This document shows positions 1 to 64,000 of a stretch of 64,000 bases of DNA, one piece after another. Positions within the stretch are counted from its first letter, which is position 1. Each line of letters opens with the position of its first letter. The notes under the pieces were generated by a model that saw only the letters and a program-made list of their open reading frames with translations, did no database searches and was not told the origin of the DNA. Made by a program: the position numbers and the translations under genes. Source of the stretch: Longimicrobiales bacterium (GTDB taxonomy: Bacteria > Gemmatimonadota > Gemmatimonadetes > Longimicrobiales > Gaopeijiaceae); NCBI GenBank assembly GCA_028822645.1, contig JAPKDG010000005.1:1-64000 (forward strand). The letters run 5' to 3'.

Positions 1-40
1 CACGAGCATCAACGTCGTAACAAAGCTCTTTCGCAGCCAT
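1..40 (-). CDS. groEL: Chaperonin GroEL, first 13 codons (partial)
   Basis: Only the start is inside the window. Read on the minus strand from ATG at 40-38, the codons give MAAKELCYDVDAR, which matches the usual N-terminus of the 60-kDa chaperonin. A Shine-Dalgarno AGGAG lies about 9 nt upstream. It follows groES on the same strand, the normal groES-groEL order, so the two should be co-transcribed. The rest of the gene lies outside the window. Confidence 0.85.
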   Translation of the reverse strand, partial: MAAKELCYDVDAR

Positions 41-116
41 TTCTTAATTACTCCTGAGTATAATTCTTAGAATGAAATCTGTCTTAAACTGGCTTCCATT
101 GAAGAAGCTCATTTGT

Positions 117-422
117 TTAGCCAAGAACAGCTAAAATATCTGATTCCCGAAGAATAAGGTAATCTTCTCCGTCCACATTCACCTCGGTACCACTATATTT
201 ACCATACAAAACTATCTGTCCCACTGAGACATCAGGCTCGATCCGGACACCCTCGTCTGAAAGTTTTCCTTCTCCTACGGCCACTACCTGCCCCGACTGG
301 GGTTTCTCTTTTGCAGTATCAGGTATGTAAAGTCCTCCCCGCATTTGTTCTTCTTCTTCAACTGGGAGTACAACTACACGATCTGAAAGTGGCTTAATAC
401 TCGGTGCATCCTTCGTCGACAT
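117..422 (-). CDS. groES: Co-chaperonin GroES
   Basis: A 101-residue protein of the normal 10-kDa chaperonin length. It carries the family start [10 protein letters not shown] (about residues 9-18), a mobile-loop segment with [14 protein letters not shown] and the C-terminal [14 protein letters not shown]. GroES caps the GroEL cavity during ATP-driven folding in the cytoplasm. The ATG at 422 is preceded by GGAGG. groEL begins 76 nt downstream. I looked for a CIRCE element (the HrcA operator) upstream and did not see one, so heat-shock control must be by another route. Confidence 0.95.
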
Positions 423-503
423 CCGAAATGCCTCCTACCTATCTGGTTAAGTTTTTGCTTCATAACAGCGTGAAACCCCTTCCGCCCCGAAAAAAGAAGC
501 GCG

Positions 504-532
504 ACAGTAGGGAATCAAAAGTAATGTGACAA
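504..532 (-). promoter_or_regulatory. Possible sigma-70-type promoter of groES
   Basis: On the minus strand TTGTCA (complement of 527-532) is separated by 17 nt from TACTGT (complement of 504-509), about 80 nt upstream of the groES start. The -35 is good and the -10 weak (3 of 6 consensus bases). The position suits groESL. This is a pattern match only. Confidence 0.3.
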
Positions 533-586
533 GACGAACTGTCAACGGGGGAACGAAAGGCCCTACACTATCTGATTGCCGCAGAG

Positions 587-1363
587 TCATCTACTTAAAA
601 AACGTCCTGCTAGTGCAAGTCCATATAGAGTCAGAAAAGGTTCAAGGTGGTTTGCCGTATTTAGATGAGGTCCAACGAGTGCTCCATACCCCCCTGTTAC
701 AATCACAGTTAGATCTGAAACTCCCCACTCTCGGTGAATTCTTCGAACTATTCCATCGACCGAATCAACCGAAGAAAAGAAAATGCCACTTTGAATACAC
801 TCTTCAGTCCTTTTTCCAATCACCCTCTCTGGAACCAAGAGCTCGACGGAAGGTAGCTTGGCAGTTCGGTGTGTCAGCCATTCAATTCCCGCTTCTAATC
901 CTTGAGCAATAACTCCACCGATGAAAACCCCGTCAGCAGTGATACAGTCGAACGATGTAGCCGTACCAAAATCAACCACTAAAACGTCTTTATCATAAAT
1001 CGCTTTCGCTGCTAAAGTGTTTACTATTCTGTCCACCCCGACAGTCAGAGGTTCCTCAACTTCCAAAGTTATGGGGAGGGAACTTTCAGAATTCACCACA
1101 ATACAGGTTCGTCCGAAAAGATTCTCCAAACTCTTAACCACAACAGAGGTGTGACCCGGGACTACCGATCCAACAACTGTGTGCCTAAGACCATTCAGGG
1201 AAATCTTCCTCGTATTTATCATAGAATTCAGCAGACTCTCGTATTCATCAGTGGTTCTGTCCTTACTAGTCTTGATTCTCCAACTATCAACCATTTCCAA
1301 GTTTTCATCCCGGACCAATCCAAATACGGTTTCACTGTTCCCAATATCTACTACCAAGTCCAT
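587..1363 (-). CDS. coaX: Type III pantothenate kinase
   Basis: 258 residues, the usual CoaX length. The N-terminal ATP-site motif VVDIGNSETVFGLV, GVDRIVNTLAA in the middle and VVDFGTATSFDCI are the three landmarks of the type III (ASKHA-fold) enzyme. It phosphorylates pantothenate, the first step of coenzyme A synthesis. A GAGGAA Shine-Dalgarno precedes the ATG. It is the last gene of a tight minus-strand run and follows birA by about 25 nt; a birA-coaX pairing is common in bacteria. coaBC, which acts later in the same pathway, lies at 49.3-50.6 kb. Confidence 0.93.
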   Translation of the reverse strand: MDLVVDIGNSETVFGLVRDENLEMVDSWRIKTSKDRTTDEYESLLNSMINTRKISLNGLRHTVVGSVVPGHTSVVVKSLENLFGRTCIVVNSESSLPITLEVEEPLTVGVDRIVNTLAAKAIYDKDVLVVDFGTATSFDCITADGVFIGGVIAQGLEAGIEWLTHRTAKLPSVELLVPERVIGKRTEECIQSGIFFSSVDSVDGIVRRIHREWGVSDLTVIVTGGYGALVGPHLNTANHLEPFLTLYGLALAGRFLSR

Positions 1364-1388
1364 CTTAGCTTCCTCACTTTCGGTCCAC

Positions 1389-2174
1389 TCATTTTAGGGG
1401 TTTCTCAACGTAAGATCGGACGACGTTACTAGAATTTATATGACGCAAGCGTCCTTCCGCCATAACCAGCATCGCGCCAGATGGTGAGAAGCCCACCACA
1501 GACCCTTCCAGGCCACTGTATAGAGATACCTTCATACCAATCAATGTTGATCTCTTTTCCAGTTTTTCGATCAAACTCACAGGCAAGACGTTAGGTAATG
1601 GGTCTAGCAACAACCTACAATGAAACAGAATTGAACCTGCAAGTTCAGCGAGATTCACTACTCGATCGCAAGCCATGCCCAGTGAGGCAGCTTTATCTGT
1701 CAAAACATCAGGGAAATCGTTCTGTTTCTGGGTAACATTCAAACCAATCCCTATCACTACTGATTCTTTCCCACATGTTTCACATAAAATACCTCCGATT
1801 TTCTTTCCATTAATCTCAATATCATTTGGCCACTTAATTCCAGCACGCAACGTATCACAAACCGAATCAATCGCGTCAAGAACAGCTAGACCCGTAAGAG
1901 TGGGAACCAAATTGGGAGAATCATGAATAGAATGACGCAAAAGGAAAGACATCCACAAACCCATACCTTTCGGTGAATACCAACGATTGCCATTACGACC
2001 TCTACCGTTCGTCTGGGTTTCAGCAACGACAGTAGTGAAAGATGAGCCGCCTTCTTTAAAGAGATTTCTGACTCGTGAATTAGTTGATGTGAGGATATCA
2101 TGTACCTCTAGTAGAGGTATGTCCCAATCAGACTGCCATTCTGCTATGGGCCTTCCTTCCCAAGTTGGTTCCAT
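1389..2174 (-). CDS. birA: Biotin--[acetyl-CoA-carboxylase] ligase (no HTH domain)
   Basis: About 261 residues. The biotin/ATP loop GRGRNGNRWYSP and KWPNDIEINGKKIGGILCE identify a class I biotin protein ligase, which makes biotinyl-AMP and attaches biotin to carboxyl-carrier proteins. The protein goes directly into the catalytic domain, with no room for the N-terminal winged-helix repressor domain of E. coli BirA, so it should be an enzyme only. A TTG two codons upstream (2180) is possible, but ATG at 2174 is preferred. It sits between uppP and coaX with short gaps. Confidence 0.9.
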   Translation of the reverse strand: MEPTWEGRPIAEWQSDWDIPLLEVHDILTSTNSRVRNLFKEGGSSFTTVVAETQTNGRGRNGNRWYSPKGMGLWMSFLLRHSIHDSPNLVPTLTGLAVLDAIDSVCDTLRAGIKWPNDIEINGKKIGGILCETCGKESVVIGIGLNVTQKQNDFPDVLTDKAASLGMACDRVVNLAELAGSILFHCRLLLDPLPNVLPVSLIEKLEKRSTLIGMKVSLYSGLEGSVVGFSPSGAMLVMAEGRLRHINSSNVVRSYVEKPLK

Positions 2175-2184
2175 AGCCAAGAGC

Positions 2185-2973
2185 CTATCTCGAAAAGGTC
2201 AGGTAGACTGCTAAACTCGCACTCAAACACAGGCAATACATTGCAAATCTATGGATGATTTTCTTCTGGAGAACCACTAGGAAGCATCTAATTGCTAGTA
2301 CTCCTGTAATACTCGCAACAACCATGCCCAGAAAAAAATTAATTCCATTGAAATCAAGTTCTTGATGCCGCAAGTCCACTAACTGAAGTGAAGTGGCTCC
2401 GAGTATAATTGGTATCGAGGCCAGGAATGAAAATTTTAAAGCTTCTTCGTCATCAACCCCTAACCAAAGAGCTGCAGCTACCGTCATCCCAGACCTTGAA
2501 ATTCCAGGAACTAATGCGCATGCTTGAGCAAGGCCTACTGCCATAGCCGTAAATACGGTAATTCTTCCAACACTCTTACCAGCCGGTCTCAAATTAATGG
2601 CAGAAAGTACTAGGCCAGTTAATGAGAATCCGATAACCGGCACCCACGGATTCATAAATAATTTTTCCAATACCGCATTGCCCCACAAACCTATTAAGGC
2701 CGCAGGGATAGAAACCACTACTAACATCCAGAGATATCCCAGAGTGACGGAATCTCCTTGGCAACAACCAGTGATAATATCCTTGATAGAGCTTCGATAG
2801 ACCGTCAGCACTGAAATCAATGTGGCCAAATGCAGAGCTACTTCGAACTGTACACCTGGAAGTGTAATGTCTAGAAGGTTTCTAGCTACTGACAAATGTC
2901 CAGAGCTAGAAACCGGTAAAAATTCAGTGACTCCCTGCAAGACTCCTAAAAAGATACTCTCCCAAATAGTCAT
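2185..2973 (-). CDS. uppP: Undecaprenyl-diphosphate phosphatase
   Basis: 262 residues, strongly hydrophobic with about eight membrane segments. The two signature motifs are present: GVTEFLPVSSSGHL near residue 15 and the PGISRSGMT segment near residue 155. The enzyme dephosphorylates undecaprenyl pyrophosphate so that the lipid carrier can be reused for peptidoglycan and O-antigen synthesis; it also gives bacitracin tolerance. Its ATG overlaps the stop of bshA by 4 nt (ATGA), which implies translational coupling. Confidence 0.95.
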   Translation of the reverse strand: MTIWESIFLGVLQGVTEFLPVSSSGHLSVARNLLDITLPGVQFEVALHLATLISVLTVYRSSIKDIITGCCQGDSVTLGYLWMLVVVSIPAALIGLWGNAVLEKLFMNPWVPVIGFSLTGLVLSAINLRPAGKSVGRITVFTAMAVGLAQACALVPGISRSGMTVAAALWLGVDDEEALKFSFLASIPIILGATSLQLVDLRHQELDFNGINFFLGMVVASITGVLAIRCFLVVLQKKIIHRFAMYCLCLSASLAVYLTFSR

Positions 2974-4097
2974 CTAGAACCTAAGATTTCAGAATAGTAT
3001 CTCTCATATAGCGGCACTACTTTAGCTGCTGAAAACCGACTTCTCACAACGCTGAGACCCATTTCACTGAATGACTTCCAAAGAACTGGATCAGATAAAA
3101 GATTGAGAGAGTGGCTTGTCATTGTTTCAACATCCCCGACTGTGCACAAAAAACCTGTCTTTCCATCAACAACCACTTCGCCTAAACCTCCGACGTTAGA
3201 TGCCACTACTGGGGTCCCAGCCGCCATGGCTTCTAGAGCTGCCAGACCAAATGATTCTGAGGAACTAGGTAACAAAAAAAGATCAGCACTTGATAACAAT
3301 TCATCGACATAGGAATGTTTTCCCAGAAAACTGACTTTGTCAGAGATTCCCAGAGATTTAGCCCTGTCCATTGCAATAGCTCGGTCAGGGCCATCACCAA
3401 CCATTACTAGCTTAGAAGGCATTTTTTGCACTATACCTGAAAAAATATCGATCACATCCAAAACTCGCTTGACCGGACGAAAATTCGATACATGCATCAC
3501 TATTTTTTCGTTCTCTTTAGCCAAAGTGTGACGATAACGACAACGTTCGGACAACTTACCGATAGCAATATCCACAAAATTTGGTATGACTTGTATACGA
3601 TCTGGTGGGACTTCAAAATCACGTATAGTCTCATTTCTAAGAAAATCCGAAACGGCAGTCACCCCATCCGACTTGTGGATTGAAAATTGGGTGATCGGTT
3701 GGAAGGATGGATGGACTCCAACCAAGGTGATGTCAGTCCCATGTAAAGTTGTTACTACTGGAGGTCCTTCTTCGCCGAGCATTTCTTGGGCGATCCAAGC
3801 TGAAGTGGCGTGAGGTATCGCATAGTGTACGTGGACTAAATCCAAATCATGTGCACGAACCACATCGTGTATGGTAACAGCCAAAGCCAGAGCATATGGA
3901 GGATGCTCAAAAAGCGGATAATGCTCCATCTCTACCTCGTGAAAGAAAATACGCTCGTTAAACCTTCCCAAACGAAACGGTTGTGCATACGAGATAAAAT
4001 GAATCTCGTGGCCCCTAGTAGCCAATTGGCTACCTAGGGCCGTAGCAACTGCCCCAGAGCCTCCAAAGGTCGGGTAACACGTAATGCCAATCTTCAC
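2970..4097 (-). CDS. bshA: N-acetyl-alpha-D-glucosaminyl L-malate synthase (bacillithiol)
   Basis: 375-residue GT-B glycosyltransferase. It begins MKIGITCYPTFGGSGAVATALG, the very characteristic start of BshA, and has GTDITLVG near residue 125 and the GT4 donor-site ESFGLAALEAMAAG near residue 280. BshA joins GlcNAc to L-malate, the first step of bacillithiol synthesis. bshB and bshC are not in the window. The gene lies in an operon with uppP and birA; bshA is also near birA in Bacillus. It points to a bacillithiol-using rather than glutathione-only redox buffer. Confidence 0.9.
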   Translation of the reverse strand: MKIGITCYPTFGGSGAVATALGSQLATRGHEIHFISYAQPFRLGRFNERIFFHEVEMEHYPLFEHPPYALALAVTIHDVVRAHDLDLVHVHYAIPHATSAWIAQEMLGEEGPPVVTTLHGTDITLVGVHPSFQPITQFSIHKSDGVTAVSDFLRNETIRDFEVPPDRIQVIPNFVDIAIGKLSERCRYRHTLAKENEKIVMHVSNFRPVKRVLDVIDIFSGIVQKMPSKLVMVGDGPDRAIAMDRAKSLGISDKVSFLGKHSYVDELLSSADLFLLPSSSESFGLAALEAMAAGTPVVASNVGGLGEVVVDGKTGFLCTVGDVETMTSHSLNLLSDPVLWKSFSEMGLSVVRSRFSAAKVVPLYERYYSEILGSR

Positions 4098-4109
4098 GGA
4101 GAAAGGCCT

Positions 4110-5057
4110 TTATATATCAAATTCCATTTCATTTGTCTTAGCCCATTCTGTGAGAATTCTTGAACGCTGAATTTCTAGAGATTTTGTCCCATCTATCCGT
4201 AAGGTACCAGCCTCTTGTTGGTTTTTGAACCAAGTGACTTGTCTGCGAGCGTATCTTCTGGTCGCCATTTTCATTTTTTCAAGAGCTTGTTCTAAGCTAC
4301 AATCTCCTTTCAAGTAATTAACTATTTCCCGATACCCAGTTCCCGTCATCCCAGGATCTCCTATCTCGAATCCAGTATTAAGCAAGTTTTGAACCTCTCC
4401 GACCAATCCCTCTTCTATCATTTGGTCAACTCTCTTGTTTATTCGAGCATTTAACACTTCTCTGGGCACTTCTATAACTACAACCATGCCACGTAACGGC
4501 TGTCGATTCGGTATGCCATTTTTGTGCCACCAAGAAAGAGGCCGACCAGTTAAAAGAGGCATTTCAATTGTTCGACTTAAACGTTGAGGACCTCCTTGGA
4601 TCGCAATTCCTGCACGGTCGGGATCAAGAGTTTTTACCCAGCGTTCCATTTTTTCTTTTGGAAAAACAGCAAGAAATTGGCGAATAGCCCTTTTGCGTGC
4701 TTCTTCCACATCTGGTTCGCTGAAAATGGGGTTAGTAATAGATCGCAAGAAAAGGCCCGTTCCACCCACCAAAATGGGGACCCGAACTCTATCCTTGATT
4801 TCCTTGATCCAACCCGAGGCATCCCTCGCAAATTGCCCAGCGCTGTAGCTGGCTTTAGGAGACCGTACATCAAAGCCGTGATGAGGAACGGCTCTTCTTA
4901 TTTCCTTGGAAACTTTGTCAGTACCGATGTCCATACCGACATAACCCTGCCTTGAGTCCATACAAATTATCTCTGCGTCCAAAACTTTGGCTACTGCAAC
5001 CGAAAGTTTGGTTTTACCAGTAGCCGTTGGACCTACTATCGCCAGGAATTCTCTCAC
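4110..5057 (-). CDS. miaA: tRNA dimethylallyltransferase
   Basis: 315 residues with the P-loop GPTATGKTKLS at the N-terminus, then DSRQGYVGMDIGTDK, PILVGGTGLFLRSI and the C-terminal TRRYARRQVTWFKNQ. MiaA adds a dimethylallyl group to A37 of tRNAs that read U-starting codons. The start codon overlaps the mutL stop by 4 nt, so the mutL-miaA pairing, known from many bacteria, is translationally coupled here. Confidence 0.95.
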   Translation of the reverse strand: MREFLAIVGPTATGKTKLSVAVAKVLDAEIICMDSRQGYVGMDIGTDKVSKEIRRAVPHHGFDVRSPKASYSAGQFARDASGWIKEIKDRVRVPILVGGTGLFLRSITNPIFSEPDVEEARKRAIRQFLAVFPKEKMERWVKTLDPDRAGIAIQGGPQRLSRTIEMPLLTGRPLSWWHKNGIPNRQPLRGMVVVIEVPREVLNARINKRVDQMIEEGLVGEVQNLLNTGFEIGDPGMTGTGYREIVNYLKGDCSLEQALEKMKMATRRYARRQVTWFKNQQEAGTLRIDGTKSLEIQRSRILTEWAKTNEMEFDI

Positions 5058-6823
5058 CGGCCAAACTTAGATTTTAATTCTCCCTTACCCAATCGAATGA
5101 TAGTCGGACGACCGTGCACGTCATGATAGGGAAGAGCTGTAGCGAATAACTGATCGAAGAGTTCCTGCATCTCTTCTTTTGCTAGTTCTTGACCTGCCTT
5201 AATAGCACTTTTGCAGGAGAATACCATAGCTATTTTTTCATGCTGGTTCTTAGCAGATCTGGTCAAATCAGAACCCTCCATTAACTCTTGAAGCATTTCT
5301 CTGAAACAACGTTCAGAATCGAAATAAGGATGCGGAGTGGGAACTGAATGCACTATCACAGTATCCCCACCGAACCCTTCAATTTCAAATCCAAGACTCT
5401 TGAAAACTCCACTTAATGCAAGAGTCTCCGTGTACTCTGATCTGGACAATCGAATCGTCAAAGGAAAAAGAAGCCTTTGTCCACTTTCTGATTCGCTTTC
5501 CATATCTTCCAGGATTTTCTCAAACAAAATTCTCTCATGTGCAGAGTGCTGGTCAATTATGATTAATCCCTCTTGGGTTTCTGCTAAGATATAGGTGTTG
5601 AGTACCTGCAATAACTCAGGGATCGTCTGATCTACCACGGTAGAGTTGCTCGGTTCTTTGTCCGAAGTATTGCTAACTGGCGACTCGTCCGCTTCCAATT
5701 CAGTCCAATGACTCTTGGCTGACACAAAAAGAGCAGTCTGAGTTTCTTCCTCCTGAGATTCTTGCGTATTAATGGGAGTTGTATGCTCAGGTACAATTGA
5801 TGCCTCCACCTGATGGAATGACGCAGCACTCTCCACAGAGCTCAGGGCACTCCTGATTCCGTTTTCAATCAATTCATCAACCTTACATGAACCATCAAAT
5901 CGAACCTCTGCCTTGGTCGGATGTACATTTGGATCTATAAGCTCAGGTGGCAAGTTCAAGTAAATAAAAAACCATCCTTTGACCGATTCAGCTATTGTAG
6001 TGCGATAACCTCGGTCGACAGCTGACTTTAACTGGGAACTGCGAAAAGGCCTTCCATTCACAAAAAGGTGGGCGCGCCTGAAACCCTTTTTTACATATTC
6101 AGGTCTTTGAATAAGTCCTTGCATTTGGACTCCCCCCGATGCCGAGGTCACTGAAATCAGTTCCTCTGCCACAGGTGCTCCCCACAGTGAAGCGATTCTT
6201 GAGGATATGTCCCTCGCCGGAGAAATATCTAACAACATCCGATTATCAGATCTGAGCGAAAAAGCGACTAATGGGTTCGCCAAAGCATACATGTGGATTA
6301 CTTCACTGATTGCCCTGGTTTCTGCCGAACTGGCTTTAAGAAACTTTTTCCGGGCTGGGGCATTGTAGAATAGATTGGCAACTTCCACTGTAGTACCACG
6401 CTGCCTGGCGATATCCTCAAATCCTGTAATTACACCTCCTGCAGCCTTGATCAAGTTACCTGTATCTTCAGTGTTTATTTTTGTCCAAAGCTTAACTCTT
6501 GAAATTGCTACTATAGACGAAAGGGCTTCTCCTCTAAATCCGAAAGTCGAGATAGATCTCAAATCATCTGCTAGTTTGATCTTGCTAGTGGCATGCCTAT
6601 CCATACACAACAGAGAATCCTCTCTACACATACCAGATCCATTATCTGTGACACTAATAAATCTCTTGCCGCCACTTCGGACTTGAACTTTGACCCTTGT
6701 TGCCCTGGCATCCAGTGCATTTTCTACAAGTTCCTTTACTACCGACGCTGGACTCTCAACAACTTCGCCAGCTGCAATCTGATTGGCGACTAAATCTGGA
6801 AGCACTTGGATCGTTCTTGACAT
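5054..6823 (-). CDS. mutL: DNA mismatch repair protein MutL
   Basis: 589 residues. The N-terminal GHKL ATPase is clear: IAAGEVVESPASVVKELVEN, the DNGSGM motif and GFRGEAL. The C-terminal domain carries DQHSAHERILFE, the metal-binding DQHA-x2-E-x4-E endonuclease motif with Ser in place of the first Ala. This MutL should therefore nick DNA itself, as expected in bacteria without the MutH system. An acidic, low-conservation linker spans about residues 340-400. Its ATG overlaps the tatD stop by one base. Confidence 0.95.
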   Translation of the reverse strand: MSRTIQVLPDLVANQIAAGEVVESPASVVKELVENALDARATRVKVQVRSGGKRFISVTDNGSGMCREDSLLCMDRHATSKIKLADDLRSISTFGFRGEALSSIVAISRVKLWTKINTEDTGNLIKAAGGVITGFEDIARQRGTTVEVANLFYNAPARKKFLKASSAETRAISEVIHMYALANPLVAFSLRSDNRMLLDISPARDISSRIASLWGAPVAEELISVTSASGGVQMQGLIQRPEYVKKGFRRAHLFVNGRPFRSSQLKSAVDRGYRTTIAESVKGWFFIYLNLPPELIDPNVHPTKAEVRFDGSCKVDELIENGIRSALSSVESAASFHQVEASIVPEHTTPINTQESQEEETQTALFVSAKSHWTELEADESPVSNTSDKEPSNSTVVDQTIPELLQVLNTYILAETQEGLIIIDQHSAHERILFEKILEDMESESESGQRLLFPLTIRLSRSEYTETLALSGVFKSLGFEIEGFGGDTVIVHSVPTPHPYFDSERCFREMLQELMEGSDLTRSAKNQHEKIAMVFSCKSAIKAGQELAKEEMQELFDQLFATALPYHDVHGRPTIIRLGKGELKSKFGR

Positions 6824-7587
6824 TACACTTCAATACAGTAGAGACGTTTCGCATTCGCAGTGGTTATTTCAACGATTTCCTCCCACTCTCGATTTCTTAT
6901 TCGAGCCACCTCTTCTATGACTTTGTAGACATAAGCTGGTTCATTTCTTTTTCCACGGTATGGCACGGGAGCTAAATAAGGAGAATCGGTTTCAACGAGG
7001 ATCCGATCTTCTGGTACGCTCCTTATGATTTCATCCATTTCGACATTAGAGAAAGTTATTAATCCGGAAAATGAGATGTAACCTCCCAGATCAATTCCAG
7101 CATGAAGAAAATCTAATTTTCCATGAAAGCAATGCAGAACAAAATCCACGGAACCCTCAAACTCTCCAATAATCTTTATGGTATCATCTTCCGCATTACG
7201 GCTGTGAATCACTGCTGGTAGCGCCATATCCTTAGACAGCTCGAGGTGTTTACGAAACCATTTTTCCTGTAATTCTTTGGGCGAATTTTCGTAGTGGAAA
7301 TCCAGTCCAGTCTCTCCAATGGCTACCACTTTAGGATTGTTTGATGCTAATGCTTTGATTTCTTCTAAAGCCAAAGCAGTCACCTCCGATAGCTCATGAG
7401 GGTGTACGCCAGCCGTGCACCAAAGGTACTCAGATCCTTCAGAGAGTTCGACAGCTAGTCGGGCGTCTTCGAGGTTGGAAGATATCGTGACAGCACCAGT
7501 CAATCCACGAATTATCGCCCTTTGGATCGTTTCCAGGCGGTCTTTCTCAAACCGCTCGTCAGTTAGGTGACAGTGACTATCAAACAC
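6823..7587 (-). CDS. tatD: TatD-family metal-dependent hydrolase (DNase)
   Basis: About 254 residues. With GTG at 7587 the protein starts VFDSHCHLTDERF, the standard TatD opening with the HxH metal ligands. The open frame runs further upstream to 7650, but that extension overlaps secF and is not family-like. Later landmarks are GETGLDFHYENSP (Glu ligand), PAVIHSRNAEDD and LVETDSPYLAPVPYRGKRNEP. TatD proteins are 3'-5' DNases. The GTG start overlaps the secF stop by 8 nt and the stop overlaps mutL by 1 nt. Confidence 0.9.
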   Translation of the reverse strand: MFDSHCHLTDERFEKDRLETIQRAIIRGLTGAVTISSNLEDARLAVELSEGSEYLWCTAGVHPHELSEVTALALEEIKALASNNPKVVAIGETGLDFHYENSPKELQEKWFRKHLELSKDMALPAVIHSRNAEDDTIKIIGEFEGSVDFVLHCFHGKLDFLHAGIDLGGYISFSGLITFSNVEMDEIIRSVPEDRILVETDSPYLAPVPYRGKRNEPAYVYKVIEEVARIRNREWEEIVEITTANAKRLYCIEV

Positions 7588-8548
7588 TCGCCGAAGCCGA
7601 CACAGCGCTGGCTCGTTTTTTCTTGACAGCAGATTCTGCTCTGCCATCAAAATACCGCTGTATTTTCAATAGTGCTGGGGACGCTATGAAAATAGAAGAA
7701 TATGTTCCCACGATGACTCCTATAATCAGCACAGTGGTGAAATCTCGGATTACCACGCCTCCGACAAGCAGCAGTGCTAAAAGAACCACAAGAGTTGTAC
7801 CTGAAGTAAGAATGGTCCTCGGCAGAGTCTCATTAATAGATTGGTTAATGAGTACTATCGGCTCCTGTCGGCGGCCAGCTCTCGAATTGAGGTTTTCTCG
7901 AACTCTGTCAAAAACAACTATGGTATCGTTGAGAGAATACCCAACAATAGTTAGGATGGCCGCCACTGTCGGCAAGGCGATCTCAATCTTGAATATGGCC
8001 AAAAATCCTAACGTAATCATGATGTCGTGCACAGTAGCTATGATCGCTGCTAATCCAAAACGAAGTTGAAACCGGAAAGCGATATAACACAGAGTCAAGA
8101 TAAACGAGAAAAGAATAGCCAATCCTGCTTTACTCTGAAGTTCAGCACCAATCTTGGGACCAACAGTTTCTGTCCTTACTATCGAGAATGAACTCTGTTG
8201 AAATGCTGCATCCAATTGTCGCTCTATTTGTTGTCTGACAACATCCACTTCCTCACCATCAAGCCCTGACCGAATTACAAATTCATTCTCTTCACCGAAG
8301 CGTGTGATAGGAGGAGCCTCTGCTCCTCCCAATGCAGACCTCATTTCTGCGGCCGATACATTATCTTCAAAACGCACTTGGATTAATGATCCTCCAGAGA
8401 AATCAACCCCATAATTCTGCCAACTTCCTATCGACAGGACGTTACTTATCATAAAAACAATGCCAAGAAGAATTATTGCTATGGAAAAAGTAGCTGCCGT
8501 CTTAGATTTCTGAATAAACGCATAATTTGCTTTGTCAAAAAGTCTCAT
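7580..8548 (-). CDS. secF: Protein translocase subunit SecF
   Basis: 322 residues. An N-terminal membrane segment and a periplasmic P1 domain containing YGVDFSGGSLIQVRF are followed by five C-terminal membrane segments with GYSLNDTIVVFDRVREN (about residues 205-221), the SecF hallmark. SecF works with SecD at the SecYEG channel and uses proton motive force to help pull preproteins into the periplasm. It begins 10 nt after secD. The C-terminus is Lys/Ala/Ser rich. Confidence 0.95.
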   Translation of the reverse strand: MRLFDKANYAFIQKSKTAATFSIAIILLGIVFMISNVLSIGSWQNYGVDFSGGSLIQVRFEDNVSAAEMRSALGGAEAPPITRFGEENEFVIRSGLDGEEVDVVRQQIERQLDAAFQQSSFSIVRTETVGPKIGAELQSKAGLAILFSFILTLCYIAFRFQLRFGLAAIIATVHDIMITLGFLAIFKIEIALPTVAAILTIVGYSLNDTIVVFDRVRENLNSRAGRRQEPIVLINQSINETLPRTILTSGTTLVVLLALLLVGGVVIRDFTTVLIIGVIVGTYSSIFIASPALLKIQRYFDGRAESAVKKKRASAVSASASV

Positions 8549-8558
8549 TTTCTTAATC

Positions 8559-10178
8559 TCAAATGCTGATTGGGTCAGTTGAATTCCTGCGGGACAAGTG
8601 AATCAAAAACAAGGTTCTAGTCACATACAAAGCAGAAATAAAAGATGCCACTATCCCTATGGACAATGTCACCGCGAATCCTTTTACAGGCCCAGTGCCA
8701 AACTGGAATAGAATCAGTGAGGTAATCAAGGTCGTTACATTAGCATCCACAATTGCAGAAAGTGCATTTGCAAAGCCTTCATCGACAGCTGTCCTGGCAG
8801 CTCTTCCAAGTGCCAATTCCTCACGTATCCTTTCAAAAATTAAAACGTTTGCATCGACAGCCATTCCAACTGAGAGAATCATGCCAGCTATACCGGGCAG
8901 GGTTAATGTTGCGTTAAAGGCAGCCAGGCCACCTAGTACTAAAAGCGAATAAAACGTTAACCCGAATACCGCCAAGACTCCAGCCATCCTGTAATAGATT
9001 AGCATCACCAAAATCACGGCTATCATCCCAATTATTCCCGCCCGCATGCCCCCATCTATTGAATCTTGTCCCAAAGAAGGTCCCACAGTACGTTCTTCGA
9101 TGATCCTCAAACGGGCAGGCAACGCACCTGCTCTGAGAACTAGAGCCAGGTCAGCAGCTTCCTCTAGTTGGGCACCAGCCATATCAATCACCCCGCTAGC
9201 TCCAATCCGGTCACGTACACTAGGAGCACTGACTACTTCATCGTCCAGCACAATAGCAATAAAATCACCGATATGCTGAGAGGTAAAGCGTGAGAATTGA
9301 CGTCCGCCGGCACGGCTCAGTTCAAAACTGACCTGTGCTTGATTGAATTGAGGGTCTCGCTGTGCCAATGCATTTTCCAGCATTTCTCCAGTCAAGAAGG
9401 CTTCCCTTTCAGTAGTATAGAGTCGTCTGTAGTTCCTCGCCCCTATACCTACGATTTCTTGTTCCCAGTGCAATGACTGGTCCCTAGGCAAGGCTAGTTG
9501 TACTTCTGGTAATCCAAGAAAATAACTAGCAGTCTCTACGTCTTCTAGGGAAACCAAGTAGGTACCCTCTGTATCCCCAGATGCCAGGAGAGCTGTGAAG
9601 GGCCTTAGATTTAAAGATTGTTCTTCCTCTTCATCTACTACCGGATCAAGTTCTTCGGTGCCTACTGAGTCAGGAACTTGTCCTCCAAAAATTAGACTTT
9701 CGAGTTCATTCTGTGGGGCATCAAAGTTCGTTGCATTGCCCATCTGGCGGAGTGAATCAGCACCTACCGCTAAGACAATCTGTCGATCGATTCTCGATAA
9801 AGAAGATTCCAACCCAGCCGCAGGCACCACAAGCTTAAACTGCAAGAAAGCTGTTTGCTGAATCAGTTCCTTTGCCCTGTCCTGATCATCTATCCCTGGA
9901 AGTTCCACGATGATACGTTCAGACCCAATTTTCTGAATCAGAGGCTCTTCTACCCCAAATTCATCGATTCGGGTACGGAGAATCCTTTCTGCCCTGTCAA
10001 TCATGTCGGACTTCTCCTCGGTAGACATTTGGCCTTGAGGATCGTCAACCTCTAGTACGAGGTGCATGCCTCCTTGGAGATCTAGTCCGAGCTTAATGGA
10101 ATTATTCACTAAATAGAAAACACTGATACCAGCCATTACTATTATAGTAACTACCCGGCCTCGCACAGATTTAAACAT
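8559..10178 (-). CDS. secD: Protein translocase subunit SecD
   Basis: About 539 residues. Key motifs are LGLDLQGGMHLVLEVD near the N-terminus, TVGPSLGQDSI, and the C-terminal membrane domain with GMAVDANVLIFERIREEL. The region around residues 130-260 is longer and more acidic (DPVVDEEEEQS) than in E. coli. The ATG at 10178 is preferred over a TTG at 10190, because AAGGA lies about 11 nt before it and abuts the TTG. secD starts the nine-gene run ending with coaX. I see no yajC upstream, where it often lies. Confidence 0.95.
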   Translation of the reverse strand: MFKSVRGRVVTIIVMAGISVFYLVNNSIKLGLDLQGGMHLVLEVDDPQGQMSTEEKSDMIDRAERILRTRIDEFGVEEPLIQKIGSERIIVELPGIDDQDRAKELIQQTAFLQFKLVVPAAGLESSLSRIDRQIVLAVGADSLRQMGNATNFDAPQNELESLIFGGQVPDSVGTEELDPVVDEEEEQSLNLRPFTALLASGDTEGTYLVSLEDVETASYFLGLPEVQLALPRDQSLHWEQEIVGIGARNYRRLYTTEREAFLTGEMLENALAQRDPQFNQAQVSFELSRAGGRQFSRFTSQHIGDFIAIVLDDEVVSAPSVRDRIGASGVIDMAGAQLEEAADLALVLRAGALPARLRIIEERTVGPSLGQDSIDGGMRAGIIGMIAVILVMLIYYRMAGVLAVFGLTFYSLLVLGGLAAFNATLTLPGIAGMILSVGMAVDANVLIFERIREELALGRAARTAVDEGFANALSAIVDANVTTLITSLILFQFGTGPVKGFAVTLSIGIVASFISALYVTRTLFLIHLSRRNSTDPISI

Positions 10179-10190
10179 CTGAATTATCAA

Positions 10191-10565
10191 TCCTTTATTT
10201 CATAAGGGTTTGGGAGCATGTAACCTGACAGTGGCCCCACTACTCTGTCAATCTGATTAACACCATTCATTTGGTTTGGATGCTTTTGTCCCGAGCTCCA
10301 AATCAAACGGTTCCACCTAGAAGAACAAAGAATACAAGACTTAAGTCAACCTTACTAGTTTAGTTCCTCTAAATCATTAGCAAGTCTCGAATAAGACCTA
10401 TAATTACAATTAAAGATGATCACATACAACAACTTAAATTAATTTTTCAATGCATGAAATATTTACATGTTTACCATTTCACTGGCCAGACCCAATATCC
10501 CTTTTCTGTTCGAGCAAACCACCTATATTGATGAAGTGTGTGGACTAAACTAAAGGAGCAAAGGG
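10191..10565. other. Divergent intergenic region between secD and murB
   Basis: About 375 bp without a convincing gene. The part from about 10380 to 10480 is strongly AT-rich. A small inverted repeat TTTGGA/TCCAAA (10275-10280 and 10297-10302, 16-nt loop) is weak. It must hold the promoters of the long secD operon (minus) and of murB (plus), but no promoter here is good enough to call. No tRNA-like fold was seen. Confidence 0.5.
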
Positions 10566-11504
10566 ATTAAGAGACCTTGGCAAGAATTATGTAAACGACT
10601 CAATTTTTTGAATATTGAAGCCAATAAAAACTTAGCCCCTTTCACCACCTTTGGAATCGGCGGACCGGCAGACCTGCTTTTCCACGCTAAATCATCGGAA
10701 GAATTGGCAAGGATCGTATTGACGGCCAAAGAACTCGAAGTTCCATATTTTCTTATGGGCAAAGGAGCCAACCTTCTTATTGGTGACCGTGGTTTTCGAG
10801 GGTTGATGATAATATGTGAGATAGCTGGCATAGATTTCTTGGATGACAACATAGTGCGCGCTGGGTCCGGCGTCGCAACCTACCCTAACCTAATTACAGC
10901 TACTGTGGAAAAAGGGCTGGGGGGCTTACATCATTTTGCAGGCATACCTAGTACAGTCGGGGGGGCAATGTGGCAGAATTTACATTTCCTTTCACCCGCG
11001 CCTGATCGTTCTCGAACGATATTCATAGCAGAAGTTGTACAGAGTGCTCGCATACTCTCAGAAACAGATGGGATACGGATTGTCGACAAAAGCTATTTTA
11101 AATTTGCCTACGACTACAGCATTCTGCATGACCAGAAGGACATAGTCCTATCGGTAGACTTTGTATTAAAACATGGGTCTCCCCAGAAACTGCATCAAAC
11201 AATGAAGGAAAATTTAGATTGGAGGAAATCTCGACATCCCGATCTCATAAAATTTGGAAGCGTAGGATCAATTTTTAAGAAGATCGAAGGTATAGGAGCT
11301 GGGCGACTTATCGATCTATGTGGTCTCAAGGGAAAAATGCACGGCGGCGCTCAAATTTTTGAACGCCACGCTAACATTATCATAAATCGAGGTGCGGCAA
11401 CTGCATCTGATGTTCGAGCACTGATCGATTTGGCTCAAGTCACAGTCGCGAAGGAACAGGGCTACGAACTGGTGCCAGAAATCACTTTTGTTGGAGAATT
11501 CTGA
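10566..11504 (+). CDS. murB: UDP-N-acetylenolpyruvoylglucosamine reductase, probable ATT start
   Basis: About 312 residues. It reduces UDP-GlcNAc-enolpyruvate to UDP-MurNAc in peptidoglycan synthesis. The FAD-binding LAPFTTFGIGGPAD, GKGANLLIGDRGFRG, GIPSTVGGAMWQN, GSVGSIFK (catalytic Ser) and the terminal LVPEITF (catalytic Glu) are present. The Arg of the usual YRxS motif is Asp here (FAYDYS), so this is a divergent form. No ATG or GTG exists in frame between the upstream stop (TAA 10551-10553) and a TTG at 10608. The codon at 10566 is ATT, 7 nt after AAAGGAG (10552-10558), and it restores the usual N-terminal helix (KRPWQELCKRLN). Confidence 0.85.
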   Translation: MKRPWQELCKRLNFLNIEANKNLAPFTTFGIGGPADLLFHAKSSEELARIVLTAKELEVPYFLMGKGANLLIGDRGFRGLMIICEIAGIDFLDDNIVRAGSGVATYPNLITATVEKGLGGLHHFAGIPSTVGGAMWQNLHFLSPAPDRSRTIFIAEVVQSARILSETDGIRIVDKSYFKFAYDYSILHDQKDIVLSVDFVLKHGSPQKLHQTMKENLDWRKSRHPDLIKFGSVGSIFKKIEGIGAGRLIDLCGLKGKMHGGAQIFERHANIIINRGAATASDVRALIDLAQVTVAKEQGYELVPEITFVGEF

Positions 11505-11511
11505 TCGAATT

Positions 11512-12870
11512 TCACACATTATTCAGAAACCGTTTATCCACGCGCGCAATAAGAAACGCGCAGACAATTCCGAGTGCGACCACCATTCCTAGCCATAAAC
11601 CTACAGCATCCATTTCTCCCCAAAAACTCAAATAAATACTTACTGGCAATCCAATAAGCCAGAACCCTACCAGGTTGATAACCATCGGTATCAGCGTGTC
11701 GCCAATACCTCGCAATATGCCAGACGCTACCGCCTGAAGTCCGTCAAAAATCTGAAACAATCCTGCAATCGGAATAAGTTTGATCGCAAAAGAAATCACT
11801 GCGACATCCTGAGTATACAGCCCAGCTAAAAATCTTGGAAAAAAGAAGAAAGTGATTCCAGTAACAGCCATGACTACAGACACATAAAGTAAGCCAGCAC
11901 CCGCAGATTTTTCAGCCAGAGGTCTGTCCCCAGAACCCACTGCCCTCCCCACTAGAACCGTTGTCGCCTGAGCTATCCCAACAGCAATCATAAAAGTTGA
12001 GCTCGCCAAGCTCATAGCGATCTGGTGGCTTGCCATAGCCACCGTGCCGAACAGGCCGGCTATTAATCCTATAACTGCAAAAATTCCATATTCGAGAGTA
12101 GTCTGTATCCCGATCGGGCAACCAATACGTAAAATCTTAAGCATGGCCAGCCTGGAAAACAATCCCATTTCCAAGGTATTGAGGTGGATTTTCAAGCTAG
12201 GCCAGCCACTTTTTAGTATAAACAAAACCATCAGCCACCTGCCAATCGCGGTTGCCCATCCTGCCCCGATAGCACCCATTTCAGGAAACCCAAGGTGGCC
12301 GAACACAAATATCCAATTGAGGAATATATTCGCTGTATTCCCAATAATTACAGCCAAGACAATAGGTAGGAAAAGACCTAGGCATTGCAGACTTTGTCTC
12401 AATATTAAAAAGACATACAGGGGTAATATTCCTGCTATCGATGCCAGTGCATAACCCGATGCAAGTGGAATAGTCTCAGCTGGCTGCCTCAACAGAGAGA
12501 ATAAATTCTCGGCAGGAAGAAGTAAGATTCCAGTTATTAATGACAGTGGGAGGGTAATCAACAACCCTCTCTGTATTCCAAGAGATACGTTTCTCTCGTC
12601 ACCTGATCCAACGGCTTGTGATATCACTGTATCTAGAGCAAGTAATGTTCCCGTTCCAAAACTACTCATCAGCATAAAATAAAGATGTCCTAGTGCAACA
12701 GCTGCCAAACCCGTAGCCGACAATCTACCTACCATTATAGCGTCCGCCGTCCCCATCAGGCTGATTCCTAATTGCACTGTAACTATGGGGATTGAATATT
12801 TATAGAGGGAACTCAAATGTAGCTTGCCGGGGATCATTTCATTTAGCAATTTTGATCTATCCTCCCACAT
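11512..12870 (-). CDS. MATE-family multidrug/cation exporter
   Basis: About 452 residues with some 12 hydrophobic segments. MGTADAIMVGRLSATGLAAVALG near the N-terminus and IGIQTTLEYGIFAVIGLIAG at the start of the second half place it in the MATE/NorM family, which exports drugs or metabolites in exchange for Na+ or H+. The open frame extends 33 codons further (to 12969), but that part is not family-like. A TTG at 12849, with GGGAGGA before it, is another possible start. It is convergent with murB, the two stops lying 7 bp apart. The substrate cannot be read from the sequence. Confidence 0.88.
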   Translation of the reverse strand: MWEDRSKLLNEMIPGKLHLSSLYKYSIPIVTVQLGISLMGTADAIMVGRLSATGLAAVALGHLYFMLMSSFGTGTLLALDTVISQAVGSGDERNVSLGIQRGLLITLPLSLITGILLLPAENLFSLLRQPAETIPLASGYALASIAGILPLYVFLILRQSLQCLGLFLPIVLAVIIGNTANIFLNWIFVFGHLGFPEMGAIGAGWATAIGRWLMVLFILKSGWPSLKIHLNTLEMGLFSRLAMLKILRIGCPIGIQTTLEYGIFAVIGLIAGLFGTVAMASHQIAMSLASSTFMIAVGIAQATTVLVGRAVGSGDRPLAEKSAGAGLLYVSVVMAVTGITFFFFPRFLAGLYTQDVAVISFAIKLIPIAGLFQIFDGLQAVASGILRGIGDTLIPMVINLVGFWLIGLPVSIYLSFWGEMDAVGLWLGMVVALGIVCAFLIARVDKRFLNNV

Positions 12871-13069
12871 GCATATTCTAAGAAACGCACCAGCATCAGA
12901 AACCGAGGAACACAAGGATTTCCCAGCAAACAAATCCAAAATTAACCTATCTTTATAAGGTAACAACAAATATGTATGTACCTTTCCTAGTTGCTACCGC
13001 AAATTTTTGGGCTATCATCGAGGTTGGAGATGGAACACTCAGGAAATCATTGGACTATCTTCTCTTTCT

Positions 13070-13098
13070 TTGAAAACAATTATTCGAATTGATACTCT
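13070..13098 (+). promoter_or_regulatory. Sigma-70-type promoter for the M24/M55 peptidase pair
   Basis: TTGAAA (13070-13075), 17-nt spacer, TACTCT (13093-13098). Transcription would start near 13105, leaving a leader of about 20 nt. A GGAG then lies 8 nt before the ATG at 13125. Confidence 0.5.
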
Positions 13099-13124
13099 AT
13101 TAGACCATAAGTGGAGACCTTGAA

Positions 13125-14435
13125 ATGTTTAGAAACATATTATGCTCATTGGCCCTAATCCTCTTGGTGTCTCCTGTGGATGCTCATGCACAAGAAGCTC
13201 GCAAACGTTGGGAACGGATGGCGCAAATTCGACGGGAAAAATTCGATTTGGTGCTCCCAGAAGTCATGAAAGAGAATGAAATAGACATGTGGATTGTAAT
13301 GATGAAAGAAGGTCATTTGGATCCTCTTTATGAAGATCTCGGACGTGGTTACGTCGGTTCCGTTGGGTACTACATCTTTACAGATCAAGGAAACAATCAA
13401 ATCGAACGAGTCGCTCTTGGTATCAGTGGCTATCTGCTAGAAGAAAATGGAGCTTATGACTTGGTCACTAGTGATTTTGATCTCAAAGCATTCGTGCACG
13501 CAAGAAACCCGGATAGGATTGGCATCAATATGTCCCGAGCGATAGGCGGAGCTGACGGCCTATCCCACTCCTCTTACCTTCAACTAATTGAAGAGCTCGG
13601 CTCACCTTATAACGACAGGCTAGTGTCAGCCGAAAAACTGATTTCTGACTTTCGCTCACGCAGAGTTTCTTCTGAATTAGTTGCATTTGGAGAAGCGGGA
13701 GAGATTTCACGAAACATCGCTGAAACAGCTTTTTCCAATGCTGTAATCATTCCCGGAGTAACAACACTCGAAAATGTAGCTTGGTGGATGATGGATCGCC
13801 TGCTAGAAAAGGGTCTAGGCTCATCTTTTGACATGCCTTCTGTTTACATAACTGGGCCTTTGGGAGTAGAAGCCACATCCAATGAACGGATCATCCAGCG
13901 AGGCGATCTACTCATGATCGACTGGGGGGTTGGTTACCTAAATTTCTATACCGATTTGAAACGTATCGCCTATGTATTGAAAGAAGGAGAAACGGCAGTG
14001 CCGCAAGGCTTACAAAATGCCTTTGACCAAGCCAGGGCCGCCAGAGATGTGATCCGGAAGAATATCCGTCCTGGACCCACAGCATCGGAAACTTTCGACC
14101 TCTTAAACAATCAACTCGAGGAAGCTGGATTCGCAGTTATGGATACTTTCAATCAACCCTCTGATGGTGACCGAACTGATGTAATCACAGGGAATCACTC
14201 TGTGGGCAACCTGGGACACGGAGTTGGACCTTCGATAGCTTGGTTTAATCCCGTGCGAATGACCTATGTCTTACACCCTGGCAATTTGCTTTCAATAGAG
14301 CTTTTTGCCTACACTAAGGTTCCAGAATGGTCTGGAGCAAAGGTTAGGATCCCCCTAGAAGATGACGCCGTCATAACAACACGAGGTGTTGAGTGGCTCT
14401 ACCCAATAAACCAGAAAATTTTACTTATTAAGTGA
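13125..14435 (+). CDS. Secreted M24-family metallopeptidase (Xaa-Pro aminopeptidase-like)
   Basis: 436 residues with a signal peptide (hydrophobic residues 4-18, cleavage near AHA-QE), so exported to the periplasm or beyond. The C-terminal pita-bread domain keeps the M24 metal ligands: MIDWGVGYLNFYTDLKR (two Asp), GHGVGP (His), LSIELFAY (Glu) and a late Glu in PLEDDAV. The N-terminal creatinase-like domain is present but diverged. M24 enzymes remove N-terminal residues, often before proline, but the substrate here is unknown. The gene is followed after 7 nt by an M55 peptidase, suggesting joint peptide use. Confidence 0.82.
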   Translation: MFRNILCSLALILLVSPVDAHAQEARKRWERMAQIRREKFDLVLPEVMKENEIDMWIVMMKEGHLDPLYEDLGRGYVGSVGYYIFTDQGNNQIERVALGISGYLLEENGAYDLVTSDFDLKAFVHARNPDRIGINMSRAIGGADGLSHSSYLQLIEELGSPYNDRLVSAEKLISDFRSRRVSSELVAFGEAGEISRNIAETAFSNAVIIPGVTTLENVAWWMMDRLLEKGLGSSFDMPSVYITGPLGVEATSNERIIQRGDLLMIDWGVGYLNFYTDLKRIAYVLKEGETAVPQGLQNAFDQARAARDVIRKNIRPGPTASETFDLLNNQLEEAGFAVMDTFNQPSDGDRTDVITGNHSVGNLGHGVGPSIAWFNPVRMTYVLHPGNLLSIELFAYTKVPEWSGAKVRIPLEDDAVITTRGVEWLYPINQKILLIK

Positions 14436-14442
14436 GGCTTCA

Positions 14443-15369
14443 ATGAAAAATGCAAAAGATGGAATGAATCGAATACAGACTATCCTGAAGATTCTCCTAG
14501 TAGGGATCTGCTTATCTGGAAATGAAGCCAAAAGTCAGCAGGGCCTAAAAATTTATATATCAGCAGATATGGAAGGCGTTGTCGGAGCAGTCACAGGAGA
14601 TCAATTAGGCCCAGAAGGTTTCGAGTACTCCCGATTTAGGACATTCATGACAGCTGAAGTAAACTCAGCAATCAAAGCAGCGAAGAACGCTGGAGCTTCC
14701 GAGATACTAGTGAGCGATTCTCATGGCAATGGAGAAAATCTTTTAATTGAAAACCTTCCTAGTGATATACAATTAGTCCGCTCGTGGCCAAGGCCTCTGG
14801 GCATGATGCAAGGCATCGATGAAACCTTCGACGCAGCTATCTTTATAGGCTATCATTCCAGTACTACCAACACTAGTGGAGTCAGAGCTCACAGTTTTTC
14901 TAGCGCCAATTTGACGGCAGTGATACTGAACGGCATCCCCATGCCTGAAGCAGGGGTCAATGCAGCCATCGCAGGGCACTTTGGTGTCCCAGTCGTGATG
15001 ATATCTGGTGACGATGCAATCGTAAAGGAAGCCCAGGATATCTTGGGTGCCTTAGAAGGAGCGATCGTAAAAGAAGCCTACGGATTCCATTCCGCCAAAA
15101 CCATTATGCCAGAGAAGTCCTACCAGCTCATCGAAGAAAAAGTGTCCGCAGCTCTATCTCGTTTGGAAACATTCGAGCCATACCGATTGAAGCTACCTGT
15201 GACTGTAGAAATTTCCTTCAAAAATTATATGCCAGCTGAGATTCTCAGCTATCTGGATGAGATCGAACGTGTCGATGCACACACTATACGTTTTATAGGA
15301 AAGGATCTTCCGACAGTCTCGAAATTCCTCCAATTTATAAGCCACTATTCGCCTGGTATAAGTCCCTGA
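14443..15369 (+). CDS. Secreted M55-family D-aminopeptidase (DppA-like)
   Basis: 308 residues. A signal peptide covers about residues 1-30, with a hydrophobic core ILKILLVGICLSG. The mature part starts KIYISADMEGVVGAV, the SxDxEG zinc motif of M55, and continues with SDSHGNGENL and IGYHSSTTNTSG (His ligands) and PEAGVNAAIAGHFGVPVVMISGDD. M55 enzymes hydrolyse D-amino-acid peptides such as those released from peptidoglycan. Many DppA proteins are cytoplasmic, whereas this one is exported. It forms an operon with the M24 peptidase. No terminator was seen after it. Confidence 0.88.
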   Translation: MKNAKDGMNRIQTILKILLVGICLSGNEAKSQQGLKIYISADMEGVVGAVTGDQLGPEGFEYSRFRTFMTAEVNSAIKAAKNAGASEILVSDSHGNGENLLIENLPSDIQLVRSWPRPLGMMQGIDETFDAAIFIGYHSSTTNTSGVRAHSFSSANLTAVILNGIPMPEAGVNAAIAGHFGVPVVMISGDDAIVKEAQDILGALEGAIVKEAYGFHSAKTIMPEKSYQLIEEKVSAALSRLETFEPYRLKLPVTVEISFKNYMPAEILSYLDEIERVDAHTIRFIGKDLPTVSKFLQFISHYSPGISP

Positions 15370-15583
15370 GAACAGATGGCAAATAATTAGATCGGCGTTG
15401 GAAACGCTGGTTCAATGTCCTTTAGAACAAAACCCGGGGCCTCTGACAATGTGCATAACCAAGATGGATGAAGATCGGGTTTTAATTGTATAGTCACCAA
15501 TGCTGTTTCAGCCTTATTAAAATACCGCTAAGAGAGTAGGCAAGCTCTGCAACATTTTAATGATATCATCTTATGGGTTGTAG

Positions 15584-15856
15584 CTACATCGTAAGTGCCT
15601 CTGGATCTATGACTCCGGCATCTTCCAAAATCTCTCTAGATCTCTCGACGTACTCTAGTCCAACCAGAAGTCGAGCTGGGTTCACAAACGATAATCCCAC
15701 ATCCATCCCCCCAGCGTCATCGATCAACAAAACCGTAGGCACACCACTCTCATCTAAAAAACCCTGGGCTAACTCCGCTTCATATCTGTAGTGAAAGTAG
15801 GCGAGCACAACAGTGTTCAGTGGATGTCGGTTGGGTTCAGATACAGAATTTTTCAT
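15584..15856 (-). CDS. DUF2007-like small protein
   Basis: 90 residues, no membrane segment. VVLAYFHYRYEAELAQGFLDESGVPTVLLIDDAG resembles the short DUF2007 alpha/beta domain (a swapped beta-alpha-beta fold, often annotated as putative signal-transducing protein). Function is not established. The start overlaps the stop of the upstream amidohydrolase gene by 4 nt (ATGA), so the two are translationally coupled. Family assignment is from pattern memory. Confidence 0.6.
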   Translation of the reverse strand: MKNSVSEPNRHPLNTVVLAYFHYRYEAELAQGFLDESGVPTVLLIDDAGGMDVGLSFVNPARLLVGLEYVERSREILEDAGVIDPEALTM

Positions 15857-16971
15857 TGGGAAAACAGGGTAACATCAATGCCAGGAACTAGCTTCAATGC
15901 ATTCTCGTAGTAGATTTTCCTAAGAACATCATCCGAGAGAGAAAGGCCGTACATCTTCCAAAATGCATGGTAATCACGGTAATAGTCAAAATAGTCATCG
16001 TCCGTTTCAAAAACTCGGAAATAGGTATAAAATTCTTCTTTGTTATAGGAGTCTTTTCCCATCAAGACACGGTCCTGGTATCTAGTCAGCCACTCTGCAG
16101 CAAAGCGTGGCTGCCTACCCAACTCATATATAACTGCTCCCAAACCCACATACATATTAGGCAAACCATCCAGAATCTCTCCTAATCGATCCAGATCGTG
16201 TCCCAGCCAGCCCAAATGCGCTGAAATAAAACTAGTATTAGGATGCCGACGAATGACATTGTATTGTTCTTCCATAACTTCTTCGAATGAAGCTTCTGCA
16301 TCCGGGAATTGACGTCGTTGTGGTCTCAACTTTAATTCTAACCATCGCTCATTAAAACGGTCGAAAGGTTGCCAGAATTCCGCTGGATCTGCGGAATGTA
16401 TAAGCACTGGAATCCCCAATTCACCAGCCCTGTCCCACACAGGAGTCAGTCTTGGATCATCTACTGCAATTCGATTCCCCTGGATATCACGAGCACTGAG
16501 TCCAAGGGTTTTAAAGATTTTCAATCCAGCTGCACCAGCACGAACGTCATCCTCAAGTTGATCAGCGGCGTCTTCGCCCCAACCTTCTTCACCTACTCCT
16601 CGGAAATCCACATTCGCAAAGAAAATGAATCTCCCAGGGTTTTCCGTCGTCATTTTATTTAACCCGGCGGATAAAGTTACTCCGCTACCCCCCGACAAAT
16701 TCACCATTACCGCCATATTCAAATCATCCATTTCCTTAACTAGAGCTTGTATATCTTGTGAAGTCATACTCTCAGCTCTTTGGTGTCCGTGTATATCTAC
16801 AAAAGGAAACCGAGCCGACATCACAGGATTCTCTGGAACAATCAAAGTCGTGCGAGGCTCATATTCTTCAATCGTCATCTCTTGGACCCCCAGCAAACCC
16901 TCGCTTCCTAACAGCAATAACGACATAACCAAGAATTGAGAACCAATAAATCTCATCGCAATTTTCCTCAT
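15853..16971 (-). CDS. Exported amidohydrolase-family (TIM-barrel) enzyme
   Basis: About 372 residues. A signal peptide (MRKIAMRFIGSQFLVMSLLL) leads into a metal-dependent hydrolase barrel: FVDIHGHQ (HxH), GLKIFKTLGLSARD (Lys region), IPVLIHSADP (His), FISAHLGW (His) and MGKDSY (Asp). This is the COG2159 type, related to 2-amino-3-carboxymuconate semialdehyde decarboxylase. The substrate is unknown; hydrolysis or decarboxylation are both possible. The start at 16971 is chosen because GAGGAGG lies about 11 nt upstream, inside the longer open frame that reaches 17001. Confidence 0.8.
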   Translation of the reverse strand: MRKIAMRFIGSQFLVMSLLLLGSEGLLGVQEMTIEEYEPRTTLIVPENPVMSARFPFVDIHGHQRAESMTSQDIQALVKEMDDLNMAVMVNLSGGSGVTLSAGLNKMTTENPGRFIFFANVDFRGVGEEGWGEDAADQLEDDVRAGAAGLKIFKTLGLSARDIQGNRIAVDDPRLTPVWDRAGELGIPVLIHSADPAEFWQPFDRFNERWLELKLRPQRRQFPDAEASFEEVMEEQYNVIRRHPNTSFISAHLGWLGHDLDRLGEILDGLPNMYVGLGAVIYELGRQPRFAAEWLTRYQDRVLMGKDSYNKEEFYTYFRVFETDDDYFDYYRDYHAFWKMYGLSLSDDVLRKIYYENALKLVPGIDVTLFSQ

Positions 16972-17026
16972 CAGTATTTCTGCCTCCTCAAAATCCATCA
17001 AGTAAACAAATAACCTAAATCAATTT

Positions 17027-18226
17027 CTATTCATTCGGAGAACCTTCGAGCAATCCTTCCAAATCTCGCTCTTCAGATCCATTCTCTGTACAAATTGCAT
17101 ATTTTTTTTGTTGAGAACCATACATTGCCACGCCCGCGGATTCACCTTTTTTATTTAAGATAAAAAATCTTACATCAAAAGCAGGAAGACCTCTACTGTT
17201 CAATAACCTACTCTCTACTGTGTTTGCTTCGATTCTCTTCAGAGCGCTCATCCCTGCATCGAGAGGAGACATCCCATGGCGCATGTTTTCGACTATCAGG
17301 AAAGAAGTTAGATTGTAGAGGTTGGCTTCACCTCTCCCCGTAGACCCCGCCACACCGATATCTCCATCGACATAAAGGCCAGCCCCTAGAATAGGAGAAT
17401 CCCCTACCCGCCCTGGAATTTTCCAGGCAAGACCCGAAGTTGTCGTCACTCCACAAATATCTCCCGACGGAGAGATTCCGTTACAGTTAATAGTGCCCCA
17501 GAAGCTATTTTCTTCTATCAAACCCTCATCCACCATGGCCAGGCCCGCACGGTAAAATTCATCAGCCTTCGATCTCATCCTAGCACCGATCTCATCTCTG
17601 TCGCCTGAAGAATCTTTGAAACCTTTTCTTTTAGATGGGTCCAGAAAATGCTCAGGATCGATGCGACGTTTCCATTCCAACCAAAGAGCACGGGATTTTT
17701 CAGTATTCAAATCATCTTCTATAACGAATCCGAGTTGTCTGGCAAACTGCTGAGCACCTGAACCTGCTAACAGATGGTGATCAGTCAATTCCATAACACT
17801 CTTAGCAATCAAAGAAGGGGTCCGAATGCCTTCAATGGCTGCTACGCCTCCAGCCCATTTTTTAGGTCCATGCATGCAGCAAGAGTCCAATTGAACGACA
17901 CCGTCAGCATTTGGTAACCCGCCGTACCCAATGCCTGATTCCTCAGGGTCTAGCTCAGGGATATTGACTCCAGCGATCAACGCTTCGAGGGTGTCTTCTC
18001 CTTCGATGATCCCTTTGAAGGCTCTTTCAACTGCGTTATAAGAGCCGCCGTTGCGATACCGATATCCACTTGTATCAGATATCACTACTGGACTAATCAA
18101 TTTAGGAGTGAAAACATGAGGAGATTTTGTTCTGTTATTCGATCGTTTGCCTAGACCTACAGATCCAGCTGAAACTCCCACAGCAGTGGCCTGAAGAAAT
18201 CTACGTCTGTTTATCTTTGTGTCCAT
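17027..18226 (-). CDS. Tat-exported N4-(beta-N-acetylglucosaminyl)-L-asparaginase-like Ntn hydrolase
   Basis: 399 residues. The N-terminus has a twin-arginine signal (NRRRFLQATAVGVSAG). The body contains GICGVTTTSG-type sequence (DICGVTTTSGLAWKIPGR), in which the first Thr of the TTSG segment would be the autocatalytic nucleophile, and GRVGDSPILGAGLY with GSTGRGEANL, typical of glycosylasparaginase. Such enzymes cut the GlcNAc-Asn bond or act on isoaspartyl peptides. Export by Tat implies folding before translocation. It lies upstream of the amidohydrolase on the same strand, in a neighbourhood of exported amide-bond hydrolases. Confidence 0.85.
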   Translation of the reverse strand: MDTKINRRRFLQATAVGVSAGSVGLGKRSNNRTKSPHVFTPKLISPVVISDTSGYRYRNGGSYNAVERAFKGIIEGEDTLEALIAGVNIPELDPEESGIGYGGLPNADGVVQLDSCCMHGPKKWAGGVAAIEGIRTPSLIAKSVMELTDHHLLAGSGAQQFARQLGFVIEDDLNTEKSRALWLEWKRRIDPEHFLDPSKRKGFKDSSGDRDEIGARMRSKADEFYRAGLAMVDEGLIEENSFWGTINCNGISPSGDICGVTTTSGLAWKIPGRVGDSPILGAGLYVDGDIGVAGSTGRGEANLYNLTSFLIVENMRHGMSPLDAGMSALKRIEANTVESRLLNSRGLPAFDVRFFILNKKGESAGVAMYGSQQKKYAICTENGSEERDLEGLLEGSPNE

Positions 18227-18306
18227 TTAGCTATCTCCTTATGTGCCAGACAAAATCTCTGAACGACTTATCGATTGACATGCTTAATCAATAGTCGCGA
18301 GCAAAA

Positions 18307-18543
18307 TCAACTTCGAATGTTTTGCATTGCTTTGCCCACTAGAGGACCAACTAATCCTCCAACAGTAGCTCCAATTACAGTCATTAATCCAATAGGATTT
18401 AGATACTGCAAGAAAGGTGGTCCTCCAGAAAAAAAGACGGATTTAATGATTCCAATAGTCAAAAATGTTCCGCCAACTGCCACCATCCCCTTGATAGTCC
18501 ATCGAACTGTAGATATTTGACTAAATTTCCATTTCGTAATCAA
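18307..18543 (-). CDS. Small hydrophobic protein of unknown function
   Basis: 78 residues with two likely membrane segments (about residues 19-37 and 51-70, the latter Gly-rich: GLMTVIGATVGGLVGPLVG). I do not recognise the family. The start is TTG overlapping the sulP stop (TTGA), with AGGA about 8 nt upstream, so it looks like the last gene of the efflux/molybdoenzyme/SulP run. It may be an accessory subunit or a spurious call; the clean coupling favours a real gene. Confidence 0.5.
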   Translation of the reverse strand: MITKWKFSQISTVRWTIKGMVAVGGTFLTIGIIKSVFFSGGPPFLQYLNPIGLMTVIGATVGGLVGPLVGKAMQNIRS

Positions 18544-20015
18544 TTGACCCGTCCTAGGATTTTTCCAGCATGGTCGGGAATGCCCACTAATTCAACCTGT
18601 ATTCCACTTTCAGCAGCTTCATCTCTGAATTCTTTCAATGCTAATGCCCCTGTAAAATCAACTCTGCCCACCCCGGTGAGATCAATTATAAACCTTCTGG
18701 CTCCAGGATTTAAGGGTAAGGTTTCATTGATTGCTTCCTGCATGAAAGCCGCAGATCCAAACCACAGTACTCCACTTAGACGGACATGGATGGAATCTCC
18801 TTCAGCCCAAGATTCACAAGAAGGGTTCAGTTCGCGCCAAATGTGTACACTTACAGCTGCAAGAGTCCCTAACAACACTGCCTGTTCCACGTGGGGAGAC
18901 AGCATGAGCGTCAGGACAAAAGTCATCCAAGAGACCACAGCTTGCAGAGGTGCTACCCTCCAAAGATATGTTAGGAATCGGAATTGTATTAAAGGAACAG
19001 CTGCCGTGATCACAATAGCACCAAGCACGGCTCTGGGTAAATCAGCCAATAAACCCGCAAAAGGAATACATAGAAAAACCACCAATCCCGCCACAGCGCC
19101 ACTCAACCGACTCCGAGCGCCAGATGAGTAATTTAAACTACTCCTTACAAACGATCCTCCCACAGGAAAACCACCAAATAATCCCGAGGCTAAATTCGCT
19201 GCGCCCTGACTAATAAACTCACGATCAGGGTTCCAAGCTATCCTCTGTAGCTTAGCATATTTACTTGAAATTGCAGCAACTTCGGCAAAGCTGACTAGTG
19301 CTATCACGATACTGGGGATGATTAGTAAATGAATTTGTGTCCAAGGCAAAGCCAAACTCGGACGAGGTATACTAACATCGATCGTCCCAATTGTAGCGCC
19401 GGTATAGTTTGACATTTGGGAGTAAACTATTCCGAGAACAGTAGCCATCAAGACTCCTGGTATCAGCACATGTATCCGTCGACTGACCAAGACAATCAGT
19501 ACCGTCAAAGCCGATATTATAATAGTAACAAGATGCCAGTTTTCTGGAGATCCCAGACTTGTAATAGCTGCTCCAAGAACACTCCCTTCTTCTCGTGTTA
19601 CCCCCAGCACTAAAGGTAACTGTGAAGAAACGATTAAAACTCCTGCGGCAGAACTAAATCCATCTAAGACTGGACGAGAAAGAAGATAAGAGATCCACCC
19701 TCCACCAAGAACACCTATTGCTATCCGCACTATACCAATAGATAAAGCCAGTAAGGCAGCGAAAAGTATAAATTCCTGAGATCCTGTCTCCGCCAAAGGT
19801 GCTACAGTGCTAAAAGTGAGAAGGGCTGCTAGCGCTGTCGGCCCCGTCTGTAAAATTGGTGAAGATGTAAAAAAAGAAGCTGCTATAGGAGCTACAATAG
19901 CTGAAATCCATCCATACTCCGGGGGCAATCCAGCTAGGTCAGCATAGGCCATTGAGGCAGGGATTAGGACTAAGGCCACACTGACCCCAGAAAGTATATC
20001 CTTTAGGCTATTCAT
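18540..20015 (-). CDS. SulP-family anion transporter with STAS domain
   Basis: About 491 residues. DILSGVSVALVLIPASMAYADLAGLPPEYG is the SulP signature, followed by about 12-14 hydrophobic segments and a C-terminal STAS domain (FIIDLTGVGRVDFTGALALKEF, about residues 440-462). SulP proteins move sulfate, bicarbonate or dicarboxylates; the substrate cannot be told here. The start ATG at 20015 has GAGG 6 nt upstream, overlapping the torD-like stop. Its place right after a molybdoenzyme and chaperone suggests an oxyanion link, but that is inference. Confidence 0.9.
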   Translation of the reverse strand: MNSLKDILSGVSVALVLIPASMAYADLAGLPPEYGWISAIVAPIAASFFTSSPILQTGPTALAALLTFSTVAPLAETGSQEFILFAALLALSIGIVRIAIGVLGGGWISYLLSRPVLDGFSSAAGVLIVSSQLPLVLGVTREEGSVLGAAITSLGSPENWHLVTIIISALTVLIVLVSRRIHVLIPGVLMATVLGIVYSQMSNYTGATIGTIDVSIPRPSLALPWTQIHLLIIPSIVIALVSFAEVAAISSKYAKLQRIAWNPDREFISQGAANLASGLFGGFPVGGSFVRSSLNYSSGARSRLSGAVAGLVVFLCIPFAGLLADLPRAVLGAIVITAAVPLIQFRFLTYLWRVAPLQAVVSWMTFVLTLMLSPHVEQAVLLGTLAAVSVHIWRELNPSCESWAEGDSIHVRLSGVLWFGSAAFMQEAINETLPLNPGARRFIIDLTGVGRVDFTGALALKEFRDEAAESGIQVELVGIPDHAGKILGRVN

Positions 20016-20023
20016 CTCATACC

Positions 20024-20893
20024 TCAATTTTCCTCTTTTAGATCACAGGATAACTGGTGAAGCAATTCTCCAGATTCCTTGGCACGCCTTTCCCAGTGCA
20101 AACAAAGGTCTCCCAAAGGGCCCCATTTCCCTGATGTATAATGAGATCTCTCGTAAGCCACTTTGGCTAACTCTTCCAGAGTTTGTTTGGGTGCTAGTCT
20201 GAGCAAGTCCTTAAGGATTCCCTGACGATCGTGATCCTCTGTAGAAATGCCAATCTCAGCAGATAAATTATTCAGATCTTCCCTGAGCAAGATGAATCCC
20301 GATTGAACGGGAGCGAACAAACTGGACAAAAACTGTGGAGCTCCACTACGACGTGGATCAAGCAACCCTGAGGAGGCATCCAGGTGCCTTGGTAGGTCCT
20401 CTAAGGGGCCTAACAATTCAAATTTATATATCAAAGTTTCAGACAATAGCCTTGCCCAATCACCATAGACTGTCCCCTTTCCAATAGATTCAACTCTATC
20501 CAGATACATTGGCGCCCACGGTAATAGATGTTCCCAAAATAGAGCTGCTAGAGATCGCTCGATTAGGAGTGCACGCGCAGGTTCTTGCTCAGAAACCTGA
20601 CTTTCTTCGAGTAAGGCGGCCAGTCCAAGGAGCCTGCCCAGATGGTCTGGATCATGGGGTACATCCCTTTGGAGAGCCTGCCAGAATCCAGAAATACGCC
20701 CCAAGGCTTCACCTCCTACAATACCTTCATTGCTTGTATAAACAGAAGCGTACGGAGGTAAATTGTGGCAAAAAATTTCTTGGTAAATATCCGAGCATGG
20801 GGATTCTGAAAAGCCAAGAATTTCAGCGAGTTTTATATGTTCATCCTTGGGGGGCTCACAAAATACGCCCAAGGCTCGGATCAATTCAACCAC
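20024..20893 (-). CDS. TorD/DmsD-like molybdoenzyme maturation chaperone
   Basis: 289 residues, helical, with no signal or membrane segment. The pattern of an early Leu-rich region with YASVYTSNEG, then ERSLAALFWEHLLPWAPMYLDRV (about residues 128-150), fits the TorD/NarJ-type chaperones; the E-H-L-x-PW motif near the middle is typical. These hold the apo-molybdoenzyme until the cofactor is inserted. It follows the catalytic subunit by 47 nt. The N-terminal part is diverged and the match rests on motif plus context. GTG start. Confidence 0.75.
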   Translation of the reverse strand: MVELIRALGVFCEPPKDEHIKLAEILGFSESPCSDIYQEIFCHNLPPYASVYTSNEGIVGGEALGRISGFWQALQRDVPHDPDHLGRLLGLAALLEESQVSEQEPARALLIERSLAALFWEHLLPWAPMYLDRVESIGKGTVYGDWARLLSETLIYKFELLGPLEDLPRHLDASSGLLDPRRSGAPQFLSSLFAPVQSGFILLREDLNNLSAEIGISTEDHDRQGILKDLLRLAPKQTLEELAKVAYERSHYTSGKWGPLGDLCLHWERRAKESGELLHQLSCDLKEEN

Positions 20894-20940
20894 GAGGGAT
20901 CGGGCCCCAGGAGTTACTGAACATTATTGCAATCTGTTTA

Positions 20941-23829
20941 TCAGAGTTGGTATGCAGCATCCGAAGGCCTGCCTGGCCGGTCAAACCAACTCGGTCTTCT
21001 AGTACCGTCTGGACTGACGGTATCTACAGGCCGTGTGAGGGTCAACCATTCTCTAAAAATCCTAGATGACTTGTCAGTATCAACAAATATATCTCCTGGC
21101 CTATCTGTAGGATGAGACCTTGTAACCCTGACTGCCTGGTGCCAACAATGCATACCAGAAATAGGATCCGGATGTACTGGAAAGGTCAAATTCTGGTTAA
21201 CCCCTAAGTCAGACCACCAAATACGTTGTGTATCAGGATCGCTAGATTTATAAGCCACCTTATCAGAAATGCGTCGCATATTCCACTTATTCCCTTCTCT
21301 ATCAAGGTTGACCGCAGCCGTCACTTGGCGCTGACTTGCTACCTGTACTCTCCACCGACCCATATGATGACTACAAGCCACTACACTAGGTTTAATGGAT
21401 TCCGTAACCCAAGCCTTCACGACAAAATATCCCAAGTCAGTCTCAACCCTCAATAGATCTCCAGTTACCACACCCAATGGATCAGCATCCAATGGATTTA
21501 TCCATAATGGATTTGTGTGAGCAATCTCATCTAACCATTTGGAGTTACCACTTCTTGTATGAATTTGGACCGGAACTCGAAAAGTCGGTAGCAACACAAG
21601 TTGACCGTCATCCAGATTTTCCGGATGTATATGGCTCTTGATATAACCTGGCATAGCTAGCTCCGGCCATCCCCAATCCACCATAGTTCTGGAAAAGAAT
21701 TCCAGTTTTCCTGAAGGAGTAGGAAAACCTCTTTTCACATCATCACCCATCAACAAACCCGTACACCTCAAGCCCTCACGTTTCGGACCTTTAGGAGCCG
21801 TAGTAGTGTGTGGTTCATTCGCCCTAGGTGCACTAGTGTAGACCCTGCCCTGCTTGTCGACCTCTACATCCTTAAGTTCGTCAGAATCGACATTTTCCGC
21901 ATAAAGTGCACCCACTTCTCCTCTGATTTCAAACGCGCCATATTTCCTCATATATTCTAGTGTGGTGATACCTTCACTGGCGGCAGCTTCTGGAAGGCCT
22001 GGCACTGAATTGTCGAACATCCAAGAATAATATTCGTCTACGGAAAGGCGAGTTCCAGGATTTACTTTAGACTCGAAGTATTTCCGGATATTGAGCTCTC
22101 CTGTAGGGTCGATTCTCCAGGACAATTCCATCCAAAACTCATTTTCTTCCCAAACCTCTCCTGGATTCACTTCTCTTGTATCAGTTACGTCTTGGCCGAT
22201 CCGTGTCCGTGCTGCTCTTAACACAGGTTGCCTGAAGCCGATCCACTGTCCGTTATATTGCTCATAGGAATGAACATCGTGACGCTCTGATGCCAAACCC
22301 ATAGGAAGCACATAATCCGCATATTGAGAAGTTTCATTCCAAGTGGGCGTCAGAGCAACATGCATCCCCACAAGGTCCTCATCAGTCAGTGCTTGTATCC
22401 ATGAAAACCCATCTGGATTAGTCCATACGGGATTATAAACTCGCGTAAAATAGGTATCCAGCTTGCCCCTTCCCTCCAACAAAAAATGAGGAAGAAGTAT
22501 AGACATTTCATGATAAGACAGAGGATATTCCTTGGGCCATATCAACTCATTCCATTCGTCCGGACCTTCGGGACTATGCATAGGTTTGGGAGAGAATCTA
22601 TTCCAAGCCGCTAGGTGAGTTCCTCCCTTCGTAGCCACCGCTCCCATAAGCGTACAAAGTAAATATAAGCTCCTGGAAACCTGCCATCCACCCAAATTAC
22701 CTGAAGCCGCACTACGCCAATTATGAACAGAAAGTTTGTTGCCAGCTCGTGCCACAGTCTCAGCTATTTCCTTTAGGTCTTCCGGATTGACTTGAGCCTC
22801 CGAAGCAGCATAATCAAAAGTAAAGTCCGAATAGACATCTTTCAAAAGCACTTGAAATCTATCAAATGTACATTCTTCTTGAGGATGACAGGAACGCATA
22901 TATTCCTCCCAATTCCACCAAGAACAAACAAATTCACTGTCATACAAGTCATTCTGAATTAAGTAATTTGCAATCGCCAAATTAATGGAGGCTTCAGACC
23001 CAGGATATGGAGAAATAAAATGGTCTGCGTGAGTCGCTGTGTTAGACAATCGGGTATCAAAAACTATGACCTTCGCTCCACGCTCACGAGCTTCGATAAT
23101 TCGCTGAGCATGTGGATTGAAATAATGCCCGGTTTCAAGGTGGCTAGAAATTAAGAATATCACTTCTGCGTTTGCGAAATCTGGGCTGGGTCGGTCCGAA
23201 CCTACCCACAACTGAAAACCCACTCTCGCACTAGAGGAGCAAATATTAGTGTGTGAGTTGTGCCCATCTACTCCCCAAGCACCCAAAACATTATTTGCAA
23301 ACCCATCTTCACCTGGGCGACCCACGTGGTACATTATTTCATTCTTTCGGTTCTCTGTTAAGGCTTTCCGAAGCCTACTAGCAAGGTCGTCAAGGGCTTC
23401 GTCCCAGCTCACTCTTTCCCAGTCTCCTTCACCTCGTTTTCCTTTTCGCTTGAGGGGGTACAAAATCCTCTCTGGGTCCTTAATTTGGTTCAGAGTGGCA
23501 GGTCCTTTCGCACAATTCCTACCTCTTGACCCTGGATGTTCAGGATTTCCTTCAAATTTCTTTACTTCCAGGGTCTCTCGATCCACATAGGCCAGTAGCC
23601 CACAGGCCGATTCACAGTTGAAACATGTAGTTGGTACCAGCATATATCGCCGTTCTACTTTCTTGGGCCATTCAGTCGACTCTAACTCAACCCAATCATC
23701 CCATCTTTCCTTAGGGGGAAATGCAGACAGATGGACCCTACTCGGCCCAGGGTAGAAAGTTTCCCCTCTTGCTTCAACGTCTTTTCGAGCTACCGAAACC
23801 CGATTATTTACCCGATCTAAATCACTCAC
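20941..23829 (-). CDS. Molybdopterin oxidoreductase catalytic subunit (DMSO-reductase superfamily)
   Basis: 962 residues. An N-terminal [4Fe-4S] site is formed by C69-x2-C72-x3-C76-x29-C106 (CFNCESACG ... NCAKG). The bis-MGD domains follow, with a likely Mo-ligand stretch NICSSSARVG near residue 197 (Cys197 the best candidate), then VIFDTRLSNTATHAD and the C-terminal domain with VACSHHMGRWR. There is no Tat or Sec signal, so the enzyme should face the cytoplasm. With the neighbouring Fe-S/NrfD fusion it forms a complex-iron-sulfur molybdoenzyme of the Psr/Ttr/Arr type. The substrate (sulfur, arsenic, selenium or other oxyanion) is not readable. GTG start with AGGGG upstream. Confidence 0.88.
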   Translation of the reverse strand: MSDLDRVNNRVSVARKDVEARGETFYPGPSRVHLSAFPPKERWDDWVELESTEWPKKVERRYMLVPTTCFNCESACGLLAYVDRETLEVKKFEGNPEHPGSRGRNCAKGPATLNQIKDPERILYPLKRKGKRGEGDWERVSWDEALDDLASRLRKALTENRKNEIMYHVGRPGEDGFANNVLGAWGVDGHNSHTNICSSSARVGFQLWVGSDRPSPDFANAEVIFLISSHLETGHYFNPHAQRIIEARERGAKVIVFDTRLSNTATHADHFISPYPGSEASINLAIANYLIQNDLYDSEFVCSWWNWEEYMRSCHPQEECTFDRFQVLLKDVYSDFTFDYAASEAQVNPEDLKEIAETVARAGNKLSVHNWRSAASGNLGGWQVSRSLYLLCTLMGAVATKGGTHLAAWNRFSPKPMHSPEGPDEWNELIWPKEYPLSYHEMSILLPHFLLEGRGKLDTYFTRVYNPVWTNPDGFSWIQALTDEDLVGMHVALTPTWNETSQYADYVLPMGLASERHDVHSYEQYNGQWIGFRQPVLRAARTRIGQDVTDTREVNPGEVWEENEFWMELSWRIDPTGELNIRKYFESKVNPGTRLSVDEYYSWMFDNSVPGLPEAAASEGITTLEYMRKYGAFEIRGEVGALYAENVDSDELKDVEVDKQGRVYTSAPRANEPHTTTAPKGPKREGLRCTGLLMGDDVKRGFPTPSGKLEFFSRTMVDWGWPELAMPGYIKSHIHPENLDDGQLVLLPTFRVPVQIHTRSGNSKWLDEIAHTNPLWINPLDADPLGVVTGDLLRVETDLGYFVVKAWVTESIKPSVVACSHHMGRWRVQVASQRQVTAAVNLDREGNKWNMRRISDKVAYKSSDPDTQRIWWSDLGVNQNLTFPVHPDPISGMHCWHQAVRVTRSHPTDRPGDIFVDTDKSSRIFREWLTLTRPVDTVSPDGTRRPSWFDRPGRPSDAAYQL

Positions 23830-23856
23830 AATAAAGCACCCCTTGAAAACATTGTC

Positions 23857-25407
23857 CTAAGCCAAAGGTACGACTTGCCCAGCTTGTACATACACATGCT
23901 CGTAGATTGCCAGACCTACTAAACCGAAGATCAAAGCCACTGCACCTATCGCGGGGGCCAATAACCCAAGAAAAGATAGAAGCGTACTTAACCAAAAAAG
24001 ATTCTTAAATTGTCCTTTTAGAATCTCATCTACTGCTAAGCGTTGGTGTGCGGATCCGTGAGGCAAGCTGAGTTCTCCAAACACCATACAAAGATGCAAT
24101 ATCGATGCAATCTGAAAACACGAAGTTAGAACTTCCACTGATTCTGTATCCACCCAACGAGAAGCCAATGCCAATATTCCAGCGCCAGCAAGAACTGCTT
24201 GGACAAAAAAATGGATTGGAAGAAGTGGGTTTTGCCATAAGTCTCGGGCTTTAGCCTGAGCAAACAGATACGCTGTATATATGGCTGTCATCACGGCAAG
24301 AGGAAATCCTATCCAGGCGATTTTCCCCTGTAAAGTACCCTCTCCTATCCAAGACAAAGCTCCATGTAATACCAACACTGCACCGTAAGCTCCGATCACC
24401 AATCCCCCTCGGACGAGCCAGCTCTTCCACTGTGGTCTAGTAAAGATCATATAAAACCTCTCTGGATGCTCCAAATCCCAAATCAGGAGACCTCCAGTCA
24501 CAGCTAATAGTGAGGTTCCCAACAGTGGAGTGCTAATACTCCAAGTAGGACTATTAGCAGACATAAGACCCAGTAGCATCAATAAGACCGGTACTATATA
24601 TGCACCAGCCGCAATAGATTTAGTCCAAGTATACAAACCGACCCTCCAATCCCAAGGGACGCTATGCGATACATCATAGGATAGAACAGCTGCAGCCGAA
24701 CTATTCTGCGTTCCAGGGTGGCCAGATGTGACTTTATGGGGATCGGTATTCTGTTCACTCCACATAAACAAACCACCTGGTGGACGTTTAGCGGCCAATG
24801 GATCCAGAGTCATATTGCTAGCCCCTTTGTAGAACACCTTAGGGCGAGTACCCTTCTCAGGTTTTCGGACTGTAACTGGCTCTTTGGCTATAATTTGGTT
24901 GACCTTTGATAGAGGATCCGTCATATCGCCAACAAGGATGGCTTGAGTCGGGCAAACAACCACACATGCTGGTTCAAGCCCAACATCGAGTCGGTGTGCA
25001 CAGAAATTACACTTTTCCGCTGACTTGTCCTCAGGATTTATAAAAATTGCATCGTAAGGACAAGCGGCTATGCAAGCCTTACACCCAATACAGGAAGATT
25101 TATCAAAATCAATGATTCCATCAGGGCGTGCGTGCATAGCTGAGGTCGGACAAGCTGGTACGCAAGGCGCACTAGAGCATTGGTTGCATCTAGTCACTTG
25201 GAAAGACCTTCGCGCCTGTGGATAACGACCTACATCTACATATTTCACATAGGTTCTAGTTACTGAAAGAGGAACGCTATTCTCAGACTTACATGCTGTG
25301 GTACACGCGTGACAACCTATACACCTTGTATGATCCAACACTTTAGCCCAAATCGGACTGGATTCTTTCAATCCCTCTGATTCTTGTGCTCTAATCAATC
25401 TATTCAC
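23857..25407 (-). CDS. Fusion of four-cluster Fe-S protein and NrfD/PsrC-type membrane anchor
   Basis: 516 residues. The N-terminal part holds four [4Fe-4S] motifs: Cys29/32/35/39, 74/77/82/86, 106/109/112/116 and 133/136/148/152. From about residue 255 it has eight or so membrane segments of NrfD/PsrC type, including SLLAVTGGLLIWDLEHPERFY. Electron-transfer and quinone-site subunits, usually separate genes, are therefore one polypeptide. It lacks a signal peptide, matching the cytoplasmic catalytic subunit. Its GTG start overlaps the RND-pump stop (TAGTG), so translation is coupled to the efflux genes. It should pass electrons between the quinone pool and the molybdoenzyme. Confidence 0.88.
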   Translation of the reverse strand: MNRLIRAQESEGLKESSPIWAKVLDHTRCIGCHACTTACKSENSVPLSVTRTYVKYVDVGRYPQARRSFQVTRCNQCSSAPCVPACPTSAMHARPDGIIDFDKSSCIGCKACIAACPYDAIFINPEDKSAEKCNFCAHRLDVGLEPACVVVCPTQAILVGDMTDPLSKVNQIIAKEPVTVRKPEKGTRPKVFYKGASNMTLDPLAAKRPPGGLFMWSEQNTDPHKVTSGHPGTQNSSAAAVLSYDVSHSVPWDWRVGLYTWTKSIAAGAYIVPVLLMLLGLMSANSPTWSISTPLLGTSLLAVTGGLLIWDLEHPERFYMIFTRPQWKSWLVRGGLVIGAYGAVLVLHGALSWIGEGTLQGKIAWIGFPLAVMTAIYTAYLFAQAKARDLWQNPLLPIHFFVQAVLAGAGILALASRWVDTESVEVLTSCFQIASILHLCMVFGELSLPHGSAHQRLAVDEILKGQFKNLFWLSTLLSFLGLLAPAIGAVALIFGLVGLAIYEHVYVQAGQVVPLA

Positions 25408-28400
25408 TAAACCTGTTCTGAAATCATGAATTTTCTTCTCACCATTATCATCGTGCTGTCAAACAAATAGTAAAGAACCGGCACGAGGACCAGAGTCAAG
25501 AAGGTTGCAAACAAAATTCCTACTATCACCGCGATTGCCATTGGACCCCACCATGCCGCTTGCATACCACCCCAATATAAATCTGGATTCACCCTCGTGA
25601 ATAGACCTAAAAAATCAAAATTAAGTCCGATGGCCAAAGGCACCAACCCTAAGGCAGTAGTCAGAGCGGTCAGGATCACTGGGCGGAAGCGAACTTGACC
25701 ACCTCGTATAAGTGCTTCCCGTATGCCAAGGCCGTCCCTAGATCGGAGTATATCAATATAATCGATCATCACAATAGCATTATTTACAACTATGCCAGCC
25801 AAAGATATCAAGCCTACTCCAGTCATTATAATGACAAACGGCATACGGAAGATTATAAGTCCCCAAAAGACCCCAGCCGTAGACAGCAAAACTGAAGTAA
25901 GGATTATCACTGGTTTAATGACAGAATTAAATTGGGTCACCAGAATCAAAGCAATCAATCCTAGACCCAAGAGAAAAGCGGAGACCAGAAAATCCATAGC
26001 CTCCTTCTGATCTTCTGCCTGCCCCGTGTAACGGAGCTGATAACCAATTGGCAGGCCGTTTTCAGAGAATTCACTTAGCACACTTGTCACTTCCGCTAAA
26101 ACAGCATTGCTATTCAAGCCAGCTCTGGTATCAGCACTAATAGTGGCCATCCGAACTTGATTTTTACGGCGAATGCTACCTAGGCCCTCGCCTACTTCCC
26201 AGTTCGCTACGGATAATAACGGTATCTGATTGCCCTCATTCATAACAGTCAATTGACTGAGGCTCTCGAGATCGTCTCGATACCGTTGTCCTAGTCTGAC
26301 CACAATGTCATACTCATCACTGCCACTACGATATTTAGCTGCCTCGACACCCTGAATGGCTCCTCGGATCGCAAGCCCCACATCTCTACTGGATACTCCA
26401 TAAAGAGCCGCCTTTTCTCTGTCCACATAGACAGAAAGTTCTGGGCGGGCTTGATCCAAATCACTTTCTAGTCCCACCAATTTCCCGTAAACAGAATGAT
26501 TCTGTAAAGTACTCAAAACTTGATCGGAAAGTTGCTTTAGTACTTGTGGGTCCTCACCTGTCACTTCGATACTGACCGGCAATCCCTGTGCAGGACCCGA
26601 TGCGCTCTGATCCACCGTCACTTCCGCTCCAGCCACATCGGTCCCCAAAGAGGTTTGCATGTCAATCAGGAGATCTTTAGCGTCAAATTGACGACTACCG
26701 AAATCAACCATACTTACGGTTACCCGGCCAGAATTCGGGCCAGAAGCACCACCACCCATCGGGTTGCCACCGCCAGGTCCTGACCCTATTGTCGCAACTA
26801 CAGAAGAGGCATCTACAATCCCTTTGACTCCAGCAATCGCAATTTCCAGCTTCCGAGCCACCTCATCAGTGGCTTGTACTCGACTCCCAACTGGAAGTTG
26901 GACACCTACCATAATGTTTTCTGGGGGCATATCTTCTGGAAAAAATTCTACTCCAGAATTTGTCCAACTAAACATAAATAAGGTGAATCCCAACCCCATC
27001 ATAGAACCAATTAGTACCGATTTTCTATGGTCGAGAGCAAACTCCAGTTGCCTAGTATATACTCCAATTGCTTTCGGTACCCACGCATCTTGAAATTTCC
27101 TGGAAATGTTCCTTACAAAGAAGTGATAAATTATAAAAATCGACGCAACCAGGGTCAGCGTGACTATTGCAGCCACAGGACTGACCATTGCTAGGACAAT
27201 GAAAACCAATGCTAGCATACACCCAAAAGTTCTTCTGGCTACCGACGTCATCTTCTGTTGAGGTTCATGCTCCAGACGAAGGAATGATGCACACAAGGTG
27301 GGGACTATCACCAAAGCAACAAACAGAGAACTTGAAAGGGCAATCATCAACGTAATAGGCATGAAGCCCATGAACTCTCCAACTTCTCCTGGCCAGAACA
27401 TAAGAGGTGCAAATGCAGCCAGCGTGGTTAAGGTTGCAGCTATCACAGGTCCCGCCACCTCTCCAGTCGCTTTCTTGGATGCCTCGCGCTTATCCCAACC
27501 TTCTTCTACATAACGGTATATATTTTCGACAACCACAATCGCGTTATCGACCAACATCCCTAAAGCCAATATTAATGAAAACAGAACAACCATATTGAGA
27601 GTAATCCCTAACATGTTTAATACCACGAAGGTAAGTAGCATAGATAAGGGTATTGAAATCGCAACGAAAAGTGAGTTGCCAACACCCAAAAAAAACAGGA
27701 GGATGGCAACTATAAGTATGAGTCCGGAGATGATATTGTTCTCCAGATTACTCACCATATCGGCAACGCCGACTGACTGATCAGAAGTGATTTTGACAAC
27801 GGTTGTCGGAGGCAGGACTGATTCCATTTCGAGTACTGCAGACTTCACCATGTCCGATGTCTCAATGATGCTATATCCAGAACGTTTTATCACGTCTAAG
27901 GTGACCACAGGGGAACCATCGAGACGAGCAAAGCTTGCCCTGTCTTGAAACCCGAACTCTACCTGGGCCACATCACTGACATAAACTGGACGTCCAGATT
28001 CTGCTTCAATCACAAGATTTTCGATTACTCTCGGATCATCAAATTCTCCGTCCACCCTCACCAAGTAAGTAAATGATCCTACATCAATTGAACCACCAGG
28101 TATATTCACATTCTCGTTGCGAATGGCGTCTATTACATCGCTTATGGCGAGACCATAAAATTTGAGCCGATCTAGTTGCACATCTACCTGAACTTCCCGC
28201 TCCAATCCCCCACGAAGCCCCACTCTCAAAACGGAAGGTATCTGTTCAATTTTCTCTTGAATGTCTTCACCGACCTCTTTAAGACGGACCAAGTCATATT
28301 GTCCTGCAAGATTAACCTGCATGATCGGAATCTCGGAAAAACTAAACTCTATTATAGACGGATCTTCCGCTTCAGTAGGTAATTCTGATTTAGCGAGATC

Positions 28401-28826
28401 CACCTTTTCTCGAATTTTTTGGAGTGCTTCATCCAGATTCACAGAAGCTTCAAATTCAGCAACTATACTAGAATAACCTTCGACTGAAGTAGAAGTCAGA
28501 TCTTTTATATCCGAGATGGTCGACAACTCTTCCTCGAGAGGGCGAGTCAAAAGACTTTCAATATCAGCTGGAGATGCTCCAGGATAAACCGTATTAATAG
28601 CAATAGTAGGGATTTCAATTTCCGGGAAAGATTCTCGTGGAATAACCCTGTAAGATATAAACCCTAAAACAGTTATGAAAAACAGTAATACCCCTATGCT
28701 GGTCCCATGGTCGATAGCCCAACTGGTTGGAGCAAACTCTTTATATTGTCCAGAAGGTTTTTCAGATTGCAAATCCACTGGTCGCTTAATGCGTGTGTCA
28801 TCTCCAGGGCTGTCAGTAATAGTCAT
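25407..28826 (-). CDS. RND-family efflux transporter (inner-membrane pump)
   Basis: 1139 residues with the 1+5+1+5 membrane pattern and two large periplasmic loops. Landmarks are PGASPADIESLLTRPLEEEL, LGMLVDNAIVVVENIYRYVEEG (with the paired Asp of transmembrane segment 4), and in the second half GIVVNNAIVMIDYI with FRPVILTALTTALGLVPLA. Around residue 690 is an unusual Gly-rich stretch (GSGPGGGNPMGGGASGPNSG). RND pumps export drugs, metals or lipids by proton exchange. Upstream genes supply the adaptor and outer-membrane channel. The stop overlaps the Fe-S/NrfD gene. Confidence 0.93.
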   Translation of the reverse strand: MTITDSPGDDTRIKRPVDLQSEKPSGQYKEFAPTSWAIDHGTSIGVLLFFITVLGFISYRVIPRESFPEIEIPTIAINTVYPGASPADIESLLTRPLEEELSTISDIKDLTSTSVEGYSSIVAEFEASVNLDEALQKIREKVDLAKSELPTEAEDPSIIEFSFSEIPIMQVNLAGQYDLVRLKEVGEDIQEKIEQIPSVLRVGLRGGLEREVQVDVQLDRLKFYGLAISDVIDAIRNENVNIPGGSIDVGSFTYLVRVDGEFDDPRVIENLVIEAESGRPVYVSDVAQVEFGFQDRASFARLDGSPVVTLDVIKRSGYSIIETSDMVKSAVLEMESVLPPTTVVKITSDQSVGVADMVSNLENNIISGLILIVAILLFFLGVGNSLFVAISIPLSMLLTFVVLNMLGITLNMVVLFSLILALGMLVDNAIVVVENIYRYVEEGWDKREASKKATGEVAGPVIAATLTTLAAFAPLMFWPGEVGEFMGFMPITLMIALSSSLFVALVIVPTLCASFLRLEHEPQQKMTSVARRTFGCMLALVFIVLAMVSPVAAIVTLTLVASIFIIYHFFVRNISRKFQDAWVPKAIGVYTRQLEFALDHRKSVLIGSMMGLGFTLFMFSWTNSGVEFFPEDMPPENIMVGVQLPVGSRVQATDEVARKLEIAIAGVKGIVDASSVVATIGSGPGGGNPMGGGASGPNSGRVTVSMVDFGSRQFDAKDLLIDMQTSLGTDVAGAEVTVDQSASGPAQGLPVSIEVTGEDPQVLKQLSDQVLSTLQNHSVYGKLVGLESDLDQARPELSVYVDREKAALYGVSSRDVGLAIRGAIQGVEAAKYRSGSDEYDIVVRLGQRYRDDLESLSQLTVMNEGNQIPLLSVANWEVGEGLGSIRRKNQVRMATISADTRAGLNSNAVLAEVTSVLSEFSENGLPIGYQLRYTGQAEDQKEAMDFLVSAFLLGLGLIALILVTQFNSVIKPVIILTSVLLSTAGVFWGLIIFRMPFVIIMTGVGLISLAGIVVNNAIVMIDYIDILRSRDGLGIREALIRGGQVRFRPVILTALTTALGLVPLAIGLNFDFLGLFTRVNPDLYWGGMQAAWWGPMAIAVIVGILFATFLTLVLVPVLYYLFDSTMIMVRRKFMISEQV

Positions 28827-28842
28827 ATATGCTTGTACCTTA

Positions 28843-29943
28843 TTAATTCCCGACGATGTTGACTATGTCCCCATTTGAAACCAAAGTCTGACCCACAACT
28901 ATGAGCTGCTCTCCTGCATTCAATCCGCTCTCGATCACGACCCTATTTTCTTGACTCGGTCCTAGCTTCACAGGCCGAGATACGGCACGAAATTCTCTGT
29001 CCACTCGGTCAACCAGATAAACAACATACCCATTTTCAGTCCTAACCAAAGCTTCTTGAGGAATCACAATGACATCCACAAAACTCTTCCGAACTACATT
29101 GACATTTGCAATCATCTCCGGCTTGATCATGGCGTTGGGATTATCCATTTCCAGCTCTACCTTAAAGGTTCTATTGCTTGGGTCTACAGTTGCACCTACG
29201 TAGCTTATGACTCCTTCCGAACTCAGTCCTAGAACGTCAAAAATAGCAATCGCTCTGGTACCTACTGAAACGTCCAGTGCATACCTTTCGGGAACACCAG
29301 CCACCACTTTTATTGGACTAAGGGAGACTATGCGACCCACATCCCTGCCAATGTTCACCATGGTCCCTACTTCTACCATCCTATCTTCTAGTACACCGTC
29401 TATAGGTGCACGAATCACAGTATTCGCAAGGCGTACCTGAAGGATTGCCAAACGGGCATCAGCTTGTTCTGCAGCATATTTCGCCTGTAAATAGGCCAAC
29501 TCAGATCCCACTTGGTCATCCTCGAAAAGATTTTTTCGTCTCGCCCAAGTTTCCTTTGCTAGATTCGCTGCAGCCCTGGCTTCTCCCACTTGGTTTTTCA
29601 GGATTTGGTCGTCAATTTTGAACAATTTTTGATCTTTTACTACTGAGCTGCCCTTTTCCAAATTAATATTAAGGACCACCCCTGATTCTTGAGCTGAGAT
29701 TGTGACATCCTGATCGGCGACAGCAACACCAGTAAGGTTGATCATCTCTGTGAAAGACTGGAGATCTAACCTTAAAGCCTCCACGTTCACTAGCCGAGCT
29801 GATCCCTCGATCAAAATACCCTGCTCCTTGACGCGGATGGAGTACTCTGCTTCAGGACTGCCGCCACAACCGTAAATGAACACCCAGAACAGTAAAAGTA
29901 TTTTAAAATAAAAACTTCTTACAAGCCTGTTTATACCTGTCAT
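28843..29943 (-). CDS. RND efflux membrane-fusion lipoprotein
   Basis: About 366 residues. A lipoprotein signal (FKILLLFWVFIYGC) puts the lipidated Cys near residue 27, so it is anchored in the inner membrane. The lipoyl/barrel-sandwich halves flank a helical hairpin (VGEARAAANLAKETWARRKNLF), and IRAPIDGVLEDRMVEVGTMV is the family hallmark. It bridges the RND pump and the TolC-like channel. A GTG at 29955 overlaps the tolC stop by 4 nt. ATG at 29943, with AAGG 11 nt upstream, gives the better signal peptide; either is possible. Confidence 0.9.
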   Translation of the reverse strand: MTGINRLVRSFYFKILLLFWVFIYGCGGSPEAEYSIRVKEQGILIEGSARLVNVEALRLDLQSFTEMINLTGVAVADQDVTISAQESGVVLNINLEKGSSVVKDQKLFKIDDQILKNQVGEARAAANLAKETWARRKNLFEDDQVGSELAYLQAKYAAEQADARLAILQVRLANTVIRAPIDGVLEDRMVEVGTMVNIGRDVGRIVSLSPIKVVAGVPERYALDVSVGTRAIAIFDVLGLSSEGVISYVGATVDPSNRTFKVELEMDNPNAMIKPEMIANVNVVRKSFVDVIVIPQEALVRTENGYVVYLVDRVDREFRAVSRPVKLGPSQENRVVIESGLNAGEQLIVVGQTLVSNGDIVNIVGN

Positions 29944-29951
29944 TCGTTCGA

Positions 29952-31406
29952 TCACCTTAATAATTCATTCTGAGAATCCGAATCGACCATGGGAACTTTT
30001 CCCACCGCTAAATCCAAGTTGGCTTGCGCCACTAAAAAATCGTATACCGCTCCAGCATAATTGAATTCACTTTGTCTAAGAGCTACTTCAGCATCGGTCA
30101 GTTCTAGTGGCCCCATCATTCCTTCCCTGTACTCTGCACTGACTATTTCAAAGCCACGCCCGGCCTGCTGTACCGCTTTTTGTTGGCCTCCTGCTCTCAA
30201 CTTCGCTTCCTGAAGCCGATTCCACACGGTCCTGATTTCAGCATCCGCTCTGGCCCTGGCGAGACGCCCCTGAGCTCGCACTTGCCTCAGGGCTGCCTGT
30301 TTCTGGTCAATCCGAGCATCCTTAGAAAATCCACTAAACAAGGGCCAAGTTACTCTGAGCCCAGCCTGTTGTGAAAATGCTCTAAGTTTAGGATCAGCGA
30401 AAAAATCTGGACTACCATTTTGCTGGGCTGTCACCCCGTAAGACCCGAAAAGCACTATCTCTGGCAAGTAACGGGATCGCTCCATTCTCAATTCAGCACT
30501 TCTCAAGCCTTCAGATTGCTCTAATGCCCGCAGATCTGGCCTTTCCTCTTGTGCTGTACTAAGGAGACTTTCAGGCAAGACTTCAGTTTCTAGACTCCAG
30601 TAAGACAATTCCAAAATTTCCCGGTTCGCAGCAGAATTACTTTCTACATTGTCTAGAGATATCTCTGCCAAAGATCCAGTTACCATTAGTTCTTCTGATT
30701 GCTCTATAACAAGTTCTATGGCCAAATCTCTTTTCAATTCCATAACAGAGCTCTTGGCTTGTAAAAAACTAGGTTCCAAATTTGCCAGCTCTACCTCCAG
30801 CCTCAGTACATCGTAATCCGTTGCTAAACCAACTTCTCTAAGTGCACGGGTCTCATTCAAAGATTTTTCCAGTCTCTCTAAAGAATTACTAACTAGTCGC
30901 ACTTGCTCCTGAGCCAGTAGTAAACCGTAGTAAATCAATCTGACACGTGTCACCACTGATTGTATTCTTCCACGAACACCTTCGCGTTCAATATCTCGAA
31001 ACCGAGAAGCAGCCTGCAATCCACCAAGAATGGTCGGGTTAAATAGACTTTGCTCTACGTTGATGTTGCTCTGCCAAATGTTATCAGACCCGAACTGCAC
31101 TGGAATCAGCTCCGATGGATCTGCAGAAGGATCGAAAATGATGGCGGGGAGAAAATTAGAAGCAATAGCTAAATTCCTACTATAAGCCGCAGATGCATCA
31201 ATGCTCGGGAATAGACTACTTTTGCTTTCCGATACCTGTTCGCTAGCTATTTCTAGAGCTAAACGAGCATCTTTTATGTCTTCACTCTTTTCGAGAGCCA
31301 TCCTAACTGCCTCTTTCAAGCCAATTGAATTCTCCTGAGATGCTACCGATTCGAATGAGAAAGCCAATAAAACACAGATACTACAGATATAGAGAGGTTT
31401 AATCAT
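29952..31406 (-). CDS. TolC-family outer-membrane efflux channel
   Basis: About 484 residues. A signal peptide (MIKPLYICSICVLLAFSFESVASQ) is followed by the two pseudo-repeats of the outer-membrane efflux family: LKEAVRMALEKSEDIKDARL and the later ERPDLRALEQSEGLRSAELRMERSRYLPEI-type segment. Long coiled-coil stretches match the periplasmic tunnel. It is the first gene of the efflux/molybdoenzyme run. The frame extends to a TTG at 31433, but ATG at 31406 gives a standard signal sequence. Confidence 0.9.
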   Translation of the reverse strand: MIKPLYICSICVLLAFSFESVASQENSIGLKEAVRMALEKSEDIKDARLALEIASEQVSESKSSLFPSIDASAAYSRNLAIASNFLPAIIFDPSADPSELIPVQFGSDNIWQSNINVEQSLFNPTILGGLQAASRFRDIEREGVRGRIQSVVTRVRLIYYGLLLAQEQVRLVSNSLERLEKSLNETRALREVGLATDYDVLRLEVELANLEPSFLQAKSSVMELKRDLAIELVIEQSEELMVTGSLAEISLDNVESNSAANREILELSYWSLETEVLPESLLSTAQEERPDLRALEQSEGLRSAELRMERSRYLPEIVLFGSYGVTAQQNGSPDFFADPKLRAFSQQAGLRVTWPLFSGFSKDARIDQKQAALRQVRAQGRLARARADAEIRTVWNRLQEAKLRAGGQQKAVQQAGRGFEIVSAEYREGMMGPLELTDAEVALRQSEFNYAGAVYDFLVAQANLDLAVGKVPMVDSDSQNELLR

Positions 31407-31587
31407 AGGCCTTAGAGGTTTCCCTTTCCCCAACCACTCCCTAGAAGTAACACTGACGGAGATAGCCGAATACGATTGTCAGCCAGCTTAGACACTGACC
31501 TACCCCACACTAGCCCCCATGGAGAAATCAGCAAATATAGTGTGTGCACCACCTTAACAACTGCCCCTATGTTCGGCATTTCTTGAC

Positions 31588-32526
31588 TTACTGAATGGAC
31601 TTCAAGTTACTCATAGTATCTTTAACCGCATCTACACTACTCATTAGAGCTTTTGTCTCCACGTCAGTGAGCTCCACCTCAATTATTCCTTCGAGTCCCT
31701 TCGCACCTAAGACACAAGGTACTCCGAGAAAAATACCATTGTAACCGAATTCTCCCTGTAGATATGCAGCACATGGAAGAATTCTTCGCTTATCCTTCAC
31801 TATAGACTCAGTCATCTGAACCGCAGCAGCCGATGGCGCATAATAAGCACTGCCAGTCTTGAGGTGGCCTACTATTTCAGCCCCTCCTTTCCTTGTACGC
31901 TCTATAAGCGCCTCTATCCTTTCTGGGCCAATAAATTGAGTCAAAGGTATTCCGGAAACCGTGGTATAGGAAACCAAAGGAACCATCGTATCTCCATGGC
32001 CTCCGAGAACTAAAGCTTGGATATCCTCAACACTTAGTCCCAGTTCCAGGGCTATGAAAGATCGAAACCGTGCAGTATCCAAGACTCCTGCCATCCCTAT
32101 CACTCTCTCTCTCTCAAAGCCTGTTTCCTGAAGAGCCACATACGCCATGACGTCCAAGGGATTTGAAACCACAATCACTATGGAATCAGGAGCCACTCTG
32201 GCGATTTCTTGAGAAACAGACTTCACTATGTTCGCATTGGTTTTCAAGAGATCATCCCTACTCATTCCTGGCTTACGAGCGATACCCGCAGTCACGATAA
32301 AAATATCAGAACCTGCAGCCCGATCATAATCATTACATCCAATTACTCTAGAATCGAAACCTTCTACTGGTGCACTTTCCCATTGATCCAAACCCTTGCC
32401 TTGTGGGATCCCTTCCACTACATCGATCAGTACAATTTCACGCGCCAATTCCTTCTCTGCTAATCTCTGAGCGCATGTAGCACCCACATTTCCAGCCCCC
32501 ACTACTGTAATTTTTTTTGTACTCAT
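31588..32526 (-). CDS. mdh: Malate dehydrogenase (LDH-like type)
   Basis: 312 residues. [21 protein letters not shown] is the NAD-binding fingerprint, [13 protein letters not shown] holds the substrate Arg of malate dehydrogenase, and [12 protein letters not shown] contains the catalytic His. It interconverts malate and oxaloacetate in the TCA cycle. It starts 78 nt after moaA on the same strand and is followed by a 180-bp gap before tolC. Together with the monomeric Icd it supports a complete oxidative TCA cycle. Confidence 0.93.
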
Positions 32527-32604
32527 AAGAACCTGAACATAAAGTGTTTAAAGTTGTCGATCAAATGGTCATTCAAGACAGTAAGTTACCCAATCTTTCC
32601 TGAT

Positions 32605-33585
32605 TCATCCACCTGTCTGAGATAATGCCACGAGGCCCCCGGACCCTTCCATGCTTCCCTGGATCAGATGATGCCTTTCTGGCTTGATCCTCAGTGTCTC
32701 TTCAATCAGAGGAACAATGTCTCTGCCTTCGCGAATAGCATCTCGAAGGTTTGTTTGGATGTCTCCGAAAAGACAGGGTCGAAGTTGTCCGTCTGCTGTT
32801 AATCTCATCCTGTTACATTTATCACAGAAATTATGACTCATAGGTGTTATCACACCTACGGTACCCTTGGCTCCGGGAAATTTAAAATAGGTGGCAGGTC
32901 CATTTCCTATTGGCCCAACCACTGGACTCAATTCTGAAATTGATCGGAGCCTAGAAAGTACTTCCTGGCATGACACATAGTGTTTTGCGCTCAGATCCAG
33001 ATTGGATCCTGTCGGCATTAACTCTATAAACCGTACGCTCCATGGCTTGTCTTTAGTCATAAGGGCAAAATCTTCTATCTCGTCATCATTTTGCCCGCCT
33101 ATCACCACCACGTTGATTTTTATGGGATGGAAATCCAGTTCCTCGGCAACCTCAATCCCTCGCATGATTCGGTCAAAAGATCCTGGCCGTCTAGAAATGG
33201 CATCTACCCGGGTAGCTTTCAAGGAGTCCAGTGAAATGTTGACCCTATTGATACCAGCATCTCGAAGACTATGCCCTTGTTCAGCAAGCAGAATAGCGTT
33301 GGTGGAAAGTGATATATCTTCAATCTCAGGAATTTTTCTTACCATTTCAACTAGTTGTGGCAGATCTTTTCTCACCAAAGGCTCTCCCCCTGTGAAACGT
33401 ACCTTTCGCAAGCCCATGGGACCCATTATACGAACGATATCTGCTATCTCTTCGAAACTCAGAATGCTCTCTCGTTTCAACCAGTCAAGTCCTTCCATCG
33501 GCATGCAGTAAACACAACGTAAGTTACATTTGTCAGTTACCGAAATTCGCAAATACTCAATCTTCCTACCAAATTGATCAATCAT
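32605..33585 (-). CDS. moaA: GTP 3',8-cyclase (molybdenum cofactor synthesis)
   Basis: About 326 residues. The radical-SAM motif CNLRCVYC is near residue 20 and the second [4Fe-4S] site CDKCNRMRLTADGQLRPC near residue 240. The protein ends in Gly-Gly, as MoaA requires. It converts GTP to 3',8-cyclo-dihydro-GTP, the first step of molybdopterin synthesis. The start ATG at 33585 gives the usual MIDQFGRKIEYLRISVTDKC opening and lies 4 nt after the moaE stop. moaC was not found in the window. Confidence 0.95.
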   Translation of the reverse strand: MIDQFGRKIEYLRISVTDKCNLRCVYCMPMEGLDWLKRESILSFEEIADIVRIMGPMGLRKVRFTGGEPLVRKDLPQLVEMVRKIPEIEDISLSTNAILLAEQGHSLRDAGINRVNISLDSLKATRVDAISRRPGSFDRIMRGIEVAEELDFHPIKINVVVIGGQNDDEIEDFALMTKDKPWSVRFIELMPTGSNLDLSAKHYVSCQEVLSRLRSISELSPVVGPIGNGPATYFKFPGAKGTVGVITPMSHNFCDKCNRMRLTADGQLRPCLFGDIQTNLRDAIREGRDIVPLIEETLRIKPERHHLIQGSMEGSGGLVALSQTGG

Positions 33586-33589
33586 CTCA

Positions 33590-34039
33590 TCACTCTGGTT
33601 CAGTAAGCTGTGGAGACCCAGGAGTTGCCCCTTGCGTCCAATCTTCTCGCCCATCTAAGTAATACTCTTTTTTCCATACAGGAAGCCTTTTTTTTATCTC
33701 TTCCATAATATATCTGGAGGCCAGAAAGCTCTGCTCTCGGTGGTGGCTAGACACAGCTATCGCTACACTGACATCACCTATAACCAAATCCCCTATCCGG
33801 TGGACTGTTGCTATTCTATCAGTACCATACTGGCTTCGAGCTTCCATCACTATCTCTTCCAAGACACTCTTCGCCATCTTTTCATATGCCTCGTATCGTA
33901 CACCTTTTACTGGGAATCCGTCATTATGGTTTCTGACAACTCCGACAAATAATATATTGGCGCCGTCCTCCTCACTGCCAACACGTTCTAGAATATCACT
34001 CGGATTTATCGGCTGTCGAACAATCGCCACGAAGCTCAT
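33590..34039 (-). CDS. moaE: Molybdopterin synthase catalytic subunit
   Basis: 149 residues. FVGVVRNHNDG, VKGVRYEAYEKMA and the C-terminal VWKKEYYLDGREDWTQ, with the conserved Lys residues, define MoaE. With MoaD it transfers sulfur to cyclic pyranopterin monophosphate to make molybdopterin. It lies between moaD and moaA with 1- and 4-nt gaps. The product serves the molybdoenzyme encoded 10 kb downstream on the same strand. Confidence 0.94.
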   Translation of the reverse strand: MSFVAIVRQPINPSDILERVGSEEDGANILFVGVVRNHNDGFPVKGVRYEAYEKMAKSVLEEIVMEARSQYGTDRIATVHRIGDLVIGDVSVAIAVSSHHREQSFLASRYIMEEIKKRLPVWKKEYYLDGREDWTQGATPGSPQLTEPE

Positions 34040-34040
34040 C

Positions 34041-34286
34041 CTATCCCCCTGCTACAGGTGGTATGAAAGCCACCTCGTCTCCATCATTCAACATTGTCGC
34101 TGGTTCGCTGTAGACATGATTCACTGCAACAACCACAGAATCAGGCAAACAAGTGAAATTTTCTCCCTTGCTATGAAGTTCCGAGATAAGGTCAGAAACT
34201 TTGGCCTCAATGGGCAACCTTACATTCATTCGACCCAACCCAACAGCTTCTCTGTAAGAAGCAAAAAACAGCACATGAACTTCCAA
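34041..34286 (-). CDS. moaD: Molybdopterin synthase sulfur carrier subunit
   Basis: 81-residue ubiquitin-like protein beginning MEVHVLFFASYREAVG and ending FIPPVAGG. The terminal Gly-Gly is the site of thiocarboxylation. It delivers sulfur to MoaE. It is the first gene of moaD-moaE-moaA, and an earlier promoter must lie in the roughly 95 nt before it. Confidence 0.93.
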   Translation of the reverse strand: MEVHVLFFASYREAVGLGRMNVRLPIEAKVSDLISELHSKGENFTCLPDSVVVAVNHVYSEPATMLNDGDEVAFIPPVAGG

Positions 34287-34380
34287 TTGATCAACACCTG
34301 TTCAGATGGACGATGTGAAGAACACCCTAGATTAGATTAATGGTAGCCAACTCGTCAAAGTTTTAATTTACCGCAATCTG

Positions 34381-34974
34381 CTAGCTAGGGCCATCAAGTC
34401 CTTTTTCATTGGATTTGCCACCGCCCCGTCTTCCCCTTGACTCTCCAGAGCGAATCCGATCTGCATGAGATTTAAACTGTTCCCTCATCTCAATCATAAT
34501 TAGTAACTGCTTATGACCAATAATTTCCATGACAGCTTCCATCTCTCTTTTGAACAGAAGCGATTCTTCCACTCTCATATCGATCATTTCCTGTATTACT
34601 CTAGCAGAATCTTTCTCGCATATCTCCGAATCCACCCACTGCATCTCCACTCCTGCCCATCCCTCTCCCATACTAGATCGGACACAATTCATCACAAACT
34701 GCCGTGTCCGTTGCTCTTTTTTCGCCACAGCACGTCTGTCGTCCCTAGTCACTTGCAATATAAATCTAACCTCTGCTGCTTCTTCAGCATTTAGATCGAG
34801 TCTATTCATAAGCATTTGGTCAAATCTAGCCTCAATTTCACGCTCCATTCGTTCACGTTGCTGCGGGAAGCGTATTCTTCTTTCAGCAGGTGGACGCTGT
34901 AGAGCCTCTAAGTGGCCCACGGAGAAAACAGTGACAGATACCAAAGCTAGTAACAGTGATTTCTTATTCATCAT
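34381..34974 (-). CDS. Exported helical protein in an ECF sigma operon (Spy/CpxP-like architecture)
   Basis: 197 residues. A signal peptide (MNKKSLLLALVSVTVFSVGHLEA) precedes a strongly charged, helical mature part rich in Arg, Glu and Met, with long heptad-like stretches (MEREIEARFDQMLMNRLDLNAEEAAEV). The C-terminus is basic and Gly-rich (GESRGRRGGGKS). It has the architecture of periplasmic LTxxQ/Spy/CpxP-type proteins, but I cannot find the exact motif, so the family is uncertain. It overlaps the anti-sigma gene by 4 nt and is likely part of the same envelope-sensing system. Confidence 0.6.
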   Translation of the reverse strand: MMNKKSLLLALVSVTVFSVGHLEALQRPPAERRIRFPQQRERMEREIEARFDQMLMNRLDLNAEEAAEVRFILQVTRDDRRAVAKKEQRTRQFVMNCVRSSMGEGWAGVEMQWVDSEICEKDSARVIQEMIDMRVEESLLFKREMEAVMEIIGHKQLLIMIEMREQFKSHADRIRSGESRGRRGGGKSNEKGLDGPS

Positions 34975-35420
34975 TTAATTTCCTCGAATAACAAATTTAA
35001 ACTCTCCTCGGAAAAATCATCTAACACCAAAGAGCCAGCCAAGTCATAATCTTCACTTGGCCAAACATTCACAAAAAAATCTTGCTCTAAAAGACTAATG
35101 TCAGGAAGGAACAAAACCTTGTCCAGCAAGGAAGCAGACACCAATAAAGTCGTTACAGCGGCAGCGGGAAGAAGCTTCCTCCAGTACGATGTTTCGGCTT
35201 CAAAAAATTCTAGCCTGACTGCCTTTTTTATCTCTAATGGAAGTTGCAGGGGAGTCGCAGGTCTCAAAACAAAAAGCTTCTCTATCAACTCCAGTTCACC
35301 CCTGCAGTCAGAGCAATCCAAGACATGCCGATCTAATTCGGCTTTAATAGGTTCAGATAGCTCACCCCTGACTCCGGCCGAGAGATATCCTTTTGCTTCG
35401 ATACATTCCCATATAATCAT
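34971..35420 (-). CDS. Anti-sigma factor with zinc-finger-like N-terminus
   Basis: 149 residues. LDRHVLDCSDCRGELELIEKL (about residues 28-48) has the HxxxCxxC zinc-binding anti-sigma pattern. One probable membrane segment (LLPAAAVTTLLVSASLLDKVLFL) lies near residues 85-107, followed by a short acidic outer domain. It should hold the ECF sigma factor at the membrane. Both borders are 4-nt ATGA overlaps, with the sigma gene upstream and the exported protein downstream. Confidence 0.78.
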   Translation of the reverse strand: MIIWECIEAKGYLSAGVRGELSEPIKAELDRHVLDCSDCRGELELIEKLFVLRPATPLQLPLEIKKAVRLEFFEAETSYWRKLLPAAAVTTLLVSASLLDKVLFLPDISLLEQDFFVNVWPSEDYDLAGSLVLDDFSEESLNLLFEEIK

Positions 35421-35974
35421 GCCCCTAACAACTCCTTCAATTTTCCTATCCCATGGTGGTAATTAACCCGAGAAGCTCCTTCCGATGACCCAATGATTTG
35501 ACCGATCTCCTTAAAACTAAGACCCTCATCAATCCTCAATTTAATTGCCAGTCGTTGTTTATCTGGCAGTGTTTCAACTACTTCCCTCACCTGAGAGGAT
35601 TCGATCCTCAAGAAAACTTCTCTGGGTACATCTTCCCTGCTTCGTAAGGCTGGCTCCATCTTTTCGTAAACATTCTCTCTTCTATTTTTACTTTGTCGCA
35701 GTACAGAGAAAGATTCATTCCTTGCAATCGTCAAAACCCAGGAGCGGAAATTCCCATCACCCCTAAATTTACCGATATTTTTAAAAACATTTACAAAACA
35801 GTTCTGACAAGCATCTGAAGCATCATCATAATCCTTTAACACCGCCATACAAATCCCAAAACAAAGGGAATAATACCGATCAATCAAAGTGTCCATAGCA
35901 GCCAACTTCCCAGAATAAACCATTCTGACCAAAACTTCATCGGATTTTCTTTTTGGGATATTGACTTCAGCCAT
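35417..35974 (-). CDS. ECF-family RNA polymerase sigma factor
   Basis: 185 residues with regions 2 and 4 only. Region 2 is YYSLCFGICMAVLKDYDDASDACQNCFVNVFKNIGKFRGDGNFRSW-like (about residues 29-75) and region 4 is LPDKQRLAIKLRIDEGLSFKEIGQIIGSSEGASRV-like (about residues 133-170). ECF sigmas are released from an anti-sigma partner on envelope stress; here that partner is the next gene. I looked for the usual AAC/CGTC autoregulated promoter and found no convincing match in the 150 nt upstream. Confidence 0.92.
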   Translation of the reverse strand: MAEVNIPKRKSDEVLVRMVYSGKLAAMDTLIDRYYSLCFGICMAVLKDYDDASDACQNCFVNVFKNIGKFRGDGNFRSWVLTIARNESFSVLRQSKNRRENVYEKMEPALRSREDVPREVFLRIESSQVREVVETLPDKQRLAIKLRIDEGLSFKEIGQIIGSSEGASRVNYHHGIGKLKELLGA

Positions 35975-36124
35975 TGATTAAGTAGACGCCGGAAGACGTC
36001 CCCGCGTTAAACTTCAATCCTCACCAAAACACATTGAATTAAGTTTCAAGAAAAATCCACTAGAGTCAGAGTCGATATTTGATCAGTTTTGACTCTTTGA
36101 TTCTCTGGTCTAATTATAGCTTTA

Positions 36125-36412
36125 CTATACTCTTCCCTCTATCAGAGATCGAAGTTGTTTCGAAGGTTTGAATACAGGGACCTCTCTAGCTGGCACCTGG
36201 ACGACCTTGCCGGTCTTCGGGTTTCGAGCAACTCGACTTTTACGTTTTTTTACCGCCAATGTCCCAAACCCTCTGATCTCAATCGTCTCACCTTTCACCA
36301 GTCCGCGTTTTGCTGCCTTCAAAAAACCTTCTAGTATCAAAGAACAATCTTTCTTTGTGACGCCTGGACCAATAGCTTCCATAACCTCATTTACCAGATC
36401 AGCTTTAGTCAC
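36125..36412 (-). CDS. HU/IHF-family nucleoid protein
   Basis: 95 residues. MTKADLVNEVMEAIG at the N-terminus and the DNA-binding arm EIRGFGTLAVKKRKSRVARNPKTGK identify the HU/IHF family; the arm is of the IHF-like length with ARNPKTG. It bends and compacts DNA as a dimer. GTG start with AGGAGGAG immediately upstream. The upstream region carries a perfect 12-bp inverted repeat (separate entry), possibly an operator for this gene. Confidence 0.93.
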   Translation of the reverse strand: MTKADLVNEVMEAIGPGVTKKDCSLILEGFLKAAKRGLVKGETIEIRGFGTLAVKKRKSRVARNPKTGKVVQVPAREVPVFKPSKQLRSLIEGRV

Positions 36413-36431
36413 GACTCCTCCTATTTTTAGA

Positions 36432-36501
36432 ATGATGTTCTATTTTTACTATAGTAATATAGATGTTTTCAACTACTTGAGCGTTAAACATAGAACATCA
36501 T
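36432..36501. repeat. Perfect 12-bp inverted repeat in the leader of the HU-family gene
   Basis: ATGATGTTCTAT at 36432-36443 and its exact reverse complement ATAGAACATCAT at 36490-36501, 46 bp apart. The element starts 20 bp upstream of the GTG. The DNA between the arms is AT-rich and could hold the promoter. It may be a pair of operator sites or, if transcribed, a long stem in the leader. It is not followed by a T-run, so it is not a terminator. Confidence 0.6.
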
Positions 36502-36694
36502 GATAAAGCAACCTTTCTATATGCACTAATCAATAGATCTGCACCCACCATCCTTGAACATACTGAACGCCATATAGATCCCAACCTATATGCACAGAAA
36601 AAGCGGTCTAAAAAGGAAAAGAGTCACAAGATGTGATAAAATATACGACTAACTGTCGGTCGAGCTAGCTCTCAAGGAGAACCATAATTCTATT
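36502..36694. other. Intergenic region between carA and the HU-family gene
   Basis: Non-coding. It contains a 10-bp direct repeat CTATATGCAC (36517-36526 and 36586-36595) and a 10-bp palindrome GAGCTAGCTC (36662-36671), the latter just downstream of the carA stop. No tRNA fold, no clear terminator. Roles unknown. Confidence 0.4.
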
Positions 36695-37798
36695 CTATTT
36701 TCCCATCAAATCCACAAAGTGATCAAAAAGATATTTACTATCGTGAGGTCCTGGAGCGGCTTCAGGATGGTATTGCACAGAAAACACTGGATGCTTTCGA
36801 TGAGTCAATCCTTCAGCGGTACCGTCATAAAGGTTCACATGTGTCAATCTTAGATCTGGTGCACCTAATATTTCCTTGTCTTCATTCAAACGAACAGCAA
36901 AGCCGTGGTTCTGAGAAGTAATCTCTACTGTATTACAATCTATATTGCGCACAGGGTGGTTGGTTCCATGATGGCCGAATGGAAGTTTATATGTTTCGGC
37001 GCCAAAAGCTCGCGCAATCAATTGATGTCCGAGACAAATGCCAAATATGGGGATACCCCTCCCAACAGCTCCTAATATCACCTCTTCTGACCCTTTCACC
37101 GCAGCCGGGTCTCCTGGTCCATTAGAGATAAATAACCCATCTGGTTTTAATGCTAGAACTTGATCCAAGGATGTATCTGATGGAAGAACAGTGACTCGAC
37201 ATCCTCGTTGAGACAAAATCTTAAGGGAATTGTTCTTGACCCCACAATCATAGGCCAGCACATGGTATTTTTCTTCTCCACTAGCCTCTATCTGATAAGG
37301 CTTTGATGTAGAAACTCCCATACTGAGGTCTAATCCTTGCATTGCCGGATGTTTCAACACCGAACCAAGAAGATCCGCCTCTGCTATGTCAGAGGATGCT
37401 ATAGCTCCCCGCATTGCTCCTTCGGATCGGATATGCCGAGTCAGCGCTCTCGTATCGACCTCAGAGATTCCCGCAACATTGTTAGTTTCCAAATAATCTT
37501 CGAGCGACGATGTCGCCCTCCAGGAAGAATACACCTCAGGTAGCTCTCGAACTATGAAACCCGCGACCTGAATATCCTCCGACTCAACATCGAGAGTATT
37601 TACCCCATAATTGCCAATTAGTGGATAAGTCATCACAACATGCTGGCCCGAATAAGAGGGATCAGTTAAGATTTCTTGGTATCCAGTCATCGAAGTATTA
37701 AAGACCACTTCTCCGAAGGAAGTGACTGCAGACCCAAAACCCACCCCATCAAAACGCTTCCCATCCTCTAACAGCAGATAGGCCTGATTATTTTTCAT
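36695..37798 (-). CDS. carA: Carbamoyl-phosphate synthase small subunit
   Basis: About 367 residues. The N-terminal domain starts AYLLLEDGKRFDG and includes FNTSMTGYQEILTDPSYSGQ. The C-terminal class I amidotransferase has FGICLGHQLIARAFG (nucleophile Cys) and VQYHPEAAPGPHD (His and Glu). It hydrolyses glutamine and supplies ammonia to CarB for arginine and pyrimidine synthesis. ATG at 37798 fits the family; the frame extends to a TTG at 37861. carB is not adjacent, which is not unusual. Confidence 0.93.
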   Translation of the reverse strand: MKNNQAYLLLEDGKRFDGVGFGSAVTSFGEVVFNTSMTGYQEILTDPSYSGQHVVMTYPLIGNYGVNTLDVESEDIQVAGFIVRELPEVYSSWRATSSLEDYLETNNVAGISEVDTRALTRHIRSEGAMRGAIASSDIAEADLLGSVLKHPAMQGLDLSMGVSTSKPYQIEASGEEKYHVLAYDCGVKNNSLKILSQRGCRVTVLPSDTSLDQVLALKPDGLFISNGPGDPAAVKGSEEVILGAVGRGIPIFGICLGHQLIARAFGAETYKLPFGHHGTNHPVRNIDCNTVEITSQNHGFAVRLNEDKEILGAPDLRLTHVNLYDGTAEGLTHRKHPVFSVQYHPEAAPGPHDSKYLFDHFVDLMGK

Positions 37799-37979
37799 AT
37801 TAGCAACCGTCTGGCCAAATTTATCTCGATTTTTAACTGATTCAGAACACTGTGGCGACAATGTACGAGTACACGGACCAACGTCAAGTGAATTACTCCT
37901 ATCTGTTCCGTTAAGTCTCCAGTCGTCCTACCTTCTGATAAAATAGTACTACGATTTTCTACTACTGGAACCTAATTAC

Positions 37980-38486
37980 ATGAAACAAAAAGAAGAAGTC
38001 ACTATTTTCGCCGATGAGTCTTGCCTGGGCAATCAATTTCAAGATGCAAAAAGTCCTGGTGGTGCAGGCGGCATGCTAGAATATTGGTTCGAAGATCGCC
38101 TGATTAGAAAAGACTACTGGATATTCGAATCTGACACTACTAACAACAGAATGGCTCTAAAAAGTGCAATAGTCGGTCTGAGTTTAATTGGAGATATTCC
38201 GTGTAAAGTCCGTTTCGTTTCGGACAGCCAATATCTCATCAAAGGGATAACCGAATGGATCACATCCTGGAAAGCCAGGGGTTGGAAAAGAAAATCTGGA
38301 AATATTGAAAATCTGTCACTGTGGCAAGAACTAGACATACTAGCTTCAATCCACCAAATAGACTGGGAATGGGTCCGTGGACATGATGGCCACCCGCAAA
38401 ATGAATACGTTGACCACTTAGCAACGACAGCAGCGAAACTAGGTACGGATTCAGGCGGGCTGGTCCAGAGCAATTACCAGTGCTGA
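37980..38486 (+). CDS. rnhA: Ribonuclease HI-like protein missing the second catalytic Glu
   Basis: 168 residues of RNase HI fold. ADESCLGN keeps the first catalytic Asp, FVSDSQYLIKGITEWI the third acid, and WEWVRGHDGHPQNEYVDHLA the fourth Asp and flexible His. The second acid, Glu48 of E. coli in NNRMEL, is Ala here (NNRMALKSAI). The basic handle (WKARGWKRK) is present. Loss of this Glu inactivates the E. coli enzyme, so this protein may be slow, use another ligand, or be a binding protein only. It is single-gene, plus strand, convergent with lipB. Confidence 0.82.
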   Translation: MKQKEEVTIFADESCLGNQFQDAKSPGGAGGMLEYWFEDRLIRKDYWIFESDTTNNRMALKSAIVGLSLIGDIPCKVRFVSDSQYLIKGITEWITSWKARGWKRKSGNIENLSLWQELDILASIHQIDWEWVRGHDGHPQNEYVDHLATTAAKLGTDSGGLVQSNYQC

Positions 38487-38521
38487 CCGAACGACACTCA
38501 ACTCAAATACAAGAGATTCCT

Positions 38522-39202
38522 TTAGAAGGCATTGTCAGTTAAGCGCTTATCCACCTTTAACTCGAAAATTTTTGAAAATTCCTCTATAACGATTTCTGAG
38601 ACCATATCCACCTCGACCCATTCACCCAATTCATTAGAAATCGAAGTGACTTCCACGTTCTTGATCCCACAGGGGACAATTGTCTCAAAATATGAAAGGT
38701 CATTGCGAACATTCAAAGAAAATCCGTGTGAAGTAATCCATTGACTGGATACTCGGACTCCTATCGCTGCAATTTTTCTGTCTTCTATCCAGACACCGGT
38801 TAAGTTATCCCTTCTCCTTGCCCGAACAGAAAGTGCCGAAAGAGACCTTATAAGTACTTCTTCCAGATCCCTAAGGTAACGATGGAGATCCTTACGGTCG
38901 GGTTTCAAATCCAAGATTGGGTAGCCCACCAGCTGACCAGGTCCATGGTATGTCACATCACCACCACGACCCACATGAAATACTCTTATCCCATGATCAT
39001 CCAGCTGTTCTTTAGTCATTATAATATGTTCTTCGGGAGCAGATTTTCCCATAGTTATAACATGCGGATGTTCCTGCAATAAAAGCTGGTCAGGGACTCC
39101 TCCTGACCGTCTTGACGCAACCAACTCTTTCTGGATCTGGAGGCTTTCTTCATAAGGGCTTAACCCTAGATTTTTTATTTCAAGAGTAGCTGGACACATC
39201 AA
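38522..39202 (-). CDS. lipB: Octanoyl-[acyl-carrier-protein]:protein N-octanoyltransferase
   Basis: 226 residues. HVGRGGDVTYHGPGQLVGYPILDL is the LipB signature; the catalytic Lys lies in DRKIAAIGVRV and the Cys in IVPCGIKNVEVTSI. It moves octanoate from ACP to the lipoyl domains of 2-oxoacid dehydrogenases. The gene directly follows the E2 component (24-nt gap), which is one of its substrates. lipA is not in the window. Confidence 0.95.
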   Translation of the reverse strand: MMCPATLEIKNLGLSPYEESLQIQKELVASRRSGGVPDQLLLQEHPHVITMGKSAPEEHIIMTKEQLDDHGIRVFHVGRGGDVTYHGPGQLVGYPILDLKPDRKDLHRYLRDLEEVLIRSLSALSVRARRRDNLTGVWIEDRKIAAIGVRVSSQWITSHGFSLNVRNDLSYFETIVPCGIKNVEVTSISNELGEWVEVDMVSEIVIEEFSKIFELKVDKRLTDNAF

Positions 39203-39226
39203 GCTATCCCTTCCGTACCATTTTTA

Positions 39227-40612
39227 TTAAACATCTCCTGGGAAAGCTTCCAATATTTTTTTAAGATCCAGAAGAAATCTTGCGGCATCGGCACCGTCAA
39301 CGATTCTGTGATCGAAGCCCAAGGAAATAAACGATGTTTTTCGAACTACGATCTCATCAACATTTTTTTCTGCATTTTCGACTACAACAGGCCGTTTCTC
39401 GATAGCTCCCAAGACCAGGATGGCAGACGTGCCTTTCGGAATTATAGGCATCCCTAATACAGTGCCCAGAACACCTGGATTAGTGATCGCAAAAGTAGAC
39501 CCTGCAATTTCTTCAGGCAGTAAATCTCCTGAACGTGCTCTACCTGCTAAATCATTAATTTTCAAGGAAATCTCTGCCAGACTAAGTCCATCTGTATCCT
39601 TAATTACTGGGACAATCAAACCAGGGTTTAGATCGACCGCAATTCCAATATTTACTCTAGATCGATGAATGATATTCTTTCCGGATAAAACAGCATTTAT
39701 ATTTTTATATTTAGTCAAAAGACGAGAGCAGGCCCAAGTAACAAAAGCTGTAAAGCTGATTCCGCGTTCTTGAATATTGCCCTTCTGAGAAATATTCCTT
39801 CGCTCTTGATCCACGGACGAGAAATCAACTTCAATGACTGAGTGTACATGTGGCACCACACGTTTGGCTAAAACCATATGGTCTGCTGTAATTTGGCGTA
39901 ATTTATCCATGGGAAAGACATCATCACCTGGACCAACCGGGAAACTCGGGTGTTCGACTTCATTATAAAAAGAGTCCCAGATATCGATTTCTCCGTTAGC
40001 ACTAGTCTCATTCCCTGAGTCTGTAACGGTATCAATCTGCGGTGAATTGTTCCTGTCAGAGGGTCGACGCCCAGGGTGAATATCGGCATCTTTGATATAT
40101 CTCAGGATATCGGTTTTAGTAACCCGTTCCAAGTGGCCCGTCCCTGGAACATTGCTAATAGAAATTTCGTGCTCCTTAGCTATCTTCTGCACTACTGGAC
40201 TGGACTTCGCTTTTAATCTTTCAGTCTCAGAATTCCTTCTATTCCTTTTCTCTATTACAGCTGTCTGGTCCGACTCTCCCAAAGATTTTTGGCCCATAAA
40301 ACCAGTGGACATTTTTTGGGGAGATTGTTGATTACTCGACTCTTCAATAGAGGAAATCTCTTCCGCTTCACCCTCTGTATCTACATAGGCGAGAACTGTA
40401 CCAATCTCAACTGTTCGGCCTTCCTCAACACAAATCTCGACAAGGACTCCTGCGACCGGGGAAGGAATTTCCGCATCTACCTTGTCAGTCGATATTTCTA
40501 AAATTGGTTCGTCTTTATTTATACGATGGCCAACCGTTCTTAGCCATTTGGAAACAGTTCCTTCAGTTATGGATTCCCCCATCTGAGGCATGGGAACTTT
40601 GAATAGACTCAT
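39227..40612 (-). CDS. 2-oxoacid dehydrogenase E2 component (dihydrolipoamide acyltransferase)
   Basis: About 461 residues. The N-terminal lipoyl domain has EISTDKVDAEIPSP (lipoyl Lys), the E3-binding domain is near residues 140-175 (SSPVVQKIAKEHEISISNVPGTG), and the catalytic domain ends with SLGFDHRIVDGADAARFL (His and Asp of HxxxDG). The lipoyl site EISTDKVD resembles branched-chain or 2-oxoglutarate E2 rather than pyruvate E2, but specificity is not certain. ATG at 40612 has GGAG 8 nt upstream. E1 and E3 genes are not adjacent. Confidence 0.9.
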   Translation of the reverse strand: MSLFKVPMPQMGESITEGTVSKWLRTVGHRINKDEPILEISTDKVDAEIPSPVAGVLVEICVEEGRTVEIGTVLAYVDTEGEAEEISSIEESSNQQSPQKMSTGFMGQKSLGESDQTAVIEKRNRRNSETERLKAKSSPVVQKIAKEHEISISNVPGTGHLERVTKTDILRYIKDADIHPGRRPSDRNNSPQIDTVTDSGNETSANGEIDIWDSFYNEVEHPSFPVGPGDDVFPMDKLRQITADHMVLAKRVVPHVHSVIEVDFSSVDQERRNISQKGNIQERGISFTAFVTWACSRLLTKYKNINAVLSGKNIIHRSRVNIGIAVDLNPGLIVPVIKDTDGLSLAEISLKINDLAGRARSGDLLPEEIAGSTFAITNPGVLGTVLGMPIIPKGTSAILVLGAIEKRPVVVENAEKNVDEIVVRKTSFISLGFDHRIVDGADAARFLLDLKKILEAFPGDV

Positions 40613-40773
40613 TGCCATTTCTCCATGTCTATTATGGATATTCTGAGATATGGGGTTGCCACTTGTTTCCGATCGAAAATCATTTTATGCCTACCCTAGA
40701 ACTGTAAGCTTTCTTAAAACTATCTTCAGGAATTCCCCTCTAAAAAACGGATTTCTTAAGACCTTGGTACATG

Positions 40774-41154
40774 TCAGTTTCTCTCCTGGATATCAGGATT
40801 CTCTTCTTCCGGTCCAATTTCATCATTTTCAGAGTTATTCTCTTCCAGTGTTGGAAGAATGGGTTGTCCCGCAGGTGCTATCGGAGCCAACTCTTGGAGC
40901 AGTACCGATTCAGGCTGTTGGCTTCTGGAGGACATGATGGACAATATGAGCGCAAGGGCCATAAAGACTGCACCCGTCGTCCAAGTTGTCCTAGTTAGAA
41001 CAGTGGTGGCTTGACGACCAGCTAGTATGCCATCTGTGGCTGTCGATCCACCTCCCATAGCCGCCAATCCTCCTCCCTTGCCCGACTGCAATAACACGAC
41101 AATGGCCAATATGATTCCGTCAAGCAGCAGAAGCGTCAGCAAAAAACTATACAT
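40774..41154 (-). CDS. secG: Protein translocase subunit SecG
   Basis: 126 residues. Two membrane segments (LTLLLLDGIILAIVVLLQ near the N-terminus, and residues about 55-72) flank the family motif GKGGGLAAMGGGSTATDG. The acidic C-terminal tail (about residues 85-126) is longer than in E. coli. It is part of the SecYEG channel. It lies after tpiA on the same strand; a gap-pgk-tpiA-secG order is common. Confidence 0.92.
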   Translation of the reverse strand: MYSFLLTLLLLDGIILAIVVLLQSGKGGGLAAMGGGSTATDGILAGRQATTVLTRTTWTTGAVFMALALILSIMSSRSQQPESVLLQELAPIAPAGQPILPTLEENNSENDEIGPEEENPDIQERN

Positions 41155-41232
41155 AAATGTCTTCTTTTAAAGTGATCCTGTTAGAAGCGGTAAAAATCGC
41201 AAGGACTTTTACTGGTGTCAAGTTATTAAGCT

Positions 41233-42039
41233 CTATAGTGAAGCGGATTCAATGATCTTCGAAAAACTCATAGGGTCCAGGCTTGCTCCCCCCACAAGAA
41301 GACCATCAACATTTGACAATTTTAGCAAATCTTTCGCATTATTTTCATTGACACTCCCTCCGTAAAGTATCGGTATTGAAGAAGAAAATACCTCTCCTAT
41401 TTTCTCTTTCATCCACATACGAATGAGAGAATGAGCCTCTTCAATTTCATCTGGTTCGGGAAGCATACCAGTTCCTATAGCCCAAACTGGCTCATAGGCA
41501 AACAGTATACTTCCTGATTTTTGGTCAGAAATTTCAGACAGAATCGAATCTAATTGTTGGGTAATGATAGTTTCTGTATCCCCTCTCACCCTCTCTATTT
41601 TTGTTTCTCCAACACAAACTACTGGCTTCAGTCCAGCAGTGATGGAGGTAGAGACTTTATTCTTTACCTGATGGTTTGATTCTCCGAAAAGATGCCTCCT
41701 CTCAGAGTGTCCGATAAGCGCAAATTCTGCTCCTACAGATACAGCCATCGTTGCCGAATGTTCTCCAGTGAACGCACCTTCTAGTTCCCAGTATATATTT
41801 TGAATTCCTAATCCAATGTCAGTGTGCTTTCCAATACTAGCCGACATAACCTCTAGTGAAATCGCTGGAGGAAACAAAAGTATTCGAGGCAAATCTCTCT
41901 CGGATAAGAGAGGTAAAAATTTCCCTAGAAACTCTCTGGTTTCACTTGGTCCATGATGCATCTTCCAATTGGCCACAATCGTCTTAGTCTTCACTTTGAT
42001 TGTTTTCCGATCTTCTGTTTTATTTTCATCATTATTCAT
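41233..42039 (-). CDS. tpiA: Triosephosphate isomerase
   Basis: About 268 residues. VANWKMH (Asn and Lys of the active site), ALIGHSERRHLFGES (catalytic His), FAYEPVWAIGTG (catalytic Glu) and ILYGGSVNENNA (phosphate loop) are all intact. It interconverts glyceraldehyde-3-phosphate and dihydroxyacetone phosphate. ATG at 42039 overlaps the pgk stop by 8 nt. A GTG at 41994 would give a more typical N-terminus but lacks a good ribosome-binding site; the open frame also runs up to 42114. Confidence 0.93.
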   Translation of the reverse strand: MNNDENKTEDRKTIKVKTKTIVANWKMHHGPSETREFLGKFLPLLSERDLPRILLFPPAISLEVMSASIGKHTDIGLGIQNIYWELEGAFTGEHSATMAVSVGAEFALIGHSERRHLFGESNHQVKNKVSTSITAGLKPVVCVGETKIERVRGDTETIITQQLDSILSEISDQKSGSILFAYEPVWAIGTGMLPEPDEIEEAHSLIRMWMKEKIGEVFSSSIPILYGGSVNENNAKDLLKLSNVDGLLVGGASLDPMSFSKIIESASL

Positions 42040-43276
42040 CAGACAATGCTTCATATCCTGGTAGAGTTTTCCCTGAAAGAAATTCCAATGTAGCCCCTCC
42101 TCCGGTTGAAACATGCGTCATTTTTGTAAAAACACCAGCAGCCTTGGCAGCAGCAGAGGAATCACCTCCCCCTAAAATCACATATGACCCTTGTTTAGCC
42201 GCTTCCGCGGCGGCTTCAGCCAGTCGAAACGTACCTGTAGCAAAAGAGGGGATTTCAAATATTCCCATTGGTCCATTCCAAATCAAAGTTTTTGATCTCA
42301 CAATAATTTCCGAAAATACCTGGATAGTTTGATCGCCAATATCCACTACCTTGTCCGACTCGCCTATTTCTCCAATTTTCCGGTGCTCCGGACTAATTCC
42401 CGGCCCGATAGCTTTCGCCGTCATTACATCTATAGGCAAAAGCAATTTGTCTTTAAATTCCTTCAAAAGATCCTGCGCGAAATCAACAAATTTTTCTTCT
42501 ACCAGAGATTCTCCAACATTGTGTCCCATGGCTAGAAAAAACGTATTGGACATAGCACCACCAATCAACAAACTGTCTACTCGCCTAAGTAATTCTTCAA
42601 TCAAGTCAATTTTTCCGGAAATCTTTGCTCCTCCGATAACACCAACCAGAGGACGTGCCGGTTCTGACAGCACCTTACTCAAGACCTTGATTTCAGTTTC
42701 CATCAGAAACCCTGCGACCGATATACCTCCGCACTTCTTAGTCGTTTTTGAAACGCCGGTTGTGGAAGCATGGGATCGATGAGCCATGCCAAAGGCATCA
42801 TTGACAAAAATATCCGCTTCGTGACGGATTTCATCCGACCAAAGCATGTCATTTTCAGTTTCTTCTGGATGAAATCTTGTATTCTCGAGAAGAAGGACAT
42901 CACCATTGCTCAGGCCTGAAACAGCTTCTCTAGCTTTTGGACCAACTACTTCAGCGCAAAATTCGACTTTTTTATCCAAGAATCGCTGTAAATGTCCTAC
43001 TATCGGATAGAGAGACAGTTCTGGCTCACGCCTCCCCCCGGGACGTCCCAGATGCGAGATTAAAACAAGCTTGGCACCAGCAGATATAAGATATTCTAAC
43101 GTGGGGATAGTTCGCTCAATCCGACTGAGATCAGTCACCCGGCAAAGATTATCTAAGGGAACGTTGTAGTCCACTCGGACCAGTACGATCCGGCCAGTCA
43201 TAGAATCGGGTGAAATATTCCTTAATAGCTTTTTTTTCATTAGAGCGAGTAGACTGTCCTTCCTATTAAGATCCAT
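42032..43276 (-). CDS. pgk: Phosphoglycerate kinase
   Basis: 414 residues. VLVRVDYNVPLDN near the N-terminus, LISHLGRPGG, GVIGGAKISGKIDLIEEL and the C-terminal VILGGGDSSAAAKAAG define PGK. It transfers phosphate from 1,3-bisphosphoglycerate to ADP. It is 59 nt after gap. The first ATG is used here; an ATG 12 codons later (43240) would give the family-typical start, and neither has an ideal Shine-Dalgarno. Confidence 0.95.
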   Translation of the reverse strand: MDLNRKDSLLALMKKKLLRNISPDSMTGRIVLVRVDYNVPLDNLCRVTDLSRIERTIPTLEYLISAGAKLVLISHLGRPGGRREPELSLYPIVGHLQRFLDKKVEFCAEVVGPKAREAVSGLSNGDVLLLENTRFHPEETENDMLWSDEIRHEADIFVNDAFGMAHRSHASTTGVSKTTKKCGGISVAGFLMETEIKVLSKVLSEPARPLVGVIGGAKISGKIDLIEELLRRVDSLLIGGAMSNTFFLAMGHNVGESLVEEKFVDFAQDLLKEFKDKLLLPIDVMTAKAIGPGISPEHRKIGEIGESDKVVDIGDQTIQVFSEIIVRSKTLIWNGPMGIFEIPSFATGTFRLAEAAAEAAKQGSYVILGGGDSSAAAKAAGVFTKMTHVSTGGGATLEFLSGKTLPGYEALSDE

Positions 43277-43335
43277 TCCCTACTGATATTAAGCGTAACG
43301 ATCTTAGGGAGAAACTATGAGCCATAAGTACTTCT

Positions 43336-44346
43336 CTAGAGACGTTGGCCTATATAAGCCGCCAAATCTACGACCCTACAAGAATAACCCCATTCGTTGT
43401 CATACCACGAAAGAATTTTGACCATATGATCATTCATAACACTGGTACTCAGAGCATCTACTACAGAACTATGTGTATTCCCAAGAAAATCCACGGAAAC
43501 CAAAGGTTTATCGCACACATCCAAAATTCCATTCAAAGTCGTCAGCGAAGCTTCTCTCAAAGCATCATTAACCATATCTGCAGTAATCTCACTCTCTACC
43601 TGAGCAACCAAGTCGATGACGGAAACATCAGCTGTCGGTACTCGAATAGCCATGCCATCTATTTTCCCTTCAACTTCAGGGATTACTAGTGCAGTAGCTT
43701 TAGCGGCACCAGTAGTAGTCGGAATCATAGAAAGTGCAGCCGCCCTTGCCCGGCGCTTATCTTTCTTGGGAATATCCAAAAGTACTTGATCGTTAGTATA
43801 AGCGTGTACTGTAGTCATGAGGCCATGTACGAAACCAAACGAATCGTTTAGTACTTTTATCACGGGAGCCAGACAATTCGTGGTGCAACTTGCATTCGAG
43901 ATTACATCGTGACGCTGGCTGTCATACTCTCCTTCATTAACTCCAAGGACAATTGTTTTATCCTCATTTTTTCCTGGAGCACTGATTATCACTTTCTTAG
44001 CTCCAGCCTCTAAATGTTTAGCGGCTTGTTCACGCTCTCGGAAAAACCCAGTCGATTCCACTACTAAATCTACTCCCAGTTGTTTCCAAGGCAGTCGTGC
44101 AGGATCACGTTCCGAAAAGACTTTGACAGATTCACCATCTATGACCAGTCCTCCGTCGTCGGTAACGACTTCACCACCATAGGTTCCATGGACTGAATCA
44201 TACTTAAACAGATGAGCCAGCATGTCCTTTTCCGTGAGGTCGTTAACAGCTACGATTTCAAGATCATGGGTCTCACATTGCTTGACTACCCTAGCTACGT
44301 TCCTGCCTATTCGTCCAAACCCGTTAATAGCAACTCGGATCGACAT
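43336..44346 (-). CDS. gap: Glyceraldehyde-3-phosphate dehydrogenase, type I
   Basis: 336 residues. [15 protein letters not shown] binds [17 protein letters not shown] holds the catalytic Cys, and [16 protein letters not shown] closes the protein. The NDL segment after the second strand suits NAD rather than NADP preference. ATAGGAGG lies 7 nt before the ATG, an excellent ribosome-binding site that fits a highly expressed gene. It is first in gap-pgk-tpiA-secG. Confidence 0.96.
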
Positions 44347-44456
44347 CTACTGACCTCCTATATCTGAAATAGTTGGGTTATAAAGCCACAACCATTTGTT
44401 AGTTTGCAATTTACCTAGCGTGAATGATGATGATTTTAGGATGACGAGTGTATCAA

Positions 44457-45296
44457 TCATCTAGTAATAACACTTTCCAGAGTTAGTCGCATGGTGTCAA
44501 GAGGTGCCGGTTTATCCCACCAACGCTCGAAGGATACTGCAGCTTGTTGCAAGAGCATCTCGGTACCATCTACCCCTGGGAAATTATTTTTCTTGGCACA
44601 TTTTACAAACCTCGTTAATTCTTTCCCATAAACCAAGTCCATAACGCCACCCACCCTAGACGGAAGACTCAAGTCAAAGGGAATTTCATCATTTGCATTC
44701 AACCCCATACTGGTCCCATTAATTATCAAATCGAATTCACAGCCTTTGACGTCCTGGCTGCTCTTTACAACCCTGATCTTGGCGTTTCCAAAATGATCGG
44801 CAACAATCTTAGCCCGACTCAATGTCCTATTCAAGAGAATAATTTCACCTATTTCATCATTCAAAAGACTCATCAGTACCGCCCTAACTACTCCACCAGC
44901 TCCCAACACTAGCACTTTAAATCCCTTGGGAGATCTACCTAAAAAAGACCGACAAGCTCTCCTGAACCCTTCAACATCTGTGTTGTCTCCAAAGATTTCA
45001 CCGTTTCTCGTCCAAAAAGTGTTACAGGCTCCAGTTCTTAAGACAGCTTCAGAAGCTCGATCTATTATCTTCACAGCTGCTTCCTTGTACGGAACAGTCA
45101 CATTACCGCCCAACCCTAATTCAGTTAATTCTTTCATGAGCCTTCCCAAGTCAGACTCTTCACAGCAACAGGTATTATAGACTCGTGGAACCTGCGCGCT
45201 CTTAAAAGCCGCGTTCTGGATCAGTGGAGACAAAGAATGTTTGACTGGATTTCCTAGGAGCAGAAAACTGTCGTTTGCTAGCACGCCCAAATCCAT
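44457..45296 (-). CDS. aroE: Shikimate dehydrogenase
   Basis: 279 residues. NPVKHSLSPLIQNAAF binds shikimate, NVTVPYKEAA has the catalytic Lys, GDNTDVEGF the catalytic Asp, and VLGAGGVVRAVL the NADP fold. It reduces 3-dehydroshikimate in aromatic amino acid synthesis. It follows the ywlE-like gene by 3 nt and is the last gene of the run that starts with yicC. Confidence 0.94.
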   Translation of the reverse strand: MDLGVLANDSFLLLGNPVKHSLSPLIQNAAFKSAQVPRVYNTCCCEESDLGRLMKELTELGLGGNVTVPYKEAAVKIIDRASEAVLRTGACNTFWTRNGEIFGDNTDVEGFRRACRSFLGRSPKGFKVLVLGAGGVVRAVLMSLLNDEIGEIILLNRTLSRAKIVADHFGNAKIRVVKSSQDVKGCEFDLIINGTSMGLNANDEIPFDLSLPSRVGGVMDLVYGKELTRFVKCAKKNNFPGVDGTEMLLQQAAVSFERWWDKPAPLDTMRLTLESVITR

Positions 45297-45299
45297 ATA

Positions 45300-45770
45300 T
45301 CAGTTTTCTCGGACGTCGTCATCTGAGATGAGGCATCTTAAGGTCTCTTGAATAAGGCTACAAAGCACATTGAAAACCTCCGAATATACGATTTCATCAC
45401 ACCCAAAGGGGTCTAGTACATCTTTTTTTAGTGTGACCACTTTTTCTCCTCCACCTAAATATAGAACCTGGTCGATGTGATGAGCCTCCATGACTATAAC
45501 CACTTCTGCCCATGCGACGAGTTCCTCATCCAGCAGCTCACTTCTATGGCCACTTAGATCAAGTCCAGCTCTAGACGCTACGACCGATGCCTTTCCACTA
45601 GCTCTAGTCCCCGGAAAGGCTGCGACCCCAGCCGAACGGACAGATACAACTGGCAATCCCTGAGACGCGAGAAAATCCTGCGCTATTACTTGGGCCATTG
45701 GACTTCTACAAGTATTGCCTGTACAGACAAAAAGTATCCTTTCTGGCATCGAATCTTCAAGTGTGGACAT
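45300..45770 (-). CDS. Low-molecular-weight phosphatase, YwlE (protein-arginine phosphatase) type
   Basis: 156 residues. The phosphate loop is FVCTGNTCRSPMAQ (Cys-x5-Arg). Thr in the loop position where tyrosine phosphatases carry Ile is the feature that marks Bacillus YwlE as a protein-arginine phosphatase, so the same activity is possible. The general acid is in DPFG. The first ATG (45770) has CAGGAG 9 nt upstream and overlaps the upstream gene by 14 nt. The neighbouring threonylcarbamoyl-AMP synthase gene gives the same pairing as ywlC-ywlE of Bacillus. Confidence 0.85.
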   Translation of the reverse strand: MSTLEDSMPERILFVCTGNTCRSPMAQVIAQDFLASQGLPVVSVRSAGVAAFPGTRASGKASVVASRAGLDLSGHRSELLDEELVAWAEVVIVMEAHHIDQVLYLGGGEKVVTLKKDVLDPFGCDEIVYSEVFNVLCSLIQETLRCLISDDDVREN

Positions 45771-46422
45771 TCACCGTAACTCCTGGCAAAATTCTCTCTA
45801 TTTCCCGAAACGGAATAGCACCTTCCCTGAGAATTTCTACTGTCTTTCTCGAACAATCTATTACAGTAGACGGCAACGAATGAGGAAGTGGGCCCATATT
45901 CAGCACCATTAAATCCTGTTCCAAAGAAAAATATTTCCTTTTTCTAATATCAGTAGTATCCAGAAGTGGGCGATCCCCTGATATATTAGCACTAGTAGAC
46001 ACCATAGGACCCGCTAGCTCATTCATAAGGGTATGCACTAAAGGATGAGAGCTGACCCTCACAGCAACTCCCCCTTCCCCATTCCTGACTGATACAGGAT
46101 AATCAGCATCCGTATCAGACAAAACTATCGTTAATGGTCCTGGCCAAAAAGCATCTGCCAACATTAGCGCTTCAGGAGTCCACCTCAATGCCTCGATAGA
46201 TTTTCTATCGGAAACCAAAAGCAACATCGGCTTACCGAGAGTACGTCGTTTCAAGCAAGTTATCTTGTTCGTCACATCTCTATCAAGAATTCCTCCAAAT
46301 CCATAGACGGTCTCAGTCGGATGGATTATCACTCCACCACTGTCCAGGTGTCTGACGATTTCAGCTAGCGGGAACCTTGGAGCTAGAAAGTTTCTAGCAT
46401 CGATAAATTTCAACTTACTCAA
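45757..46422 (-). CDS. tsaC: L-threonylcarbamoyladenylate synthase (Sua5/YrdC/YwlC)
   Basis: 221 residues. IIHPTETVYGFGGILDRD near residue 30, KRRTLGKPMLLLV and MVSTSANISGDRPLL are the YrdC-domain motifs. It makes threonylcarbamoyl-AMP for the t6A37 modification of ANN-decoding tRNAs. The protein is shorter than Sua5 with its extra C-terminal domain, so it is of TsaC/short type. It overlaps ispD by 4 nt and the ywlE-like gene by 14 nt. Confidence 0.92.
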   Translation of the reverse strand: MSKLKFIDARNFLAPRFPLAEIVRHLDSGGVIIHPTETVYGFGGILDRDVTNKITCLKRRTLGKPMLLLVSDRKSIEALRWTPEALMLADAFWPGPLTIVLSDTDADYPVSVRNGEGGVAVRVSSHPLVHTLMNELAGPMVSTSANISGDRPLLDTTDIRKRKYFSLEQDLMVLNMGPLPHSLPSTVIDCSRKTVEILREGAIPFREIERILPGVTVNVHT

Positions 46423-47141
46423 GATTTAGAACAGGCAAGAACGGCTTCAGCCAGATCTAAATCAGGCGGAAACGTGATCTTGAAATTCAACAAAGAGCAC
46501 TCCACCATTTTCACTTGGCCTCCGGCTCTTTCAACAATGATAGAATCATCGCCAGCAATCCAATCGTTCTGAATAGCTTTATGGTATGCACCGAAGAGTA
46601 CATCATATGGAAAAACCTGAGGTGTTTGAGCTCTCCAAACATCACTTCTATCTAAAGTTTTCAACACCTGATTATTTTTATCAGTTGCCTTCAGGGTATC
46701 GACAACTCGGGTACCTGCCACTGCTCCAAGACCTTCGGAAGCAACTTTAACGCAGTCAAAAATAGTTTTCTTGGAAGTCAAAGGGCGGGCTCCATCATGC
46801 ACGATTACTAGATCCAGATCCTCAGATAGAGCCTGGATAGCACTCCATACTGAATCTCTCCTGGTGGCGCCACCGACAACCCACTGGACCTTGGAGTCTT
46901 GGTTTAACCATGAAGGTTGTTCTTCAAATTGTTTTTGAGGTAAGGCCACAACCAAGTCTTTAACCCATGAATAACTTAAAAAAAGATTCAACACATGCTT
47001 AAGAACAGGCTGCCCAGCTAACTGCAAAAACTGCTTAGGTTTTCCCTCCATACGCTGGCCAGATCCTGCAGCAGGTATCACAACCCCCACTTTCAGATTG
47101 TCCAAAAAAGAGCTCGTACTTGATTCTCCAAGCTCGATCAC
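46419..47141 (-). CDS. ispD: 2-C-methyl-D-erythritol 4-phosphate cytidylyltransferase
   Basis: 240 residues. GVVIPAAGSGQRMEGKPKQFL binds CTP, WVVGGATRRDSVW and LVIVHDGARPLTSK follow in the normal order. It makes CDP-methylerythritol in the non-mevalonate isoprenoid pathway, which links to undecaprenyl carriers (uppP in this window). About 15 residues precede the family start. ispF is not adjacent. The start lies 5 nt after the dnaB stop. Confidence 0.93.
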   Translation of the reverse strand: MIELGESSTSSFLDNLKVGVVIPAAGSGQRMEGKPKQFLQLAGQPVLKHVLNLFLSYSWVKDLVVALPQKQFEEQPSWLNQDSKVQWVVGGATRRDSVWSAIQALSEDLDLVIVHDGARPLTSKKTIFDCVKVASEGLGAVAGTRVVDTLKATDKNNQVLKTLDRSDVWRAQTPQVFPYDVLFGAYHKAIQNDWIAGDDSIIVERAGGQVKMVECSLLNFKITFPPDLDLAEAVLACSKS

Positions 47142-47146
47142 AAATT

Positions 47147-48547
47147 CTAAATCCCTGGTCCGATAGCGCCGTCCTGGCCTCGAGCCAGAGAATCGAAACG
47201 AGTGTATGATTTGTGGAAAACAAGATTGACCGTACCCGTAGGACCATTCCTTTGTTTGCTAATGATGAGTTCCGCTTTCCCTTCTAAAGAGTTGCCGTCT
47301 TTATCAACTGGACCAAAGTAATACTCAGGTCTATAGAGAAACATTACAATATCAGCGTCCTGCTCAATCGATCCACTGTCTCGCAGATCTGAAAGTTGTG
47401 GTCGTCGGTCAGGCCTTTGTTCTGGAGCCCTGCTCAGCTGGCTGAGGGCAACGACTGGAACTTCTAGTTCGCGAGCTAGCGATTTAAGCCCTCTAGATAT
47501 TTCGCTGACTTCTTGTACTCTATTTTCAGACCTTCTTTGTGTCCCACTCATCAACTGCATGTAGTCCACCACAATCATACCTAGATTAGTTTCTGTTTTT
47601 AATCGCCTGGCTTTAGCTCTCATCTCCAAAACAGTGCTTCCCGGAGAGTCATCTATCCAAAGAGGTGCAGTATTGAGACGACCTGCTGCGACAGCCAGTT
47701 TTTTCCATTCATCTTCGTTCATCCTACCTTGACGCAATTTCTGATTATCTACTCGACCTTCGCCACAGAGAAATCTCTGGACCAATTGTTCTTTAGACAT
47801 TTCCAGAGAAAAAATTGCCACTGGGATCTCATGTCTTATGGCTAGAGATTGAGCCACATTCAAAATCCAAGAAGTTTTCCCCATAGCTGGGCGAGCTGCA
47901 ACAATGACTAAGTCGCCCTTTTGAAATCCTGTGGTCATTAAATCCAGTTCGCTGAATCCACTGGGAGCACCCGTTATTCCACCGGACGCATCCTGCATTT
48001 CCTCAATATTCTCCATTGTCCTGTGGAGTATTTCTTTCACACGAACGAAACCACTACGATCGTGGTTTTCCGCAACCTGAAAAACACTTTGTTCTGCCTG
48101 ATCCAAGACTTCGTCTACACTTCTTTCTCCTTGGTCTTGGACATTTCTGATTATTCCAGACGCAGCATCAATTAATCTTCTTAGAATTGCTTTATTTTTT
48201 ACGATCTGGGCGTGATAAGTAATGTTTGCAGCTGTCGGAACCGCATCCAAAAGATCTGACAGATAAGATGCTCCTCCCACCACTTCTAGCCCATCAGTAC
48301 TTTCTAGTTCTGTCTTTAAAGTAATGGGATCAACCACATCTCCTTGACCAAAAATACGAACCATAGCTCTGAACAACCGCCGATTCCCCTCTCTATAAAA
48401 CATCGACTCGTCCACTATTTCAATGGCTTTAGTAAGAGCATCCTGATCGATTAGCATGCCTCCCAAAACGGCGACTTCCGCCTCTGCCGAATAAGGATGT
48501 TTCCTATCGGAGTCAACCTGCACATTTGGAATTGATGGGGTGTCCAT
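47147..48547 (-). CDS. dnaB: Replicative DNA helicase DnaB
   Basis: About 466 residues. PYSAEAEVAVLGGMLIDQDAL opens the N-terminal primase-interacting domain. The RecA-like domain has the Walker A VIVAARPAMGKTSW, IFSLEMSKEQLVQR, IVVDYMQLM (Walker B) and VALSQLSRAPEQR. It unwinds DNA ahead of the replication fork. The ATG at 48547 lies 5 nt after the uracil-DNA glycosylase stop; the frame extends to 48607, but that part is not family-like. I see no intein. Confidence 0.95.
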   Translation of the reverse strand: MDTPSIPNVQVDSDRKHPYSAEAEVAVLGGMLIDQDALTKAIEIVDESMFYREGNRRLFRAMVRIFGQGDVVDPITLKTELESTDGLEVVGGASYLSDLLDAVPTAANITYHAQIVKNKAILRRLIDAASGIIRNVQDQGERSVDEVLDQAEQSVFQVAENHDRSGFVRVKEILHRTMENIEEMQDASGGITGAPSGFSELDLMTTGFQKGDLVIVAARPAMGKTSWILNVAQSLAIRHEIPVAIFSLEMSKEQLVQRFLCGEGRVDNQKLRQGRMNEDEWKKLAVAAGRLNTAPLWIDDSPGSTVLEMRAKARRLKTETNLGMIVVDYMQLMSGTQRRSENRVQEVSEISRGLKSLARELEVPVVALSQLSRAPEQRPDRRPQLSDLRDSGSIEQDADIVMFLYRPEYYFGPVDKDGNSLEGKAELIISKQRNGPTGTVNLVFHKSYTRFDSLARGQDGAIGPGI

Positions 48548-48552
48548 CAGTA

Positions 48553-49314
48553 TTAATCCATTATCTTTCGAAGGAGTTGGAAATCTTCCCAGGTCGGGCG
48601 AGTCCATCCCGAATTACGTAGTAACGCAGCTGGGTGATATGTGACCACTAAGGGCACTCCTTTATAAGAATAAGTCGATCCACGGAGTTTTCCGAGAGGG
48701 AGCTTCTTCCCTGTTAGAAATTGAGCGGCAAAAGTCCCAACTGCCAGAATAACCTCTGGAGCCACTAAAGCAATCTGCCGTGCCAAATAAGGTGTGCACG
48801 TCTCGATCTCATCAGGCAATGGGTTCCTATTACCTGGAGGTCTACATTTTAGAACATTACATATGTACACGGAATTTTTTCTGGACAAAGAAATTGATGC
48901 TAAAAGAAGGTCCAAAAATTTCCCTGCCTGACCAACGAAAGGTATCCCTGCTTCGTCCTCTTTAGCTCCAGGTGCTTCTCCAACTATCATGAGACGTGCA
49001 TCAACATGTCCATCAGAAAATACCACCCGGTTTCTTTTCTCGCATAATGCACATTTCTGGCAATGGTTTGCCGTCTCTTCAAGAGATTTATAGTTCATCT
49101 CTGAGACTGCTTCACTCCATATTAAGGGTTCCGGAGAATTCTGATCAATTCCCTGGTCAATAGCAGTTCCTGTAGATTTTATATCCTCGCCAATATTAGA
49201 GGACATGATTTCTTCCCTCGTCAATCCATCTAGCACAACATCACCCAATCCCAATTCTTTGGAGTAAGACAATAGCTCCACCAAGTTTTTCAAGCTCGGC
49301 GATTCAGATTTCAT
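48553..49314 (-). CDS. Uracil-DNA glycosylase, Fe-S family (type 4)
   Basis: 253 residues. The [4Fe-4S] ligands are CQKC and two later Cys (VLKCRPPGN and ETCTPYL). GEAPGAKEDEAGIPFVGQAGK is the family-4 active-site motif, and VTYHPAALLRN closes the uracil pocket. It removes uracil from DNA. The first 80 residues are a low-conservation extension. Its start overlaps coaBC by 4 nt. Confidence 0.92.
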   Translation of the reverse strand: MKSESPSLKNLVELLSYSKELGLGDVVLDGLTREEIMSSNIGEDIKSTGTAIDQGIDQNSPEPLIWSEAVSEMNYKSLEETANHCQKCALCEKRNRVVFSDGHVDARLMIVGEAPGAKEDEAGIPFVGQAGKFLDLLLASISLSRKNSVYICNVLKCRPPGNRNPLPDEIETCTPYLARQIALVAPEVILAVGTFAAQFLTGKKLPLGKLRGSTYSYKGVPLVVTYHPAALLRNSGWTRPTWEDFQLLRKIMD

Positions 49315-50552
49315 AAGCGATTTTCCAACAACTGTAGGATATGACTCAAAACTACTTCAGAAACTTCGTGCTTAGTCATCAGGGGCACCTCTTCGCACCG
49401 GCCTCCTGGAAACAATAAAATGACACGATTCGTTTCAACGTCAAAGCCAGCATCTACTTCGGCCGCGCTATTCGCTACAAGAAAATCGAACTGTTTTCTT
49501 TTAAGTTTTTTTTTGGCATTTTCCAAGATTGATTCAGTCTCTAGAGCGAAACCTACAGTGATCGAATTTTCCTTCCGGTCACCTAATGTGTCTAAGGATA
49601 CATCAGGATTTTCGATTAGATCTAAAGCATATGCTGTATTTTCCTTGGAACGTTTTATTTTTTTATCGTTGACACTCCTAGGACGGTAGTCAGAGACTGC
49701 CGCAGCAAAAATAGACACGTCTGCCTTTGGCAGATATTCTGAGACACTAGCCAACATTTCTTGTGCAGTGTTCACCTTTACCAAGTCGATACCATAAGGA
49801 TCTGGCAATGTCACTGGCCCTGAGATTAGCCTCACGGAAGCACCAAGGCGATAGGCAGCTTGAGCAATCGCAAATCCCATGCGTCCGGAAGAGCGATTGC
49901 TGATAAATCGGACTGGATCAATCGACTCTTCTGTCGGGCCAGCTGTCACCAGCACCACCTTGTTCGTTAGTAGAGAAGGGCTAACTAATACTCTGCCTAT
50001 TTCTTCAATTATTTCTTCGGGATTCAACATCCTTCCCAACCCTTGATTCTCTCCGTATGCCAAAGGCCCCACTCCAGGCCCCGCAACCCTATACGACAAA
50101 TGATCTGTCAAATGTTTAAGGTTTTCTTGGGTTTGTGGATGGGTGTACATATTCGTGTTCATAGCAGGACAAATTAGTACTGGGGCTCTCGTCGCTAAAA
50201 GTGTTGTACTAAGCAGATCGTTTGCCCTGCCTTGACTAGCTCTGGAGATAAAATCTGCTGTGGCTGGAGCTACACATACAACATCTGCTTCCGATCCTAG
50301 ATTAATATGCAACGCTGAATTTTCTACCGAGAACAAATCGGTTAAAGATCTCCTGCCAGTAACTCCTTCAAAAGATAATGGAGCAACAAAATGTCTAGCG
50401 CCATCAGTGAGAACCGCGTCTACTTCCGCACCTAGAGAAGTGAGGGATCGCGCAATAGCAACTGCTTTGTAGGCGGCAATACTTCCGGTGACACCAAGCA
50501 CAATACGGCGCCCTTTCCAGGGTTGCCTAGGATTAAGAAAGCCTGTGGACAA
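49311..50552 (-). CDS. coaBC: Bifunctional phosphopantothenoylcysteine decarboxylase/phosphopantothenate-cysteine ligase
   Basis: 413 residues. The N-terminal flavoprotein half has GVTGSIAAYKAV and PAMNTNMY. The Cys of the ACGD loop (Cys158 in E. coli) is Tyr here (LAYGENQGLGRM); some other phyla also lack it. The ligase half starts VLVTAGPTEESIDPVRFISNRSSGRMG. It catalyses two middle steps of coenzyme A synthesis. The start is TTG at 50552 with GGAG 7-8 nt upstream. With coaX at 0.6-1.4 kb the window encodes three CoA-pathway activities. Confidence 0.93.
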   Translation of the reverse strand: MSTGFLNPRQPWKGRRIVLGVTGSIAAYKAVAIARSLTSLGAEVDAVLTDGARHFVAPLSFEGVTGRRSLTDLFSVENSALHINLGSEADVVCVAPATADFISRASQGRANDLLSTTLLATRAPVLICPAMNTNMYTHPQTQENLKHLTDHLSYRVAGPGVGPLAYGENQGLGRMLNPEEIIEEIGRVLVSPSLLTNKVVLVTAGPTEESIDPVRFISNRSSGRMGFAIAQAAYRLGASVRLISGPVTLPDPYGIDLVKVNTAQEMLASVSEYLPKADVSIFAAAVSDYRPRSVNDKKIKRSKENTAYALDLIENPDVSLDTLGDRKENSITVGFALETESILENAKKKLKRKQFDFLVANSAAEVDAGFDVETNRVILLFPGGRCEEVPLMTKHEVSEVVLSHILQLLENRL

Positions 50553-50592
50553 AACACTACTCCATGATCATTCAGATTGCTAATCCGGGAAG

Positions 50593-50808
50593 CTACAGTC
50601 CCCTCTTACGCTTTCCTACTAAACGAAATTCAATCTGACCAGAGGTCAGCGCTTCGAGAGATTTTGTGGTAAGCTTTTTCTCCTCTCCAAGAGGAAGATT
50701 CTCTCTGGGGAGTGCATTGAGTTCCCGAGCATACCTCGCCGACACCAATACTCCAAGATACTTGCTACCTGTATGTGCAGAAGATTCATCGGGTGTAAAA
50801 ACGCGCAT
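50593..50808 (-). CDS. rpoZ: RNA polymerase omega subunit
   Basis: 71 residues, within the size range of small omega proteins. KYLGVLVSARYARELN corresponds to the omega motif (usually variants of RYxLVxxAAKRAREL), and EKKLTTKSLEALTSGQIEF matches the later KPvxxALeEIaxGkI segment. It helps assemble RNA polymerase. The position directly after gmk is the classical gmk-rpoZ-coaBC order and raises confidence. Confidence 0.85.
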   Translation of the reverse strand: MRVFTPDESSAHTGSKYLGVLVSARYARELNALPRENLPLGEEKKLTTKSLEALTSGQIEFRLVGKRKRGL

Positions 50809-50831
50809 TAAAAAACTCCATTCATTATGAT

Positions 50832-51491
50832 TTATTTCAAAATACCGTCAAGAACCTCATCTATACCAGTCTGAAACTGGCGAATTTTACCTGATAAGTC
50901 GATGCCTTCAAGTGCACCTTGGTCTTCAAGGGTTACAATTTTCTGAATCTGACTCACTAGTTGGTCAAGATCTTCATTGACCAACACGTAGTCGAAAGTA
51001 TTTGCCTGCGCCACTTCCTCTCGGGCATTTCTTAAGCGTTCTATCAATCTGTCTCTCTCTTCTGTTCCTCTGCTCTTGAGCCTTTCAAGTAGCACTTTGG
51101 CAGAAGGTGGAATCACAAAAATCATTATAGCGTCCTCAACCTCGCTCTTGACCTGAGCTGCGCCCTGGACATCTATGTCCATAATCAAGAATTTTTCCAA
51201 TCTCGATGCTGTTTCTAGTTGCTCTAGCGGTGTGCCATATTTCTGACCGTGAACTTCTGCCCATTCTAGAAAACCTCCAGCTTCCTCCATGGTTCTGAAA
51301 TCGGTTTGAGAAAGAAACAAATAATCCACTCCATGTATTTCGTTCCCTCGGGAACATCGGGTGGTTGCAGAGATTGAGAACACAAATTTTTCATCTTTAG
51401 CAACCAACCTTCTGGCCACACTAGTTTTCCCGGCCCCACTTGGTCCAGCCAAAACGATCAGTGGGGTTTTACCGAGCAATCTAGAAGTCAT
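50832..51491 (-). CDS. gmk: Guanylate kinase
   Basis: About 219 residues. LIVLAGPSGAGKTSVARRL is the P-loop; FSISATTRCSRGNEIHGVDYLFLS and FLEWAEVHGQKYGTP bind GMP. It phosphorylates GMP to GDP. ATG at 51491 overlaps the yicC stop by 4 nt; a longer frame (to 51521) would run into yicC. yicC-gmk-rpoZ-coaBC is a widely conserved order. Confidence 0.95.
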   Translation of the reverse strand: MTSRLLGKTPLIVLAGPSGAGKTSVARRLVAKDEKFVFSISATTRCSRGNEIHGVDYLFLSQTDFRTMEEAGGFLEWAEVHGQKYGTPLEQLETASRLEKFLIMDIDVQGAAQVKSEVEDAIMIFVIPPSAKVLLERLKSRGTEERDRLIERLRNAREEVAQANTFDYVLVNEDLDQLVSQIQKIVTLEDQGALEGIDLSGKIRQFQTGIDEVLDGILK

Positions 51492-52375
51492 TCCACATTC
51501 TCCAACTGCTCCCTGATACACTCTATTTCTTCCTTACATGCTATGCCAGCGCTTCCAATCATACCGTCATTTGCTTTCGCATTAATGGTGTTAACTTCTC
51601 TGTGAATTTCTTGAAGTATGAACCCAAGTTTTTTGCCTGCTACCACAGGAGGATCAGCGTCCAATGTCCCAGAAAACAAGCCTAGATGGGATCGAAGTCT
51701 AACAAGTTCCTCAGAGATGTCCCATTTGTCTGCTAAAATAGCAATTTCTCTGGACAGGCGCTCTTGATCGACCACGCTACTCTCAATCAACTCCATCACG
51801 GATCTCTGCAGGCGATCCCGTTCCGAAACCAATCGCTCTGGCGCCCTTTCTTCTATATTTTGTAGTAAATCTCCTAAGAAAACCAACCTTTTCCGTAAAT
51901 CCTTCTCAATATTAAATCCCTCATCCGTACGGAATACCATGACTTCTTCTAAAGCTATTTTAGTTAAATCAATGACATCTTTCCTTCCAATATTTTCGAT
52001 CGAGATACTCTCAGTGCCACGCCTAAAACTTTCCCCCACAATGTGAGATAATCCTATTTCTTCTTCGATTCCCAGTTCATTCTTTAGGATTCTTAGTGCT
52101 TCCCAATAACACTTAGCTCTCTCAAGGTCGAGTTGAGGCATGTGAGCCAGACCACCGATATCAACACTCTGAATAGAAAGGACATAATTTACATGCCCTC
52201 TTGTGATTGTTTCCTGTAGCACTTTCTGAACCTCTGCTTCGAACCGACCAAAAGGGTTAGGAATCCGGATATTGGCATTGAAAAAACGATGGTTAACCGT
52301 TTTGATCTCTACCCGAAAGATAATTCCATCAATAGTCCTTTCGGCTTCGCCGAAACCGGTCATACTCCTAATCAT
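51488..52375 (-). CDS. yicC: YicC-family endoribonuclease-like stress protein
   Basis: About 295 residues. It starts MIRSMTGFGEAERTI and ends with FILQEIHREVNTINAKANDG, both hallmarks of YicC. Members are RNases linked to small-RNA turnover and stationary-phase survival. The frame extends 10 codons further, but the family start is ATG 52375. It overlaps gmk by 4 nt and is likely the first gene of this housekeeping run. Confidence 0.93.
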   Translation of the reverse strand: MIRSMTGFGEAERTIDGIIFRVEIKTVNHRFFNANIRIPNPFGRFEAEVQKVLQETITRGHVNYVLSIQSVDIGGLAHMPQLDLERAKCYWEALRILKNELGIEEEIGLSHIVGESFRRGTESISIENIGRKDVIDLTKIALEEVMVFRTDEGFNIEKDLRKRLVFLGDLLQNIEERAPERLVSERDRLQRSVMELIESSVVDQERLSREIAILADKWDISEELVRLRSHLGLFSGTLDADPPVVAGKKLGFILQEIHREVNTINAKANDGMIGSAGIACKEEIECIREQLENVE

Positions 52376-52541
52376 TCGATATCCACCAGTAATGAACAGC
52401 CTCAACTTGAACCATCAGTCTCTCAGAAACTGTGAGATCCACCAACCACAGACACATCATCCTAACCACTTGTCCATAGCTAAACTCCTCCAGTTTATCG
52501 ATTGAATTCTCTAAGGATAATCAGACATTGAACGATTGACC
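52376..52541. other. Intergenic region upstream of yicC
   Basis: About 165 bp between the outer-membrane protein gene stop and yicC. No RNA gene, terminator hairpin or clear promoter was seen. It probably holds the promoter of the yicC-to-aroE run. Confidence 0.4.
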
Positions 52542-54398
52542 TTAGTTATTTAAGACCCACCTGATCCCATAAATAGTCCGAAATCTCGGTTGTATAAGCC
52601 CAGGAAAATCATAGTTATCACTCTTGCCCAAAATGTTTTCCCAACGGATGAAGATATTAACAGTCACAATGCGTACCTGCATGTAGGCAAACCATTTTTG
52701 AGACGCCGCTACTCTAGTTAATTCAGTTGAATTTGACTCCAAAGTCCTTAGCAACATTGAATCTCTTCCTATTACACCCACCTTACCCCAAACCTCCAAA
52801 TTCTCTGATTCCTTGAAGAGGCCATGGTAAGTCAAGGCGCCTTTCCAAGCCGTCTTAGGAAGATACGACATCTCTTCCTCCCATATCTGACCTGTACCTT
52901 CAATCCCAAACCCATTGATTGGAGTAGGCATCACTATTCCCATTTCATATCCGTTTTGGATTTTTCCCGGGAGTGACACTACTCTTTTTTCCAAAGAGAA
53001 ACCTAAGGGGCGAAGTGAGTCTGCTGAAGAAGATAAGATAGCTGCTGAAACGTCCACCCCATTCCAAGAGAAATTGACTCCAAGGCGACTCCCATTCTGT
53101 TTTGTGAATCTTTCTAAATTCTCTCCCAGTGTATCGGCTTCTCCCAATCCAGATCCTATCTCGGTTTCCCCAATAAACGGTGACCCCACAGTTCCATCTT
53201 CAAGGCTGCCAAATAATGAAAGCCCGAGAAAAGGGCCTGTTACAGCGTGAATGCCCAGAGACGATACACTACGAGTAGACCAATGTTCGCCTCGCAGAAA
53301 ACCTTCCACTGTTAGAAGGTTCGCGTAGCTACCACCTAGTTCTAGATCATAGGTTTTTCTCTGTAAATTGCGGCCAGGGAAGAACCTCACATCTCCTTTT
53401 GCCCACAACCCACCATTCTCATAACTAGTCCTCGCACCCAGTTGATTTCTAGAGACATCAAAGTTTTCATTTTCAGAATTATTCTGAGCTCCAGACAGTG
53501 AAGACCCACCCACAAATGCTTCTCCAATTAGCCCATCCAACAATCGCCATCGGCCACGGACATTCCAGTCATTTCTTTTCATCTTTTTTGGGAAATTTAC
53601 ATTGTTATTTTGAGGGGCAGAGCTCCTGAATTCTGCCACCAACCCACCTTTGCTACCCCTAAGAAGTGCATAACGAACTCCAACTCCACTTAAGGATCCC
53701 GGGTTTCGGAAGTCAGTGCCTCGCGTTTCAAGGCGGTCCATAGCGAATGTTAAGGATCCCCCTAAGACGTCGGGGTGTACCAATTCTGCTCTGAGCAGAT
53801 TGGTGCCTAAATCCCCGGTGCCAATTTGAATCACTGTCTCAGGTATTGATTCAGTTGGTGCCAAGCTCTGCAGCTCTATTCTCAAACCTGTCATTCGACG
53901 CTCGATACGAACTTCTTTTATTCCTGCCAAGGTTATTCTCGAAAGGTCTGGAACTCCCGTATCCAAGGGTGTCCATTCAAAACCATCCCAAAATATCTTG
54001 ATATTGCCAGAGGCAAGGCCAAAAGAAACCGCTGTTTCAGGAGCACCATAATCTCCGCCTTTTAAGCTCACTATCCCGGGTGTGAGTTCAACCAGCTCTG
54101 CTAAGGTCAGAGCACTCGAGGAGAGCATGGCTTTCCTATCCCAAGACCAAATACCAGCTTTGTAAGAAGCAGGAAACGCTTCTATTATTTGGGGCAACTC
54201 TTTTACTATCTTCGCTATAGAATCACCGGTGGAAACTATAGAATCTTGTCCGGCTATCTCCAACTGGTTACTCAAAGTGTCTGCAGGCAGAGAAATCGTA
54301 TCGGGAACTTGACCGAGTAGAACATTCGGAATGACAAGCAAAATTACAGAAATGCTGGCCAATTTAAAAATGAGGTATAATCGAAAGCCTACATTCAC
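52542..54398 (-). CDS. Outer-membrane protein with TonB-receptor-like plug and barrel
   Basis: About 618 residues. A signal peptide ([20 protein letters not shown], continuing to Gln near 30) leads to a plug-like segment, LAELVELTPGIVSLKGGDYG, then a long series of alternating polar and hydrophobic strands ending YGIRWVLNN with a conserved-type final strand. This resembles TonB-dependent receptors. The barrel is shorter than usual and I see no clear TonB box, so transport may be TonB-independent. GTG at 54398 overlaps the pepA stop by 4 nt; an ATG at 54419 is an alternative. The substrate is unknown. Confidence 0.72.
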   Translation of the reverse strand: MNVGFRLYLIFKLASISVILLVIPNVLLGQVPDTISLPADTLSNQLEIAGQDSIVSTGDSIAKIVKELPQIIEAFPASYKAGIWSWDRKAMLSSSALTLAELVELTPGIVSLKGGDYGAPETAVSFGLASGNIKIFWDGFEWTPLDTGVPDLSRITLAGIKEVRIERRMTGLRIELQSLAPTESIPETVIQIGTGDLGTNLLRAELVHPDVLGGSLTFAMDRLETRGTDFRNPGSLSGVGVRYALLRGSKGGLVAEFRSSAPQNNNVNFPKKMKRNDWNVRGRWRLLDGLIGEAFVGGSSLSGAQNNSENENFDVSRNQLGARTSYENGGLWAKGDVRFFPGRNLQRKTYDLELGGSYANLLTVEGFLRGEHWSTRSVSSLGIHAVTGPFLGLSLFGSLEDGTVGSPFIGETEIGSGLGEADTLGENLERFTKQNGSRLGVNFSWNGVDVSAAILSSSADSLRPLGFSLEKRVVSLPGKIQNGYEMGIVMPTPINGFGIEGTGQIWEEEMSYLPKTAWKGALTYHGLFKESENLEVWGKVGVIGRDSMLLRTLESNSTELTRVAASQKWFAYMQVRIVTVNIFIRWENILGKSDNYDFPGLIQPRFRTIYGIRWVLNN

Positions 54399-55885
54399 TC
54401 CGCTCGACTCCGAACCCATTCTATCAAAAGCCTTGTAGGAAAACCTAATGCTCCCTTTCTCTGGTAGGAAAGTTTGCCTTCGCCGTAAGCTGTTCCTGCA
54501 ATATCCAGGTGAGCCCATTTGTAATCACTTACAAACTCCTTCAAAAAACAGGCGGCGGTAATAGTCCCTGCAGGTCTTCCACCTATGTTGGACAAATCCG
54601 CCACTTCACTTTCTAATTGCTGGCGGTATTCATCCCAAAGAGGCAATGGCCAGCACCGTTCTCCAGAGCGTCTTCCTGCTATTTCTAGCTCTTTAACAAG
54701 ATCCTCATCAGTCCCCAAGACTGCAGCGGCATTATGCCCTAAAGCAATGATTACTGCTCCTGTCAGCGTGGCACAATCCACAATCGCAGCAGGCTTAAAA
54801 CTCTGAGCATAGGAAAGGGCATCCGCAAGAATCAATCTACCCTCAGCATCTGTATTGATCACCTCAATGGTTTTCCCTTCCCTGGATCCGATTATATCTC
54901 CAGGTTTCATCGCCGCTCCATTGATTAGATTCTCTGAACATGGAATCAGACCTACGACGTTTTTTTGTATTCCTAGAGCGGCTACCCCCTGAAGTGTAGC
55001 TATCACCGATGCTCCTCCAGACATATCGAAAATCATGTCTTCCATCCCACCGGAAGGCTTGATCGATATACCACCCGAATCAAAGGTTAATCCTTTACCC
55101 ACTAATACAAGTGGGGAATCATTAGAATCTCCACCAGCATGCTCAAGTATTATGAACCGAGGCTCCTCACTTGACCCTCGTGATACAGCTAAGAGCGCTT
55201 GCATGTCATTTTCTTTGATTTCAGTTGGACCCATTACCGTTACTTTTAACCCATACTGACAGGCCATTTTTGAGGCCTCTTTAGCAAGATGAGTAGGAGT
55301 TGCTATATTGCCAGGTCGAGATTGAAGAGTCCGGGCGAAATTAGCTGCTTCTCCTATTATTTTCCCCGCCTCGATCCCTGCTTTTGCTTCCGCAACAATC
55401 TCTTCTCCTGCTAACATCTCCAGACTCTGTAAAATTTCATCTTTGCTTTTTTTAAGATCGGTTTTCATCTCATTATAATGCCACTCTGCCAGCACTGCGC
55501 CTTCCACAATTGCCTGGTAAGATTCCTCCGCTACTTCTGATTCCAAACATCCTGGATAAATTGTCAAGCTGGAAACACCCAGAGATTCTGCTCCCCTGAT
55601 AGCATGACCTCCAAAACGCCTAAGCAATTCGGAGTCAAGTAAAGATTTTTCGCCCAGGCCGACAAAAAGAATACGTTTGGGCCCCACACCAGATTTCAGA
55701 TAAATAAGTAGTGACTCGCCCATCTTAGCTTTGATGTCTTCCTTTAAAAACGCCCTTTCAACCTCATGAGTGAGTTCATCAGGAATACTAGGAAAGCCAG
55801 AGCCATTTTCTTCATATACCGGCAAAACTAACAGTGGCGTAACGTGCTCTCTGATTTCTTTAGGATGGAGATGGATTACGTCCAT
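54395..55885 (-). CDS. pepA: Cytosol aminopeptidase (M17 leucyl aminopeptidase)
   Basis: 496 residues. [20 protein letters not shown] (Lys and Asp metal ligands) and [18 protein letters not shown] (Asp, Glu and catalytic Arg) are the M17 motifs; the N-terminal macrodomain-like region is present. It removes N-terminal residues, notably Leu, from peptides in the cytoplasm. Its start overlaps the icd stop by 10 nt and its stop overlaps the barrel-protein gene by 4 nt, so the three genes form one unit. PepA can also bind DNA in some bacteria; nothing here shows that. Confidence 0.94.
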
Positions 55886-58128
55886 ACTGTGGTCCTAGGT
55901 TTAGAAATATTTTCAACAATTTCATTGAACGATAAACTAGGTCGCATAGCCACTGAGGTTTTATCAGGTTCTGGTTTGTAATATCCACCAATATCCTGAG
56001 GTTCACCCTGTACTGCATACAATTCGTCTAGGATACGATCTGAATTTTCAGCAAATGCATTGGCTATGGGAAGAAAATGACTACTCAGTTTCGGGTCTTG
56101 TTCTTGTTCAACCATCGCTTCAGCCCAATACAATGTCAGATAAAAAAGACTGCCTCTATTATCTAGTCCATGGACTTTTCTAGAAGGAGAACGATTGTTG
56201 TCTAAATAAACTCCTATCGCCTTGTCGAGCGCTTGCCCCAAAATATTTCCTCCTACATCCCCAAACTGATCTCCTAAATGTTGCAGAGAAGAAGCCAGGG
56301 CCATATACTCGCCCAAAGAATCCCACCTCAGGTGACCTTCTGATTCAAACTGTTGGACATGCTTCGGTGCTGATCCTCCAGCTCCAGTCTCAAAAAGACC
56401 TCCTCCATTCAGGAGAGGCACAATAGAAAGCATTCGAGCGCTTGTGCCTATCTCAAGAATTGGGAATAAATCAGTAAGATAGTCTCTCAAAACATTCCCT
56501 GTAACCGAGATCGTATCCTGACCTTTTCGTATCCTCTCCAAAGAAAAATTCATAGCATCAACTGGAGCAAGAATCTCTATCTGGAGCCCATCAGTGTCAT
56601 GCTCTTTTAAATACTTATGGACCTTGTATACCAATTGATCGTCATGGGCTCTGGAAGAGTCTAGCCAGAAAACCGCAGGAGTACCTGTAGATCGAGCCCT
56701 TTGGACAGCTAGCCGCACCCAATTCCTCACTGGTATATCCTTCGTTTGACATGCCCGCCATATATCCCCTTCATCCACCTCACTTTCGAGTAGGATGGCA
56801 CCATTTTCATCTAAGATTCGAACAGTCCCCGCACTCTTGATTTCAAAGGTTTTATCGTGTGATCCGTACTCCTCTGCTTTCTGTGCCATCAAGCCAACAT
56901 TTGAGACACTACCCCTTCTGGCAGGATCATACTGACCATGGTCCTGACAGTCCTTAACAACAGCATCGTATATGCCCGCATAGCTAGAATCAGGGATTAC
57001 AACCTTACAGTCTTCGAGATCCCCCTTCACATTCCACAATCTTCCAGAATCTCTAATCATGGGTGGTATCGAAGCATCAATAATAACATCACTAGGCACA
57101 TGTAGATTTGTTATACCCTTACTGGAATCCACCATAGCAATGTCCGGCCCATCTTGATAACAAGTGTCTATATCATTTTGTATTTGTACTCTCTCATCCT
57201 CTGGAAGAGTTCTAACCTTATCTAATAGATCACCCAATCCATTGTTTGGATTTACACCCAAACTAGTCAGTATAGAGGTATGCTTTTCAAGCATTTTTGC
57301 AAAAAATACCTTCACGCAATGTCCGAAGATAATGGGGTCAGCGATCTTCATCATGGTCGCCTTCAGATGTAAAGAAAATAAGATTTTCTTCTCTTTTGCA
57401 TCCGATATTTCGTCGCGAAGAAAATCGATAAGTTTATCTCTGCTCATAAAAGTGCAATCCAATACTTCTTCCGCTTCCAAGGCAAGAGACTCTATTAAGA
57501 TGGTTTTGCTGCCATCACTGGCGATATGCTCGACAGTTGCAATAGTTGGGGTATCTATGGTTATCGAAACTTCGTTATGATAGAAATCACCAGAGTCCAT
57601 TGTCGCCACATGCGTGCTGGAAGTGCTCGGCCATTCTTTCATATTCGGAGGGTTTTTCTTCGCGAATTCCTTGACTGAATCGGGAGCCCGCCGATCAGAA
57701 TTCCCTTGCCGGAGTACCGGATTCACCGCGCTACCTTTTACTGAGTCATAGCGTGCTTTAATTTCTTGTTCATCTTGATTGGCTGGATCTTCTGGATAAT
57801 CTGGTAGTCGGTAACCTTTTTCTTGAAGCTCCGATATACAAGCCTTCATCTGAGGGATAGAAGCACTTATGTTGGGCAACTTAATAATGTTTGCCCGAGG
57901 GCTTTCAACCAAATTCCCCAAATCTCGAAGATCGTCGTTGACCCTTTGGCCTTCATCAAGAAAATCTGGAAAGACAGCTATAATTCTTCCCGCCAGAGAA
58001 ATGTCTCTAGTTTCTATCCGAATTCCAACCGCACTTGCAAATGCACGGACGATCGGTAAAAAAGCGTAAGTTGCCAAGGCGGGAGCTTCATCCGCCCAAG
58101 TATAGGTAATCGAAGGTGATGAGCTCAT
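55876..58128 (-). CDS. icd: NADP-dependent isocitrate dehydrogenase, monomeric type
   Basis: About 750 residues, the normal length of the monomeric enzyme (Icd2 type), roughly twice the dimeric one. [20 protein letters not shown] opens the protein. [18 protein letters not shown], with Ser, Asn and Arg residues that bind isocitrate, and the [22 protein letters not shown] segment follow. It oxidises isocitrate to 2-oxoglutarate, making NADPH. ATG at 58128 has GAGGA about 11-12 nt upstream; the frame goes on to 58173. It is divergent from imuB and shares its promoter region. Confidence 0.93.
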
Positions 58129-58277
58129 TAAGTATCGCTTTCCTCGTTTACAGTCATAGTAACTAGTACACATTTAGATGACCAATTTGACCTAAAAATC
58201 AGTCTAAATAAGGCCAAAAGATAGTCGGGAATTCACGATATTCCAATGACCACAAAAATCTTCCCTTATCCATCCCC

Positions 58278-58307
58278 TTGCTTAATAACAAAAATAAGGG
58301 GTAATTT
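58278..58307 (+). promoter_or_regulatory. Putative imuB promoter
   Basis: TTGCTT (58278-58283), 18-nt spacer, TAATTT (58302-58307). Transcription would begin at about 58314, right at the 16-bp direct-repeat box, so a bound repressor would block initiation. A 7-bp inverted repeat CCCTTAT/ATAAGGG (58263-58269 and 58294-58300) overlaps it. Confidence 0.4.
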
Positions 58308-58312
58308 CTATT

Positions 58313-58328
58313 TTCGGTTTTTATTCGG
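58313..58328 (+). promoter_or_regulatory. Shared 16-bp direct-repeat box (imuB copy), candidate SOS-type operator
   Basis: TTCGGTTTTTATTCGG: two TTCGG half-sites 11 bp apart, one helical turn. The exact reverse complement lies at the dnaE2 promoter (60955-60970). The box is 28 bp upstream of the imuB ATG and just after the proposed -10. A tandem half-site with 11-bp period resembles in architecture the GTTC-N7-GTTC LexA site of Alphaproteobacteria, though the half-site sequence differs. Confidence 0.65.
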
Positions 58329-58355
58329 TATGGATGAACTTCTCATGAATTCCCT

Positions 58356-59624
58356 ATGACTAAATGCTTTGAAAAAGGGCAAACGTTATGTATTTGGTTT
58401 CCGATGTTCGAGCTTGGATTAGAACTTATGCGTAAACCAGCTCTACAAAATATTCCTATTGCTCTCTTGAGTCCCAAGAGAATTAACAGGCGAACGGTAT
58501 GGCAATGTTCCAAGCAAGCACTAGGCATGGGAATATACCTAGACCAAGCTGTCTCCCAATCTTTTTCTTTCTGTCCAACTTTAATAGTGCTAGAACCTGA
58601 TCTTGATTACTACAATAGCGTGCAAACAAATGTCCTGAAGACCTTATCCCACATAGGTCCAGACGTAGAATATGCTGGACATGGACGATTCTACATTAAT
58701 GTAGATGGATTACAGAATTTTCATAAATCCCAACCCTGCCGAGTAAAAGAAAAAGTGCACATATGCTTGAACCAATTCCCCCATGCATTGGTGCGTTCCA
58801 TAAAAATTGGGTGGGCCAAGGGAAAATTTGCATCCTGGATAGCTGCGACAAAAGCTAATCCTGACCAACCAACTATCGTTGAAGACCAGAAATTAGCTTC
58901 ATTCTTGAAACCTTCTCCTGTCTCTCTCTTACCAATTGATAGATATATGCTTAGGAATCTCCAGCGACTAGGCATTCAAACTCTTGGCGATTTGACTCTT
59001 CTTTCAACTTCAGCTCTAGTCAGACAATTCGGGGAGGAAGGAAGAACAGCACGAATGTGGGCTACTGGAGAACAGATAGATCTTGTCCAACCCAATCATT
59101 CCCTTGAACATATCCGTCATTCGATAGACTTCCCTACACCAATTGGACATATAGAGATTCTTTGCAGGTCCCTAGGGAAACTTCTGGAAACCGCCCTAGA
59201 AGATCTTAAACACCGAGGCCAGGGTGTCCAAGGTGTCCGTATCACAGCTTCGTGGGAAGAAGGATCTTGGTCGTTGAATCATGTGCTGCGGAATCCCTCG
59301 ACATCCCATAAAGACATCTATCGTGCTATAACCAGTCAAATATTCCTCTCTCCACCTGCTTGTTCCATAGATAAGCTCATATTAGAGTTTTTCCAATTTT
59401 ATACTTTCGAGCCACAAGAACATTTCTTCAATCATACGAAAGCTCATCGGGGAACATCTCCCAACAAAGAAATGACAAAAGGAATGATTACACTTCCACT
59501 ACGGGAAGCTATAAAGGAAATGAAATTGAGAATGGGCTTTTCTCCTCTTTACCGTATCGTAGAGATTGATCCATTGTCACGTATTCCAGAACGACGACAT
59601 GCTCTATTGAATCTTGACATTTAA
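58356..59624 (+). CDS. imuB: ImuB-like Y-family polymerase homologue, catalytically inactive
   Basis: 422 residues. The N-terminal TLCIWFPMFELGLELMRKP is the ImuB opening; the DxD acid pair of Y-family polymerases is replaced by hydrophobic residues, and the usual SxDE motif is changed (GHGRFYINVDGL, about residues 109-120). A helix-hairpin-helix region (NLQRLGIQTLGDLTLLSTSALVRQFG) is near residue 205 and the tail ends with DPLSRIPERRHALL. ImuB is not a polymerase itself but bridges DnaE2 and the beta clamp during error-prone lesion bypass. No imuA lies next to it. There is no clear Shine-Dalgarno. Confidence 0.85.
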   Translation: MTKCFEKGQTLCIWFPMFELGLELMRKPALQNIPIALLSPKRINRRTVWQCSKQALGMGIYLDQAVSQSFSFCPTLIVLEPDLDYYNSVQTNVLKTLSHIGPDVEYAGHGRFYINVDGLQNFHKSQPCRVKEKVHICLNQFPHALVRSIKIGWAKGKFASWIAATKANPDQPTIVEDQKLASFLKPSPVSLLPIDRYMLRNLQRLGIQTLGDLTLLSTSALVRQFGEEGRTARMWATGEQIDLVQPNHSLEHIRHSIDFPTPIGHIEILCRSLGKLLETALEDLKHRGQGVQGVRITASWEEGSWSLNHVLRNPSTSHKDIYRAITSQIFLSPPACSIDKLILEFFQFYTFEPQEHFFNHTKAHRGTSPNKEMTKGMITLPLREAIKEMKLRMGFSPLYRIVEIDPLSRIPERRHALLNLDI

Positions 59625-59672
59625 ATCTTCCTACCCTGGCTACAAAAATCTTTGGAACACGAGGATATAATC

Positions 59673-59972
59673 ATGATCAATTCCCCAGATTCAAATGAAA
59701 AAAACAAATACTATAATCATAATATCCAGATACGTACCCTTGACCTTCCTCTCCCCATTAAAGTCGAGCTAGACCAGATTGGGCTACCTATATATTACTA
59801 CTCTAAAAATAGGAAACGCTTAAAAATTTCTATTATCCGAGACCGATGGAGAATAGACGACGAATGGTGGCGGAAACAGCTATCTAGGAAATATTTCACT
59901 ATTGTTTTAGAGAATGGATTAATAATAACCATATTTCAAGATCTACTATCACAAAAATGGTATAGTCAGTAG
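59673..59972 (+). CDS. DUF6504-like small protein of the mutasome locus
   Basis: About 99 residues. IIRDRWRIDDEWWRKQLSRKYF (about residues 53-74) followed by FTIVLENGLIITIFQDLLSQKWY is, from memory, the core of the DUF6504 family, which tends to sit beside ImuB-type genes. No catalytic motif is visible; the Trp/Arg-rich core could be an interaction surface. ATG at 59673 is chosen because GAGG lies 8 nt upstream; the frame runs back to a TTG at 59652. It follows imuB by 48 nt and is very likely co-transcribed. Confidence 0.7.
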   Translation: MINSPDSNEKNKYYNHNIQIRTLDLPLPIKVELDQIGLPIYYYSKNRKRLKISIIRDRWRIDDEWWRKQLSRKYFTIVLENGLIITIFQDLLSQKWYSQ

Positions 59973-60027
59973 ATCTTAGAACCCATTGATTCTCAAAATA
60001 TAATCTCAGTTCTTACTTCACTTATTC

Positions 60028-60855
60028 TCACTCGCTACCAATCAGCTTAGACCAACCTTGAGAATACAGGCCTGCAAAGCGTGGCAGATACCCAGGATAC
60101 TGAGATCCTATAGCTTTCAATTTGTTTCCATCCACTTCTACGATTGCCAATGGGTCAGTTCCTTCGAAAAGGATTTCACCGTCAGGCGCGACCGCCAGAG
60201 ATGGACCGCCAATGTCTACCCCAAACTCAGAAAACGGTCGGTTTACAGATATGAGATAAGCTTCAGACATAATAGCATTAGCCCTGAGAATTAGCTTCCA
60301 GCGTTTATACGTCTCACTAGATGTGGCGCGTGGCACCAAAAGTAACTCTGCACCTTGTGCACGAAGAATCTGAGCTCCTTGTGGGCGCTGGATATCAGAA
60401 CAAATCTGGATACCTATAGTAACCTCAGACATCGGAATAACCGTTGGAGGATCAGTTCCGGGTATATAATGTGAGGTTTCCCAATAACCTTTTTCTTCAG
60501 GAAGATGAATCTTACGATATTGGCCTATCAATCGGCCATTACGATCATAAAAAAGAGCTGTATTATACCTTTTGCCTGTTTTCGAATCAGTGACAATCGC
60601 CCCTCCTAGTAAAGCAATACCTGCTTCTGTGGCCACTCTAGAGAGTATTTGCTGACGTGGCCCACCCGAAGGTTCTGCGTCTTCTTCAATGGATTCACGA
60701 GTAGCTGGAGACCAAGGATTAAGAGGAAGTTCCGGAAGGACAGCCAAGGTTGCACCTAAATCCTTGGCTTCCAGTAAATAATCTCTGAGACGCAAATGAT
60801 CTAAATCCTCTAAAAATACATCTGTTAACAGAGCTACCAAAATACGATCGTCCAT
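60028..60855 (-). CDS. Carbon-nitrogen hydrolase (nitrilase superfamily)
   Basis: About 275 residues. The catalytic triad is readable: Glu in AVLPELPLNPW, Lys in GQYRKIHLPEEKGYWE, and Cys in IGIQICSDIQRPQGAQIL. These enzymes hydrolyse nitriles, amides or N-carbamoyl compounds; the substrate cannot be told. ATG at 60855 has GAGGA 7 nt upstream. It lies between the DUF6504-like gene and dnaE2 on the opposite strand, so it splits the mutasome, and its promoter region abuts the dnaE2 operator. Confidence 0.88.
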   Translation of the reverse strand: MDDRILVALLTDVFLEDLDHLRLRDYLLEAKDLGATLAVLPELPLNPWSPATRESIEEDAEPSGGPRQQILSRVATEAGIALLGGAIVTDSKTGKRYNTALFYDRNGRLIGQYRKIHLPEEKGYWETSHYIPGTDPPTVIPMSEVTIGIQICSDIQRPQGAQILRAQGAELLLVPRATSSETYKRWKLILRANAIMSEAYLISVNRPFSEFGVDIGGPSLAVAPDGEILFEGTDPLAIVEVDGNKLKAIGSQYPGYLPRFAGLYSQGWSKLIGSE

Positions 60856-60916
60856 CAATCTTTCCTCTTTCCACAATCTGTATCCTCACCAATACAGAAA
60901 AAGATATTTATTTTCA

Positions 60917-60945
60917 TTGCCCACAACAACCAGGGAAACTATACT
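60917..60945 (+). promoter_or_regulatory. Putative dnaE2 promoter
   Basis: TTGCCC (60917-60922), 17-nt spacer, TATACT (60940-60945). Transcription would start near 60952, only about 24 nt before the ATG. The 16-bp box follows immediately. The match to sigma-70 consensus is good. Confidence 0.55.
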
Positions 60946-60954
60946 TCCTTTTAC

Positions 60955-60971
60955 CCGAATAAAAACCGAAT
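60955..60971 (+). promoter_or_regulatory. Shared direct-repeat box (dnaE2 copy), candidate SOS-type operator
   Basis: CCGAATAAAAACCGAAT: two CCGAAT half-sites 11 bp apart. Its first 16 bases are the exact reverse complement of the imuB box at 58313-58328. It lies 10 bp after the proposed -10 and ends 4 bp before the ATG, so a bound protein would block transcription start. The location leaves no room for a Shine-Dalgarno, hence a short-leader or weakly translated message is likely. Confidence 0.65.
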
Positions 60972-60975
60972 ACTT

Positions 60976-63900
60976 ATGCTTAAACATTCTCCTTACATTG
61001 AATTACACTGCCACTCAGGATTTTCATTCTTGGATGGAAGTTCACATCCCCAAGAATTAATACTTGAAGCTTTAAAGATAGGATATCCTGCTATAGCCCT
61101 AACTGATCACAATGGATTATACGGATCTATGGAATTCGCACACGAAGCACATAAAAATGGAATCCAAGCGATCACTGGATCCGAGGTTACAATCTCGCTA
61201 GACATAAGCGATGTCCCCAAAAAACTAAGTTCATTGACCATGCCCGATGAAAAAAATAGCGCTTTATTTAAGGAATGTCATTTAACTATCCTGGCTGAGA
61301 ATGCCGTGGGCTATTCCAATCTCTGCAAACTTATAAGTGAAGCACATCTTAAAAAAAATTCCCCCCATCCCTACGTTATGCTTTCTTCGTTACTAACTCA
61401 AACAGAAGGGCTCATCATACTCACTGGTTGCCATAAAGGACCTCTTTCAATGGCGCTCGAAGACAGTTTTCATACCGCAGAAATTCTCATCCGAAAGTTT
61501 AAGAATTCCTTGGATCCAGGACAATTATTTATTGAAATTCAAGATAATGAAAGGATAGGAGACAAGTATCGAAATAAACGCCTTGGATGCCTCGCAGATC
61601 GCTTCGACATCCCCTTGGTTGCCACCGGAAACGTTCACTACCATCACTCAAGCCGAAGCCGAATCCAAGATGTTTTGGTGTCCATTAGAAATCGAACTAC
61701 CCTAGACGGATCCCACAGATGGAGACGCCCAAACACCCAATTTTATCTTGCTTCTTCAGAAGAGATGTTTCATCGTTTCCAAAGCCGACCCGACGCCTTG
61801 AAACAAACTCTAAAAATCGCAGAAAAATGCGCGAATTTTGATCTTACTCAAGACCTCGGATATACCTTCCCAAATTTTCATAAAAACAGTCAAAAGAAAG
61901 CTCTAGAACTACTCAAATCCAAATGCCTGTCACAACTGTACAAATATTACGAAGGATCACCACTAGAAAATGAAGCTCGCCAACGTCTCTGCCAAGAACT
62001 TTCCCTCGTAGACACCCACAACCTAGCAGGTTTTTTTCTCATCTATAGTGAAATCATAGAACTCGCTGAAGAAGTTTCTTCGAAACTGCGGATAGGCGTC
62101 CCGAGGAATCAGAGTGGACTCTCTCCAGGTAGAGGGAGAGGATCCTCGGTATCTTCCATCATTTGCTATCTCGTCGGACTTTCCCATATAGATCCTGTTA
62201 AATCGAACCTATTCCTTGGTCGTTTTCTCAACGAGAACATGCAGACCATACCAGATATCGATCTCGATTTTCCAAGAGAAATCAGACAAGAACTAATGCT
62301 GCAGATCTCCAAAAAATACGGGAATGAACACGCTGCTCTCGTATGCTCATTCTCTACATACCGAATACGCTCTGCTATCCGTGAAATCGGAAAAGTACTA
62401 GGTGTTCCAATAGAAATATTAACCAAGATATCCAAATCAACAGAGTACCATTCAGAAAAATCTCTTCCAGAAATCCTCAAACCCATCTCAGAATTCTCCC
62501 TAAAAACTACATCCCCATTGTGGAAACATTTCTATCAGCTTGTCAAAGACATCCAAGGCCTTCCTCGCCACATTTCTCAACATGTCGGTGGAATGATAAT
62601 TTCGAGTCGTCCCCTAACAGAAATGGTCCCCCTAGAGCCAAGTATCCGAGGAGATCGAATCCTTTGTCAGTGGGATAAAGATTCCTGCAATGACGCTGGA
62701 TTCATAAAAATAGATTTCCTCTCTTTAGGCATGCTTTCTCTCGTAGATGAAACGATCGATTTAATTTCCACTCGACATTCTTATGTTCCTAATCTCTCTC
62801 GCATTAATTTCGAAGACCAAGAAATTTATGATCAAATTTGCTCAGGTGAAACGATCGGAACATTTCAGTTAGAGAGTCGAGCGCAAATCCAGATGGGGCG
62901 TCGCATACAACCCCGCGACCTTAATGATTTAGCCATTCAAATCGCCATTGTTCGCCCAGGCCCCATTTTAGGTGGCGCAATTAGCATGTATATACGCAGA
63001 AGAGAGCTCTCACGAAACAACCCCGATTATGTCATTCAATACGAACATCCCCTCTTAGAAGAAGTCTTGGGAGAAACATTGGGTGTAATTGTTTTTCAAG
63101 ATCAAGTCTTACAAATTTGTCGATATTTAGCGGGTTTCTCTGATGGAGAAGCTGACGGTCTGCGAAGATCCCTGAGTCGGAAGCGTTCCAAACAATCTAT
63201 AGAATTATATTGGAAGCCATTTCGAAACGGCTGTAGATCACAGAACATTGATGAATCTATCGCTAAAAAAATATTCCAACAAATAATAGCATTTAGCGGC
63301 TTCGGATTCCCCAAATCTCATGCCGTCGCATTTTGCTTACTAGCATACCAATCGGTTTGGCTTCGTCACTACTATAGCACTGAATACTATGTTGCCCTCT
63401 TCAACAATCAACCCATGGGATTCTACTCACTAGATGCTCTAAGTAGAGATGCACAGCGCCAGGGAATACGAATCCTTCTGCCAGATATTAATCTCAGTCA
63501 AGCCAAGTGTGTCCCAGAAAATTCAGAATTGAGAATCGGCCTAGGACTAGTAAAAGGATGGGGGATGAAAACTGCAATAGCGGTAATAATAGAAAGACAA
63601 AGACATGGATTATTCAGATCTTTGTCGGAATTCCTTCAAAGGATGCCTCGATCCTTGAATAGAGATATGCTCGAAAATCTCATTTTAGTTGGAGGATTTA
63701 AGGGTTTTGGATTGACTCGCAGAGAAATTTTATGGCAGTTGGGATTGTGGATAGGCCCTAGAGAAAGTCTGAGGCCTGCGACAGTGAAGAGGAAGCAGAT
63801 TCAAACCGAACTGAGACTGGAAGATCCTAATACAGTAATCACATTCCCAGATCTCACAGCTACTGAACAAATGGTTATGGAATATCGCATGCTTCATTTC

Positions 63901-64000
63901 TCTGTGGGTTTCCACCCATTATCTCTTCTCCGTAAAGGATTAGATAGTAAAATAATTTTTAGTAACCGTCTATCTGAACTGTCCAACCATGATCCTGTAA
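60976..64000 (+). CDS. dnaE2: Error-prone DNA polymerase III alpha subunit DnaE2 (3' end outside window)
   Basis: The frame is open for 1008 codons to the window edge, close to the usual DnaE2 length of about 1050. The PHP domain starts IELHCHSGFSFLDGSSHP with HxH and TDH metal residues kept. The palm has GRGRGSSVSS near residue 388, PDIDLDFPRE with the two catalytic Asp at 429 and 431, and IKIDFLSLGML with Asp580. The C-terminal SVGFHPLSLL (near residue 976) matches DnaE2. It copies past lesions with the help of ImuB. The start is the ATG at 60976 directly after the 16-bp box. Confidence 0.93.
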   Translation, partial: MLKHSPYIELHCHSGFSFLDGSSHPQELILEALKIGYPAIALTDHNGLYGSMEFAHEAHKNGIQAITGSEVTISLDISDVPKKLSSLTMPDEKNSALFKECHLTILAENAVGYSNLCKLISEAHLKKNSPHPYVMLSSLLTQTEGLIILTGCHKGPLSMALEDSFHTAEILIRKFKNSLDPGQLFIEIQDNERIGDKYRNKRLGCLADRFDIPLVATGNVHYHHSSRSRIQDVLVSIRNRTTLDGSHRWRRPNTQFYLASSEEMFHRFQSRPDALKQTLKIAEKCANFDLTQDLGYTFPNFHKNSQKKALELLKSKCLSQLYKYYEGSPLENEARQRLCQELSLVDTHNLAGFFLIYSEIIELAEEVSSKLRIGVPRNQSGLSPGRGRGSSVSSIICYLVGLSHIDPVKSNLFLGRFLNENMQTIPDIDLDFPREIRQELMLQISKKYGNEHAALVCSFSTYRIRSAIREIGKVLGVPIEILTKISKSTEYHSEKSLPEILKPISEFSLKTTSPLWKHFYQLVKDIQGLPRHISQHVGGMIISSRPLTEMVPLEPSIRGDRILCQWDKDSCNDAGFIKIDFLSLGMLSLVDETIDLISTRHSYVPNLSRINFEDQEIYDQICSGETIGTFQLESRAQIQMGRRIQPRDLNDLAIQIAIVRPGPILGGAISMYIRRRELSRNNPDYVIQYEHPLLEEVLGETLGVIVFQDQVLQICRYLAGFSDGEADGLRRSLSRKRSKQSIELYWKPFRNGCRSQNIDESIAKKIFQQIIAFSGFGFPKSHAVAFCLLAYQSVWLRHYYSTEYYVALFNNQPMGFYSLDALSRDAQRQGIRILLPDINLSQAKCVPENSELRIGLGLVKGWGMKTAIAVIIERQRHGLFRSLSEFLQRMPRSLNRDMLENLILVGGFKGFGLTRREILWQLGLWIGPRESLRPATVKRKQIQTELRLEDPNTVITFPDLTATEQMVMEYRMLHFSVGFHPLSLLRKGLDSKIIFSNRLSELSNHDPV

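Follow-up and report, generated by a model that had tools for sequence, protein, structure and literature searches.

Why do two mutagenesis genes that are separated by a gene on the opposite strand carry the same 16-bp sequence in their promoters, and which protein would read it? The question arises from a window of 64,000 nucleotides (the whole stretch of DNA analysed) from the MAG of a Longimicrobiales bacterium of the phylum Gemmatimonadota. In a search of the whole window, TTCGGTTTTTATTCGG occurred exactly at 58313-58328 (+) and at 60955-60970 (-), and the next best match had three mismatches. Both copies are direct repeats of TTCGG with an 11-bp period, written here as TTCGG-N6-TTCGG and called the box.

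Two copies of the box before imuB and dnaE2

The features of the locus are the following.

58278..58283 (+): putative -35 (TTGCTT) of the imuB promoter, read from the sequence
58302..58307 (+): putative -10 (TAATTT) of the imuB promoter; -35, -10 and box in the same order as in the lexA promoters of relatives
58313..58328 (+): predicted LexA box TTCGG-N6-TTCGG of imuB; a box lies upstream in 25/25 imuB orthologues
58356..59624 (+): imuB, Y-family polymerase-like (IMS, PF00817), by domain match
59652..59972 (+): small ORF directly 3' of imuB, without a family match
60028..60876 (-): carbon-nitrogen hydrolase (PF00795), between imuB and dnaE2 and divergent from dnaE2
60917..60922 (+): putative -35 (TTGCCC) of the dnaE2 promoter, read from the sequence
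60940..60945 (+): putative -10 (TATACT) of the dnaE2 promoter, read from the sequence
60955..60970 (-): predicted LexA box TTCGG-N6-TTCGG of dnaE2; a box lies upstream in 24/25 orthologues, in either orientation
60976..63999 (+), running past the window: dnaE2, error-prone C-family DNA polymerase, by domain match

The imuB promoter reads TTGCTT-N18-TAATTT, with 5 bp to the box and then 27 bp to the ATG at 58356. In the dnaE2 promoter, TTGCCC-N17-TATACT is followed by 9 bp to the box and 5 bp to the ATG at 60976. The box has the same orientation as imuB and the opposite orientation to dnaE2. The nearest NCBIfam models of imuB are those of DNA polymerase IV, with scores under their cut-offs. The reading frame of dnaE2 is cut by the window end, and it scores 792.6 bits with NF004225, under the cut-off of 939. 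The small ORF at 59652-59972 (about 95-106 aa) had no match in Pfam or NCBIfam; it probably shares the imuB transcript and possibly encodes an accessory protein of the mutasome.

The original prediction had described an identical, inverted 16-mer with TTCGG half-sites at an 11-bp period, and each of these elements is present exactly. It had also placed the copies just past a -10 and before SOS-mutagenesis genes, in two units split by an opposing gene. This agrees with the -10-like hexamers 5 and 9 bp away, with the Y-family and C-family domains and with the hydrolase gene on the other strand. Its statement that such sharing is unlikely by chance is in line with a rough estimate of 3.5e-5 for an exact 16-mer common to one pair of 150-bp promoters.

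The box upstream of lexA, recA and further genes

Genome-wide statements on the source genome come from pattern searches of its assembly (2.04 Mb, 99 contigs). Seven exact copies of TTCGG-N6-TTCGG were found, four upstream of genes (lexA, imuB, dnaE2 and mraZ) and three intragenic. The latter (C4:7491, C22:96582 and C67:33425) were rejected as operators and ascribed to chance because all lie inside genes, and a C3 site with two mismatches, TTCGGTTTTTATCTGG, was left out because its second half-site is missing. The lexA box, TTCGGTTCTTGTTCGG, is separated by 28 bp from the ATG of lexA, the sole match to PF01726 (LexA DNA-binding domain) in this genome. A box one letter off the pattern, TTCGCTTTCTGTTCGG, lies 50 bp before the ATG of recA. 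Given how densely such sites occur in the genome, the probability that three named SOS genes would by chance have one within 150 bp is about 1e-10. Promoters of the source genome have retained a single box each. With one mismatch allowed, the motif occurred 114 times versus 139 for a backward control; the loose motif is not enriched and the regulon of this genome is therefore small. A scan before lexA and recA, as the original prediction had proposed, thus finds a box at both (at recA with one mismatch). Random occurrence across the genome, which would speak against an operator, does not describe the exact motif, with four of seven copies upstream of genes, but the one-mismatch motif does not rise above background.

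Across Gemmatimonadota, the exact spaced repeat was present at most 150 bp upstream of lexA in 80/80 named loci of the Gemmatimonadota type, whereas first-order Markov resampling of the upstream regions gives a chance expectation of 0.19/80. These loci hold 157 boxes, all oriented as lexA. N6 is the sole universal spacing, and inverted TTCGG/CCGAA pairs were seen in at most 1/80 lexA loci at any spacing. Most lexA promoters carry two boxes, one filling the 17-bp -35/-10 spacer and the other after the -10. In 72 of the 77 two-box loci the first box sits exactly between TTGnnn and TAnnnT; the second begins 24-29 bp after the first, just past the -10. The base before the second TTC varies among the 157 boxes (A 34, C 51, G 59, T 13). 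TTCGG boxes persist in other families of the class, with a single one in family f8. The outgroup family f10 is the most distant of those searched within the phylum; its lexA promoters carry TTCGC-N6-TTCGC in the same layout in 5/5 cases, for example TTGACT-TTCGCTTTTGTTTCGCC-TATAAT. Three MAG records titled Gammaproteobacteria (L080, L082 and L093) encode a LexA of the Gemmatimonadota type with TTCGG boxes; probably these records are mistitled or come from mixed bins.

The upstream regions of imuB and dnaE2 orthologues, whose alignment had been proposed at the outset, carry the box in 25/25 and 24/25 loci, respectively, at dnaE2 in either orientation. At recA, 27/28 relatives have a box of the form TTCG[C/T]-N6-TTCGG. 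The fifth letter of its first half-site is always C or T and never G (L206-L235), and such a box is possibly weaker, which would set recA induction apart from that of lexA. The distance between box and gene varies at imuB, dnaE2 and recA. In the family of the source genome, imuB and dnaE2 are separate units with a box each, and several relatives have roughly 10 kb or more between the two. In other families, classic imuA-imuB-dnaE2 cassettes have the box at their start in most loci examined. The split and the operon arrangement therefore appear to be under one operator, as judged from the position of the box.

In the complete relative G006, a degenerate pattern, TTCGBNNNNYNTTCGG, gave 30 sites, and its backward control gave 6. 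In the same-genus genome G002 the pattern gave eight sites, five of them before mraZ, lexA, dnaE2, imuB and recA. The uvrA gene of G006 has a box 4 bp before its ATG; uvrA and imuA had also been named as places to look, and among relatives the box was found at this uvrA and at most of the imuA cassettes examined. Further boxes in G006 precede the genes for the large subunit of ribonucleotide reductase, two DinB-superfamily proteins, a WYL regulator and a DUF2461 protein. Another precedes the gene of a TIGR03916 radical-SAM repair protein; the SOS regulons of Gram-positive bacteria and of Balneolaeota likewise include a radical-SAM protein (PMC7739468). A gene for a CHAT-domain (caspase-like) protein in G006 (L301:1513-2568) has a box some 26 bp upstream of its start, and its product is possibly a damage-induced protease.

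The mraZ gene, which heads a cluster for division and cell wall synthesis, has the box in 8/30 loci, including all three of the source genus; five more genera of the family have it as well. Here the box stands some 100 bp ahead of the gene, upstream of the apparent promoter (L003:1-300, i.e. G000:C93; L236-L249). SOS control of cell division through this box is possible; in other work, B. subtilis LexA was shown to bind at an mraZ promoter (PMC3998124). That the box is a site for MraZ itself was rejected, since most of the mraZ genes searched lack it and lexA, imuB and recA have it.

LexA and other candidate readers of the box

The LexA of the source genome scores 212.8 bits with TIGR00498 (cut-off 110.95) and contains both PF01726 and PF00717. 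Its VPAG (the Ala-Gly cleavage site), GQSM (Ser) and ATVKK (Lys) segments align with those of solved LexAs, and RecA-stimulated self-cleavage is therefore expected. Because the box precedes lexA, recA, imuB and dnaE2 in the source genome and its relatives, TTCGG-N6-TTCGG is very probably the LexA operator (SOS box) of Gemmatimonadota. This predicted operator would be an asymmetric direct repeat with an 11-bp period and the half-site TTCGG. Position, conservation, spacing, promoter overlap and co-occurrence with SOS core genes are read directly from the loci above; from them we infer that LexA binds the box, represses transcription there and yields to DNA damage. The original prediction had left the choice between a LexA box of this lineage and a site read by an unknown damage regulator. 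The boxes before lexA, recA, imuB and dnaE2 strongly support the first of these, and the second is not needed.

Another damage regulator, either an activator of the WYL/PafBC type or a second LexA-like protein, might nevertheless bind the box and control these genes, lexA included. In G006 the WYL-domain regulator gene itself has a box, and a LexA-like paralogue with the helix region IKSTKTVSEHL (L304-L323) occurs in most relatives searched. However, no TTCGG box was found before this paralogue (0/20 promoters), and its use of the same box was rejected on this count. The paralogue was not detectable in the source genome, which nevertheless keeps the box. Moreover, a site in the -35/-10 spacer and after the -10 of lexA is placed as for a repressor rather than an activator, and the target genes are those of the classical LexA regulon. 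We regard a different regulator as improbable. In one relative (L314, G033:C137), a different LexA-like gene lies directly upstream of imuB and dnaE2, in a cassette of the lexA2-imuB-dnaE2 type without a TTCGG box.

Still less credible, and very unlikely in our judgement, is that the box is a core-promoter element recognized by a sigma or alternative sigma factor. Its fixed place with respect to the -35 and -10 of lexA would fit such a role, but ordinary -35 and -10 hexamers are present besides it. The box also tolerates either orientation at dnaE2 and variable distances at imuB, dnaE2 and recA, and only four promoters of a 2 Mb genome contain an exact copy. Chance or a recent duplication of the 16-mer between two promoters of one genome, to which the identity of copies just 2.6 kb apart might point, is refuted for practical purposes by its retention in orthologues of both genes and at lexA and recA phylum-wide, with varying spacer letters.

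With LexA as the reader of the box, a LexA dimer would occupy two half-sites of like orientation, spaced by one turn of the helix. From a position over the promoter, either in the -35/-10 spacer or immediately past the -10, LexA would block RNA polymerase. Upon DNA damage, RecA filaments would form and stimulate the self-cleavage of LexA, which would derepress lexA, recA and the split mutasome genes imuB and dnaE2. In the source genome, mraZ would probably be derepressed too.

Relation to known LexA sites

In a 2021 count, 17 LexA motifs were known (PMC8565304). No LexA motif of Gemmatimonadota was found in the open-access literature, most subscription papers lying outside the search, and the box is likely, though not certain, to be new. 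It would add a further direct-repeat LexA site, with a layout (one box in the -35/-10 spacer and one after the -10) kept across most of the phylum. A predicted operator would also make the SOS regulons of Gemmatimonadota MAGs readable by computer, in a large and mostly uncultured phylum of soil and sea.

The LexA box of Alphaproteobacteria is the direct repeat GTTC-N7-GTTC (PMC8565304). The Gemmatimonadota box resembles it in being a direct repeat with an 11-bp period and a TTC core. It differs in its half-site, TTCGG (TTCGC in f10), and in the variable base before TTC; the imuB and dnaE2 boxes have ATTC, not GTTC. The early observation that the box resembles this site and yet is distinct from it is therefore upheld, with the same period and no fixed base before TTC. 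Outside Proteobacteria, a direct repeat, TTACACATATTTTWTACATA, has been demonstrated by EMSA as the LexA box of Balneolaeota (PMC7739468). The two sites have the direct repeat and their non-proteobacterial origin in common, but the Balneolaeota half-sites, TACACATA and TACATA, are unrelated to TTCGG. With regard to the genes controlled, the source genome shares ImuB and DnaE2 with the imuA-imuB-dnaE2 mutagenesis cassette, in which they are damage-inducible, and other Gemmatimonadota families have classic operons with the box. Its own family, in contrast, has imuB and dnaE2 split, and in the source genome a search with RecA protein detected no imuA.

In Bacillus, LexA binds the palindrome CGAAC-N4-GTTCG, and sites related to it are visible upstream of Bacillus lexA. 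In a plasmid collection, the LexAs nearest to that of the source genome come from Gram-positive bacteria, with up to 44% identity. The Gemmatimonadota half-site likewise contains TTCG, and the recognition-helix stretch TVHxHL is common to both LexA groups. Unlike in the Gram-positive inverted repeat, the half-sites point the same way at Gemmatimonadota lexA promoters. The LexA of f10 has TVHKHL and those of the other families TVHEHL; that TVHEHL reads TTCGG and TVHKHL reads TTCGC is only a hypothesis, because it reflects a single evolutionary contrast. A history that we consider plausible, though not quite probable, is that Gemmatimonadota LexA kept a Gram-positive-like helix and the TTCG half-site while the site changed from inverted to direct, and that a step between TVHEHL/TTCGG and TVHKHL/TTCGC followed within the phylum. 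If so, a switch in half-site orientation and a one-residue, one-base change could be traced in one protein family, and the switch would be independent of the alphaproteobacterial and Balneolaeota direct repeats. Because it keeps a Gram-positive-like recognition helix, the LexA of Gemmatimonadota would offer a test case for the change from palindromic to direct-repeat DNA by one repressor.
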